Positions 1-64,000 of a stretch of 64,000 nt of DNA are shown here, piece by piece. The first letter of the stretch is position 1. Each line of letters opens with the position of its first letter. The notes beneath the pieces are model-generated. The model was not told where the DNA came from and searched no databases. It saw nothing but the letters and a program-made list of their open reading frames with translations. The position numbers and the translations under genes were made by a program. Source of the stretch: Manis javanica (Eukaryota; Chordata; Mammalia; Pholidota; Manidae); assembly GCF_040802235.1 (NCBI RefSeq), contig NC_133169.1:46941034-47005033 (forward strand). Direction: 5' to 3'.

Positions 1-765
1 GAAGTTGACTGCATCCACCCAAAAGTTCAGACCAGGCCTGCATACTCTAGATTAAAAATAAACAGAACACTTTCATCTATATTCCTTCAATTTTCTTTCC
101 TATAATGAATTTTTAAAAATGGGCAATTAGGTTGTAGAAAATCTAAGATCCAAGCACCATCATAAAATCTTTAATCAGTCTGTTGTTATTGTGTTTTCCC
201 ACTGCAGAATGGACATCTCATAGCAACATTTTCCACAGTAGGACCATTAATATTCTCAATATAGAAACCAATCTGATTGTTGGATTCGTAGACAACTCCT
301 TCAGCTCACTGGAGTCACCCTGGTGGCTGTCACCACTTCAAAGGGGGAGATTGAATCTCTTAAACAATGTATTTTTAAAAATGTTAAAAGTAGTATTCTT
401 ACCTGATCTGACATTAATAATTTTGATCCAGAAACATAGTCCATTTTACACACTGTTAATGAATCTAGGTACAGGTGTTCATTTTGTACAAAACAAACAA
501 TTTATATATCCTATCAATTGGATCACCAGAAAAAAAATCACTGTGTTAGAACTGCGGGATATTTTGGGTGTATCCATGTGGCTCATTCAATGCTATAGTC
601 AGTTGAGTCACCAGGTATCCTTGTGATGGGGACAGAAGAGTCACTCTGAGTGGGACCAAATCAATCGCACTAAAAGTATGGGAAGGATATCACCAGAACT
701 GTGATTATTCTACTGTGTTAAAGGGAAGCAATTGGTTTGGAATAAACTGGTTAAGCTGTCTAACC
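1..765. other. Unassigned stretch upstream of an env remnant
   Basis: I see no recognisable gene here. The stretch lies directly upstream of a plus-strand retroviral env remnant and may include degenerate surface-unit sequence from the same provirus. An open frame at 183-626 has no motif I can name. Its assignment is unresolved. Confidence 0.3.
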
Positions 766-1509
766 ATTTACTTCATAGCTCCAAAGGGGACCCAATTTTT
801 GTGTGGTACTAATTTTTGGCCATAGCTTTCTGCTGGTTGGATAGATCATTATACCCTCGGTTTTCCTTGGGTAAAAGGAAGAATTCTTCCCCCCGTTACA
901 GAGGTTGCTAATCTCCCTTTCCTTAAATCCAGGGAGAGTTGCTCTGTTTTTCATTGGTATGATTATTTGGCTGCTGCCTTTGCTTCCTCTGTTGGTATAG
1001 ATGATATAATAATACACATAAAAACCCTACAAAATTCACCCAAATGCTGAATGATAGCAAATGGAACTTGTCTGTATTAAACACTGAAATATCTTCAATG
1101 AGGAAACCTGTCCTTCAAAACAGAATGGCCTTGGGCATCATTACTGCCCCACACAGAAGTACCTAGGCAGTCACACAGATTACACAGTCAGGATGCTTCA
1201 TAACCATACCTGACAGTTCTGCTAATGTAGTAGCTTTATTAAATTATATGAAGACACAAACTAGGGCCCCGAGTAATCCATTGAATGACTAATGTGGAGA
1301 TAAAACAATGGCTCAGGTCATGGGGCTCATGGATTACAACCATCTTTCAGATAGTATTTGTTGCCCTACTTTTAATTTTGCTTGGTAGTACTTCATTTAA
1401 ACCTTATGCTTGTTTTTCTTCCCAATTATGCAAGCCTAGGTACCCAAACTTCAGCCAAGATAGTTCTTGCTCCACAGATGGAATTGGTCAATTATGCCTT
1501 TTCAGATGA
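766..1509 (+). pseudogene. ERV env remnant (transmembrane end), degenerate
   Basis: This is the decayed 3' part of a retroviral envelope gene. In the plus frames, with several stops and frame changes, it shows a segment rich in Trp, Gly and Pro (about 770-960), a heptad-like helical segment (about 1075-1135, containing a run like LNTEISSMRKPVLQNRMAL), and a hydrophobic membrane-spanning segment followed by a short cytoplasmic tail (1,310-1,400; core VALLLILLG). The order matches the transmembrane subunit of gammaretrovirus-like envelopes. It is followed by a polypurine tract and an LTR, as expected for the 3' end of a provirus. The frame is interrupted several times, so no protein is expected. 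It looks different from the env part of the composite elements at 23 kb and 59 kb. The retroviral assignment is fairly safe; the class is an inference. Confidence 0.6.
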
Positions 1510-1812
1510 AGCAGATCTTTAAGGAAAGGAAACTAAAAATACCTAACAAGAGTTGACTGAGAGATCTCTCTGTCTCTCTGTCTCCTTGCTTACCATCTTG
1601 TTGTCCAAAATTGCATGGGACTTCTCATTTCAAACAACATTACCTTTACATTTCCATCCTACATGGGACATGACTGCCTAGGGATGAGACTTCCTAGCAA
1701 GGTGGGTCAATGCCCTGAACATAAAGGAGTCATTTTAAACATGGTAAAATTTATGAGACATTCATCAGTGACAATTTAAATGAAGTATCTTGATGAAAAG
1801 GGGGAAACAGCA

Positions 1813-2381
1813 TGACAAAAATTCTGAAATATCCTTAAATAAGTGACATAATGACCATAGAATGAGGGAGTGAGAATCAGGGAATGACATTAGTCAGGAG
1901 CTTTGGGACATATCTAACCAGAAACTCCACAATCTTGGGTGAAGTCATTTCAACAATTATTAGAAGGCTCCCAGGACCACCACATCCACCTTGCATATGA
2001 CCAGTGTCTGACCATCACAAACAACCAATCCATGAGCCTTCTCCATGGATGAACTAACTCTCCCAGGACTTTCCCTGCCTCATATTAGCCCACCTTCCTT
2101 ATTAGTAGCCAATGTGAATTTACCAAACGTTCTTTTCTTGAATGTGTCATAAATGTGTCCTATATCTTGAGTCTGTTGGACAAGTTGTTTTTGTTAAGTT
2201 GTCTTGCCACTGGTTAACCAGAAATTTTCTTTCTCAGGACTCAGCCCTTATCTGGCTGCATCTTTAAAGGCTCAGTAAAACTTTTATTTCAGATATCTCT
2301 CAGCCTCTAGAGTCTCTGTTTTGTTGTTACCTTGGTATCCTCATAGGTGTACTGGTCATTATGCCAGAATGACCCATTACA
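1813..2381 (+). mobile_element. ERV 3' long terminal repeat
   Basis: This is an LTR-like block just downstream of the env remnant. A polypurine tract (AAAAGGGGGAAA, 1,796-1,807) lies a few bases upstream of a TG, and the block ends TTACA. Near its 3' part it has CAGTAAAACTTTTATTTCAG, resembling an R/U5 junction. The bases between the env remnant and the tract (1,510-1,795) hold no gene. I did not find the matching 5' LTR; it would lie upstream of the window. The exact ends are inferred from TG/CA and the tract. Confidence 0.6.
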
Positions 2382-3626
2382 AGGTTCTTGTGTGGATAGT
2401 ATCGACTTGAGCCTCTAGCTCTAAGCCATCTGTCTTCTATACATCTTGACATCAGTGCCACTCATAGGTCTCTACTTTAAGTAACTGTTGATAGAGATAT
2501 TTGTCAACCACCCCAAAGACCCTGTGATAAATCAGAGAATGGATATGTCTTACAAACCCCCATGACATCATAGTTATTTCTGTTCGCACAAGGGCCTAGC
2601 TAATGTCAACAAACCTTCATGGAAATTCCAAATCAATTTATTGTGCCAGCTTTGAGGATCACCTTTTTATGTCCTAGTTCCACTATGAAAAATTCACTTG
2701 GATTTAGGTAGAGTTGTTTGTACAATTTCATAATAAAGAAGATAAAGTATTCATGAGCCACATTTTAAAGAAATACTTAATTCTGTGTTGTGTAATAGCC
2801 TTAATTTAATGTACTGTATGTAAAATACCTTATTAATATAACTAATATGTCATATGTTCAAAGGTTATTCATAGATGAATATATTTGGATAAATATTTAT
2901 AATCCAGGAAATGTGCTATAATCAAATGTATGTAATTATATTTATTTGTGATCAAATGGAGGTTAAATTAAGTGTGAATTACATTTACAGATCAATTTAT
3001 CTCATGATTTAGGAGACCCACACCAATTCTAGATTCATATAACTCCAAGACACCTCAATGACATGGCTTCATTTTCTGAAAACTACAAATAAAGAATATA
3101 GCTTGATATATGCAGCTAGAATTTCTTTTTTATACCCAAATTGTCACTCAAAATAAATTAAAAAGAAAAGATAACATATGTATTAGAAGCCTAGGGAACT
3201 CCAGGGAAATTTCTCTCCATTCAGACATGTATAAAAGAAAACAAGATGCAGTTCTCTACAGTTTTTTTAATTAAAAAAGATGAATGATAGATAATTTGTT
3301 GGTTTTCTGAAACAAAACTGTTTAACTCATGGTGCTTTTGTTAAGAAATAATAGTATATGTTCTTCAAAAGTAAGCTCTGAAAATAGTAATACACCCTAG
3401 GCAAATATATTTTCAACACTTATTAGGTGCTCCAAACAGGAATTGCATTTCCACAGATTTTTTTGAAGAAAGTGGCATGTGAAATAATAGGAATGAAGAA
3501 TAAATCATAACTTACTGTCGTTAAACTAAAAGCACCCTTTTAAAAATAACAAATCAAATATTTTCTAATGGATACTGTGCGAATGTTATGATTTTCAACA
3601 TCCTTTCTGGTTCAAAAGATTGGCTT
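2382..3626. other. Duplicated flank downstream of an OR pseudogene
   Basis: There is no gene. The reverse complement resembles the region downstream of the OR pseudogene at 42.2 kb: 2,415-2,770 pairs with about 45,150-45,480, and about 3,040-3,250 pairs with 43,470-43,602 plus 44,985-45,060. The duplicated unit therefore includes about 2 kb beyond the receptor. This copy lacks composite copy C and so represents its empty site. Confidence 0.55.
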
Positions 3627-4497
3627 CTATTTTTTTGGTGTGCTGACCCCCTTTCTCAGCAGTCTCTGCAGAGCATCCCTCACCTCTTTGTTCCTCAGGA
3701 TGTAGATGAGGGGGTTCAACAAAGGGGTAACCAAGGTGTAGAAAAAGGCAAAGAACTTTCCATATTTTGGTACAAAGTGGTTCTTGGGGTCTGCGTAAAC
3801 AATGGCGACCATCCCGTAAAACATGAAGACCACAATGAGGTGGGAGGAGTAGGTGGTGATGGCCTTCTTCCTTCCCTCATCAGATTGGAGTTATGTAGAC
3901 ATAAGAAGTCAGAATCAATGCCACTGGCAAGATGGTGAGGAGGTCAACAGAGATGGTCATCTGCCACTCATTTGCAGAGGTATCTCCACATGCCAGGCAT
4001 ATGAAGGCAGGAACCTCACAAAGAAAATCATCCATGCGGTGGGTGCAAAAAGGCAGCTGGAATGTGATGATAGACTGGGTCACAGATGTGATCAGGACTA
4101 AGGATGCATAATGACGGTGTAGCGCAGGGGCTGGCAGATAGTGACGTAGTGGTCAAAGGCCATCACCACCAGCATGACATCTTCTGTGACACCAAGACAG
4201 ATTATCACAGAGAGCTGGATGGCACAGCCTGTGTAGGTGATGCTCTTGTCTGGCCCCCACATGTTGGCACAGCAACTGTGGTGTAGCAGAGATCCAGCAA
4301 GGAGAGATTGCTGAGGAAGAAGTACATGGGGTTGTAGAGATGAGGGTCCACGCAGGAGAGCAGGATGATGACTGAGTTGGTGATCATGATCATGGTGTAC
4401 AAGAGGATCACAGCCCAGAAGAGAACTGTTTCTATAAATAGGGCCATTTGGAGAAGCCCAGAAGGATGAATCCCACTGGGAAACTCTTGTTGGTCAT
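3627..4497 (-). pseudogene. Olfactory receptor pseudogene, OR2 family (OR2C/OR2G-like)
   Basis: This is a former odorant receptor, a seven-helix GPCR of the olfactory neuron membrane. Read on the minus strand it starts at an ATG (4,497) with an NKS glycosylation sequon. It shows TM1, the TM2 signature [18 protein letters not shown], an FDHY motif in place of (M)AFDRY, the second extracellular loop with its cysteines, and the C-terminal NPLIYILRNKEV motif, ending at a TAG (3,627-3,629). Compared with the paralogue at 62.4 kb it carries a 2-nt insertion before TM1, a 13-nt deletion after TM2 (near 4,270), a net loss of about 37 nt with a stop around TM4 (about 4,084-4,105), and a 17-nt deletion in loop 3 (near 3,883). 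The G-protein-coupling Arg is His, apparently CGC to CAC. It cannot code for a receptor. Subfamily placement is from memory of human OR2C and OR2G proteins. Confidence 0.9.
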
Positions 4498-7400
4498 TGC
4501 TGGAGACTTTGGCATTGGGTTTGGATGTAATTGTAAACCAGATTTTGTGAATAAATTCTGTGAAAGGCTATTCTTCCATATATCTAGAGAAGGCAAGCAT
4601 TGCTTGTTCTCTAGTGTGTCTTAGACCATGGTACATATGCGTATTTCCTCTTACCTTAGACCAACAGGATACAACCTCTTTTCCATTGGCTGTTTTTTCT
4701 ACAAAAGGAGGTATTGGTAAGATACCACCATATTGGTTGATAGAGTTTTGGAAATTCTAAACAACACAATGCGAATGAAAAATAAATCGCTATATTTTAA
4801 AGTAAAGGAGATTAAATGTTTATGTTGTACACTTGATGACTATGAAAAGTAAACACAATGTGATCCTCTGAAAAATTATTTTCAAATTAAAGATTGTAAA
4901 TTAGCAAGATTAAAAAATAAATTAATATTTACTACCAACAGCCCTCCAGTTGGCCAGAAATAAACATGGACAAATACCAAACTATGGCAGAAAAAATAGC
5001 AGATAAAATCATTAAGACAGCATTTAATGAGAAACATATGGAAATAAATATAATGTGAAATATATAATAATATACAGAACACACATAAATATCCACATAA
5101 ATCTCACAAATCATAGTTCTCAACAAAGGAAGTTAACTGAACACCTAACTAAATAAAAGGATATAATAAACTCTTAGTGGAGAAAGGTAATTTTGCAAAG
5201 ATGTCAATACTCTTCAAATAAATGATATGGCTAATACTATTATTGTTTTCAAAACATAACAATGCAGTTCTAGACTTATTTTTCTGTAGTAAATAAATGG
5301 GCAATTCCTTATAAAATTGTTTACAAAAGAAATATAAAATACATTTAATTTAACACCCATAATTCAGTGAACAAGTAACATCTTAAAATAATCCAAACAC
5401 TAAAGCGGAGCTTTAAGAATTTGAAGGATCCATAGACAACATTAGAGTCCTCAGTAAATATTAAAAAAATCTATTTAAGAAATTGATATTGAAAGTCATT
5501 AGATAAAGGAATAATTTGTTAGTAACTGGCTTAACAATGATTGCACAATTATGCATAGACAATTCAGTAAATCACCGCTTCATTTTCATATCCCTAAATT
5601 CCAGACTTTTAAGAGTTAAATTAAATTATACACATACAAATGGGAACTAATACAAGTAAAAATATTTCTCATATTTGAAGCTAGCAGAGAATTTCTAAAT
5701 ATTTTTGAAATAAACTACAAGCATTGTTGATGTATTTTACTCTGTAACTAAAAATTCTTGTACAACAAAAAAGCCATGAACAAAATAAAATAGAAAAAAG
5801 AAAGAAAATGGAAACAACAGTTGAGACCTACATAATGGGCACATTCAAACTTTCCTATGCAAAGCAAAGGTTGTGTAAGTCTAAAAGAATAACATTTCTA
5901 ATAAATAAGGACAAATGAAGTGGGTGATTTAGAAAATGACAAATCTCAACACATTCAATAAGATTCAACCTCATTAGACAAAGGATCAGTTAAATTCAGT
6001 TGTCTAGGCCAGAATTACCATAGATGTGAATGTGTGTGTATATTTATTTTTAGAGACAGGGAGTTCTGAGTGTGTATCAGTGAAGTGGAAATTAGCAGAC
6101 ATTAGGAAAGTGAACTGACAGTATTTCAGAAATGCAACGTAAAAATGAAATTCAAACTTCAAAAATATTATACAAGTTGCCTAAATTAATTCTGATGGAA
6201 GAAAATTTGGTGGAAGAAACACTCCAAGACACATACTCAAAATTATAAAGATGTTCACCAAAACATGACTTTTTAGTGCCACAATTAAAAAAAAGTGTGC
6301 ATTGAAAATGTAGCATATGTTAAGTAAAACCAAACAAATCTTGGGGGTAGAGTACCCTGTGGATATTGAATATTACATTTGGAAAAATATCTGGAACACT
6401 TCCTCTGAAGTAGTTTATGAACAATGGAAAATTTCAAGGTATATGTAAATTCACACACATACACAGAAATATATATGTGTTGGTGTATAAATGCTGTGCA
6501 TATATAGATACAGATGATATTGATAATATACATATCTGCAGGGGAAATACAATTTTGTAAGGATATTTGGTATATTTTGCAAGAATATGCAATTTTGTAA
6601 GGATATTTAATGTTTTGTGATGATAGGCAATATTGTAAGGAAATGCAATTTTCTAAGAATAACCATATGTATGATATACTTTTGGTGACTCTGTGTATTA
6701 CACATTTTAAATGTTTTCCTTGTTTTCCTCGGTGTATATATTTCCTGTAATGATTCAGATAAAGTGATAATTATTAAGACTACAAATAAAGTGTTAAAAT
6801 AATTGAAATTTGGCTATTTTTCATTTTTTTTATGACTCTTCACATTAGTTCCCACATTTCTCTGGGAGGAGTAATTTTGGATGAAATGCTCAGAAAGTCA
6901 GGGATGTGCACTTTGGAGCCAGCACCGATGATTTTAGGGCTCCCAGTCTGCCAAGCCATAAATACAAGTCTAATTAGCTGCAGCCATTCTGTCTCACTGA
7001 TGTCTGCCGAGGTTCACAGGGAGGAGACCTGCTCTTTCCAAGAGGAGGTTACTGTGGCCTTTTCAGAAAACTATTTAAATCACTGCCCCTTCTTGCTCCG
7101 GGTGCTCCCCCTTCACCAGGGGTCCCAGACGCAGAACATCCAGAGACAATTCAATGTTATTTAATGATCGGCTTCTTTGTTCATGTCTATTCATTTTTCA
7201 CAATTCTCTCTCTCTCGTTCCTAAGTATTTCCTTGTAAAGATAGGAAGCAGTGTTAACACACTCTTCTAGAAGGCTAAAAAACTTGTATGATTTGTCTGG
7301 TCAATGCAAAATGTTTCAGGGATTTTGGGGGCATTTTTAAATGATTTCTCCTTTTGCAGAGTTTATTACAAAATAGTTCTTTATGACTTACTGCATGTCC

Positions 7401-10400
7401 GTTTGTTTGCTAACTGCATCATCTCTTGCTACTATTACTCCTCCACTATAATTCAGTAAATCCAAGCTCATAAATCCAAATTAAAAACTTCCGTAGCTGA
7501 TCTTCAGGAGGAAGATGCAGAGTTCACCTGTGCACACAGGGCACATCTTCAAGGTGTTCCCTGTGTAGACATTCATTTTGTTTCAGTGAACTTGGGTGAC
7601 CATCTCCACCATCGAATATCACGTTTTTCTCAGAATATCTGTCTGGAGGGGACTCAGCTCCACGTAAGTGACAGACGTGACCTTCTTTAGTTGGGCCAAT
7701 GTTTAGGATAAAATTAGACATTTCCTTATGCACACCAAGAGGGGAGTGTAACATAACTGCTTTTCATCCATAGCCTTCAAATTGCATAGATGAGAAAAGA
7801 CTTGAGGATTTTGAGGTCATGAGGTTAAACAAGGGAGGATATGGGCAAAATGAATAAATTGCTAAGGCTTTTTGAAAAAATAAATGATTGGATTCAGTAG
7901 TTTCAGAGTTTGTTTAAACAAAGAAAGACACTTGATTAGATTTAGGAATTCAGTGAATCATCTAGCTGCTTCTGGAATACTTAGACCAACTCTGTTTATT
8001 CCTCTCTTCTGATGATCTTAATGAAAATTCAGGTCCTTCGGAATTGTGCAGGAAGATCCCGGGGATCAAACACTGAGTCACTTTCCAGCTCTTCCACTGA
8101 TAGTGAATATTTGCTGAATTAGGAAAGGACTGAATTTCTACAGTATTTCCGAGGGGTTTAAATAAACTGACCCTCTTTATAGACATAACAGGGACTTACG
8201 TAAGTTGAATGTAAGGAAATGGAAGCAGGTTTTCCTACAGCTTGAGGGCTGCGAACCTCAGGTACCTGTTCAGTGGTACCTCTGAATGACTGCCTCATGT
8301 CTCCCACCTCAGACGCAAGTGTGTTAGGAAGCAGACTGATTATTTCTGGGAATTTCTGGAGTAGGCATTGCAAATCTCTGCTGCAAGGGTTCTGATGAGT
8401 GAAAGAGTGCAAAGAATCAGAATCTTCTTTTCTATTAAATGCCTTTTTATGTCTGTGTGTACATAATTTTAAAAAACATTTCCTCCTTTTAACTTTTCAT
8501 TCTTTTAACCATTAGTAAATGTATTTAGCCATAATATGTGTTTTTATTAAAATGGTGGCTTACTGTTTATTGTACATTAGACATTCTGACTTTGAAATCA
8601 TGAATGTCAAAGATTAACTAAAGATGCAATAGTCAATTGCCTTGTCTGCCCCCCAGTTAGGGACCCGATCCCATTCAACCTTATAGACCTAACATGTAGC
8701 ATAAGGTGATTTTTTTCTGTTCAAGATTCCTGTACTGGACATTATATTAGATATCATCTTTTACAAGTAATAATGTATTTGTTACAGAATCTATTTGTCT
8801 AATAATTTAAGCAAATCTTGACATTGTGTATTAGATGGAATAGGAACAATACTATTTGAAAGACCTAGATGGGTAAATGAAAATATAAATTAGTTTATAG
8901 GGCACAGTCTACAGGAGCCTCCCTAAGTCCCTGCCGATGCTGACTCCCTTCCCCACCACTGACATGATTGCCTTTGTATTCTTGCCCTATTTTTGCAGAT
9001 AAATACACAGGGGCTGCAGAATTGGAGGTGCATGTCCTAGGATGCACAGGCAGACTCCTGCAGGCCCTCTGACGGCAAGCCGAGGGCTCTTGCCTGGCTG
9101 TCGGTGGTGCATACATTTTACAAATCACTTTTCTGCAATGACTTTAAAGGTTGTATAAACGCATGCCTTCTTCAGTTGCAGTCTGCCAGTGGTTCACAAG
9201 CATAGTTTTAGTGCCCTCTATGCCACAGAATGATCACCCATCAGAAACAGTGAGTGTTTTTAGTTGTGGGGTTTCTGAGTATGTGACCTCTTTAGGGGTC
9301 CTGGCAGGAGGGCTATGTAGTTGACAAAGGATGTGGTTCTGGGTCACTCCCTGGAATGATGTCCCAAACATCATTGAAAACTTGCTGAAACTGTCATTTT
9401 GTTATCTTTAACTTGTGATTCTTATTTCAATTTGATTTATTCTTAATTAAGTACTGTGCAGCTTAAATTAAGAGATATGCATAAGGTTTTGTTTTAGATT
9501 CGAAACTGCACAAGTATGCATTTACCTGGCTTGTGAAACTCTCATGTGAAATGAGATTGAGCTGGAAGAGTTATAATGTGCATATGATGTACCAACAGTG
9601 TGAGATTTCTGGTGTAAAAAGAGAAAAGTAATATTCCACCATGTATTTTGCACTGGAATGCCTAACATAATTGTTGAAATTGGGATAATGCATTTTAAAA
9701 TAGATATTGTGAAAGATCTTCTCAAGTTAGTACCAGGAATTTGAGTACTTTGGGCATGGAATTCATAGATGAATGCACACAAGAATCAGGAAGCATAACC
9801 CGGCACAGAGACAGGTGAAGAAGGACTTTTTAGCATATTCACATTTTGAAAGGCTAAATGTTGACAAGGGAAGAAATTGCCTCTGAACAGATCAAGAGGG
9901 CAAGAAGGAGATTTCTTGAGGCAAATTTTAAGCTAAGTGAGCACTATCAATGGGGCTGCTGCACTGAGAGAGGATGCAGTGTGCTCTTCCACTTGGCAGG
10001 AAGTTCACCAGTGCCCATCCAGGGAAAGGCAGTAACTTACGCCCTAGAGATTCTATTGCCACTTGATTTAAGGGATGAGCTCGGTGATCCTCCAGTCCCA
10101 AGGGGAATTGCATCCTGACTTCAGGTTAGTTGGGAATAAGTAATTCCAAACATCCCCACTCAATCAAATGTACATTTATAAAATAAGAAAGAATATTTGT
10201 AAATGTCAGATGTAATAAATATATTGCTCTCTCTTCGTGGCTAGTGTGTATATAAAAAAAAGTAATTTAAGACTTAAAGAAAATTTCATCCAAAAAATCA
10301 TACCAATTTTATCCAATAATTTTTTTTCTTAAGTTCTACTATATTTCAAGCCAAACATATCTATGCTTCTCAAAGATATTTAAAGTCTCTACAGGCTTAA

Positions 10401-11694
10401 ATGTGCATTTCTTTTCAGAAAATACATTAATGACAATTTCCTTCAAGCCATGAGATGTTTAGAAAAAAATATAAGGAATTTAAGAACCGAAATAATTCCA
10501 CCAGAGTGCCAGCGTTTATAGGTCTGAGGGTCAAGAAGTCAACATTTTAAATTCATAGATTTTAGTTAAATATGTAGATAGTTTAAAGAAGAGATGGGGA
10601 ATTCTCACATTCATTAATAGTTTTGGAATAGCTAACATATATGGATATAAAACTGACATTTGCACTGGATAAAGTATTTTCACCTAAGAATTTCTTATTT
10701 GACTTATAGAGCATCCCTGAATATTATATTATCTAAATTTAATGTAAACAGAAACTGAGACTCCAAAAATTTGCAGAGAGAATCCAATGTAACAAGTAAT
10801 TAATGCCATGATCACTAGAAGAACTTTGGTTCTAAATTTTGTTTTAACTCTATTCTACTACATCTCTTCAGAAGAAAATTTCAGTGTAAAGCCACAGAAT
10901 TATTTCAGACATTTTCTGATTATTTTCATTTGTATAAAACCACAGCAATCTATGCCCAAGAGAAATTCAATTGGGACAGGTCTTTCTCATTATGCTTCCT
11001 CATAGTGAGATAAGAGATTATAAGATAACCAAATGGAGCTGCCTTCTGACTAACAAGACCTTTTATGCACACAGAGGCGAGTACGGCCAGCCAGTTGTAA
11101 AATGGAGAAGCCTTTACACACTGCCTTTGTTATTGTCAGGACTGTAAGTGGGAGGAATGACAACAACTCAGACAGCAGATTTTTAAAAGATTTTGGAATG
11201 AGTGTGAATAGAGAGCAAAGAAAGCTATGACATTGTAAAAAAAATTTAGAGGGAATTTAGGGAATGATAAAAGTTAGAGCCCAAATGTCAAAGGTGTGGA
11301 AGTAGCTGAAATGCTACTAATATTTATGCTGCTATAAACTGGACAGTGTTTTCCCCTCATATACACATTTTCATGGGCTCCATTAGTGGAAACTAGAAAG
11401 GTAAGTAAAAATGAAGCACATTGAAATCATGCATGGTGTCAAGAAAATTTATGAAGCCTGGCATCAAAGATTCTCAAATTGACAGGAAAGAGAATATAAA
11501 CAGGAAATACAGAGTTTGCTCTTAAAAATCAGCTGTCTTCATTATGATTTATGTGATTCACTCATTTATGATTGAATTTTACTAGTCATATTAATGATTA
11601 CATGTAGTTAAAAATTAAACAGACTCATTGTCACATTTTATTTGACAACAACTGGAAGAGGCTAGTTGTTTTTCTGGGCTGTAGGTAAGAGCAC
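4498..11694. other. Intergenic DNA, mostly unassigned
   Basis: The part next to the OR (about 4,498-4,760) resembles, on the minus strand, the sequence just upstream of the ORs at 42.2 and 62.4 kb, so the duplicated unit extends through the proximal promoter. Beyond that I see AT-rich sequence without motifs. Open frames at 6,832-7,164, 7,524-7,754, 8,158-8,412 and 9,858-10,118 show no domain, repeat or codon pattern that I recognise, and I do not call them genes. Confidence 0.4.
6550..6648 (+). repeat. Short tandem repeat, period about 40 bp
   Basis: The phrase CAATTTTGTAAGGATATTT occurs at 6,550 and again at 6,590, with a degenerate third copy from about 6,629. This is a small decayed minisatellite-like array of about two and a half units. 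Confidence 0.55.
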
Positions 11695-11870
11695 ATATAA
11701 GCTGAGGCTGCCTGGTCCAAACATCCTGCCACTAACAGCCTGTGGGGACCTTGAAACATTGCTCACAACTCTGCCATTGGTGAAAAGGGGTTTTATAGCT
11801 CCTTACTTAGGACTGTTGTGAGACTCAGTGAGTTAATAAATAGGAAGATCTTGGCACAAAGGAAACCCTT
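11695..11870 (+). repeat. MIR SINE
   Basis: The layout matches a mammalian-wide MIR: a degenerate tRNA-derived start, a central part with CCTGTGGGGACCTTGAAACA, then GACTGTTGTGAGACTCAGTGAGTTAATAAATAGGAAG, which resembles the MIR 3' half. It is heavily diverged, as expected for its age. Confidence 0.7.
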
Positions 11871-12640
11871 CACATCATTGTTGGATCTATTCTTATTAGT
11901 ATTTTTTTTCTGTGCAATGGACCCACATTGTCATATTTTTAGAATATTTCATGGAGCACACACCAATTTGATCAATTTATCTCACAAACATATTGGTAAA
12001 ACATATCTTGATTTGACATATTTAACATTAAAACACATGAAAAAGCATCTCTAACTTCCAAGAGTTTTTTGTGGATTTTTTTCCTTAGTCATCACCTGAA
12101 ATTATACCTCAATTAATTTTTCTTAATTATGAATGACTATGAAAATTTTTCAGATTGCAAAAATGACAGGTGAGTTACATCTCAGTGTGTATGTCTCTGT
12201 GCTATTTCCTCGGAATCCTAATTGTTAATGTTAAGTTCTAATAGCTGATGCTCATGCTGATCATAATCCTAAAGCTAATTCTTTGCTTTCCTAAATTCGA
12301 AATATCTTTCTTAAAAATATACAAATATAAATCTGGAATAGTGAATGACTCTTGTATTGGATCACCCTTCCATTGCTGAGTTTGTGAGAATAATTTCAAT
12401 TTTTCACTCTATTTGCACCCATAAATTTTGCCTGCAATATGGACAAAAGGATGCCAAAAAAAAAAAGAAACTCATAATGTAGGCAGAAACTCTAGTTAAA
12501 ATTGTAGACCACCCATATTTGTGACTAAATGGAGAACATAAGCTACCCAGAACCAGGATTGAGATGTTTTGGAGATGGTGGTGATGATGATTGTTATAAA
12601 GATTCATATATGGAAGTTATAGATTTAAACATATGTAAGG

Positions 12641-12686
12641 TAGTATGTTCACACACACATGCACACATGCATGCAGAAGCACATGT

Positions 12687-12720
<34 letters not shown>
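12641..12720. repeat. (CA)n microsatellite
   Basis: An imperfect CACACA/GCACACATG stretch leads into an uninterrupted CA run (about 12,689-12,719). It is likely length-polymorphic. It lies about 300 bp upstream of the OR2T-like locus. Confidence 0.9.
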
Positions 12721-12722
<2 letters not shown>

Positions 12723-12976
12723 GCACCAGACCAGGTATAACTTTTACATATCACAGTATGCACCCTTAGGTTTTGTTCATATGCATCCCTGCTAACATCT
12801 ATTGGCATCATCTTGTTGTGCATTTAAATAATTATTGATTTAAAATAAAATAATTAATTTTCCTTAAAAACATTTTAGAACAGATTAATTGCTGGATATC
12901 AGAGCCAAAGTCATAAAAAAATTTTTTTTAATTTTTTCTTTCAACTTGTGGAAGCTTACTATTGTTGTATTAATTC

Positions 12977-12983
12977 CTTACAG
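12977..12983 (+). promoter_or_regulatory. Possible splice acceptor before the OR coding exon
   Basis: A T-rich stretch ends in CCTTACAG at 12,983, 47 bases before the ATG of the OR2T-like frame. Many OR genes have a 5' untranslated exon spliced just upstream of a single coding exon, so this fits. There is no transcript evidence. Confidence 0.3.
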
Positions 12984-13029
12984 ATATCATCATTTTACTT
13001 GGAAGATTCCAGATCACAGTGGTGCCACT

Positions 13030-13967
13030 ATGGGTTCAATGGATAGGTACAACACATCCTCCTTGAGCTTCACCTTCAGGGGTCTGTTCAACAGGAAGGA
13101 CATTGCAGGCTTTCTTTTCGTCATCATCTCCCTCATCTTCTTCATTGTGCTGGTGGCCAACGGGGTCATGATCTTCCTGATCCGCATGGACTCCAGGCTC
13201 CACACCCCCATGTACTTCCTGCTCAGTCACCTGTCCTTCATCGACATGACCTACATCTCCACCATCGTGCCCAAGATGCTGCTCGATTACGTGCGGGGTC
13301 AAAGAACCATCTCCTTTGTGGGGTGCATAGCTCAACACTTCCTCTACCTCATGCTGGTGGGGGCCGAGTTCTTCCTGCTGGGTCTCATGGCCTACTCCGC
13401 TACGCGGCCATCTGCAACCCGCAGCGCTACCCTGTCCTCCTGAGCCAGAGGGTCTGTTGGGTGATCATAGCGGGGTCCTGGTTTGGGGGTTCATTGGACG
13501 GCTTTCTGCTAACACCCATCACCATGAGCTTCCCCTTCTGCGCTTCCTGGGTGATTAACCACTTCTTCTGCGAGGCCCCCGCGGTCCTGCGGCTGGCATG
13601 TGCTGACACAGCGCTCTACGAGACGGTGATGTACGTGTGCTGCATGGTGATGCTGCTCATCCCCTTCTCTGTGGTGATTGCCTCCTGCGCCCAAATCCTG
13701 ACCACCGTGCCCCCCATGAGCTCAGCGAAGGGCAGGCAGAAAGCATTTGCCACCTGCTCATCCCACATGACGGTGGTGACATTGTTCTATGCGGCTGCCA
13801 TGTACACCTACAGGCTGCCTCACTTGTACCACAAGCCAAACCAGGACAAGGTCTTCTCCGTGTTCTACACCATCCTCACCCCGATGCTGAACCCGCTCAC
13901 CTACAGCCTGCGAAACAAGGATGTGACTGGCGCTCTGAAGAGGGCACTGGGCAGGCTCACAGCATGA
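13030..13967 (+). pseudogene. Olfactory receptor, OR2T-like, one frameshift
   Basis: This is an odorant receptor frame of about 312 codons. It has an NTS sequon near the N terminus, the TM2 motif [14 protein letters not shown], the loop-2 motif [19 protein letters not shown], the TM6 motif [13 protein letters not shown] and the TM7 motif [15 protein letters not shown]. The wording matches the OR2T subfamily, which in human lies in the 1q44 OR cluster. The frame is open from the ATG (13,030; a second ATG at 13,039) until position 13,396, where one base is missing at the Asp codon of MAYDRY. The downstream frame is then open and normal to its stop at 13,965-13,967. GC content is clearly higher than in its surroundings. 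It is either a recent pseudogene or an intact gene with a one-base assembly error; the sequence alone cannot decide. Confidence 0.88.
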
Positions 13968-15464
13968 AGAGCGGTGGGAAGCCTTGTAGCAGCGGCCTCC
14001 CTCTCATGCAGACTGTGACTGGCAGGCCCTGCGGTCAGCGTGGCCATGCATTCAGTGAGGGGTTAAACAGGAGAGGGCTCCGTTGTGCAGAAAAAAGGAA
14101 AAGGATCCATGTAAAGAGGGTGGCCTCTTGGTCTCTCTCCCTCATTCACCTCTTCTTTCCTTTCTTACATCTCCCCTTTCTCTTGCCCTGTATTAAGAAA
14201 AAATATCCCCCCATGGTTTTTGGTCACATAAATTAAAATTACTTGCTCTACAGTTTTACCTTTTAGAGGTAAAACTCCAGGGATAAAACATATTCTCAGC
14301 CTGGGGCAAATAAATCTTTGAAACCAAATTAGTAAAAGAGAGAAATAAAGTGGGAGAAACCTTTCTACTGCTCCCAAGTAGCTGTCTACTCCTGTAACAC
14401 CTGTGTCTCTTGCTAGCTGGCTGCAAAAAGACCCCCACCCAACGTCTCCAGTCCAGATATTCCCTGTGCGGCCTCATAATCACTATTGATATGGAGATGC
14501 ACTAAGGCCAGGACAGAGATTCTGGAAATACTGCAATATTACCCACAGGAGGTAAATTACATGTGACTTTAAATGGCATGAACTGTTCCTAGGAGATCAG
14601 GGAGAAAGATGGTACTTTGGGGATGTATAGTACTGCCGTATAACCTAGGAAACCATTTAAAAATAAGAGAATTACCACCTTTTCTATTCTGAAGGGTAAT
14701 ACCCTGAAACAGACTTTTAAGAAGATAGTTCTGTATGTGTTCTGATTTGTCAGGTGGAAGGAAAAGTTACTGAATATAATTTTCTAAAATAGCCATGTAC
14801 TCAGTGTAATCATCATGTGTTTGATACTTGAAGAAGAAATAAATTTAACTTTTGTTTGTCTGTAACACATTAGTGAATAGTATTTCTCAGATAAGCTAAT
14901 ACTGATGGCTAAAAGCACAGGATATTGCATAGAGAGGACAACATAAGAGTACTGAATGTCTGAGTGTTTTTCAAAATGTTAGAGAAACATAGAGGAGTAT
15001 GGGTTGGGAGGATACTGAAATCATTTTTCAAATATGTAACAGGGTCATTAAGATTAAGCATATACCATCAGGGAAGAGGTCAGCTCAGAGTTCATACCCA
15101 TGCCCCCCACGTCTCCAAGAATGGAGGACAGTAAGCATGGTCAATGTGCTGTTTGATTTTATAAGGGATTAACTGAGGGATCAAAAATGAAATATTATCA
15201 TCATATTGGTTGATAATGCATAAAATTTAATGATTTACATGCCTTGCCAGATTCATCCTCCAAGAACCTAGTAAGAAATGCAGCACCTCTTATTTGTCCT
15301 AAATTATACATGAGAATAGTCGGGCTCACAGATAAGGGGCTTATGTAGGGGAACATTTTTGATTAGTACACCAGATCACAGGGTTTCAAGATATGCAGTG
15401 ATTGAACACTACACCTTTCAGATTCAGCTTCCTCCTCCATTCATCAATTTATTTGCTCATGTAT
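13968..15464. other. Intergenic DNA downstream of the OR2T-like locus
   Basis: I see no gene. Short open frames on both strands at 13,969-14,483 lie in the 3' flank of the OR and have no recognisable content. Confidence 0.4.
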
Positions 15465-15550
15465 CATAGCTGTGAGCAAGACAGATAAAACACCTGCACT
15501 CAAGATGTTTACATCCCAATGGGGGAAAGACAATGAAAAGGAAAAGAAGC
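15465..15550 (-). repeat. L2 LINE 3' fragment
   Basis: The plus strand reads GTGAGCAAGACAGATAAAAC, then CTGCACTCAAGATGTTTACA. This is the reverse complement of the L2 3' end phrase about a resource of 'total amount' type (gagggcagggac...gtctgtcttgttcac). It is diverged and short. Confidence 0.45.
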
Positions 15551-15719
15551 CAGCAAGCAGAGAAACCACTTATATCTCCACATCACACTGTATGTAGCAG
15601 CAGAGACTTAAGCCGAACATGTCTGGCCTTGGTGCCCCAGCAGGCATGCAGTTGGGTGAATTTCTGACAGAGGTGTTTGCATAGTCTTTGCCAAAAGGTA
15701 TGTGGTTACAGACAAAAGA

Positions 15720-15880
15720 AATAATCTCACTGATGGTGAAATGGATGAATAAATTGTGATATATCCACACAACAGGAGTGCACGTTCTCATACTGCTGGC
15801 AACAATGTGGATTAATCTCAGAAACATGAAGAGGTAAAGAAACAAGTCACCAAAGATACACTGAGCTGAAGAATAGATGC
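15720..15880 (+). repeat. Old L1 fragment (ORF2 C-terminal region)
   Basis: GGATGAATAAATTGTGATATATCCACACAAC and the following text match the L1 stretch encoding the C-terminal region of ORF2 in the plus orientation. It is heavily diverged. Confidence 0.5.
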
Positions 15881-16089
15881 AGCAAAACATGCTTTTGGAA
15901 GGTCAGTGGCTGGCAGGCTGCACAGGTAGTTTTCTGTTTCTTCCTGTGAATGCAGATTATATGCCCAGTGTTCAGCTTGAGAAAAATGATCAAGTTCAAC
16001 CTCTCTGCATATTGAATATGTTTTTATGCTTATTATGCTTCAATAGGAAGTCAAATGTAATTCATAGTACATACCTACCTCATTTTCTT

Positions 16090-16375
16090 TATCGATTCAT
16101 CCATCAGTAGATGCTCAAATTGTTGCAGTGTTTTAGTTAATGTGATGTTTGCTGCAATAAATACTGTGGAGCACGTATCTCTTCAAGGTGGGGATTTGTT
16201 TCCCTCAGATACGATATCCACCTAGGAGTATCATTGCTGGATTAGGGGGTAGTTCTGCTTTTAATTTTTAAAGTGCTTCTACACTGTTTCTCACAGTGGC
16301 TGCACCAACCTGCCATCTCATAATGGTGTAAAAGGATCCCCTCACCCACACTTGTCTTCTGTTGTCTTATTGATG
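16090..16375 (-). repeat. Old L1 fragment (ORF2 C-terminal region, antisense)
   Basis: The plus strand has CTTTATCGATTCATCCATCAG, a stretch like GGAGTATCATTGCTGGATTA, and CTCACAGTGGCTGCACCAACC. This is the antisense signature of the L1 ORF2 3' region. Confidence 0.65.
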
Positions 16376-16409
16376 ACTGCCATTCTTGTATGAAGGTTTA
16401 TCTCATTGT

Positions 16410-16465
16410 GTTGTACACCTTGAACTAATATAATGTTATAAGTCAATTCATCAATAAAACTGGGA
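16410..16465 (+). repeat. L1 3' end fragment
   Basis: GTTGTACACCTTGAACTAATATAATG, followed by a TCAATAAAA tract, matches the 3' end of ancient L1M elements in sense orientation. Confidence 0.55.
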
Positions 16466-16799
16466 AATAGAACTGATGATATAATGTGGTATATGTGAGA
16501 AATGTGTAGCAGAGTGGGCTAGTGGAGAACAGCGGAGTACTACTCAAGCTGTGTGGTCAAGGGGGCCCCCCCAGTGAGGCTTACATTTGAGCAGGAGAGA
16601 AAAAAGGCATAGGGATGTCCAGGAGGAGAGCCTTCCCGTCAGGAAGGACAGCAGGTGTTGGTGCACTGAAATAGGGAAGGTCTGTTCAGAAAGCTGCTCA
16701 GTGAGGCTGGTCCAAAGTGATGGATAGAGAGACAAGTCTGGAAATGGGCAAGGGCCAGATCAGCAGATCCCCATATACCCCCCACACACATTGGAGCCT

Positions 16800-17310
16800 T
16801 ACTTACATTTTAATGAAAAGCCATTGATGGATTTCAAGTAAAGGAAAGCCAGATAATGACTGACATGTTGAGAATATTCCCCTGGCTGCTTTATAGAGAA
16901 TGGAATATAGGAGAAGGCTTTAAAGCAGAAGACCTCTCTGGAGGCTTTTATTGTGTTCTGAGGAGAGACATCCTAGCATGAGTTTTAGAAGTGGAGGTGA
17001 TAAAAATATACTATGACTGGGACTATGTTTTGAAGGCATGGATGACAGACAGATAGAAGTCAGGTGTGGAGGACGGAGATCAAGAAGAGCCCCTGTGAGT
17101 TGGGCTGAGCAGTTAAGCAGATGGCTGGTCTGTTTTCTGGAATAGACTAAAGCAGGATTTGAGTTTGCGTATTTAATTAAGAGCTTTCTTTTGAGCATAT
17201 AAAGTTTGAAATGTCTACTGAATATCTGAATATCAATGTCAGATAAGAAGCTGGGTATTTTAGTCTGGATATCATCTGAGTTGCTAGGTGGGAAGACAGG
17301 CTTACCGGGT
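16800..17310. repeat. Ancient interspersed repeat, class uncertain
   Basis: Phrases such as CCCTGGCTGCTTTATAGAGAATGGA and AAGTTTGAAATGTCTACTGAATATC recall a mammalian-wide old repeat with gtttgagatgcc...agacat wording. I cannot name its class with confidence. No gene is seen from 16,470 to 18,190. Confidence 0.35.
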
Positions 17311-18189
17311 CCCTGGTGTTCCCATGGCCTGCAAGGACTGGAGAGGAGATTAAATGAAAACAACTCGGGAGGGACTATGTGGAGAGCTGAAGACCGGGTC
17401 TAGAAAATCACAGCATAAAAATGTAAGCCGTGGAAGAGTTAAGTGGCAATAAAGGGGGTAGAATAGATACACAAACCGAGAGAGTATGGTGTGATGGAAT
17501 TCAAAGACAGTCTTTTCAGTAGAAGGGATGAGTCCCCCATGTGAATATTGTGTATAATTCTAGTAATGTGAAAGAGAAAGCGGATCACCTGATACACTTG
17601 TGTTATTGGCAAGGGTTTGCAATGGAATAATGTAGAACAGCCTCTGAACCAGACGAAGGACAGAAAGCGGTCTAGAAATGTGGGACAGCTTCCAGACTTT
17701 GCTTTGAATAGCAGAAGAAAGATGAAATTTTATTAGGAGAGTTATGTGGGATTAAGGAGAATTACTTATCTTTTTTAATATGGATAATATCAATGCCTAT
17801 TTGGATTTTGACAACAATAGTGTGGTGTTGAAGGAGAAATCAATGACTCAACAGAGAAAAGAGGAATTCCAGGGTGCAGGCCTGTGAACAGTGTGCAAGC
17901 AGGCGCAATGCAGAGCCCCGCTGCAGGGAGGGGAGGAGCGGAAGTGCTTCCTCGCCAGAGGCAGGCAGGCTCAGTCGTGCCAGGGCTGGCAGGTCCCCTC
18001 ACACACGTGCGTCCCCCTGGCCGTTGGTACTTACTTTGTCCCAGTTTTTGGCTAGTCTGCAGTCTTTTTTAATTGAAATCTCTGCATCTGTGTCACCAAA
18101 AATGTAAAAAAATAGGTTGTGTGCTGTGGATAAAGTGAAGTTTCCTATGGCCAGGATTCTCACCTGGCCCTGGTCGACTTGCTCACTGC

Positions 18190-18520
18190 ACACGTGTGAG
18201 CAATACATTGTTATTGACTCTGTATAAAGAGCTCTGCCTGGTGCTCTGGGCTACACAGCTACAGGAGAGCAGAGGCTGGAGTGGTGGCAGTGCCAAGGAA
18301 AGAGGCTGAGGCAGCTGCCGGGGTGAGAGGCCCAGAGGCAGAGGCCAGCTTGCTGCATGCAGACTCATTCTGAGTGGACAGGATTCTAGTGATTGATCTG
18401 CCACAGTGGGAATAAAGTTGGGTATAAACCCTTTAACCCCAAGAATGTTCCACCATTCCTCTGTCTCATTGAATCCATAGTGGACTTGCCCAGGGCTGAA
18501 AACCCATTGGCAAGACACGC
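18190..18520 (+). mobile_element. LTR-like block
   Basis: The block has TTGACTCTGTATAAAGAGCTC (a TATA-like box), a GC-rich middle, and GGGAATAAAGTTGGGTATAAACCC (a poly(A)-signal-like sequence). The arrangement suggests a decayed retroviral LTR. No internal retroviral sequence is visible beside it. Confidence 0.35.
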
Positions 18521-18599
18521 CCTTTTTGGGTGTCTTATCTTGTTCTTTTGTCTTATCATATTCCTCTGGTTCCTCATTTTCTCTGGGTTCTTCTGTTTC

Positions 18600-19069
18600 C
18601 TTGTATTAGGTCATGTCTCCTTGTCTAGACAGCAGCATCTTTATGAGGAAGGCATCTTGTGGCACACATACGCTCGAGACACTTTGTTCACCAGTGCCTG
18701 GCCCCCTTTTGGTATTGGAGCCACGGTCTCTGTTGGTGGGATGTGAACATGTTGCCTTTCTGCCCACCAGCAGGCAGCGGCTGGTCCACATCGGTGGAGG
18801 CTGTTAGCCTGCCTCCGCTTGTCCTTTGTGCGCCCTGTGCTGCTGCTGCTGGGATGGCTGCAGGAAGGGACCCCCGCTGTGTGCCAGACAGTCAGGGCAG
18901 CCACAGCGGCTCTGAGGTGGGGGGCAGTTCTTCAGAGCAGCCATGGGCTGGTCTGCCCATGAGAGAGACGAAGGAGTTGGTGCTGGATCCTGCATGTGCC
19001 TCACCAGCTGGGCTGAGACATGGGTGGAAAAGCTTGGAAAGCCTTGCTCTGCCTGACAGGTAGAGAAGC
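18600..19069. other. GC-rich stretch without a recognised gene
   Basis: Several overlapping frames are open on both strands, as happens in GC-rich DNA. None has a recognisable domain, and the frames do not share a common reading direction. It may belong to the LTR-like element next to it. Confidence 0.3.
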
Positions 19070-19334
19070 CCAGACCCGGACTGAACTCACCTGCAAAGGA
19101 CATGAACTCTGTGAGTCCTTTCTGTCTCTTTGGTTGTATCTGGGTAGCTCTTTGAGTCCCATTTAGGGGCCTTTACTGGCCTTATTCTCCCTCTACCAAT
19201 CATATCTATTTTTCTTCCTAAAAATATCACAATGACAATTTTGCTTTTATTTTCCAAGAGCTGTGGTGCAACCTTATCAGGTAACCACTCATTCTATTGT
19301 CATGGTAATGGCCGAAAGTTAACCAACTCAATAA

Positions 19335-19425
19335 TGTATATAATTGTTGAATCACTATGCTCTACATCTGTAGCCAATATAATATTGTGTATCAACTACA
19401 TTTCAATTAGTTTTGAAAGTTAACC
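19335..19425 (+). repeat. L1 3' end fragment, shared by both arms
   Basis: TAGCCAATATAATATTGTGTATCAACTACATTTCAATTAG resembles the L1M 3' end. Its counterpart is at 37,735-37,830 in the other arm on the opposite strand, so the insertion predates the inverted duplication. Confidence 0.6.
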
Positions 19426-22025
19426 AATACATTCAGAAAGAACAGCCTTTCTCTCTCTCCTGTTTTAATCAGATTATGGTAGAAACTTTCAGTGATGTCA
19501 CAAGTTATATTTAACAGTTTTTAATTCTAAATAGTCTATTAATTCTTTAAGGCTGACTCTGTTTTAGACTGGCATATATAAAATGTCCAATGATATGAAA
19601 ATCTAGACTTTAGTGTAAAACATTATTTTAATAAGCAACCCACTTCCTGTTTATGTCATTCAATATGACACTCAATAGGAAGAATTTTTTAAATTCACTA
19701 TTATGATATGAGAAATATAATAGTGTGCAGTATATTTTCTGTAACCATTCATGAAAACAGTTAAGAGGTTGTCTGTATGTGTTAACATACAAGTTCTACA
19801 CTAAATTTAAAACACAAGATCCTTCAGCTATTCTTGTGAATAAAACACTAGGATAATTTCAGCATCTTAAAATATATCTTGTTTTATGAATTTCAGCTGA
19901 ACCACATACAGATTTCCTTCAAGTACAGGGCGATGTTCTGTTTTCTAATATCTTTCTTTCTTAATTTTCTAACTGTTGCAGCTTTGAATGTGAATAGTTT
20001 ATCTGGTTAGAAAGCAGGTCAGTAACAGAGTTTTGAAAACACAAACCTGTCCAAGCTAACTGTAGCCCGGCCTGCTTTGAAGTTTTATGCCAGGCTTTTC
20101 TACTTATAGAATTGTCTAGGCATTAAGAGATGGGCAGAAAAATGATGAAAACTCTTTTCTATTGAGTGGCATATGGAACACAGAGGAAATGCTTCTCAGG
20201 AGGTCCCTGGGGCCTTCTATCCTTGCAAGCGATTAGCTGCCAGGCTGGAAATGTGGCAAGTGCCAATAGAATGAAAAAATGTTTGCCTTCTTTGTAGTCC
20301 GTGAACTGAGCCACTACTTTAACTGTTTTGACTATTTTTCAATGTATCCCTTGTTAACATAATCAAGCAATTTATTTTTGATTATATATGTTAAAATTTT
20401 ATTAGGCTTTGGTTTACATTCTTACTCCATCAGTGTTCATTGAGTGCCAGTTATGTACCCATTCCTGTATTTGTCATTGATATTATGACATAATAGGAAT
20501 TAAAGGAAGTCATAAAGAATTAAGACATTTATCAGTCTGAAATTGATTGCATATGCTAATACATAACTAAAAATAGAGGGGATTGTGGAATTTAAGCAAT
20601 ATATTTATACAACAGACAACAAGGATAAGATATGCTTTTTGAGTTTAAGAATAAAATGGAGAGTAAAACTTGTTTTAACAGGCATACAACTATGAATAAC
20701 AAAATTGCATACTGAAATATAGAAAATTGTGTTAATTGTTTTCTATGAACCTGTCTAGCATATTGAAAAGATCTATGCATTTGAAAATCAAGTTCTGAAT
20801 AAAACAATTTGATAGCCAGGAATAGAAATATATTTATTTGAAGAATAATGCATTTCACTTTAGAGAACATTATATGTCTCTATATAATGAATTATTTAAT
20901 TCCTTATAAAAATATAATTATAAGGAAAAGAAGTAAGAGAAAAATAGAAAAACTGGTATAACTGCAAATAATATGAAGTTTTTTCTATTGAAATGCAATA
21001 TAATATATTTCTGTCTAATAGAATTCAAATCCTGTATTTGAGATGTCAAAGGAATAAGTATAATAAAATGGTGAATGATATTGAACTGGTGAAACATGAT
21101 AAAATAAAGAAGAAATATAAAACCAGAAAGAAAATCATGTTATGAGGAAAAGTAGAGTAAGCATTAGCTTTAAATGGTTTATGACTTGAAGACAGGGCTT
21201 GTCATCCTGAAGGAAAACATTTAAAAAATACATTTGGCAACCAAATAAAAGTGTCAAAAATAAAATGTATTTATTATGATTGAAAATATAACCAATGAAT
21301 AAGAAAAATATATAACCAGATCTAGTTTTCAAAAAATGACATAGCATTTTATATAGCTAAATATGTAATGCCAAAAAATGTAGTACAAGTATCAGGTGAA
21401 AATTCCTAGGAAATCTGGGCAAAAACATGTAGTCACCGCATAGAAGTAAATATGTAACAGACCTCTTAATTCTCTTTAATGATAAAAAGTGATAAGAAAA
21501 TAAGAGCAATATTTACCAAAGTTTTAATGAAATGTCTTTTAAATAGCAAAGCACTTCTTCAAGTTTTATAGAAGAAAATGAACTTCAATAAGTGATGCTT
21601 TAGGAAATATAGCATCCATATAAGCTTAATAAAATTGTTATAGGACAAACCTTAGCTGACTCAGTGATGAATGGAGAAAGTATGTTAACTACAATTATAA
21701 TGACACTTAGAATATTTAATAAAAGCACATGAGGAAATACACTGTGCATGACTAAATAAATGAAGTCATGGGAAGAAAAGAACACAAATGTCAGAAATCA
21801 TGAGCATATAGAAATAATAATATAACCAGCAAGGTCCAGAGGTTGGTGAGATGGATGTGCGAGTGTGAATGAGGAGCACTCAGCTCACCAACATGTACAA
21901 GTCTTCCTTGTCCTTTATGTCTTCATAAACCCAATCCTTTCTATGGAAGAACAACTCACTCACAATTTAAAGCTGTAGAAACACCTAACAGAGGTACAAT
22001 TAAGTTAATTACACATAAGTTTAAC

Positions 22026-22043
22026 TAAACTGGATGCCTTTTT
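22026..22043. repeat. Target-site duplication of composite A (3' side)
   Basis: TAAACTGGATGCCTTTTT here pairs with TAAATTGGGTGCGTTTTT at 29,895-29,912 (15 of 18 identical). The other arm of the inverted duplication carries the site once, at 35,138-35,155 on the opposite strand. Confidence 0.82.
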
Positions 22044-22062
22044 TTGTTTGGCTTTTTTTTTT

Positions 22063-22373
22063 AAGAGGGCATCTCTCATATTTATTGATCAAATGGTTAT
22101 TAACAACAATAAAATTCTGTATAGGGGACTCACTGCACAATCATTAATCAACCCCAAGCCTAGTTCTCAACAGTCTCCAATCTTCTGAAGCATAACAAAC
22201 AAGTTTTACATGGTGCACAAATTCTTACATAGTGAGTAAGTTCTTACATGGTGAACAGTGCAAGGGAAGTCATCACAGAAACTTTCGGTTTTGATCACAC
22301 ATTATGAACTATAAATAATCAGGTCAAATATGAATATTTGATTTTTATAATTGATTTATATGTGAATCCCACA
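22063..22373 (-). repeat. LTR (U3-R) of composite A
   Basis: In element sense the LTR starts TGTGGGATTC right after a polypurine tract AAGGGAGAAA (22,374 upward), next to an (AAT)n stretch at about 22,381-22,412. It carries AATAAA (plus strand TTTATT at 22,081-22,086) and ends at GATGCCCTCTT, where the A tail begins. There is no U5, as expected for the 3' end of a polyadenylated retroviral RNA rather than a DNA provirus. Confidence 0.75.
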
Positions 22374-23083
22374 TTTCTCCCTTATTATTATTTTTATTAT
22401 TATTATTATTTTTAATAAAATGCTTAAGTGGTAGGAAGATGTAAGATAAAGGTAGAAAACATAGTTTAGTGCTGTAAAAGGGCAAATGTAGATGATCAGC
22501 TGTGTGCCTATAGACTAAGTATTAATCCAAGCTAAACAAGGGCAACAAAACATCCACAGATGCAGAAGATTTCTCCAAAACAGGGGTGTGGGGTTCTAAG
22601 CCTCACTTCTTTTGATCCCCAATTTCTCACCTGATGGCCCCCCTGCAACTGTGCCTGTCTTCGTTGTTCCTCCCTTGAGGAATCTTACCCGTCTCTGGCT
22701 AACCGATCATCTTCCGGGGCCATAAAGGGAAATGTAAAGTTGGTAAGTGAGAGAGAAGCAATGTTGTTTGAAAAAGTTAGCTTTTTACTTCTTTGCAGAT
22801 TTATGCCCTGTGGCTTTTATGACCAGCATTTGTCTTGAGGTATCTTTACCACTTGGAAGAATTATGATACGCGGTAATTTTGTTATGAGGCACGAATTCT
22901 ACTTAAAGGTTGTAATTAGGAAGGAAGAAGAAAACCTATAAAAGTAGCAGATGGAAGAAAACATGGGAAGATTGATTATTTCTTTGACATATTTTCTTGT
23001 AGAGTAACATAAGCATGTATAGGTTTTAAACTACTAATTAAATTGCGCACACACATTAACATAATAGGAATACAGCTACATAA

Positions 23084-23480
23084 CTAAAGCTGACCTACAA
23101 TTACCAGCCATCTCCAGTGAAACCAAGAAAACCAGTTAGGCACCCTAGGCATTTGTGAAACCTTATCAATGATATGATGGGTACTGTCTAACTGAATTTG
23201 AATAGTTTGAGAAAAATCAGACAAATTAAAACAACACATTCCTGGGAACTGTTCACATCCCATATGTTCTTTTAACAGTAGATAGTTTGTAGTCGCAAGA
23301 TTTTGGAGCACTGCAACTTGCACTTATCCTAATTCTTGGTTGAGTTCCGACAGTATAGATCCAGTCAAATTTGCTGTTTTACTGTATGCCCAGGCCAGCT
23401 TAGGTATCTCCTTCTTCATTCCAATGGCAAGTCCAGGAACCGCTGGGATGAATGCAGCTACAACTGCAACAGCGCCAGGA
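23084..23480 (-). pseudogene. ERV env transmembrane remnant in composite A
   Basis: This is the retroviral envelope transmembrane portion. A hydrophobic Ala/Val-rich segment resembling a fusion peptide lies at about 23,430-23,480. A helical segment follows, then a CX6CC motif (CEQFPGMCC), a second helix rich in Gln/Ile, and a Trp-rich stretch (NWFSWFHWRW) before the membrane anchor. Nothing upstream of the transmembrane part is present because the L1 lies there. A stop at 23,084-23,086 truncates the anchor. The CX6CC motif places it with gammaretrovirus/type-D-like envelopes. It has no start codon of its own and would lie in the 3' part of the composite RNA. Confidence 0.7.
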
Positions 23481-24186
23481 TCTTTGTTGAAGTTTTTTGA
23501 TGATCATCTTCTGGAATGACTCTTCCAGAGAATGTTGATGTTAGAAGTTCTTCTTCATATCGTATCTTAATTCATTTTCTAGGTAGCCAAATTAGGCTTT
23601 GATTCTCTGTATAAACACAAACAAACCCTTTGCCCACACTTTGATATGCCCTTTATATCATTGTGAAGAACTTATTGGAGATCCCCAAACAGGAACTTCT
23701 TTTATTTTTAAGAGAAAGGAATATTACCAGAAAAATGTACTTCCATAGCGGATCATCTGACACCCTTTAAATGATCAAAATTAAGGATATTTAAAGCATG
23801 CATTAATCACTGATTTACAGTTAGTTTTATCCTATCAGGGAATAATCCCACTTTTCTTCTCTTTTTTTTTGTTATCATTAATCTACAATTACATGAAGAA
23901 TATTATGTTCACTAGGCTCTCCCCTATACCAGGTCCCACCCACAAACCCCTTTACAGTCACTGTCCAACAGCATAGCAAAATGTTGCAGAATCACTACTT
24001 GTCTTCTCTGTGTTGTACAGCCCTCCCCTTTCTCCCACCCCCACCATTATACATGCTAATCATAATAAAGTCTTTCTTCTTCGCCGCCCTTATCCCTCCC
24101 TACCCACCCATCCTCCCCAGTTCCTTTCCCTTTGGTACCTGTTAGTCCATTCTTGGGTTCTGTGATACTGCTGCTGTTTTGTTCCT

Positions 24187-27100
24187 TCAGTTTTTCCTTT
24201 GTTCTTGTACTCCACAGGTGAGTGAAATCATTTGGCATTTCTCTTTCTCCACTTGGCTTATTTCACTGAGCATAATACCCTCTAGCTCCATCCATGTTGT
24301 TGCAAATGGTAGGATTTGTTTTCTTCTTATGACTGAGTAATATTCCATTGTGTATATGTACCACATCTTCTTTATCCATTCATCTACTGATGGAAACTTA
24401 GGTTGCTTCCAATTCTTGGCTATTGTAAATAGTGTTGCGATAAACATAGGGGTGCATCTGTCTTTTTCAAACTTGAGTGCTGCGTTCATAGGGTAAATTC
24501 CTGGGAGTGGTATTTCTCGGTCAAATGGTAAGTCTATTTTGAGGAATCTCCATGCTACTTTCCACAATGGTTGAGCTAATTTACATTTCCACCAGCAGTG
24601 TAGGAGGGTTCCCCTTTCTCCACAACCTTGCCAACATTTGTTGTTGTTTGTCTTTTGGATGATAGCCATCCTTACTGGTGTGAGGTGAATTCTCATTGTG
24701 GTTTTAATTTGCATTTCTCTGATAATTAGCAATGTGGAGCATCTTTTCATGTGTCTGTTGGCCATCTGAATTTCTTTTCTGGAGAACTGTCTGTTCAGTT
24801 ACTCTGCCCATTTCTTAATTGGATTATTTGTTTTTTGTTTGTTGAGGCATGTGAGCTCTTTATATATTTTGGATGTCAAGCCTTTATCGGATCTGTCATT
24901 TACAAATATATTCTCTCATTCTGTAGGGTACCTTTTTGTTCTATTGATGGGGTTTTTTGCTGTACAGAAGCTTTTCAGCTTAATATAGTCCCACTTGTTC
25001 ATTTTTGCTGTTGTTTTCCTTTCCCGGGGAGATATGTCCAAGAAAAGGTCATTCATGTTTATGTCTAAGAGGTTTTTGCTATGTTTTTTTCTAAGAGTTT
25101 TATGGTTTCATGACTTACATTCAGGTCTTTGATCCATTTTGAATTTACTTTTGTGTATGGGGCTGGACAATGGTCCAGTTTCATTCTCCTACATGTAGCT
25201 GTCCAGTTTTGCCAGCACCATCTGTTAAAGAGACTGTCATTTCGCCCTTGTATGTCTGTGGCTCCTTTATCAAATATTAATTGACCATATATGTTTGAGT
25301 TAATGTCTGGAGTCTCTAATCTGTTTCACTGGTCTGTGACTCTGTTCTTGTGCCAGTACCAAATTGTCTTGATTACTATGGCTTTGTAGTAGAGCTTGAA
25401 GTTGGGGAGTGAGATCCTCCCTACTTTATTATTCTTCCTCAGGATTGCTTTGGCTATTTGGGGTCTTTGGTGTTCCATATGAATTTTTGAATTATTTATT
25501 CCAGTTTGTTGAAGAATGTTGCTGGTAATTTGATAGAGATTGCATCAAATCTGTATATTGCTTTGGGCAGAATGGCCATTTTGACGATATTAATTCTTCC
25601 TAGCCATGAGCATGGGATGAGTTTCCATTTGTTAGTGTCCCCTTTAATTTCTCTTAAAAGTGACTTGTACTTTTCAGTATTAGGTCCTTCACTTCTTTGG
25701 TTAGGTTTATTCCTAGGTATTTTATTCCTTTTGATGCAATTGTGAATGGAATTGTCTTCTTGATTTCTCTTTCTATTTGTTCATTGTTAGTATATAGGAA
25801 AGCAACAGAATTCTGTGTGTTAATTTTGTATCCTGCAACTTTGCTGTATTCTGATATCAGTTCTGGTAGTTTTGGAGTGGAGTCTTTAGGGTTTTTTATG
25901 TACAATATCATGTCATCAGCAAATAGTGACAGTTTAATATCTGCTTTACCAATCTGGATTCCTTGTAATTCTTTGTTTTGTCTGATTGCCATGGCAAGGA
26001 CCTCCAGTACTATGTTAAATAACAGTGGGGAGAGTGGGCATCCCTTTCTTTTTCCCGATCTCAGAGGAAAAGCTTTCAGCTTCTCACTGTTTAGTTTAAT
26101 GTTGGCTGTGGGTTTAACATATATGGCCTTTATTATGTTGAGGTACTTGCCCTCTATTCCCATTTTGCTGAGAGTTTTTATCAAGAATTAATGTTGAATT
26201 TTGTCAAATGCTTTTTCAGCATCTATGGAGATGATCATGTGGATTTTGTCTTTCTTTTGTTGATGTGGTGGATGATGTTGATGGATTTTTGATTTTTGAA
26301 TGTTGTACCATCCTTGCATCCCTGGGATGAATCCCACTTGGTCATGGTGTATGATCCTTTTATTATACTGTTGAATTCTGTTTGCTAATATTTTATTTAG
26401 TATTTTTGCATCTACATTTATCAGGGATATTGGTCTGTAATTTTCTTTTTTGGTGGGGTCTTTGCCTGGTTTTGGTATTAGGGTGATGTTGGCTTTATAG
26501 AATGAGTTTGGGCATATTCCCTCCTCTTCTATTTTTGAAAACTAAGGAGAATGGGTATTATGTCTTCTCTGTGTGTCTGATAAAATTCCGAGGTAAATTC
26601 GTCTGGCCCGGGGGTTTTGTTCTTGGGTAGTTTTTTGATTACCATTTCAATTTCTTTGGTCATAATTAGTTTGTTTAACTTTTGTGTTTCTTCCTTGGTC
26701 AGTCTTGGAATGTTCTATTTTTCTAGGAAGTTGTCCATTTCTTCTAGGTTTTCCAGCTTGTTGGCATATAGGTTTTCATAGTAGTCCTTAATAATTGTTT
26801 GTATTTCTGTGGAGTCTGTCATGATTTTTCTGTTCTCATTTCTGCTTCTGTGGATTTGTGTTGATTCTCTTTTTCTCTTAATAAGTTTAGATAGCGGCTT
26901 ATCTATCTTGTATATTTTCTCAAAGAACCAGCTCTTGGTTTCATTAATTTTTGCTTGTTTTTTATTCTTCTCAGTTTTATTTATTTCTTCTCTGATCTTT
27001 ATTATGTCCCTCCTTCTGCTGACTTTAGGCCTCATTTGTTCTTCCTTTCCCAGTTTCAATAGTTGTGATGTTAGACTATTCATTTGGGCTTGTTCTTCCT

Positions 27101-28016
27101 TCTTCAACTGTGCCTGGATCACTATATACTTTCCTCTTAAGACTGCTTTCACTGCATCCCACAGACACTGGTGCTTTGTGTTGTTTTTGTCATGTTTCCA
27201 TATATTCCTTGATCTCTATTTTAATTTGTTCATTGATCCATTGATTATTTAGGAGCATGTTGTTAAGCCTCCATGTGTTTGTGAGCCTTCTTGTTTTCTT
27301 TGTCGAATTTATTTCTAGTTTTACACCATTGCGGCCTGAAAAATTGGTTGGTAGAATTTCAATATTTTAGAATTTACTGAGGCTCTTTTCGTGGGCTAGT
27401 ATGTGGTCTTTTCTGGAGAATGTTCCATGTGCACTTGAGAAGAATGTATATCCTGTTGCTTTTGGATCTAGACTTCTATGGATTTCTATTAGGTCCATCT
27501 GTTCTTCTGTGTTGTTCAGTTCCTGTGTGTCCTTACTTATTTTCTGCCCAGTGGATCTATCCTTTGGGGTGAGTGGCATGTTGAAGTCTCCTAAAATGAA
27601 TGTATTGCAGTCTATTTCCCTCTTTAGTTCTGTTAGTATTTGTTTCACATATGCTGGTGCTCATCTATTTGGTGCATATATATTTAGAATGGTTATATCC
27701 TCTTGTTGGACTGAGCCCTTTATCATTATGTAGTGTCCTTCTTTTTCTCTTGTTACATTCTTTGTTTTGAAGTCTATTTTGTCTGATATTAGTACTGCAA
27801 CCCCTGCTTTTTCTCGCTCTTGTTTGCCTGAAATATGTTTTTCCATCCCTTGACTTTTAGTCTGTGTATGTCTGTGGGTTTGAGGTGAGTTTCTTGTAAG
27901 CAGCATGTAGATGGGTCTTGCTTTTTTATCCATTCTATTACTCTGTGTCTTTTGATTGGTGCATTCAGTCCATTTACATTTAGGGTGACTATTGAAAGAT
28001 ATGTACTTATTGTCAT
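24187..28016 (-). pseudogene. L1 ORF2p (copy A), broken
   Basis: This is the L1 endonuclease and reverse transcriptase. The start ATG is at 28,016. The endonuclease region shows TLNVNGLNAP and QETHL and later GDFN; the reverse transcriptase region shows [10 protein letters not shown] (catalytic Asp pair) near 25,910; the C terminus has a Cys/His cluster ([18 protein letters not shown]) near 24,600. Breaks include a one-base deletion near 27,815 and a TGA at 27,661-27,663 (codon 119, just after YAPN), shared with copy B, and further breaks between 25,650 and 24,770. The protein cannot be made from this copy. Confidence 0.9.
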
Positions 28017-28321
28017 TGCAGGCTTTAAATTCAAGGTTACCAAAGGTTCAAGGTTAGCATCTTTAGTATCTTACTGCCTAACTTAGCTCAGTTATTGAGC
28101 TGTTATATTCACTGTCTGGAAATTCTTTTCTTCTCGCCCTTCTTATTCCTCCTCCTCCATTCTTCATATGTTGTGTGTTTGTTCTGTGCTCTTTTTAGGA
28201 GTGCTTCCATATAGAGCAGTCCCTGTAAGATGCCCTGTAGAGGTGTTTTGTGGGAAGCAAATTCCCTCAGCTTTTGCTTGTCTGGGAATTGTTTAATTCC
28301 TCCATCATATTTAAATGATAA

Positions 28322-29068
28322 TCATGCTGAATACAGTATCCTTGGTTCACGGCTCTTTTGTTTCAATGCATTAAGTATATCTTGCCATTCTCTTCTGTCC
28401 TGTAAGGTTTCTGTCGAGAAATCTGATGATAGCCTGATGGGTTTTCCTTTATAGGTTACCTTTTTCTCTCTAGCTGCCTTTAAAACTCTTTCCTTGTCCT
28501 TAATCTTTGACATTTTAATTATTATGTGTCTTTGTGTTGCTCTCCTTGGGTCCTTTCTGTTGGGAGTTCTGTGTATTTCCGTGGTCTGTTCAATTATTTC
28601 CTCCCCCAATTTGGGGAAGTTTTCAGCAATTATTTCTTCAAAGACACTTTCTGTCCCTTTTTCTCTCTCTTCTTCTTCTGTTACCCCTATAATACGGATA
28701 TTGTTCCTTTTGGATTGGTCATGTAGTTCTCTTAATATTGTTTCATTCCTGGAGATCCTTTTGTCTGGCTTTATGTCAGATTCTGTGCATTCCTGTTCTC
28801 TGGTTTCTATACCATCAGTGGCCTCTTGCATCTTATCTATTCTGCTTATAAATCTTTCCAGAATTTGTTTTACTTCTGTAATCTCCTTCCTGTCATCTGT
28901 GATCTCCCTCCAGACTTCATCCCATTGCTCTTGCATATTTCTCTGCATCTCCATCAGCATGTTTATGATTTTTATTTTGAATTCTTTTTCAGGAAGATTG
29001 GTTAGATCTGTCTCCTTTTCTGGTGTTGTCTCTGTGATCTTGGTTTGCCTGTAATTTTGCATTTTCAT
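28322..29068 (-). pseudogene. L1 ORF1p (copy A), C-terminal stop
   Basis: This is the L1 RNA-binding chaperone that trimerises through a coiled coil. It starts at ATG 29,068 (MKMQNYRQTK), followed by an acidic/Lys-rich heptad region (residues about 30-100), the RRM-like region (around NNIRIIGVTEEEE) and the C-terminal domain (RHIIIKMSKIKDKERVLKAAR). It ends early at TGA (28,322-28,324), where copy B has an Arg codon (CGA), so about 14 residues are lost. The change is a CpG-type transition. Otherwise the frame is open for about 248 codons. Confidence 0.88.
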
Positions 29069-29894
29069 GGTGATAGAATTAGTTTGCAGAGCTGGGACGA
29101 TTGACGGTTGGAAGAATTTCCCTTCTTGTCTTCTTCTCCTGGGAGAACAGCAACCTCTATTGACTTGTCCTGGGCAGCTGCGTGCAGACAGGTCTTTTGA
29201 TTCCTGCCCATTTGCAATGGAGTTTATCTCTGCTGTTGCTGTGGTCAGGGCCTGGCTCTGGGTGCTGCTCCAAAATGGTGGAGCCATGTTGGAGGGGGAG
29301 CGACTGGTGGGCTATTTATCTCCATGAGGGGCCTCCGTCCTCCCTGTTCCCCAGGGGTTAGAGTTCCCAGAGATCCCCAGATTCCCTGCCTCCTGACTAA
29401 GTGTCCCGCCCTGTTCCTTTAGGACTTCCAAAAAGCACTAGCTAAAACAAAACAAAACAAAACAAAAAAGCAAAAATAAATAAATAATTTTTAAAAAAAG
29501 AAAAATTGCTCACTTTACTTTGTCCTCAGGTGCTAGCCTCAGGGACCCGCTCAGAGATCTTGCTGTCCTGTTTCCATAGTTTCCAGGACCCCACACATGC
29601 ACTTTGTCTGTGCTCTGGTCCTGATGGCTGGGGTTGAGTGTTCAGCTGTCCTGGGCTCCCTCTCCCTCCCTGCTCTGATTCCTCTCCTCCTGCCAGCAGC
29701 TGGGGGGAAGGGTGCTCAGGTCCCGCTGGGCCGAGGCTTATATCTTACCCCCTTCGCAAAGCGTGGATGTGGTTTTGATGTTGTCCTGTGTCCTCTGGTC
29801 TCAATTTTAGAAAGAGTTGTCTTTGTTATATATTCATAAATATATGTGGTTTTGGGAGGAGATTTCCACTGCTCTACTCATGCTGCCATCTTTC

Positions 29895-29912
29895 TAAATT
29901 GGGTGCGTTTTT
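29895..29912. repeat. Target-site duplication of composite A (5' side)
   Basis: TAAATTGGGTGCGTTTTT; partner of 22,026-22,043. The sequence continues at 29,913 with GAATGG, and the empty site in the other arm continues in the same way. Confidence 0.82.
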
Positions 29913-30352
29913 GAATGGTTGTAGAATTTGTAAATGAACTGGTTTCCTTTTCTCTTAAGTGATGAAAATTAAACGATGTAGAAAATTGAAGAAGTAAATG
30001 TTTATATAAATGATTTTAGTATAACAGTGTATGACATTAGTTTAGTGTAATAAAAAAAGCTATAAAACTATGGCTTCTTGAACATATACCCATCCAATAT
30101 ATAATTAACAGGCTGAGATAAAGAAAAGCAAAGGAAACATAGCAAATGTAAGATGTAATAAAGAAATGAAACATATTTATAACATGCATAAATGGAAATG
30201 AAATAGATACACCTACTTAAAAAAGAGTTTTATACTGGATTAAAGGAAAAATGTAGATTTCTGTTACAATAAATATTCTTCTCTAAAGAATATTATAATT
30301 GGCTGGCTTACTGTCATATAGCTTCCAACACCTTCAAATTTAGTTTTTTCTC

Positions 30353-32205
30353 CATGTGGGTAAAATTGCAAGATTTGCAGATTCTCTCTTCTGACCTTGG
30401 TGCATCTCCATACCAAAAGGTGTTTCAAAGAGGTGGAGAGAAGTGGGAGTGGCGGGTGAGGGCACTTGGGAACCAGAGGTTTGGTGGGGCCCATTTGTAG
30501 CCAGGTCACAAGAAAGAGTGGCAAGCAGAAATGGACAACTGCTTGTAAGCAATAAAAGGGTTTCTACCACTTTATTTCTCCCTTTGTCTGACTTTGGTTC
30601 CAAAGGTATTTTGCCTTGGGATTTTCCCCCAGAGTTACATCTGGTGGCAGTCAGCAGGACCTCTGAACCTGAATTCTGTCTAAATGGGTGTGACCTTTGG
30701 GTGGGCTGCCCCTAGCTATGGTGGGGAGATGTCCAGAACCCCCACTGTGGATGGTGGGGAAGCTCTAGTGGCTGCCGAGGTAGAGGGTGCAGCTTCACCT
30801 GGGAGCCCCCTGTCTGTGGGGCTTCCAATTGGGGAGCCCCCAGTGGAGAACTGGTCTAGGGTAAAGCACCTCCTAGTGGGGTGGGGCTTACACAGAAGAG
30901 GGGAAGGGCAGAAACACTGGAAGCTGTGGAATTAGTTTTCTGTGAGATAGAAGACTGCTCAGAGGCCCTGAGTGGCTGTGTGGCAGCCGGGATTGTGGGA
31001 TGCCTTCTCCTCGAGGTAGTGGAAAGTGTTATCAAGGAGAGAGAGGGACTTCAGCAGGAGAGAGACACAGCTCAGCATCACTTGGAGGGGCTGGGTGATG
31101 AACTATGTGATGCCCTTAAGGAAGAGGGACAGTTATTGAGAAGACAGGTCACACTCCTGGAAGGATTCCTTAGAGCAGTGAAGAGCAGGTAGGCAGCCAG
31201 AGAATCCACATTGCAGGAGGCCATGGAGGAGGAAAGAGCAGTGTCTTCACCCCAGAGATAGTGGAGGAGATGTTGGGAGAGGATATGGAGTTGCTGAGGC
31301 CTCCGCCTAAGACACCAGCCTCTCCCATATTAAAGGCCTGCCCAGCTGTAATTAAGAAAGTAAAAATGCAACAACCATGGACTCCTCAGGGTGAGGAGCT
31401 GCCCCCTCCCCAGGTTGTGGAGCACTCCATGCTCTGCCCCTATACCCAGGATGAGCTGGTGGACATGAGCATATGGTTTAGACAGATGCCATCAAAACCT
31501 ACTGACGTGGCTTTTGCATCTCCGGTATATGGGGGTGGAAAAGTTGTTATGTCAGGTCCTGAAATGAGTAGACTGGCTTCCATGATGACTCACCCTTCCC
31601 TCCAGCAGAGGTTGCAAAGTGCCCATCATGCCTCTGGAAATCAGGAGCTTTTGGATTGACTGACAGCATCCATCAGGGCAGTTTGGCCTAATAACTGATT
31701 TATCATACTTGTCCACTAGCTGGAAAATGTATGCAGAGCTCCAGCAGGTGTTATGGGAGCTGGGCAAGAAAAGTATCATCTATAATATGGACCCCCAGGG
31801 CCCCGATGAGGAGATGTTCACTGTAGGAATGAGAAATCTGGTGCTCCAGACAGCTCCGCATCTCTCCTTGGGCCCCTAGTGACTACTCTTGCTCCCCACA
31901 TAGGGCAACCTATAAGTGAGGCTACTCGTACTTTTGCAGATCTGGGGGAGGTTGAAACAATAAGGGCATGGAAGGAAGTACAGGCTGTGACTGAAAGGAG
32001 AGGTGCAAAGGGCCCCATGAAGGTCTCAAGGACCCAGATGTGGATTGATTTGATAAAGGCCGGGGTAGTGAAAGAGAAACTTGATGGGCAGCCCAGTCAG
32101 AACTTGTTGGAACTGTGGCACTGATTCAAGATAGAGCAGCAGTTCAGCTGCTGAGGTCCAGGACATGGAAGCCAGAAGCAAAGGCCCACGTAAAGAAAAT
32201 ACCAT
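30353..32205 (+). mobile_element. Partial ERV: LTR end, primer-binding-like site, gag remnant
   Basis: This is a truncated provirus fragment. The LTR 3' part (about 30,353-30,639) carries AATAAA at 30,551-30,556 and ends TTACA. After TC, TGGTGGCAGTCAGCAGGA (30,642-30,659) sits where a primer-binding site should be. A leader and gag sequence follow. No pol or 3' LTR is seen, since the homology to the OR-upstream unit begins at about 32,206. It interrupts the inverted duplication at the inner end of the left arm. It differs from the ERV part of the composite elements. ERV-L-like (class III) is my best guess from the gag wording, with low certainty. Confidence 0.65.
30881..32124 (+). pseudogene. 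ERV gag remnant (class III-like)
   Basis: This is decayed retroviral gag, the structural core protein. A Glu/Gln/Leu-rich helical segment (about 30,900-31,190) looks like a coiled coil. A capsid-like segment (31,261-31,659) includes CPYTQDELVDMSIWFRQ and MSGPEMSRLASM. A later segment (about 31,880-32,124) includes MWIDLIKAGVVKEKLDG, resembling the C-terminal capsid region. Frame changes and stops occur between the three parts (for example near 31,192, 31,659 and 31,880). No zinc knuckle is seen. It is too broken to make a core protein. Confidence 0.6.
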
Positions 32206-34430
32206 GGAAAATATTTTAAGATATGAAAAATGAAAAATAAATATTTCTGATATAATAAAAAGAGATCAACCATATTAAAAGATTTCTAAAAGTGTATCTA
32301 ATGATTAATCATAGGCTAAAGCTCTATATTCTATCAGAATTTCTTACATATGAATTAGTAAATGAATAGCATATCAAATCTTAAAAGGGCACAAACCTTT
32401 ATGAAAAACTTGAAGATGACCTATCAATATAAAAGCACACATGAATCACAAACAGGAAAATTAGATCCACAATAGGGCCCATTCAGACTTGGCACATCAC
32501 AGAGAGAAAAAATAGATTACCATTAGTATTGGGAGTAAAATAAAACAACCAAATGCTTCCATCTGTGGTGCATCAGGGTAAATATTTGATGGGAAGCAAC
32601 ATGGATATATTATTCAGAAAAGGGCATAATATTTAAATTAAAAAATTAACCACAAAATCAAGGAATTATTTACATAGATATTCATCTCAGTGTTTAAGAT
32701 TAGTAAAATGTTAGAAGAACTCTACATTTATAGTAACAGAAAATCTTTATATGTTTCCTATCACTAAGCAAATATTATAAATATTTATATTCAAAGGAGT
32801 GATTTTCTATAGGTATTTAAAGTCATGAAAATATTACATAATTTTAATATTGAGAGAAATATGGAGCTATATACAGTGGGATTCCATTTGATATCTGATA
32901 TAATTCATGTCTCTTATTAATCAATTTAAATTATTTATTAAACGATATGTATTGAAAGTAAGAAACCAAATTTTATAATATATAAATATATTGATGGTAG
33001 GAAGAGAGTTGCTTTCATTTCTTCTTTCTGTTTCATTAATATTTCAAATCATCAATGCTGTTATAAAATGCATTCATAGAGTAAAAATGGTAGCTTTTAC
33101 AAACAGAAGTCAATATAATTTTGTCAAGAAACAACTTGCAATACAATGTTTTTATTTTTTCTTTATGTAAACAAGATGTGAATTCATGATACCATTTCTA
33201 AACCAACAGCCGCTTGAACTACTTGAACTTTCTTGTCCAAATGCCATGGTCTGATGCACTATTTGTCTCTGAGCCAGATGAAGGTAAAACGATGAAAAAA
33301 ATATTGTGGGAATGAGACAACTGATTAGGTGATGCTGTGGGATGAGCAGAACGGACATTCTGAATCGGAGTCAGGGTGCCTCACAGAGAACGAATGCCAT
33401 CAGTTCAGGGTGATGGTGTGAACTTAAGAGGAGAGAAGGTGTGTCTGGATGACATATCTGACCACCTGCAGGGCACAGGGCTTGAGCTTTTCCCACCACG
33501 CTGACGTTCTTGGAGCCAACACACTCCTTCAGCGCCAGGCTGTTTGCTCTTCCTGTTCCCCTGGAGTGAAGTGGCCTTTCTCTCTCTGTTTCTGAACCCT
33601 TCATTGTTAGCCTCAGCTATAGCCTCATTTCTAGATCTTGTCACCTAAAATAGTTGAATCCTTTTGATTTACTGTTTTACTTTCTCTCTCATGTCCATGG
33701 GACTGTGAGTTTGATACAAGAAGATATTTAATCTCTCCTGTTTCCAGCATATTCTCATACACAGGCCAATGAGTGACACATGGCATTCATTCAGTCAGTA
33801 CCTGTGAAGTTGATTGTTAAAACATGTGTCCCACAGTGTTCCTCAAACTTTTACATTGTTTACATTCAAATTTTAATTTTCACAATATACAAACTCAGTT
33901 TCCTTTACTTATTAACAACATTATTTTGTGTCCTATGCCTTTTACATTTTGATTTCCTCTGAACTCTTCTACAGTCTCTGGAAGATAACAAAATAATATT
34001 TCTGTACTATTTTCCCAAATCAGATTCCCCAGGTTAGTATTATTTAGCTAATGGCAATGCACCAACTTCCTTTCCTGCCCATGAAGCAGAGCTTTGAAAT
34101 AATCAGATTTCATAATTTTTCACTTTGATTTATTTATACACTTCATGACTAAAAAATTCATTTACTATCCCCAATTGATCATTAGAGAATAGAAGAGATA
34201 TTTATTGTGTGATAACTAGACAGCAATTACAGTGCTTTCTCTTCTACTCGTTTTATGTTATGTGTTCTTTTGCTGAAAGGTGGCAAATAATATTATAATG
34301 TTATTCCCATTAATCTGGACATGAGTTTTCAAGATGGGAGTTATTATAACCATTTCTAATATAAGAGAGTGTCTCAAGATCTTAAACTTGTTTACTTAAA
34401 TAACAAGTTTTATTGACCTTTCTTGATTTT
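32206..34430 (+). repeat. Tandem unit U1: OR-upstream sequence without its OR
   Basis: This stretch is collinear with about 39,190-41,560 (U2) and with 51,900-53,644 plus 61,025-61,760 (U3), which both lead to OR pseudogenes. Here the similarity stops near 34,430 and no receptor follows; instead the right arm of the inverted duplication starts at about 34,655. An L2 3' fragment lies at about 33,690-33,805. At 33,646-33,660 it shows the empty site (TAAAATAGTTGAATC) for composite B. The 34,430-34,655 junction holds nothing that I recognise. Confidence 0.65.
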
Positions 34431-34654
34431 ATTCTTCTTCTCATGATGGCTCTGTTGTACCTGCCTCGGAATTCTATAAACGTTGAGATGCTGCTGAAGG
34501 AAAAATAAAGGGTCTCTGTGCTGACAGAACAAAATCCAAGGAGCAAATCAGCCCCCTCCACATCTCCACCATCTGAATCTGCTCACGTGCATCTTGATAG
34601 TTTAAGTAAAAGGTAAATTTTCAGATCCACAAGAGACTATATACTCATACTTTT

Positions 34655-37600
34655 TTTTCCATGTTCTCATGGAGAAAAAAGTATATTTGAAGGTGTTGGA
34701 AGCTATATAATGGTAAACCAGCCAATCACAGTATTCTTTAGAAATGAATATTTATTGCAACACAAATTCAGGTTCTTCCTTTAATCCAATATAATATTAT
34801 TTTTTTCTAATAGGACTCTCTATTGTATCTATTCCACTTCCACTTATGCATGTCATAAATATGTTTCATTTCTTTTCTTGCCTCTTATTTTTGCTATTTC
34901 CTTTTTTTAACTACCTTTGCTTTTCTTTGTCTTCTGTTAATTATGTGTTGGAGTGTTACATGTTCAAGAAGCATCAGTTTTATAGTTTTCTTTTATATAT
35001 AAAATACTAAAATAATGCTATACTGTTTTATTAAAAAATTTACATAGACATTTGCTTCTTCATTTTGTCTACATCATTTAGTTATTATCACATAAGAAAG
35101 AAGGAAAGGAATACATTTAAAAATTCATTGATCATTCAAAAATACAACCAACTTAGTTCTTATTTATTTTAAAACCTTTAAAATAAACTTATGCACAATA
35201 ACCTTAATTATACCTCTGTTAGCTGGTTCTCCAGCTTTAAGTTGTGAATGGGTTGTTCATAAAGGACAAGAAAGACTTGTACATATTGGGAGGCAGAGTA
35301 CTCCTCATTCACACTCACACATCCATCTCACCAACCTCTTGACCTTGCTGGTTATATTATTATTTTCACATGCTCATCATTTGTAACATATGTTTTATTT
35401 TTTCCTGTAACTTCATTTATTTAGTCATGCATCGATGCATTTCCTCATGTGCTATTATTAAATATTCTAAGTATCATTATAATTCTAGTTGAGTTTCCTA
35501 ATTTTATTATCCATCTGGATGCACTATTTCCTTAAGCATCACTTACTGAAGTTACTTTTCTTCTATAAAACCTGAAGAAGTACTCTGATGATTAAGACAT
35601 TTCACTAAAACTTTGGTAAGTATTGCTCTATTTTTTATACAATTTTTGTCACTACAGAAATTTCGGAGATTTGTTACATATTTCCTTCTGCATGGTGACT
35701 AGACATTTTTGCCCCGAGATCCCAGGAATTTTCCCTTGATACCTATCATACTACATTTTTGCATTATGTATTTAGCTGTATAAAATGCTACGTCACTTTC
35801 TGAAAACTAGACCTGGGTATATATTTTTATCATATTCATTAATCACATTTTCAATTATAATAAATACATTTTATTTTTGACACTTTTGTTTGGTTTCCAA
35901 ATATATTTTCCAAACGTATTTTGGAAATGTTTTTCTTCAGGATTATCAACCAGTTTTCAAGTCATAAACATTTATAGTTATGTCTACTCTGCTTTTCTTC
36001 ATACCATAATTTTCTTTTTTATTTTATATTTCTTCTCTACTTTTACCACAGTTTATCAGTTCAATATTATTCTGCATTTTTATAATTCCTTGACATTTCA
36101 AATATAGCATTTTAATTATATTGCACACTGAAATATATTTTATTAATTTCATTTCAAGAGGAAAACCTTCATAACCTTTGTAGTTATATCAATTTTTCTA
36201 TTTTTATTTTACTTCCTTTTTTACTTTTCATAAGTAATATTATCTAAAATGAAATATATTACTCTTTAAATAAATATGTTTTTATTCCTGCTTATCAAAT
36301 TGTTTTTACAGAACTTGATTTTGAAATGCATTTGAAGTCTTTTAGATAGATCTTTTAAAAATGCTACATAGTTTTATAGAAAAACAATTAACAAGATGTT
36401 CTATAGTCTAGTATATAATTTTGTTATTCATTATCACATCCCTGTTAAAACATATTTTATCCTCTAATATTTCATCCTTTAATAGAATATTTAATTCTTA
36501 AACACAAAAAACATCATTATTGTCTTTTGTGTAAATATGGCTTTAAATTCCCCAATCCTTTCCATTTTTAGTTATGTAATAGCATATGCAATCAATTTCA
36601 GACTGATAAGTCTTAATTCTTTATGAGTTTCTTTAATCCCTATTCTGTCATTACATTATGATGTACAGGAATGGGTACATGACTGGCACTCAATGAACAC
36701 TGATGGAGTTAGTATGTAAAGCAATTCCTATTAAATTTTTAGCGTATATAATCCATAAATCAATGCTTATTTTAATAAGGGATCAATTGAAAAACAGTTA
36801 ACAGAAAACAGTTAAAGTGGTGTTTTAGTCCATTTACTAAAAACAAGGGGAATATTTTTTCATTCTATAGGCACTTGCCACATTTCTGACCTGGCAGCTA
36901 ATCACTTGCAAGGATGGAAGGCCCCAGGGACCTCCTGAGGAGCATTTCCTCTGTGCTCTATATGCCACTCAATGGAGAGGAACTTCGTCCATTTTCTGCC
37001 CATCTCCTAATGCCTAGACAATTCCATGTACTTAAATAGGGAGGCATTCAGACTCCAAAGAGGGTGGTCTGCAGTCAGCCTGGACAGGTTTGTGTTCTCA
37101 AAACTCTGCCACTGACGTGTTTTCTACCCAGGTAAGCTATTTACATTTCTAAGCTGCAAGAGTTAGAAATTAAGAAAGAAAGATCATATTTGCATATATT
37201 TAGAAAACAGAACATCTCCCTGTACCTGAAGGAAGTTATATGAGGTTCGCTGAAGTTTATGGAGCAAGATATATTTTAAGATGCCGAAATTATCCTAGTG
37301 TTTGATTCATGAAAATAGCTGAAGGATCTTGTGCTTTACATTTAGTGTAGAACTTGTATGTTAACACACACAGACACACAACCACTTAACTGTTTTCATG
37401 AATGTTTGGTTACAGAAAATATGCTGCACACTGTTATATTTCTCATATCACAATAGTAAAATTTAAAAATTCTTCCTATTGGATGACATAAACAGGAAGT
37501 GCATTGCTTATTAATGTTTTACACTAAACCCTAGATTTTCACATCATTCCATATTTTATATATGCCAGTCTAAAACAGGATCAGACGTAAGGAATTAGTA

Positions 37601-38090
37601 GACTATTTAGAACTAAAAACTGTTAAATATCATTTATAACATCGTTGAAAGTTTCTGTCATATTCTAATGAAAATAGGAGAGAGCGAGCGAGAGAGGGAG
37701 TTGTTCTCCCTGAATGTATTTGTTAACTTTAAAAAAAGGATGAAATATAGCTGATATACAATATTATATTGACTTTAGATGTACAACATAGTGATTCAGC
37801 AATTATATATTACTGTGTTGGTTAATTTTTGGCCATTACCTTGACAATGGAATGAGTGGTTGCTTGATAAGATTGTACCACAGCTTTTGGAAGATAGAGC
37901 AGCAAAATTGTCATTGTAATATTCTTAGGCAGAAAAATAGATATGGTTGGTGGAGAGAGAATAAGGCCAGTGAAGCTCACTACATGGGACTCAAGGAGTT
38001 GCCCAGATAGAGCCAGAGAGACAGAAAGGACTCACAGAGTCAGCGCCCTTTGCAGTGTGAGTTCAATCCACAGGCTCTGAATCTGGGCTG
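34655..38090. repeat. Right arm of inverted duplication
   Basis: The reverse complement matches the left arm (19,070-22,043 plus 29,913-30,352). It lacks composite A and shows the target site once (35,138-35,155, AAAAATACAACCAACTTA). Its part from about 36,290 to 37,735 is also repeated in direct orientation at about 50,270-51,790. It contains no gene. Confidence 0.8.
37735..37830 (-). repeat. L1 3' end fragment
   Basis: GCTGATATACAATATTATATTGACTTTAGATGTACAACATAGTGATTCAGC is the antisense form of an L1M 3' end. It is the counterpart of 19,335-19,425 in the other arm. Confidence 0.7.
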
Positions 38091-38099
38091 ACCTTGAGA

Positions 38100-38650
38100 C
38101 CTGCTCCAGCTGATGCAGGTGAGAGAGGGCAGAGACCTGGGACAAGCATCATGATGAACTTTTCCTACCTATGATGAAAAATGCTGAGATGTGACTAGCT
38201 TAGTGGAACAGGAGGGACTTATCTTGAGGCTAAGATTCCTTTTAAGAGCAGAGAGTCGGGGGGGTGGTTTAGATCCCTAACATACTGTTTTGTAATCAGC
38301 CAGTGACTTGTCCTAAGGCAGGGCATGCAGTCTTACCCGATGAGTTCCCAGGGCTTGGGAGTGGCCACTCTGCTGGAGAGGCACAAGAGGCTTGTCCTGC
38401 AGAATCCCCTAGAGGGCTGGCTGCAGATAATGAGATGCTGTCTCCCACCAGAGACAGACATTGGGAGACCACCTAACAAGTCTAGTCCCTCGATCTTTTA
38501 CCTTTTTCACATTCTTGAAACTCCATAAAAGACAGAATCCCAGCTTTTGGGTGTGCCTCTCTCTGAGGTTGCCCACACTGCCCCTTGAGTGTGCACCTCT
38601 TTACTTTCAGTAAACTTGTCATGGCTCAACCGACTGCATTTTGTCTCTGC
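38100..38650 (+). mobile_element. LTR-like block
   Basis: TCCATAAAAGACAGAATCCC (a TATA-like box, about 38,521) is followed by a T/C/G-rich stretch and then CTTTACTTTCAGTAAACTTG (a poly(A)-signal-like AGTAAA at about 38,609). This order and spacing resemble a retroviral LTR. The GC-rich bases from 38,650 to 39,150 may belong to it but have no recognisable genes. Confidence 0.45.
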
Positions 38651-39189
38651 ACTCTCCCAGTTGTATGTGTCCATTTACTTTGCTATTTCATTCCATTCTC
38701 TAGGCTTAAGCACAAGCCTTCCCCTGTCTCTGTTCCACCTCAGCGTGGCAGGGAAGGACTGCTGGGAGCTCTGATCTGGGCTGCAAGTTCCCATCCACAG
38801 GGCTTGCAGCCTCATACTCGCTGGCAGGCTGCCTGAAAATTCCTTTTTTTTGCCTTGGGAAGTTCTCAGAACATCATCTCACTCCATCCAGTGCTCTGGG
38901 GCTCCCCCAAATCCTGGGGTGGGAGGGACTCAGTCCACATGGTGTAGATCCAAGCGGACCCTGAGCATCAGTGACTCTGGCTTTAGGAGTTGGCAGGGGA
39001 GGTGCCCTATGCCCAGCAGTTCAGTGACCTTCCCTGATTTCTGTTTTTCCTTGCTCTCTGTGGCCTGCAGGGCAGTGGTCATTCCTTCCTGCCCCTGCGC
39101 TCTGACATCCCTGACTCCAAGCCACAAACCTCCCAACAATGCAGTGAAATGAGGAAGGATTCTTGAGTAAATATTCTGAAAATTTAGTA

Positions 39190-42169
39190 ACAAATTAAGA
39201 ATAAATTATAGGTCATTGAGCAAAGACAATGAAGAAAATACCATGACAAATGAAATTATGACAATATATAACTATATATCTATATATCTCTATTTATCTA
39301 CTTATCTATCATCTCTCTGCCATCTACCTGTATCTGAGAAGAAGAAAAAAGGATGAACTATATGAAACTTTGTAAATTTAGAAATTTATGGGGCTCATAT
39401 GACAAATCAAAGGTTGGAGGTGTGTAATGCATAAGCATCTCTTCCATGTTAGGCAGATAAAGATCTCACATTAATTTTTAAAATGGCACAAAATTTCAGT
39501 GAAGAAGAATTTGCAAATGACTATAATACAAAAGAGCATGTGAATGAAAAAATGCGAATTAAATCCTCAAACGGGGCCTTGCTCTTCTACTTGCAGAATC
39601 ACAGGCAGGAAACAGGATGGTTATCAGTGGTTCTGAAGTGCAGGAAAAAGAAGGTGATATCCTCGGATGGTATATCAGGAGAGAAACTGAATGGGAAGCA
39701 GTGTAAAACATGAATCAAAAAGAAATTATTTTAAAAATGTAATTATAGATTCAGTGAATTAGTTCCATAAAAATTAAATGTTGTTTTAGATTAATAAAAC
39801 TATAGAAGAACAACATATTGTTTCACTAATTGTATTTTTATTTTTGTTGAAATATTTTCATTGAAATATAGTTGATATACAACATTATATTGGTTTCAAT
39901 TATACAACATAACGACTCAAGCTATATACGTTTTTAAAAATAGAAAAGTTGTATCCAAATTCTGTTAGTAAGGCAAAATATTAGTAGCTTTAAATATAAT
40001 TCCAATATGATTTTTCTAAAACTATTTAAAGCATGAGAACTAAATACACAATTTAAATATTTAGGAAAATTAGAGTCATATATAGCATGATTCTACTTTA
40101 CATCTGATCTATTTTTATGGTCCATGTCTATTTAACTATAGGTATTATTTAATTTATAAAAAAATCAAATCTTAGATAATTATTATATTTAATGGTGCTT
40201 TTCTTCTTCAGATAATCCAGTGTTCTTATTATGCTTTTATAGTATGAAAAAGATCATTTTATAAAATAGTTGAAAATAATTAAAAAATTAGATGTCATAT
40301 TTTCTTTACACATAGAAAACAACTGAACCCTTTATATAATTTTAAAACAAAAGGCAGTTGAACAACTTGAACATTTTCATGCAAATGCTACAGATAAATT
40401 CAGCATTGCAGTCCATGGCAGGTGGGGACGGGCACAGGAGGGAAACCACTGTGGAAACTGAGAGAGCCGGTGAAGTGATGCATGGGGCAGAACAGAATGG
40501 GCATTCTGTGCTACATGCAGGATGCTTGCAGAGAACAAAATGCTGCCAGTTCAGGGCACGATCGTAGAAACTTAGAAGAGGGCAGCTGACCGCACGCGTC
40601 ATCCTGCCCACACTCACTGCACAGGGTCTTGCCCTCCCCCACCAGGTTGGTCCCTTGCAGGAGACAGACATCCTCAGCACTTCATAGCTCCCTTCCTGCT
40701 CTCCCTGAGCGGAGCTGAATCTTGCACTGTTATCCTCAGTATAAATCCTGATTTGTTTGCATTTAGAGAGCTTATCCTGTAAAATATATGAACCCTTATA
40801 ACATATTTGCTCAATTCTTTACTTTCTCTCTCTTTCTCTTTCCTGTGAGCCTGAAAACTCTACTAAAACAGGGACTCCATCTGTCTTATTCACAGTGCAT
40901 TCCCACACTGTAGCAGAGTGCCAGGTACATGACAGGCACTGAACAAACACCTGTGAAGACACTATTGAACAGAATATGTCCCCCATTTTTCTACACATTT
41001 TTACATTATTTGCTCACTTTTCAAAATCTGATTCTCACAATCTGACTCAGTTTCTTTTCGGAACAATGTTTTATGTGTTCAGTGTCACTCATGTTGCTAA
41101 TGTTCTCTGACAAATTCTACAATTTTTGGAAGACAAAATGTTGATATTGAAGGCCAGTGTTCCCCATAAGCAATGCTCCAGGCTGATATTATACATGTGA
41201 CACCTGTGCATCATCTCTTCCCTCTGTCCTTGAAGCAGAACTTTAGGATAATTACAGGTTTCATGATTTTGCACTTTGATTCACTTCTGTTTAATTATGG
41301 TTCTTGGTTAAATTTGTTGTGTCCAATTGATTATTGAGGAGAAAATACTGCACATTTGTGGGGTAGACATCGGACAACATTCATAGTGCTTACAGCTTTA
41401 TAGTACTTAGTGTTTTATTCTAGAAAGTAGCAGGCACTCTCAGACCCTCATCCCTATGACTTGGACCTGAGCCCCATGAGGCGGGATCTACTGTAACCAC
41501 ATCTAGACAGGACCGTCAACTAAGGTTTCGGAGTTGTTTACTTAGAAGGTGAAAGAACAAGTTGTACAAACGTGGTTTGCCTCATTTAAACACTAGTATG
41601 TCTCCTTTGCCAAGGTGGGTTTCTTAGACACTGAGATGATTCATGTTTGGGGTCTCTGTCTAGAGTCTACAGTCAGTGCAGAAGGACTTTGTTTCTGGGA
41701 TGATCCTCATGTGATGGGTTCCTACAAACATCATAAAAAAACCCATATAATATTATGTCCCTTTGGGGAATGTATACAAATGAAATATATTCAACATTTC
41801 ATTTTGGATATTTGTGACAGTGACCACATACTTGACAGAAAGGACAAGTGGAGAAAATATGCATATTACCTAAGGTAAATTGTCAAGGTGGCCACAAATG
41901 TTTTTGTGATTACAGATTTGAATTTCAAGTTGAAATTGAATTCCCAAAAGAAGTACCTTGCAAATATGTGTTAGGTGAAAAATAGCCACATGGAAGACAC
42001 ATTGTAATCTGTTAAATATATGAAACAATATTCATATGGACTATGCTCAAATCCTCTTGAAAAAGTAATCTACTTTCTCCAAATAAATTGTAGTAGACCC
42101 TTTTTGCAAAATTTGTTTGCAACTTTTATTTATATTTATGTCCAAGTCCCAGTAACAAAAGCAACAGGA
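39190..42169 (+). repeat. Tandem unit U2 upstream of an OR pseudogene
   Basis: This stretch is collinear with U1 (32.2-34.4 kb) and U3 (51.9-53.6 and 61.0-62.4 kb). It holds an AT/CT-rich simple repeat (39,265-39,312), an antisense L1 3' fragment (about 39,835-39,945) and an L2 3' fragment in sense (about 40,845-40,960). The site equivalent to the composite B target is TAAAATATATGAACC (40,780-40,794) and is empty. It presumably contains the OR promoter, but I cannot point to a specific element. Confidence 0.6.
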
Positions 42170-43087
42170 ATGACTAATAAGAGCTTCCCAGTGGGCTTCA
42201 TCCTACTGGACTTCTCGGAATGGCCCCTGCTAGAAACCGTTCTCCTCTGGGCTGTGATCCTCTTGTACACCATGGTCGTCCTCTCCAACCTGACCATTGT
42301 CCTGCTCTCCTGCGCGGACCCTCGGCTTCATAGTCCCATGTACTTCTTCCTTAGTAACCTGTCCTTCCTGGATCTCTGCTTCACCACAAGTTCTGCACCC
42401 CAGATGTTGTCCAACCTGTGGGGGTCAGACAAGAGCATCACCTACACAGGCTGTGCCATCCAGCTCTACGTGTTCCTCTGTGTGGGCATCACAGAAGGCG
42501 TCATGCTGGTGGTGATGGCCTTTGATCGCTACGTCGCTATCTGCCGGCCACTGCACTACACCGTCATCAAGAACCGTCCGCTATGCTGGAAGCTGGTGCT
42601 CACAGCCTGACTGTGAAGCCTGCTGGAATCTGTGACCCAATCTTCCCTCACATTCCAGCTTCCCTTATGCACCCACCACTGCCTGGATGACTTTCTGTGT
42701 GAGGTGCCTGCCCTCATAAGTCTGGCCTGCAGGGACACCTCTGCAAATGAATTGCCGATGTCCATCACTTCTGTTCTCTTGACCATTTTGCCAATGGTGT
42801 TGATCGTGATTTCTTACGGCTTCATAGCTCAAGACTTGGGAAAAATCCAGTCTGAGGAGGGAAGGTAGAAGGCCGTTGCCACCTGCTCCTCCCACCTCAC
42901 CGTGGTCCTCATGTTCTTTGGGACAGTGGCCATGGTGTACACTGACCCTAAGAACCAACTTGCTTCAATGTACGGCAGGTTCTTCACCTTCTGTGCTTTG
43001 GTCACACCACTGCTGAACTCCCTCATCTATACCTTAAGGAACAAAGAGGTGAAGGGGGCCCTGCTAAGGGGGCCCACAAAGAAGTAA
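42170..43087 (+). pseudogene. Olfactory receptor pseudogene, OR2 family, three stop codons
   Basis: This is an odorant receptor frame of 305 codons with no frameshift. It starts at ATG 42,170 ([16 protein letters not shown] sequon) and has the TM2 motif [15 protein letters not shown], an intact FDRYVAICRPLHY, the loop-2 motif LDDFLCEVPALISLAC, the KAVATCSSHLTVV motif and a TM7 region NSLIYTLRNKEV (Ser replaces the usual Pro), stopping at 43,085-43,087. Three in-frame stops break it: TGA at 42,608-42,610 (Trp in the 62.4 kb paralogue, TGG to TGA), TGA at 42,614-42,616 (Cys codon in the paralogue), and TAG at 42,866-42,868 (Gln, CAG to TAG). Downstream residues remain conserved, so it died fairly recently by point mutations. 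It is nearest to OR2C-type receptors from memory. Confidence 0.92.
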
Positions 43088-43602
43088 AATGAGATCTTTT
43101 GAACTTGGAGGAAGTAGAAGGTCATGATACCTTTCCCGATCAGTGAGAATCTTTGAATCAGCATTAAAAAAGGGTGGGTTTAGTTAGAAGGCATTAATTA
43201 TGACTTATTTTCCTTTATTCCCATGTTTTTACAAGTTGTTTTTTAAAAAATATATCCAAACATGATGCTAGGTTTGGGCATCTAATGAGTAGTCAAAATA
43301 TTTTGTCTTTGGAGGAAAAATCTTTGTGGAGTTAAATTTCAAAAAACATCTATCTCAGGCAACATAAGTACCATGAGCTGAAAGTTTTTAAGTAAAAACT
43401 GTTAAATTACAACATATCTATTATTAATGAAAAGTCATAAAGAGAAATGTGTTTTATGTATTCTCATATGCAACTGGAAGGAAGGGAGTTTTCCTGGCAT
43501 TTCCCTAGGTCTTTACTATTTATACAGTCTTTCCTTTTAAATTTTTGACAAGAAAATGTTGGCAATAAAGAAGAAATATCTCCTGCACTTATTGAACTAT
43601 AT

Positions 43603-43618
43603 AAAATTACCTCATTTC
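43603..43618. repeat. Target-site duplication of composite C (5' side)
   Basis: AAAATTACCTCATTTC; partner AAAATAACCTCATTTC at 44,969-44,984 (15 of 16 identical). Confidence 0.82.
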
Positions 43619-43876
43619 GAATTTGGGGATCAACAGAGGTGAGGCTCAGAACCTCACACCCCCTGCTTTGAGAGAAATCTTCTGCATCCGTGGATGTTTT
43701 GCTGCCCTTGTCTAGCCTGGATTAATACTTAGTCCATAGGCACACACCTGATCATCTGATCATCTACATTTGCCCTCTTACAGCACTAAACTATGTTTTC
43801 TACCTTTATCTTGCATCTACCTACCACTTCAGCATTTTATTAAAAATAATAATAATAATAATAATAAAGAGAGAAA

Positions 43877-44199
43877 TGTGAGATCAACATATAAATCAAG
43901 TATAAAAATCAAACGAATATTCATATTTGACCTGATTGTTTATAGTTCATAATGCGTGATCAAAACCGAAAGTTTCTGTGATGACTGCCCTTGTACTGTT
44001 CACCATGTAAGAATTTATTCACTATGTAAGAATTCGTTCACAATGTAAGAACTTGTTCATTATGCTTCAGAAGATTGGAGACTGACGAGAATTAGGCTTG
44101 AGAGGGATTAATGATTGGGCATTGAGCATTGACTCCCCTATACTGAATTTTATTGTTGTTAACAACCATTTGATCAATAAATATGAGAGATGCCCTCTC
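43877..44199 (+). repeat. LTR (U3-R) of copy C
   Basis: It starts TGTGAGATC directly after the polypurine tract AAAGAGAGAAA (43,866-43,876), carries AATAAA at 44,176-44,181 and ends GATGCCCTCTC. It lacks U5. The same LTR segment ends copies A and B. Confidence 0.78.
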
Positions 44200-44209
44200 A
44201 AAAAAAAAA

Positions 44210-44834
44210 GAGTAATTGGGTAAAAATACCCTTAATTTGTCAACCTCTAGTCTAAAACACATTCTAAGACTGTTCTGGAATTTGGAAGAGCTTGCTTATA
44301 AAATCATCTGGTCCTAGTAAAAAAAAAGAAAAAACTCAATACTTTTAGATAACTGTAGATTCACATGTACTTGTAAGAGGTAATGTAGAGAGATCCTTAG
44401 TACCTTCTACCCAAATTCCCCCAATAATAACTTTTTGTAAAACAATAGTATAATAATACAAGAACAGCAACATTCTATAGTCAAGATACAGAACATTTCA
44501 ATCACCACAAGGATCCAACATGCTCTGCTTTCATATCTACATCCTCTCCTAACCACTTGCTTGGCAACCACTAAGCTCTTCTCTGTTACTATATATATAT
44601 TTTTTCATTTCAAGAATGTTATATAAATGAAATAATATAGCATGTAACCTGTTTAGATTAACTTTTTTCACTTAGCATAATTCTCTGGAAATTGTGTGGA
44701 TCAGTTATTAATTCCTTTTTATTGCTAAGTAGTATTCCATGATATGGATGTAGCATGATTTAATATTGAGAGACATCTGGGTTTTTTCCAGTTTTTTTTT
44801 GCTGTTATGAATAAACTGCTATAATCATTAATGT
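44210..44834 (+). other. Transduced flank of the source locus
   Basis: The sequence after the internal A tract does not occur after copies A or B. Its larger part (about 44,330-44,825) is an antisense fragment of an old L1 (GTAGTATTCCATGATATGG, CATTTCAAGAATGTTATATAAATG). It ends just after a proper AATAAA at 44,810-44,815. It probably marks the genomic flank of the progenitor copy. Confidence 0.7.
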
Positions 44835-44968
44835 AAAATAAAATAAAATAAAATAAAATAAAATAAAATAAAATAAAATAAAATAAAATAAAATAAAATA
44901 AAATAAAAAAATAAAATAAAATAAAATAAAATAAAATAAAATAAAATAAAATAAAATAAAATAAATAA
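44835..44968. repeat. (AAAAT)n array, about 27 units
   Basis: This is a near-perfect pentanucleotide array with one interruption near 44,907. It sits exactly where the poly(A) tail of insertion C should be, so it is most likely an expanded and diverged tail. Length polymorphism is expected. Confidence 0.92.
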
Positions 44969-44984
44969 AAAATAACCTCATTTC
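44969..44984. repeat. Target-site duplication of composite C (3' side)
   Basis: AAAATAACCTCATTTC. The sequence that follows, with GAAGCCATG, resumes the homology with the flank at 2.9-3.1 kb on the opposite strand. Confidence 0.82.
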
Positions 44985-47035
44985 TTGTTGTGAGAAGATG
45001 AAGCCATGACAGATACCTGTTAGATTTTTGAATCCAGATCAGCTGTGGCCAGTTTTATTCCCTGAGACAGACTGGTAACATAAAAGTGACTTTAATAATG
45101 TAAAATTAGTATGAAAAATGTGAATGCCTCATTAATTTCATGAGTTATCTCCTTTGTTATGAAATTGTACAAACACAGCTCTGTTCACATTCTATTGATT
45201 TTTAGCAATTGGAACTCAGGTATTTAACGGGTCCCACCAATTTAATGCAATAATTTGAGTTGGAAGTATCCATTAAGTTTGCTGAAAGTGTCTAGACCCT
45301 TTTGCCGGTAGAAATCCCAAAGCTATGAGGTACCTTGTAGACCTATCTGTTCTCTGGCTTATCACAGAGGCTTTGGGGTGCTGTCAAATGTCATATGAAG
45401 AGTTAGTTAGGCAGAGGTCTGGGAGTAACATTCCTGGCAGATGTCTTCAAAGCAGATGGCTTAGAGCTAGAGGCTACAATTCATTTTGTTATAGACCCTT
45501 GTAAACTTTGATGAATGTATTAACTAGATTACTTAAGAGACTTCAAAGGCAGCAGTGCAGATTATCAGCACCTTAATCAACAGTGTGGGGTTACTCCTTG
45601 TACTTTCAAAGCCCAGTGTGGAGGCACACAGCTCTCTGGGGCAGTGTCCTGTGTGCGGGTTTCACACTCTGTGCTGCTTCATCCTTGGAACCAGTCCATT
45701 TCCATGTGTGATCCCATGAGAGAATAGAGAGCTGGACAACTAAATGCTTCCTCCCAGAAGTTACACATGCCTCTTCCTCTTATGTTTCCCAGGACAGTGG
45801 AAGTCAATGGTCAAATAGGCTGTTTGAGATTTTCTAAAATATCTACACAATCACAACATGACTGGGTGATAGGGATTACGGGGATGCTCACTGCACGGAC
45901 ATAAGGTAAAAGAGGGACAGAGCTGCTGAGGCTTCGTGGAGATGGCAGGAGGGTTTCACAAAGCTGAACAAGCAGAAATTCACATTTCAGAGTAGTTGCA
46001 ATTGTGTGGAATTGTTTTTGTAACAGCTGATGAAAACTTCATAGAAGGAAGAATTGCAAGAAATCCTTTGCACTGTTGGCTGAGCCAATGAAATGGCCAC
46101 TGTGTGTATGTGTTTTTATTTATCTTCTCATTTATCTTCTCTCTTCACTATTTCAGTTATTTCAATATCCATTTAATCCTTTCTTTCAAATAATTTTATT
46201 TTTTATTCCATTTATTTTCACTTTAAAATACTTTCTTTGCCAATATGTGACTACTACTGTCAGTCCTGTTAAATGTGTGAATCGATGCTTTTGAATTGCA
46301 CACATGTCAACCACCGTTCACATGCTGAGTCAATTTATTAAGCGCAGGGGCAGATGAGCAGTCTGAGATGCTCAGCAGATGGAGCTCTGGTCACCGTTTT
46401 TATGCATGGGCCCAATTTACAATGTGTGTCAAGTGATTTTGGGCAAATGGCACTGAACTTTTCATATTGAGAGACTCAAAGAAGTGGAAAACACAACTAA
46501 ATGAGAAAAAAAGAGTCCTACCATTCACAAGCCAGAGAGATTCACAGCTAGAGCATTCTACCCAACAAAAACACGAGAGAACTTAAACATTCAAGATAGG
46601 CCATGTCCTGGGCCATGAACATCCTGAAGAAATTTACAAGTACTGAAACTATATATAGTGTCTTTTCCTGTAGTAACTTTACCAAACAATATCAATAACA
46701 CATTGCACCCACTTCATGAAGCTGCGAAACTGCTCCTGCCTGACAAGACATGACTGTGGAAATTTAACTAATGGACATATTGAAAGCAAAAGTGTTCTGG
46801 ATTCAGAAAAATAGACATAGGATGGGTTATTAAATGGAAAGCCTACAAACAGAATTTGGAAGAAAACTTCTATAATAAAAGATAGAAAACATAACAAATG
46901 GATGGAGGAAAAATAATAAACAATTTTTATAGGAAACAAAATAACTTTCAAAAGGGAACTTAATCTTAAGCAACATAAAAGCAGATATTAAATTAGAATA
47001 ACGTACTTTAAAATATAGGAATACAAATGTTTTGA
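44985..47035. other. Intergenic flank downstream of the OR pseudogene
   Basis: The first 500 bases match the flank of the minus-strand OR at 2.4-3.0 kb in inverted orientation. The rest has no recognisable gene; the open frame at 46,679-46,951 shows nothing familiar. Confidence 0.4.
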
Positions 47036-49460
47036 ACTTTTAAAAAATTGAAGTATAATCAATACACAATATTATATTAGTTTCAGAAGTACAACATAGG
47101 GATTCCACAATTATAGATGTCACAACATGCCCCCCCAGAGTAGGTATAGTTGCGCCCTGTCACCACACAAAGCTATTACAATAGTACCGACCTTATTCCC
47201 TATGCTGTACTTTACATTCCTGTGGCATGAGTATTTTTTTACTGGAAGTTTGTACCTCTTTATCCCCTTTACCTCTTTCACACACCTTCTCACCCCTCCC
47301 TTATAGCAACCACCAGTTTGTTCTCTGTATTTATGAGTCTATTCTTATTTTATGTGTTTGTTTCTTTAGATTCCACATATAAGTGAAATCATATGGTATT
47401 TGGCTTTCTCTGTTAGACTCATTTCACTCACCAGTCTGGATGCCTGTTATCTCTGTGTGTTGTCCAGTGCTACGTTGAATAAAGGTGGGAAGAGTGGGCA
47501 TTCTTGTCTTGTTCCCGATCTTAGAAAAAATATTTTCAGCTGTTTGCCATTGAGTATGATGTTGGCTGTGGCTTTTTTGTATATGGCCTTCATTATATTG
47601 AGATATGTTCACTCTGTACCTACCCTGTTGAAAGTTTTTATCATGGTTGAATCTTAAATTTCTCAAATGCTTTTTCAGCATCTGCTGGTATAATCATGAG
47701 ATTTTTATCCTTCCTTTTGTTAATGTGTGTGTCACATTGATGGATGTGCAGATAGTGTATCATCCAGGCACCTCTCTAATAAATCCCACTTGTTGATGGA
47801 TGGTCCTTATGATATATTTTTGAATTTGGTTTGCTAATATTTTGTTGCATATTTTGGCATCTATGTTCATCAGGGATATTGCTCTGTAATTTTTTTGTAG
47901 TGTCTTTGTCTGGTTTTTGTGTTAGAGAGATGGTGGCCTCAGAATGAGTTAGGAAGTGTTCCCTCCTCCTCTATTTTTGGAAAACTTTAAGAAGGATGCA
48001 TATTAGCTCTTCTTTATATGTTGGGAGGATTCAGCTAATCGACTTTCTACCACTTTGTGTCTCTCCTCATTTTGGAACCCCTATTATGAGAATAATGTTC
48101 CATCTGGAGTTCTTGCAGAGCTCTCTCAGTATCCTCCCATTTTTCTATTTTTTCCCTCTGTTCCTCATCTTGTTAACTCTGCACAGCCCTACCTCCCAGC
48201 TCACCAGTGCCTCTGCCTGGTGCAGTCCTCTGCCTCCTGTGGCCCACTGTTCATTCTACTGCATTTTTCACTGTGGGTATTTATTCTGAAGCTCTCAATG
48301 ACTCCCACATATATTGTGCCTCTGTTAAAGTTCTCAGTCTGATTCCCAATTCTTTCCCCACTTCAGTGAGCATCTTTATACCTGTATGCTGAATTCTTTT
48401 TAGGGAAATTGCTTATTTCTAGTTTGTATAGGAATGTTCTGGTGTTTTGTCTTGTTCTTCTGTTTGGAACATATTCCTCTGCCTCCTCATTCTGTCTGGG
48501 CTTCTGGGCTTCCTCCTTTGAATTAGATGCCAGTCTCCTGGCCTGGAGAGTCGTGTACTTATGCAGCAGGCATCTTGTGGGGCCCACAGCTCACACCCCC
48601 TGCTCTCATGCTCTGGTTCTCTTCTGCAGCTGACACTTGCTGAGGTGGGGCTGTGGGAGGGGCCAACCTCCTGCTTGTCTCCTGGTGAGGATGGCTCCCC
48701 ATTGTTGACCTCTGAGTGCCCTTTTCTGCGACATGCAGCTGTTTCTCCCAGGGTGTGCTATGGGTAGGATGGCCTTGTATGTCTGAAAGCAATGGCCGAG
48801 CACCCCTGGGGAGTGTACCTGGGGAGGCAGGGCTCCAGGGAAGGCAGGGCCTGAGCCAGCAGGGCAGGGGGAGGGCTTCAGAGATGGCCCCACTACTGCC
48901 TGGCTGCAATCATCTGCGGGAATGCTGGAAAGTGTCCTTCTCCTCCATAGACGGCTCCCTCAGAGCTGTGGCCCTCTGCACACTTCCTAAGGCTAGAAAG
49001 CCTTTCAAACGTCTCCTCTGTGTTGGGTCTCAGAGGGACCCACAAAGCACTCCAGTCCTCCCCAAGTGATGGAGTCTCAGCCCCCCTCAGTGCTCCACGC
49101 TCTCCACTGTCCCACCCTGTCAGCCTCCAAAGCCAGTGCAATGGGGAATTGTCTTTCTGAATCAGATCCCCGAAGCCAGGCATGCCGGATCCCTGGGCAC
49201 GGACACCTTCCCGCTCTGGGCCTCTTGCTCCCGCCCGCGGGCTCAGAGGGTCCAGGACGCAGCGGCTCTGCCTTCCCGGTGCGGGCTTCTCCTCCTCGCC
49301 AGGGGCAGGCGGTCTGCTCTGCAGCCTTCGGGGAGCTCCTGGTTAGGTGCCCTCATCCCAGCTGCTCCTGGCGTGTGCGGGGAGGCGGTCATCACGGTGA
49401 CGGCCTGTCCTGCCATCGTCCTCCGACTGCTTCTGGTTAATGTTTAATTCTCTCATCCCA
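47036..49460 (-). mobile_element. Old L1, rearranged and decayed
   Basis: From left to right in antisense order there is an L1M 3' end (47,040-47,120), a piece of ORF2 C-terminal wording (47,330-47,430), a reverse-transcriptase-region piece (47,440-47,990), an ORF1-like piece (about 48,000-48,500, AATAATGTTCCATCTGGAG) and a GC-rich 5'UTR-like part (48,520-49,450). Large internal parts are missing. Its many open frames in the GC-rich part are not genes. Confidence 0.6.
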
Positions 49461-50270
49461 GCATCTTCTCACTGGACAACTGGACTCATTTACACTTAGT
49501 TTACCTGTTTATTGGTACGGATTTACTAAGGACATCCCAGTGTTTTCTAGCTGTTTTGTTCTGGCCTTGTCCCTTTCTTCTGGCTGAATTCCTCCATGAA
49601 GTTGTGATTTCCATGTGGAATGCTTTCATTCCTTTCTCTTTCCCTTCTGTGAATCCTCTGTGGACTTTCACTATGTGGTAACCATGAGGCGTATGCAAAA
49701 CCTCTCCGAGGCACAGCGGTCTATTTTACACTGGGAACAATTTAACTTAAATGACCTATAAAAATTCTATTTCTCTCCCTTATATTATGTTTTTCTTGTG
49801 CTCATTAATAAATTATTTTATCTAGATAAACTGATCCTTTCACTCACTTCTATGTGTCCAGATTTGTATTTTTTTCTCTCCAGCAGTGTGCTGGAAATTC
49901 TCCTTTGGAATCCTGGACATCAACAAAGTGTCTTTTCTTCTATCTGTGATCGCCCACGTCAGTGTTCCCCATGAGGTCACAAGTGCACTGGAGAAAGTCC
50001 ACATCTGGCTCTCTGGTCACTGCAGGCTGACAGCTCGGACTGAGTTCTGTCTGCCTGTGACCTGATGCGTGTGTGGGTGAGACTCCCCCAGGGTAGTTTG
50101 TATATAGATGAGGATCTCACAAGTTTCTTCAAAAGCCCTTTTGTCCATGGACAGATGATGTATTTTTCAAGTTTTGGGGGGAGAAAATTGATGGAATTCA
50201 TACCCGTGTCATGTTGATCTCATACCTGCTTTTGCTTTTCTTTCTTGTATTATCACATGTTCCTTATTTG
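49461..50270 (-). repeat. Second old L1 fragment
   Basis: ACTCATTTACACTTAGTTTACC and GTGGTAACCATGAGGC are antisense phrases of the ORF1-ORF2 boundary and endonuclease region of ancient L1. This part is out of order with the previous fragment, so it is a separate insertion or a rearranged piece. Confidence 0.5.
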
Positions 50271-53200
50271 CATTTTATAAATGATGCCTGAATTTTATAC
50301 ACTTACAGTTTTCTAATTTTAGTTGTCAGTATATGTAATTCAGAATTTGGCTTTGAAATGTGCTTAAAGACTTTCAGATTTTTTTACATGTTACATGTAT
50401 TTCCTATAATGATAATTAATGAACCATTAAACAATCCTATATATATATGTATGCTACCCCTCATTGCATGTATTAGATAAAACTGGGTTATTTTATCTTC
50501 CTCTCTATCCTTATTCTCTAAACCCAACTGATTCTTTTCTCTCATATAAATACTGCTTTGACTTCTTTAATGTCCTCTGACTTTTTGTTATATAATGGCA
50601 AGGGCTATCAATTTCAGACTAATAAAGATTATTATTTTCACTCTTATTTCCTTTCATCTCTTTTGTGTTTTCAATGTCTAACATAAGAGTTGGAAATTTA
50701 TTGAATATCTGTGGAATGAATATGCAAACTGGTGTCTTAAAAATTTTTAACAGATACAATCAGTGTATCAACTGCTTCATAGTGTTAAGGAAGGATCAGC
50801 TGAAGACAGTCAATTGGAACAAGGTAAAGTGCTAGCTCAGTTCACATACTGAAAACAAGGGGATCATTTTTTTTCCAAGCTTTTTAAACTCTTTGGACTG
50901 CTAGCTAATGAGCCACATAATTAGGTCTTGGGGACCTCCTGAGTTGTTCCCTCTAAGCTGCTTATGCTCTTCCCCTCAATGGAAAAGTTTTCATCCCTTT
51001 TCTCACATCTGAATGACAAAAGACAATGCTATATATCTAGCTGGGAGTCGCCTCACGTGGGGAAGCCTGAGAGAAGGACTCAAAGCTGGAAGGTCATCAG
51101 ATGGCTCCCAGGCAGCCTGACATTTATTATTTGGATCCTGCCACTGACTTCTTTCCAACCCAGGTAAGCTACTTACATCTGAGGCTGAGATGTTAGAAAA
51201 TAAGAAAGGAAAAAATCAGACTCACGTAAGTTTAAGAGTCATTAACATTTCCTTGGATTCGAAGAGAACCTACCCAAATTTATGTGGAATTTCAGGGAAC
51301 AGAAAATGTGTCAAGATGTATTTTAAGATGCATACTTTATCATTATGGTCTTTTCAGTCTCAATAAATCCTCGTACTTTACGGAGAATCTGTTTCTTAAA
51401 ACACAGCCACACACAGAATCATAACTTAATTTTTTGCTGTTTTCTTGCGGAAATTTTGTGCCATTTCATTTATCATATCATGACAGTATATTTTTTAAAT
51501 CCCTGATATTAAGTGGGATACAGAGAAGCCTAATGCAATGTTTAGTACAATTTAACTTAGCATGAACCCTAGAGATTGATTAATGATTTCACATCTCTGG
51601 GCACTGTGTACTAATCTGACACAGGGTCAGCCTAAAAGAATTTATTGTTCATTTAGAACTAAAATGTCCATATTAAGCTACTTATTAAATACTCCCAGTG
51701 CTATTACAGAATGTTTATAGTGTCATAATCTGATAAAAATAGGAAATGGTGGAGAGAAAGAAATCATTCCCCTGAAAGATTGTCTAATTTTTGTCCATGA
51801 CCATGATGATGCAATGTGTGGCTCCATGCCATGACTTTAGCAGAGTTCTTGGCAATTAAAAGCAGCAAAATTGTGATGAAATAAACTAAGAAAATATTTT
51901 TCAAGAAAATATTTTGATAAGATAGCAACAAATTAGGAAACAAATTTAGGTCCCGATTTCACATGTAAAGAATAAAATTGATTAAAGATTTTGATGTAGA
52001 AAATGAAACTCCAATTTAACAAAACAAATGTATAGGGAAATACTTACATAAAGTATGAGCAAATTCAATGAAGAAAACACCACACAATACAAATTACAAT
52101 TGGAAAAAGAAAAAAATAGTATCTGAGAAGAAGGAAGATATGAACTATGCTAAAAGATGTTTTAAAATGTAGAATTTATGTGGGTATACATCAAAAATTG
52201 AAAGTCAGTAATGTGTAACCATTTCTTACATATTAAGCAGAAAAAGATAAATCAAGTTAAAAATGTCACAAACATTTTGGTGAAGAATATGCAGAAACAG
52301 GTGAACATATTAGCAATAAAAATGCATATTAAATCTGTAATAGGGTGTTAATCCTTACTTTCTGAATCACAGATGGGAAAATTGATGATTATCATTGGTT
52401 GTGGGAAAAATTAAAAGGCCAGGACTGTCCTCTGTGGCAGATCAGGGCGTAGATCCTTCCTGGGAAGCAATATGAGCCTGAAAGACAATACTTTCTTAAT
52501 AAAATGTATTCTCAGTCAGAATCAAAGAATTATTCATAGAGATAGCTATTTCCATGTTGTTTTGTTAAAAAAATTTGAAGAAACTTTCTTTAAAAATAAT
52601 AAAATAACTTTTGTATAGGATCTATTGCTTAGGTAAAATTCTATGGCACTTTTAATTGCATATTTAAAAACTTTTAGTCATGAGAACATATTAACAATTA
52701 TAATATTTACAGATATAGAGAGCTATCACATTCAAATTCTATTCTAGGTATACCTTTTATGTTAAATATTTGTATTTGTATATATATATTATTCATTTAA
52801 AAAATCAGTCAAAAAAAGAAACAAATGTTTTCAAGGAAAGATTATATTTGATGGTGGGGTTAGAGATGTTTTTATTTCTTTTTTTTCCCCATGTGTGTGT
52901 TAAATAATCTATAGTACTCATTAGAAGCGTTTATAGACTAGTCTTTAAATAGTAATTCAACATAATTTTATCAAAAACATTCACATAATACCATTGATAT
53001 GAGTTTATTTTTCTTTAGATAAAGGAAATTGAACCCATGATATCATTTCAAAACAAAATCCAGATGTTACAATATTACTTGACAATATACCCCTGCTGTA
53101 CTTCTTATCCCTGGGAATTGTTTTCATGGTAGCATTCCATTATGTATATCATTGTTGAATCATGATGTTGTACACCTGAAACCAATAGATATTGTGCATC

Positions 53201-53644
53201 AGCTATAATTCAATAAAAAGAATCACGATGAAAATAAAACATTTTGTCTACATACCAACTTAATATACTATTGCATTCTGAGCCAGACCAAGGTGAGTAT
53301 AGGAAACAAACTCTGTGGGTACAGAGAGGACTGAAGAACTGGCAGATGGATATTCTGTAGTTAATTCAGGGGCATATGCACAGAAGAAGATGGGATTGCC
53401 TCAGGGCATGATCAGGGGAACAGAGTGTCAAGAAGCTGAGTTCAGCGGACGTTCCTGACCACATGCAGCCACTCGGCTCCCGCTCTGCCCCATTCAGCTG
53501 GACTTTTTGTAGCAGACACATTTTCTCAGCACCAGAATGGTCCTCCCATTTCCCCTCTGTGAATTATCTTTCTCTGTACTTGCATATTTTAGTGTTACCC
53601 TAAATTGTAAAACCCTCATTTTTTTAAAGTTTTAGACTTATCTT
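50271..53644 (+). repeat. Tandem unit U3, first part
   Basis: 50,270-51,790 resembles 36,290-37,735 of the right arm, and 51,900-53,644 resembles U2 (39,190-40,780), all in direct orientation. An L1 3' fragment in sense lies at about 53,085-53,220 (GTTGTACACCTGAAACCAAT, CAATAAAAAG). No gene is seen. The unit is split from its OR by composite B. Confidence 0.6.
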
Positions 53645-53659
53645 AAAAATGGTTGAATT
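53645..53659. repeat. Target-site duplication of composite B (5' side)
   Basis: AAAAATGGTTGAATT; identical to 61,010-61,024. It is preceded by TT, so the nick site reads TT/AAAA, the classic L1 endonuclease target. Confidence 0.92.
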
Positions 53660-53996
53660 TGAGGCGGAGCCAGGATGGCGGCATGAGTAGAGCAGCGGAA
53701 ATCTCCTCCCAAAACCACATATGCCTATGAAAATATAACAAAGACAACTCTTCCTAAAATAGAGACCAGAGGACACAGGACAACATCCAGACCACATCCA
53801 CACCTGTGAGAACCCAGTGCCTCACGAAGAGGGTAAGATACAAGCCCCGGCCTGGCGGGACCTGATCACCCCTCCCCCCGGCTCCTGGCGGGTGGAGAGG
53901 AATCAGCAGGGAGGGAGAGAGAGCGCAGGACTGCTGAACACCCAGGCCCAGCCATCTGGAACAGACCACAGACACAGTGCATGCGTGGGGTCCTGG

Positions 53997-54315
53997 ATAC
54001 TAGGGAAACAGGGTGGCAGGACTGGTGAGCGGGTGCCTGAGGCCGACGCCGGAGAACAAAGAAATGGGAACGTTTTTTTTTTTTTTGGCGAGTGCTTTTT
54101 GGAAGCCTTAAAGGGACAGGGACCCCAATACTAGGGAAACAGGGCAGCAAGACCGGTGATCGGGTGCCTGAGACTGGTGCCTGAGGACAAAAAAAATCGC
54201 GTGTTTTTCCCTTTTTTATTTTTAAATTATTTATTTAATTTTTTTTTCTCTTTTGTTGTTGCTGTTGTTGTTTTGGTTTGGAGAGTGCTTTCTGGAAGTC
54301 TTAAAGGAGCAGGAC
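53997..54315 (+). repeat. Two 5'UTR monomers in the L1 of copy B
   Basis: A unit beginning TACTAGGGAAACAGGG and ending with GGAAGCCTTAAAGG(G)ACAGG occurs at 53,997-54,128, then again at 54,129 to about 54,315 in diverged form. Copy A has only one such unit. This resembles monomeric L1 promoters, where repeat number can affect transcription. Confidence 0.65.
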
Positions 54316-54666
54316 AGGACACTTAGCCCAGAGGCAGGGAATCTGGGAATCTCTGGGCACTCTAACCCCCTGGGCAACAGGGAGCACAGAGGCCCCTTAC
54401 AGAGATAAATAGCCTCCCGGCCGCTCCCGCTCCAACGGGGTTCCACCATATTTGAGGAGCAGCGCGAGCTAGGCCACGCCCACAGCAACAGTGAAGATAA
54501 ACTCCATTGCAACCGGGCAGGTAGCAAAAGCCCTCTCTGTGCACAGCTGCCAAGCAAAAGCCACTAGAGGTCGCTATTCTCCCAGGAAAGGAAGGCCACA
54601 AACCAACAATAAGTGAAGCTCTCCCACCTGTCACTCGTACAAGCTCTGCAAACTATCTCTCTCACC

Positions 54667-55484
54667 ATGAAAAGGCAAAACTACAGGCAGACAAAGATCA
54701 CAGAGACAACATCTGTGAAGGAGACAGACATAACCAGTCTTCCTGAAAAAGAATTCAAAATAAAAATCATGAACATGCTAACAGAGATGAAGAGAAAAAT
54801 GCAAGAGCAATGGGATGAGATGCAGAGAAAAATGCAAGAGCAATGGGATGAAGTCCGGAGAGAGATCACAGATGTCAGAAAGGTGATCACAGAAGTGAAA
54901 CAAACCCTGGAAGGATTTATAAGCAGAAGGATAAGATGCAAGAGGCCATTGAAGGAATAGAAATTAGAGAACAGGAACATATAGAAGCTGACATAGAGAG
55001 AGATAAAAGGATCTTCAGGAATGAAACAACACTAAGAGAACTATGTGACCAATCCAAAAGGAATAATATGTGTACTATAGTGGTACCAGAAGAAGAAGAA
55101 AGAGGAAAAGGGATAGAAAGACTCTTTGAAGAAATAATTGTTGAAAACGTCCCCAAACTGGGGGAGGAAATAATTGAACAGACCACGGAAATACACAGAA
55201 CCCCAAACAAAAAGGATCCAAGGAGGACAACACCAAGACACATAATAATTAAAATGACAAGGATCAAGGACAAGGAAAGAGTTTTAAAGGCTGCTAGAGA
55301 GAAAAAGTTCACCTATAAAGGAAAACCCATCAGGCTAACATCAGAATTCTGGACAGAAACCCTACAGGCCAGAAGAGAATGGCATGATATACTTAATGCA
55401 ATGAAACAGAAGGGCCTTGAACCAAGGATACTGTATCCAGCACGACTATCATTTAAATATGATAGCAGGATTAAACAATTCTAA
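54667..55484 (+). pseudogene. L1 ORF1p (copy B), one frameshift
   Basis: This is the L1 RNA chaperone. It starts at ATG 54,667 (MKRQNYRQTK). The coiled-coil part contains an 11-residue tandem duplication, with MQEQWDE appearing twice. A one-base deletion near 54,917-54,925 shifts the frame, compared with copy A. The second frame then runs open through the RNA-binding region (RNNMCTIVVPEEEE) and the C-terminal domain to the stop at 55,482-55,484 after RIKQF, which is the natural C terminus. About 271 codons in all. Confidence 0.88.
54794..54859 (+). repeat. 33-bp tandem duplication in ORF1 coiled coil
   Basis: Unit GAAAAATGCAAGAGCAATGG plus 13 more bases occurs at 54,794-54,826 and again from 54,827. 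It adds 11 residues in frame. Eleven residues equal three turns of a hendecad, so the helix could remain continuous. Copy A has one unit. Confidence 0.85.
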
Positions 55485-55750
55485 GACAAGCAAAAGCTGA
55501 GTGAATTTGCTTCCCACAAATCACCTCTGCAGGGCATCTTACAGGGACTGCTATAGACGGGAGCACTCCTAAAAAGAGCACAGAAAAAACACAAAACATA
55601 TGAAGAATGGAGGAGGAGGAATAAAAAGAGAGAGAAGAAAAGAATCTCTAGACAGTGTATATAACAGCTCAATAAGTGAGCTAAGTTAGGCAGTAAGATA
55701 CTAAAGAGGCTAACCTTGAACCTTTGGTAACCACGAATTTAAAGCCTGCA

Positions 55751-58700
55751 ATGACAATAAGTACATATCTTTCAATAGTCACCCTAAATGTAAATGGACT
55801 TAATGCACCAATCAAAAGACACAGAGTAATAGAATGGATAAAAAAGCAAGACCCATCTATATGCTGCATACAGGAAACTCACCTCAAACCCAAAGACATG
55901 CACAGACTAAAAGTCAAGGGATGGAAAAACATATATCAAGCAAACAACAGTGAGAAGAAAGCAGGGATCGCAGTACTAATATCAGACAAAATAGACTTCA
56001 AAACAAAGAAAGTAACAAGAGATAAAGAAGGACACTACATAATGATAAAGGGCTCAGTCCAACAAGAGGATATAACCATTCTAAATATATATGCACCCAA
56101 CATATGAGCACCAGCATTTGTGAAACAAATACTAACAGAACTAAAGAGGGAAATAGACTGCAATGCATTCATTTTAGGAGACTTCAAAACACAACTCACC
56201 CCAAAGGATAGATCCACCGGGCAGAAAAATAAGTAAGGACACACAGGCACTGAACAACACACTAGTACAGATGGACCTTATAGACATCTATAGAACTCTA
56301 CATCCAAAATCAACAGGATACATATTATTCTCAAGTGCACATGGAACATTCTCCAGAATAGGCCACATACTAGCTCACAAAAAGAGACTCGGTAAATTCC
56401 AAAATATTGAAATTCTATCAACCAATTTTTCAGACCACAAAGGTATAAAACTAGAAATAAATTCTACAAAGAAAAGAAAAAGGCTCACAAACACATGGGG
56501 TCTTAACAACATGTTTCTAAATAATCAATGCATCAATGAACAAATCAAAACAGAGATCAAGGAATATACAGAAACAAATGACAACAACAATACAAAGCCC
56601 CAAATTCAGTGGGATGCAGTGAAAGCAGTCATAAGAGGAATGTATATAGCGATCAAGGCACACTTGAAGAAGGAAGAACAATCCCAAATGAATACTCTAA
56701 CATCACAATTATGGAAACTGGAAAAAGAAGAACAAATGAGGCCTAAAGTCAGCAGAAGAGGGACATAATAAAGATCAGAGAAGAAATAAACAAAATTGAG
56801 AAGAATAAAACAAGAGCAAAAATCAATGAAACCAACAGCTGGTTCTTTGAGAAAATAAACAAAATAGATAAGCCTCTAGCAAAACTTATTAAGAGAAAAA
56901 GAGAATCAACCCAAATCAACAGAATCAGAAATGAGAATGAAAAAATCACGACAGACTCCACAGAAATACAAAGAATTATTAAAGACTACTATGAAAACCT
57001 ATATGCCAACAACCTGGAAAACCTAGAAGAAATGGACAACGTCCTAGAAAAATACAACTTCCCAAGACTGACCAAGGAAGAAACACAAAAGTTAAACAAA
57101 GCAATTACAAGCAAAGAAATTGAAACGGTAATCAAAAAACTACCCAATAATAAAACACCAGGGCCGGACGGATTTACCTTGGAATTTTATTAGACACACA
57201 GAGAAGACATAATACCCATTCTCCTTAAAGTGTTCCAAAAAATAGAATAGGAGGGAATACTCCCAAACCCATTCTATGAAGCCAACATCACCCTAATACC
57301 AAAACCAGGCAAAGACCCCACCAAAAAAGAAAATTACAGACCAATATCCCTGATGAATGTACATGCAAAAATACTCAATAAAATATTAGCAAACAGAATT
57401 CAACAGTATATCAAAAGGATCATACACCATGACCAAGTGGGAATCATCCCAGGGATGCAAGGATGGTACAACATTTGAAAATCCATCAACATCATCCACC
57501 ACATCAACAAAAAGAAAGACAAAAACCACATGATCATCTCCATAGATGCTGAAAAAGCATCTGACAAAATTCAACATCCATTCATGATAAAAACTCTCAG
57601 CAAAATGGGAATAGAGGGCAAGTACCTCAACATAATAAAGGCCATATATGATAAACCCACAGCCAGCATTATACTGAACAGCGAGAAGCTGAAAGCTTTT
57701 CCTCTGAGATCGGGAACTCGACAGGGATGCCCACTCTCCCCACTGTTATTTAACATAGTACTGGAGGTCCTAGCCATGGCAATCAGACAAAACAAAGAAA
57801 TAAAAGCAATCCAGATTTTTAAAGAAGAAGTTAAACTGTCACTATTTGCAGATGATATGATACTGTACATAAAAAACCCTAAGGACTCCACTCCAAAACT
57901 ACTAGAACTGATATCGGAATACAGCAAAGTTGTAGGATACAAAATTAACACACAGAAATCTGTAGCTGTCCTATACAGTAACAATTAACCAATAGAAAGA
58001 GAAATCAGGAAAACAATTCAATTCACAATTGCATCAGAAAAATAAAATACCTAGGAATAAACCTAACCAAAGAAGTGAAAGACCTATACCCTGAAAACTA
58101 CAAGTCACTCTTAAGAGAAATTAAAGGGGACACGAACAAATGGAAACTCATCCCATGCTCATGGCTAGCAAGAATTAATATCGTCAAAATGGTCATTCTG
58201 CCCAAAGCAATATACAGATTTGATGCAATCCCTATCAAATAACCAGGAACTTTCTTCAACAAACTGGAACAAATAATTCAAAAATTCATATGGAAACACC
58301 AAAGACCCCAAATAGCCAAAGTAATCCTGAAAAAGAAAAGTAAAGTAGGGGGTATCTCAATCCCCAACATCAAGCTCTACTACAAAGCCATAGTAATCAA
58401 GACAATTTGGTACTGGCACAAAAACAGAGCCACAGACCAGTGGAACAGATTAGAGACTCCAGAAATTAACCCAAACATATATGGTCAATTAATATTTGAT
58501 AAAGGAGCCATGGACATACAATGGCAAAGTGACAGTCTCTTCAACAGATGGTGCTGGCAAAACTGGACAGCTACATGTAGGAGAATGAAACTGGACCATT
58601 GTCTAAACCCATATACAAAGGTAAACTCAAAATGGATCAAAGACCTGAATGTAATTTATGAAACCATTAATCTCTTGGAAAAAAACATAGGCAAAAACCT

Positions 58701-58870
58701 CTTAGACATAAACATAAGTGACCTACTCAGCCATAAGAAGAGGGAAAATCCTACCATTTGCAGCAACATGGATGGAGCTGGAGAGTATTATGCTCAGTGA
58801 AATAAGCCAAGCAGAGAAAGAGAAATACCAAATGATTTCACTCATCTGAGGAGTATAAGAACAAAGGAAA
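55751..58870 (+). pseudogene. L1 ORF2p (copy B), broken and internally deleted
   Basis: This is the L1 endonuclease/reverse transcriptase. The start ATG is at 55,751. The endonuclease region shows TLNVNGLNAP and QETHL, but the GDFN motif reads GDFK. The reverse transcriptase core shows [10 protein letters not shown] near 57,840. Breaks: TGA at 56,105-56,107 (codon 119, shared with copy A), a one-base insertion near 56,228, a one-base loss near 56,757, a TAG near 57,191, and a deletion of about 700 bp near 58,734 that removes the Cys-rich C-terminal region. It cannot encode an active protein. Confidence 0.9.
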
Positions 58871-59591
58871 AACTGAAGGAACAATTAGCAGCAGAATTAC
58901 AGAATCCAAGAATGGACTAACAGGTACCAAAGGGAAAGGAACTGGGGAGGATGGGTGGGCAGGGAGGGATAATGGGGGGAGGAATAAAGGGGGTATACAG
59001 ATTAGCATGCATGGGGGGGAGGGAGAAAGGGGAGGGAGGGCTGTATAACACAGAGAGGACAAGTAGTGATTCTACAACATTTTGCTATGCTGATGGACAG
59101 TGACTGTAATGTGGTTTTTAGGGGGGACTTGGTATAGGGGAGAGCATAGTAAACATAGTATTCTTCATGTAAGTGTAGATTAAAGATTAAAAAAAAGAGA
59201 GAAAGAAAAGGGGGATTACTCCTTTATAGGATAAAACTATTGGTAAATCAAAGATTAATGCATGCTTTAAATATCCTTAATTTTGATCACTTAAAGGGTG
59301 TCAGATGATCGGCTATGGAGGTACTCTTTTCTGATAATATTCCTTTCTCTTAATAAAAAAAAAAAGCAGTTCCTGTGTGCTGACCTCCAATGAGTTCTAC
59401 ACAGTGGTATAGAGGGCATGTCAAAGTGTGGGCAAAGGGTCTGTATGTTTTTATGTAGAAGTTCAAGGCCTAGCTTGAGTACCCAGAAAATGAACTAAGA
59501 TACGATATGAGGAGGAGCTTCTGGCATCAGCACTCTCTGTAGGACTCGTGCCGGGGGATGATCATCAAAAAGCCTCCACAAGGATCCAGGC

Positions 59592-60056
59592 AATGCTGCG
59601 GTTGTGGCTGCGTCCATCCCACCGTTTCCTGGACTTGCCATTGGAATGAGGAGGGAGATGTCTAGGCTGGCATGTGCATACAGTGAGACATCGAATTTGA
59701 CCAGATCTGTACTGTTGGAACTCAACCAGGAGTTGGGAGTGGTGCAAGTTGTAGCATTCCAAAATCTTATGACTATAGACTATCTACGGTTAAAAGAACA
59801 TATGGGATGTGAACAGATCCCAGAAATGGGTTGCTTTAATTTGTCTGATTTCTCTCAGACTGTTCAAGTACAGTTGGACAATATCCATCATATCATAGAC
59901 AAATTTTCACGAAGGCCTAGGGTGCCTAACTGGTTTTCTTGGCTTCACTGGAGATGGCTGGTAATTATAGATTTGCTTTGTTTATGTCACCGTATTCCTA
60001 TTATGTTAATATGTGTGCACAAGTTAGTTAGTAGTTTAAAACCTATACATGCTTAA
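59592..60056 (+). pseudogene. ERV env transmembrane remnant in composite B
   Basis: This is a retroviral envelope transmembrane part open for about 155 codons to its stop at 60,054-60,056. A hydrophobic Ala/Val-rich start resembles a fusion peptide, followed by a helical region, the motif CEQIPEMGC in place of the CX6CC seen in copy A (first Cys of the CC pair replaced by Gly), a second helix, a Trp-rich membrane-proximal stretch and a hydrophobic anchor (VIIDLLCLCHRIPIMLICV). There is no surface subunit and no ATG at its start. It sits far downstream of ORF2 in the composite RNA, so translation is unlikely. The disrupted CC argues against a working protein. Confidence 0.72.
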
Positions 60057-60689
60057 GGTACTCTACAAGAAGATATGTCAAAGAAATAATCAATCCTCCC
60101 ATGTTTTCCTCCATATGCTACCTCTATAGCTTTTCTTCTTCCTTCCTAATTACAACCCTTAAATAGAATTCATGCCTCATATCGAATTTACCGAGCATCA
60201 TAATTCCTCCAGGTGGTAAAGATACCTCGAGACAAATGCTGGCCATAGAAGCCACAGGGCATAAATCTGTAAATAAGTAAAAAGCTAACCTTTTCAAACA
60301 ATATGGCTTCTCCCTCAGTTACCAACTTTACATTTCCCTGTATGGCCCTGGAAGATGACTGGTTAGCCAGAGACGGGTAAGATTCCTCAAGGGAGGAACA
60401 ACCTAAGACAGGCACAGTCGCAGGAGGGCCATCAGCTGAGAAATCGGGGAACAACAGTGGTGAAGCTTAAAACCTCACCCTCCCTGTTTTGAGAGAAATC
60501 TTCTGCATCCGTGGATGTTTTATTGCCCTTGTCTAGCTCGGATTAGCACATAGTCTACAGGCACACACCTGATCATCTACAATTGCTCTCTTACAACACT
60601 AAACTATATTTTCTACCTTTATCTTGCATCTACCTACCACTTCAGCATTTTATTAAAAATAAAAATAATAATAATAATAAAGGGAGAAA

Positions 60690-61005
60690 TGTGGGATCCA
60701 CATATAAATCAAGTATAAAAATCAAACAAATATTCATATTTGACCTGATTGTTTATAGTTCATAATGCATGATCAAAATCGAAAGTTTCTGTGATGAATG
60801 CCCTTGTACTGTTCACCATGTACATTCACTATGTAAGAATTCGTTCACCATGTAAGAATTTGATCATTATGCTTCAGAAGATTGGAGACTGACGAGAATT
60901 AGGCCTGAGATGAATTAATGATTGTGCATTGAGCATTGACCCCCTCTACAGAATTTTATTGTTGTTAACAACCATTTGATCAATAAATATGAGAGATGCC
61001 CTCTC
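60690..61005 (+). repeat. LTR (U3-R) of composite B
   Basis: It starts TGTGGGATCC right after AAAGGGAGAAA (60,679-60,689), carries AATAAA at 60,982-60,987 and ends GATGCCCTCTC before the A tail. U5 is absent. The non-coding ERV sequence between env and the tract (60,057-60,678) includes an (AAT)n stretch at about 60,660-60,679. Confidence 0.78.
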
Positions 61006-61009
61006 AAAA

Positions 61010-61024
61010 AAAAATGGTTGAATT
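61010..61024. repeat. Target-site duplication of composite B (3' side)
   Basis: AAAAATGGTTGAATT; identical to 53,645-53,659. The first A residues overlap the poly(A) tail. Confidence 0.92.
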
Positions 61025-62377
61025 CTTATTTATTTACTTGTTTCTGCACTTGCTCTCTCTATCTCCCATGGACCTCTGAGTTCTGCAAAATCAGGGATTT
61101 CATCTCTCTCATTCCCAGTGCATTCCCACGTCAGAGCACAGTGGCTGGTACACAGCACATGCTAAATAGAGACAGAAAGTCGCTGTTGAGAAGGATAACC
61201 CTGTATATTCCTCAAAATCTGTGCATTGTTTTGCCACTTCCAAAATTTAGTTTTAGTAATCTAAAAGTCAGTTTCCTCCTCCTGACAGCATTTTTTTGTC
61301 CTATACCTTTCACATTCTTGATGTCCTCTGAACTATTCTACTGCTCCTAGGAGACAGGAATTAATATTCCAGGACAGTAATGAAAAATTGAATGCGCTAT
61401 GATTCTATTGTTTAATTAATGCCTCTGCATCATCTTTTCACTTTGATTTTTTTCTATCATTAAGTTCTGGTTCTTTATTGAAATTTATTTAGTATGCCCA
61501 AGTGATTATGGAGGAGCACAGTCATGGACATTTGTCGTGGAAGAATTAAAGGGCATTTATAATTTATAATGCTTTCATTTCACTGTGATTATAATACTTA
61601 CCATTTTTTGGTTAAGGTAGTGGGCACAATTAAACAATTTTCTCTACAGTTATTCCCCAGAAGTGAAGGTTATAGCCATTTCTCCTATAAGAATATTGAC
61701 TCATTTTTTAAGTTGTTTGCTTAAATAGATTTAAATTACTTTAGTTAATTGAAAGAACCAGGTATTCAAGCTAGGCTTGCCTCATTTAAAAACTGGTATG
61801 TGTTCAGTCCCAAGGTTATTTTTCATATACTTGAAAGTGACTTTTATTCAGGGTCTTCATGGTTTAGAGCCTACATGGAGAACAGAATAGCCTTATTTTG
61901 TGAATAACTTCAGATTGCATGTTCCTATTCACAATATCAAACAATGAAAATAAATGCTCTGTTGTATTGGGGGGCTACATATTTCAAAGATAAAACTTGG
62001 TGTTCTACATGCAGTTCCATGTATTTTAGACATTCTATATGCATGACTGCAAGAACAAACTTGGAGGAACATTCACATGATCTAAGGTGATTATGAAGGT
62101 GTCTACTGTATTTTGTGATTAAAGATTATGGATAAGAGTCCTAAGTTTAGTGGGCTACCAAGCTACTTTAATGTTAAAACCATAGCCTTATGAAAAATAT
62201 CATATCCTATTGGTCTAATGTTATAAAAAATACCCATATATCCCATTTCCCAAAACTCCCTAGAAAACTATTAACGCTTGCATTCTCTAAATAAGTGAAA
62301 GTAAAGCCTTTCTGCAAAACATGTTCACAACACTTGTTTACAATTACATGCAAACCCCAAAGCCAAAAGCAACAGGC
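61025..62377 (+). repeat. Tandem unit U3, second part, upstream of an OR pseudogene
   Basis: This continues the homology to U1 (from 33,661) and U2 (from 40,795). It includes an L2 3' fragment at about 61,068-61,175 and the proximal upstream region of the OR. No separate gene is seen. Confidence 0.6.
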
Positions 62378-63323
62378 ATGATCAACAAGAGCTTCCCAGC
62401 CGGCTTCATCCTTCTGGGCTGCTCTGAAAAGCCACAGCTAGAAACCGTTCTCTTCTGGGCTGTGATCCTCTTGTACACCATGATCGTCCTCTCCAATCTG
62501 ACCATCATCCTTATCTCCTGTGTGGACCCTCATCTCTACACCCCCATGTACTTCTTCCTCAGCAATCTCCCCTTCCTGGATCTCTGCTACACCACAGCTG
62601 CTGTGCCCCAGATGTTGTCCAACCTGTGGGGGCCAGACAAGAGCATCACCTACACAGGCTGTGTCCTCCAAGTCTGTGTGTTGCTCTGTCTTGGGGCCAC
62701 AGAAGGCGTCATGCTGGTGGTGATGGCCTTCGACTGCTATGTCGCTATCTGCCGGCCCCTGCACTACACCGTCATCATGAACCGTCTGCTGTGCTGGAAG
62801 CTGGTGCTCACGGCCTGGCTGTGCGGCCTGATGGAATCTGTGACCCAAACCCCCGTCACATTCCAGCTTCCCTTCTGTGCTCACCACCACCTGGATGACT
62901 TTTTATGCCAAGTTCCTGAACTCATACATCTGTCCTGTGGGGACACCACTGCCAGTGAGTGGCAGATGACCATCTCTGCTGTTCTCTTCACCATTGTGCC
63001 AGTGGGGTTAATCCTGACTTTCTATGGCTTCATAGCTCAAGCCTTGGGGAAAATCCAGTCTGAGGAGGAAAAGCAGAAGGCTGTTGCCACCTACTCCTCC
63101 CAGAGGTCGTCATGTTCTATGGGACAGTGGCTGTGGTGTACACAGACCCTAAGAACCAACTTGCTTCCAAACATGGCAAGTTTGTCACCTTCATCTTCAC
63201 CATGGTTACACACTGATGAACCCCCTCATCTGCAACCTGCAGAACAAAGAGGTGAAGGGGGCCCTGAAAAGACTCCTGAGGAAGGGGGACAGCGTGAGGG
63301 GAAAGAATAAATTGAGTTTTTGA
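62378..63323 (+). pseudogene. Olfactory receptor pseudogene, OR2 family, C-terminal frameshifts
   Basis: This is an odorant receptor frame starting at ATG 62,378 (MINKSFPAGFILL; NKS sequon; an in-frame ATG at 62,321 would add an unusual 19-residue leader). The TM1-TM5 region is open and typical, with [31 protein letters not shown] and intact loop cysteines. The coupling motif reads FDCYVAICRPLHY, so the key Arg is Cys (CGC to TGC). After KAVATYSSQ a 7-nt deletion (near 63,103) shifts the frame before TM6, and a further one-base loss near 63,211 shifts it again. The last frame carries MNPLICNLQNKEVKGALKRLL to a stop at 63,321-63,323. Without TM6-TM7 no functional receptor is possible. It is a close paralogue of the 42.2 kb and 3.6 kb loci. 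Confidence 0.92.
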
Positions 63324-64000
63324 ACTGGAACTAATTTGAAAATCATGATCTGCACCCACTCTACATTGGAGAGTCTGAATTTTAATTAGAGGTGGGAGGG
63401 CTTAGGACAAAGGAAGTACTTAATGAATTATTCTTTATTCCTAATAATTTACAAGTAATTTTGGTAAGAAAAAAATCTGTCCTTTTGTCCACCTATTAAC
63501 TGTTCCATGGGGAGGAATGCTGTTTGCAGAGTTAGTTGGATGAATTCATGATTTTTTAATAGCATATGAAGTAACAACATTTCAATATTAGAAAGCCATC
63601 AAATTATGTGTTATCTGCTATACCTGTTTAAATTTTTTTAAATGAATGTAACTGTACTCCACGAACTCAATTACATAAGACATCTTGGGTATAAAGAAGT
63701 GCTTTCGGCATACATTTTGCTATATTCTTCTTTTATTTAGAATTTTCATAAGACATACCCATGAGAGTGAGAATCCTCTGGGGTACTCATTCCAGAGGAT
63801 GTACAGGCTCTCATCCCATGAGACAGAAGGATGTTTAAACCCAAACTCAATCTCTGTGTGATTACAAATATGGTACATATTTGTTTCAAATCTATTCTAC
63901 CTACATTATACAAAGCCATCTTTAAATAAAACAAAGGATAAAATAAAACTCACTGCCTCATGGATTCTCTATGTTATCTCCTTTTTGGTAAAGTGGTAAA
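63324..64000. other. Flank downstream of the last OR pseudogene
   Basis: The start resembles the 3' flank at 43.1 kb (CATGATC, and TTTGAACTGGA/CTTGGAGGA wording). No gene is seen to the window end. Confidence 0.4.

Follow-up and report, generated by a model that had tools for sequence, protein, structure and literature searches.

A prolific young L1 lineage of Manis javanica very probably carries a retroviral 3' end

Introduction

At positions 53645-61024 of the Manis javanica window (the whole 64-kb stretch of DNA analysed), an L1 lies directly before the 3' part of an endogenous retrovirus (ERV), which raises the question of whether the two move as one element and whether that element belongs to a family. 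A first-pass annotation had proposed that a full L1, ERV env, polypurine tract (PPT), U3 and R sequence and an A tail form one unit, enclosed by a single perfect 15-bp duplication.

Results

The stretch is a single L1-ERV insertion (copy A, Table 1) with a perfect 15-bp duplication (TSD) outside the whole unit. The proposed L1 and ERV parts were confirmed by the RBD-like and dsRBD-like domains of ORF1, the endonuclease and RVT_1 domains of ORF2, a TM-like ORF, the PPT/U3 and an AATAAA, the end of which is separated from the A tail by 18 bases. The duplicated sequence, AAAAATGGTTGAATT, occurs only at its two tabulated positions in the whole 64 kb on both strands, and its alignment score of 15 compares with a maximum of 14 for 300 random flank pairs. 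The description as a full L1 held in part: the L1 domains are real, but the L1 of copy A is incomplete, its ORFs are broken, and towards its end ORF2 is about 707 bp shorter, near 58724, than in copy B. The 15-bp sequence is absent from the junction, where, as the annotation had pointed out, an ordinary L1 would have its duplication. The last stretch of the L1 3' UTR contains one ATTAAA and no AATAAA. The marks of a provirus (two LTRs, U5, a primer site and a 4-6 bp duplication) are lacking in copy A, which ends in R and an A tail and has a 15-bp duplication.

Table 1. Features of the three L1-ERV copies in the window
Feature	Position	Strand	Remarks
Copy A, 5' TSD AAAAATGGTTGAATT	53645..53659	+	sequence reading and repeat search
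Copy A, L1 5' UTR	53660..54612	+	two ~131-bp units (53988, 54119)
Copy A, L1 ORF1 remnants	54613..55484	+	RBD-like and dsRBD-like domains in 54936-55484
Copy A, L1 ORF2 remnants	55724..58800	+	endonuclease 55724-56107, RVT_1 57530-57988; ORF2 end placed by eye
Copy A, L1 3' UTR and A/GAAA-rich remnant of founder L1 tail	58801..59209	+	
Copy A, ERV env remnant	59210..60056	+	TM-like ORF 59604-60056
Copy A, NXF1-intron-homologous stretch (CTE-like)	60330..60484	+	loops at 60372, 60405
Copy A, PPT	60679..60689	+	by eye
Copy A, LTR U3-R	60690..61005	+	AATAAA at 60982; without U5; U3 start by eye
Copy A, A tail	61006..61009	+	merges with A's of duplication
Copy A, 3' TSD AAAAATGGTTGAATT	61010..61024	+	
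Copy B, second whole L1-ERV unit	22063..29893	-	ORF2 segment missing from A retained
Copy B, 5' duplication	29894..29912	-	16/19 identical to partner (degraded)
Copy B, 3' duplication	22025..22043	-	
Copy C, ERV end only (truncated copy)	43619..44199	+	same R end as A, then A tail

The window contains not one but three copies of the unit, of which A and B are whole and C is truncated. Copies A and B are 86-89% identical in their main aligned blocks and 81% identical at the 5' end; at an assumed substitution rate, their common source is about 28 million years old, and the joint has been kept since. For copy C no clear duplication was found, 76 of 300 null flank pairs being equally good.

Beyond the window, the genome search that had been suggested, with the junction and with the LTR end plus A tail, returned many dispersed copies. 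The LTR end followed by A6 was present at 17,389 exact places of the 2.56-Gb genome, and at 28,218 with up to three mismatches (controls, 0); the LTR-end patterns had 0 matches in viral contigs and 0 in prokaryote contigs. Places with the R end plus A6 or with the junction number in the thousands and are spread over many contigs. Some copies besides C are truncated to the ERV part. Young-type L1 3' ends run on into ERV in 2,574 of 2,644 cases (97%), instead of ending at their own L1 3' end. More than 500 bp of the ORF2-end segment missing from copy A were kept at 43 of 50 junction loci, and two of the remaining seven are copy A itself. The divergence between copies whose flanks are unrelated can be as low as 0.3-1.1%, and A tails reach 24 residues. 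Spread of the unit apparently continued until very recently, and the young copies may be autonomous.

Taken alone, copy A would fit a one-off L1 3' transduction, and local or segmental DNA duplications could mimic a family. A flank comparison bears on this reading. The set, made up of the first 30 places on C1 and two places at which the R end is followed by non-A bases, fell into 25 distinct 3' flank clusters. Some C1 places do duplicate one insertion, as the duplication reading expects; the junction is, however, not confined to larger DNA duplications, and the thousands of places on many contigs and the unrelated flanks also speak against this reading. We consider it very improbable and reject it because distinct duplications flank A, B and no fewer than four other loci.

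These further duplications come from ten loci, at six of which both ends were available: four outer duplications were clear, one was inferred and one was weak. Three whole-unit duplications were found by script (16/16, 15/15 and 17/18 identical bases), while another (11/12) was read by eye from the flanks, the script favouring a different 9-base match. At a locus whose target is another L1, a 14-bp overlap was seen in L1 coordinates, the script's best match being 7 bases. The expectation that other copies, too, would have duplications enclosing the entire unit was borne out. The L1 start of copy A was present at 7 of the 10 other loci; at the other 3, the piece examined contained no L1 5' end. 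Overall, the insertions are of L1 type (A-rich site, duplication of about 7-20 bp, A tail), with one of the six loci weak and copy C unclear.

The presence of an LTR and a PPT might instead suggest an ERV-driven family, in which a provirus with an internal L1 spread by integrating as retroviruses do or was driven by its LTR promoters, and the accessible text of PMC12584738 reports an L1 situated between the ENV and the 3' LTR of a pangolin ERV. However, the units run from the L1 5' end to R and an A tail, and their duplications are about 12-19 bp long. ERV-driven spread was rejected on these features, and we regard it as barely credible.

The 50 junction loci read (at 49 different places, as copy A belongs to both sets) all have one identical joint of L1, A-rich stretch and ERV. 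So do 9 of 9 young copies, eight of them with L1 directly upstream. The arrangement is that of a 3' transduction, with the tail of the source L1 at the joint and a second A tail and the duplication at the outer end. The parental LTR can also be traced. R/U5-like joints remain at 518 places (control, 3), and LTRs with U5 were seen, one of which is followed by a tRNA-Lys-type primer site. Because these parental joints exist, the A tail of the chimera can be said to start at the R/U5 border, that is, where the parental LTR continues into U5; polyadenylation at the LTR, as had been proposed, agrees with this. A probe for the R end that required non-A bases at set positions after it matched two places, neither with U5. 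Three LTR-start places were read; at L117 an R end is absent, and the LTR of L119 is one base off the non-A probe, its U5 having an A where the probe barred it.

As to how the founder formed, we infer the following. An L1 would have come to sit upstream of the ERV part comprising env/TM, the CTE-like stretch, PPT, U3 and R. RNA started at the L1 5' end may then have read through the weak L1 tail and been cleaved at the R/U5 border, where the LTR has its poly(A) site, and L1 would have inserted the chimeric RNA at new sites through target-primed reverse transcription. Since each new copy brings along its own poly(A) signal, the unit would breed true. Alternatively, the first fusion could have arisen during reverse transcription, by a switch of template from an ERV RNA to the poly(A) of an L1 transcript, later spread being unchanged. 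Template switching by L1 is described in the available part of PMC6500023, and the A-rich stretch at the joint fits it, although the same stretch is expected under read-through. Of the 3' routes, the more common one is read-through beyond the L1 signal, most L1 transductions being 3' according to the text available of PMC12593883, and we consider template switching rather unlikely.

Within the ERV part, the TM-like ORF matches ASLV-type TM chains (E 8.9e-08); a Pfam search of this ORF gave no retroviral family and only DUF3878, below cut-off. An Rfam search of the 64-kb window gave no match at the gathering threshold and two far below it in the ERV part. Over 155 bp, the ERV part shares 83% identity with an intron of NXF1 in the host genome, an observation that goes beyond the first-pass annotation. 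The matching piece of the intron is apparently its RNA-export element (CTE), which makes the 155-bp stretch a putative element of this type. In the predicted fold of copy A, AAGACA lies inside the internal loop of a hairpin, which folds no better than shuffled sequences (z -1.05, 29/200 as good). The best fold of copy B differs and does not have AAGACA in an internal hairpin loop (z -0.27, 73/200 as good). A two-fold symmetric loop pair is absent, 59210-61005 containing a single AAGACA.

Spread of the lineage may have been helped both by the LTR poly(A) signal and by the putative export element of NXF1 type. We propose tentatively, as a plausible but far from assured reading, that an L1 lineage captured a retroviral 3' end providing both the LTR poly(A) signal and a host-derived NXF1-type export element, and hence came to dominate among the young retrotransposons of the species, its RNA being exported by the retroviral route. 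On the other hand, the ERV tail could be passive baggage, the success of the lineage being due to its 5' UTR or ORFs. Divergence in the env part is unrestrained (net 6-8%), the TM ORF gives no clear sign of purifying selection (net pN/pS 0.47, bootstrap range 0.26-0.97; other frames, 0.88-0.90), and the CTE-like stretch, with a net divergence near zero, is not the sole quiet stretch. That near-zero divergence and the joint kept in 97% of young-type L1 ends nevertheless count against baggage, which we take as a real if somewhat doubtful possibility.

Discussion

One joint, dispersed whole units, L1-type duplications with A tails, a tail at the start of U5 and recent spread are read directly from the DNA. 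The best explanation, which we hold with high confidence, is that the L1-ERV element represents an L1 lineage that ends in the 3' part of a retrovirus, and that this chimera is a prolific young L1 lineage of the Manis javanica genome. L1 lineages are thought to exchange 5' UTRs (PMC13174262, in part); this one has acquired a long 3' end of retroviral origin and retained it, so that two retroelement classes are united in one breeding unit. The lineage scatters LTR poly(A) signals over the genome, and probably RNA-export signals too, and its natural variants permit direct tests of how L1 RNA ends and exits the nucleus. Among the open-access papers listed in the literature search, none was on a named family of this kind; Dfam includes Manis javanica entries, according to the accessible text of PMC12584738. 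Several known systems resemble the unit in part.

HERV-W processed pseudogenes begin in the R region of the 5' LTR and are not known to contain L1. The 5' part of the pangolin unit, in contrast, is L1; the likeness lies in ERV RNA mobilised by L1 (PMC5537654 and PMC5016936, as far as their available text goes). The CTE-like stretch resembles NXF1 intron 10 and the Mason-Pfizer-type CTE in having AAGACA in an internal hairpin loop (excerpts of PMC4330393 and PMC4174252). However, it rides on an L1 and has one loop unit, not the symmetric two. Chimeras in which L1 is joined with other RNAs are also known, but the cases in the available part of PMC13174262 are mainly 5' fusions in hg38, and the terms "ERV" and "endogenous retrovirus" are absent from its main text.

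Among composite elements, LAVA (L1-Alu-VNTR-Alu) has an L1 piece and, going by its name, no ERV end (PMC4432496, PMC7353768, in part). SVA, a hominid element moved by L1, comes closer: its SINE-R module consists of the env 3' end and 3' LTR of HERV-K10 followed by an A tail (PMC12593883, available part), and the pangolin unit has such a 3' module of ERV env-U3-R and A tail. The 5' module differs, being an L1 with ORF1/ORF2 remnants and not hexamer, Alu-like and VNTR modules, the lack of which was judged from the 5' part being L1; the ERV is also another one. L1 3' transduction involves, as is proposed for the pangolin unit, transcription through to a poly(A) signal further downstream (PMC6500023 and PMC12593883, in excerpt), and both have the A-rich source tail and the outer duplication. 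What was transduced in the pangolin unit, however, is an LTR end, which an L1 lineage now carries as a lasting component.

The L1–ERV unit within the window

The first-pass annotation had described an L1 that runs directly into ERV sequence and moves with it as one unit, and copy A bears this out. The A/GAAA-rich 3' tail of its L1 ends at 59209, ERV sequence begins directly after it (first the TM-like env ORF, then 0.6 kb of further sequence, and lastly polypurine tract, U3 and R), an A tail follows, and a perfect 15-bp duplication lies outside the whole unit. A BLAST comparison of the unit with the window revealed two further copies, B and C. The duplication of copy B (16/19) was equalled by 2 of 300 null pairs; for copy C a clear duplication was not found, its best match being equalled by 76 of 300. 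At two loci elsewhere in the genome (L035 and L041), the spacing of matches suggests at least three of the ~131-bp 5' UTR units, resembling promoter monomers.

Features of the window and related places in the host genome
Feature	Position	Strand	Remarks
Copy A	53645-61024		whole unit
Copy B	22063-29893	minus	whole unit; main blocks 86-89% identical
Copy C			~last 580 bp of unit only; same end base as copy A, then A tail
L1 5' UTR repeat	53988-54217		two tandem units of ~131 bp
ORF1-region repeat	54784-54849		33-bp tandem duplication, 97% identical
Older L1 fragment	47366-48021		identity 76-81%
CTE-like stretch	60330-60484		loops at 60372 (left) and 60405 (right)
LTR-end array (L066-L068)	C1:2241789-2242560		three U3-R-A units ~370 bp apart
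R/U5-like series	C10:1.48-2.12 Mb		~12 places, regular ~45-kb steps
NXF-like cluster	C19:92.6-97.5 Mb		142-Mb contig

Dispersed copies sharing one joint

The host genome comprises 2,559,957,944 bases in 63 contigs. Many dispersed copies with duplications outside the whole unit had been named as the mark of a family, to be sought with the junction and with the LTR end plus A tail; dispersed copies of both were found. Searching with a 211-bp junction probe yielded 1,539 first-look candidates, and the 40 that were scored lay on 19 contigs and all matched across the joint at 94–100%. The R end followed by A6 occurred at 17,389 places exactly and at 28,218 with up to three mismatches, against 0 for the reversed pattern in either search; these are pattern counts, of which a small share of places was read, and take in truncated copies and some segmental duplicates. 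Fifty junction loci were read: the junction probe supplied 30, and the ERV start used as an exact pattern supplied 20 (both sets include copy A, and L083/L084 resemble a duplicate pair). All 50 showed the same layout of L1 3' UTR, A-rich/GAAA stretch and identical ERV start, with single-base variants. The exact ERV-start pattern occurred at 27 places, 20 with the exact L1 probe upstream; L1 was present in all three that were read of the other seven. A single founding fusion fits these joints best.

Both ends were fetched for ten loci, the best-scoring probe matches after copy A. The L1 5' end was found in seven, six of them with the 3' end in hand and one with it out of reach; three had no L1 start within the fetched piece. 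Duplications outside the whole unit were detected by script in three of the six (16/16, 15/15 and 17/18). A fourth (11/12) was seen by eye, the script favouring a different 9-base match; where the target was another L1, there was a 14-bp overlap in L1 coordinates (script's best, 7 bases), and in the sixth locus the duplication was weak.

Other arrangements were also seen. The array L066-L068, at the end of one copy, looks like the outcome of repeated addition of the LTR end. L032 is a U3-R piece from the LTR start, lacking an A tail, within an older L1. In the truncated L109 (copy L073), an R-end-like, A-rich stretch precedes the joint at the 5' end, possibly a template jump.

The parental ERV and the probable RNA end

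A pattern for the LTR start, built to exclude the polypurine tract, matched at 19 places, three of which were read as 171-base pieces. In two, the R end continues into U5, followed in one by a primer site, then a leader; in the third, the R end was not found within the 171 bases. The primer site is presumably of tRNA-Lys type (16/18 match). The R/U5 joint, with up to three mismatches, occurs at 518 places genome-wide (control 3), part of them forming a tight cluster on C10. The regular series there is probably a large tandem array carrying an LTR. LTRs running into U5, together with the 518 places, indicate that the parent is an ordinary ERV, its copy number far below that of the chimera, and that the chimera's A tail starts at the position where U5 would. 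From the end of AATAAA to the A tail are 18 bases; the L1 part has only ATTAAA at its end.

Age and recent spread

The joint could have been multiplied within larger DNA duplications alone; instead, the first 30 C1 places and two places where non-A bases follow the R end fell into 25 flank clusters. Over the last 1.1 kb, 27 of 300 between-cluster pairs differed by <1% and 79 by <2%; two of the 27 (L066/L067 and L080/L082) stem from a single array or a duplicated insertion, and the smallest difference among the remaining pairs was 0.27%. A tails measured 6–24 in 21 copies. Assuming 2.2e-9 substitutions per site and year, differences of 0.44–1.07% correspond to ~1–2 million years, and the 12.5% between copies A and B to ~28 million. 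All nine C1 copies read at the joint had the ERV start, eight with L1 directly upstream and one truncated within the A-rich stretch. Among exact young-type L1 3' ends, 2,574 of 2,644 (97%) continue into ERV; the other 70 may be mutated or L1-only. Judged by sequence, the L1–ERV lineage is young.

The TM-like ORF

For divergence analysis, copy A served as the coordinate frame for 78 fetched copies and for A, B and C. Copies differing by <2% from a kept one were dropped (27 in all, among them real young insertions besides duplicates), so that 54 remained. At TM, 33 of the 54 were gap-free, 26 of these without a stop. Net pN/pS was 0.47 in frame (with a wide bootstrap range, 0.26–0.97) versus 0.88–0.90 in the other frames. 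The ORF matched avian-type TM chains (E 8.9e-08), and Pfam assigned it no retroviral family. Relatives were 26 of 36 candidates in a protein collection, all from ENA contigs of 518–3,481 bases, probably host DNA within metagenomes.

A CTE-like stretch related to NXF1

The CTE-like stretch is 83% identical to part of the host NXF1 gene (128/155, E 6e-41). There, the upstream exon matches NXF1 chains (E 1e-15) and the downstream exon is NTF2-like, so the stretch is intronic. NXF1 intron 10 is reported to contain a CTE (PMC4174252), whose hallmark is an AAGACA loop (PMC4330393); we infer that the matching intron is intron 10. Copy B shares 81% identity with this part of NXF1 (125/154) and is weakly matched by an X-linked-looking NXF relative (39/52, E 5e-04), which suggests that the element probably derives from host NXF. 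A cluster of NXF-like matches lies on C19, which is probably the X chromosome.

The stretch is apparently a candidate RNA-export element. Copies were assigned manually to an A-type or an older group according to how far they differ from copy A, with poor LTR coverage among the A-type loci. Net divergence between the two groups was -0.03% at 60361-60440 versus 1.5–7.8% in other ERV regions; variation within A-type copies was similar to elsewhere (4.0% versus 4.4–5.7%). Among 222 windows of 54 bases, that at 60363 was most often unchanged (22/50 copies), and that exactly on the core ranked 18 (16/50). Of 50 copies, 31 had an intact left loop and 45 an intact right loop. On C1 both were kept in 17 of 21, a sample that leaves out 11 of 32 loci (duplicates, or the two non-A R-end places) and in which two share one array. 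Several results count against an export element: the hairpin folded no better than shuffles, the best fold of copy B was unlike that of copy A, a single AAGACA was present and a second was not found in the ERV part of copy A, and other short stretches were roughly as quiet.

Comparison with known systems

No L1 lineage with such a retroviral end was found in the limited literature searched. PMC12584738 describes one Chinese pangolin ERV in which an L1 lies between ENV and the 3' LTR, and the chimeric L1 of PMC6500023 is a synthetic construct. The process resembles L1 3' transduction, and the 3' module is constructed like the SINE-R of SVA (PMC12593883).
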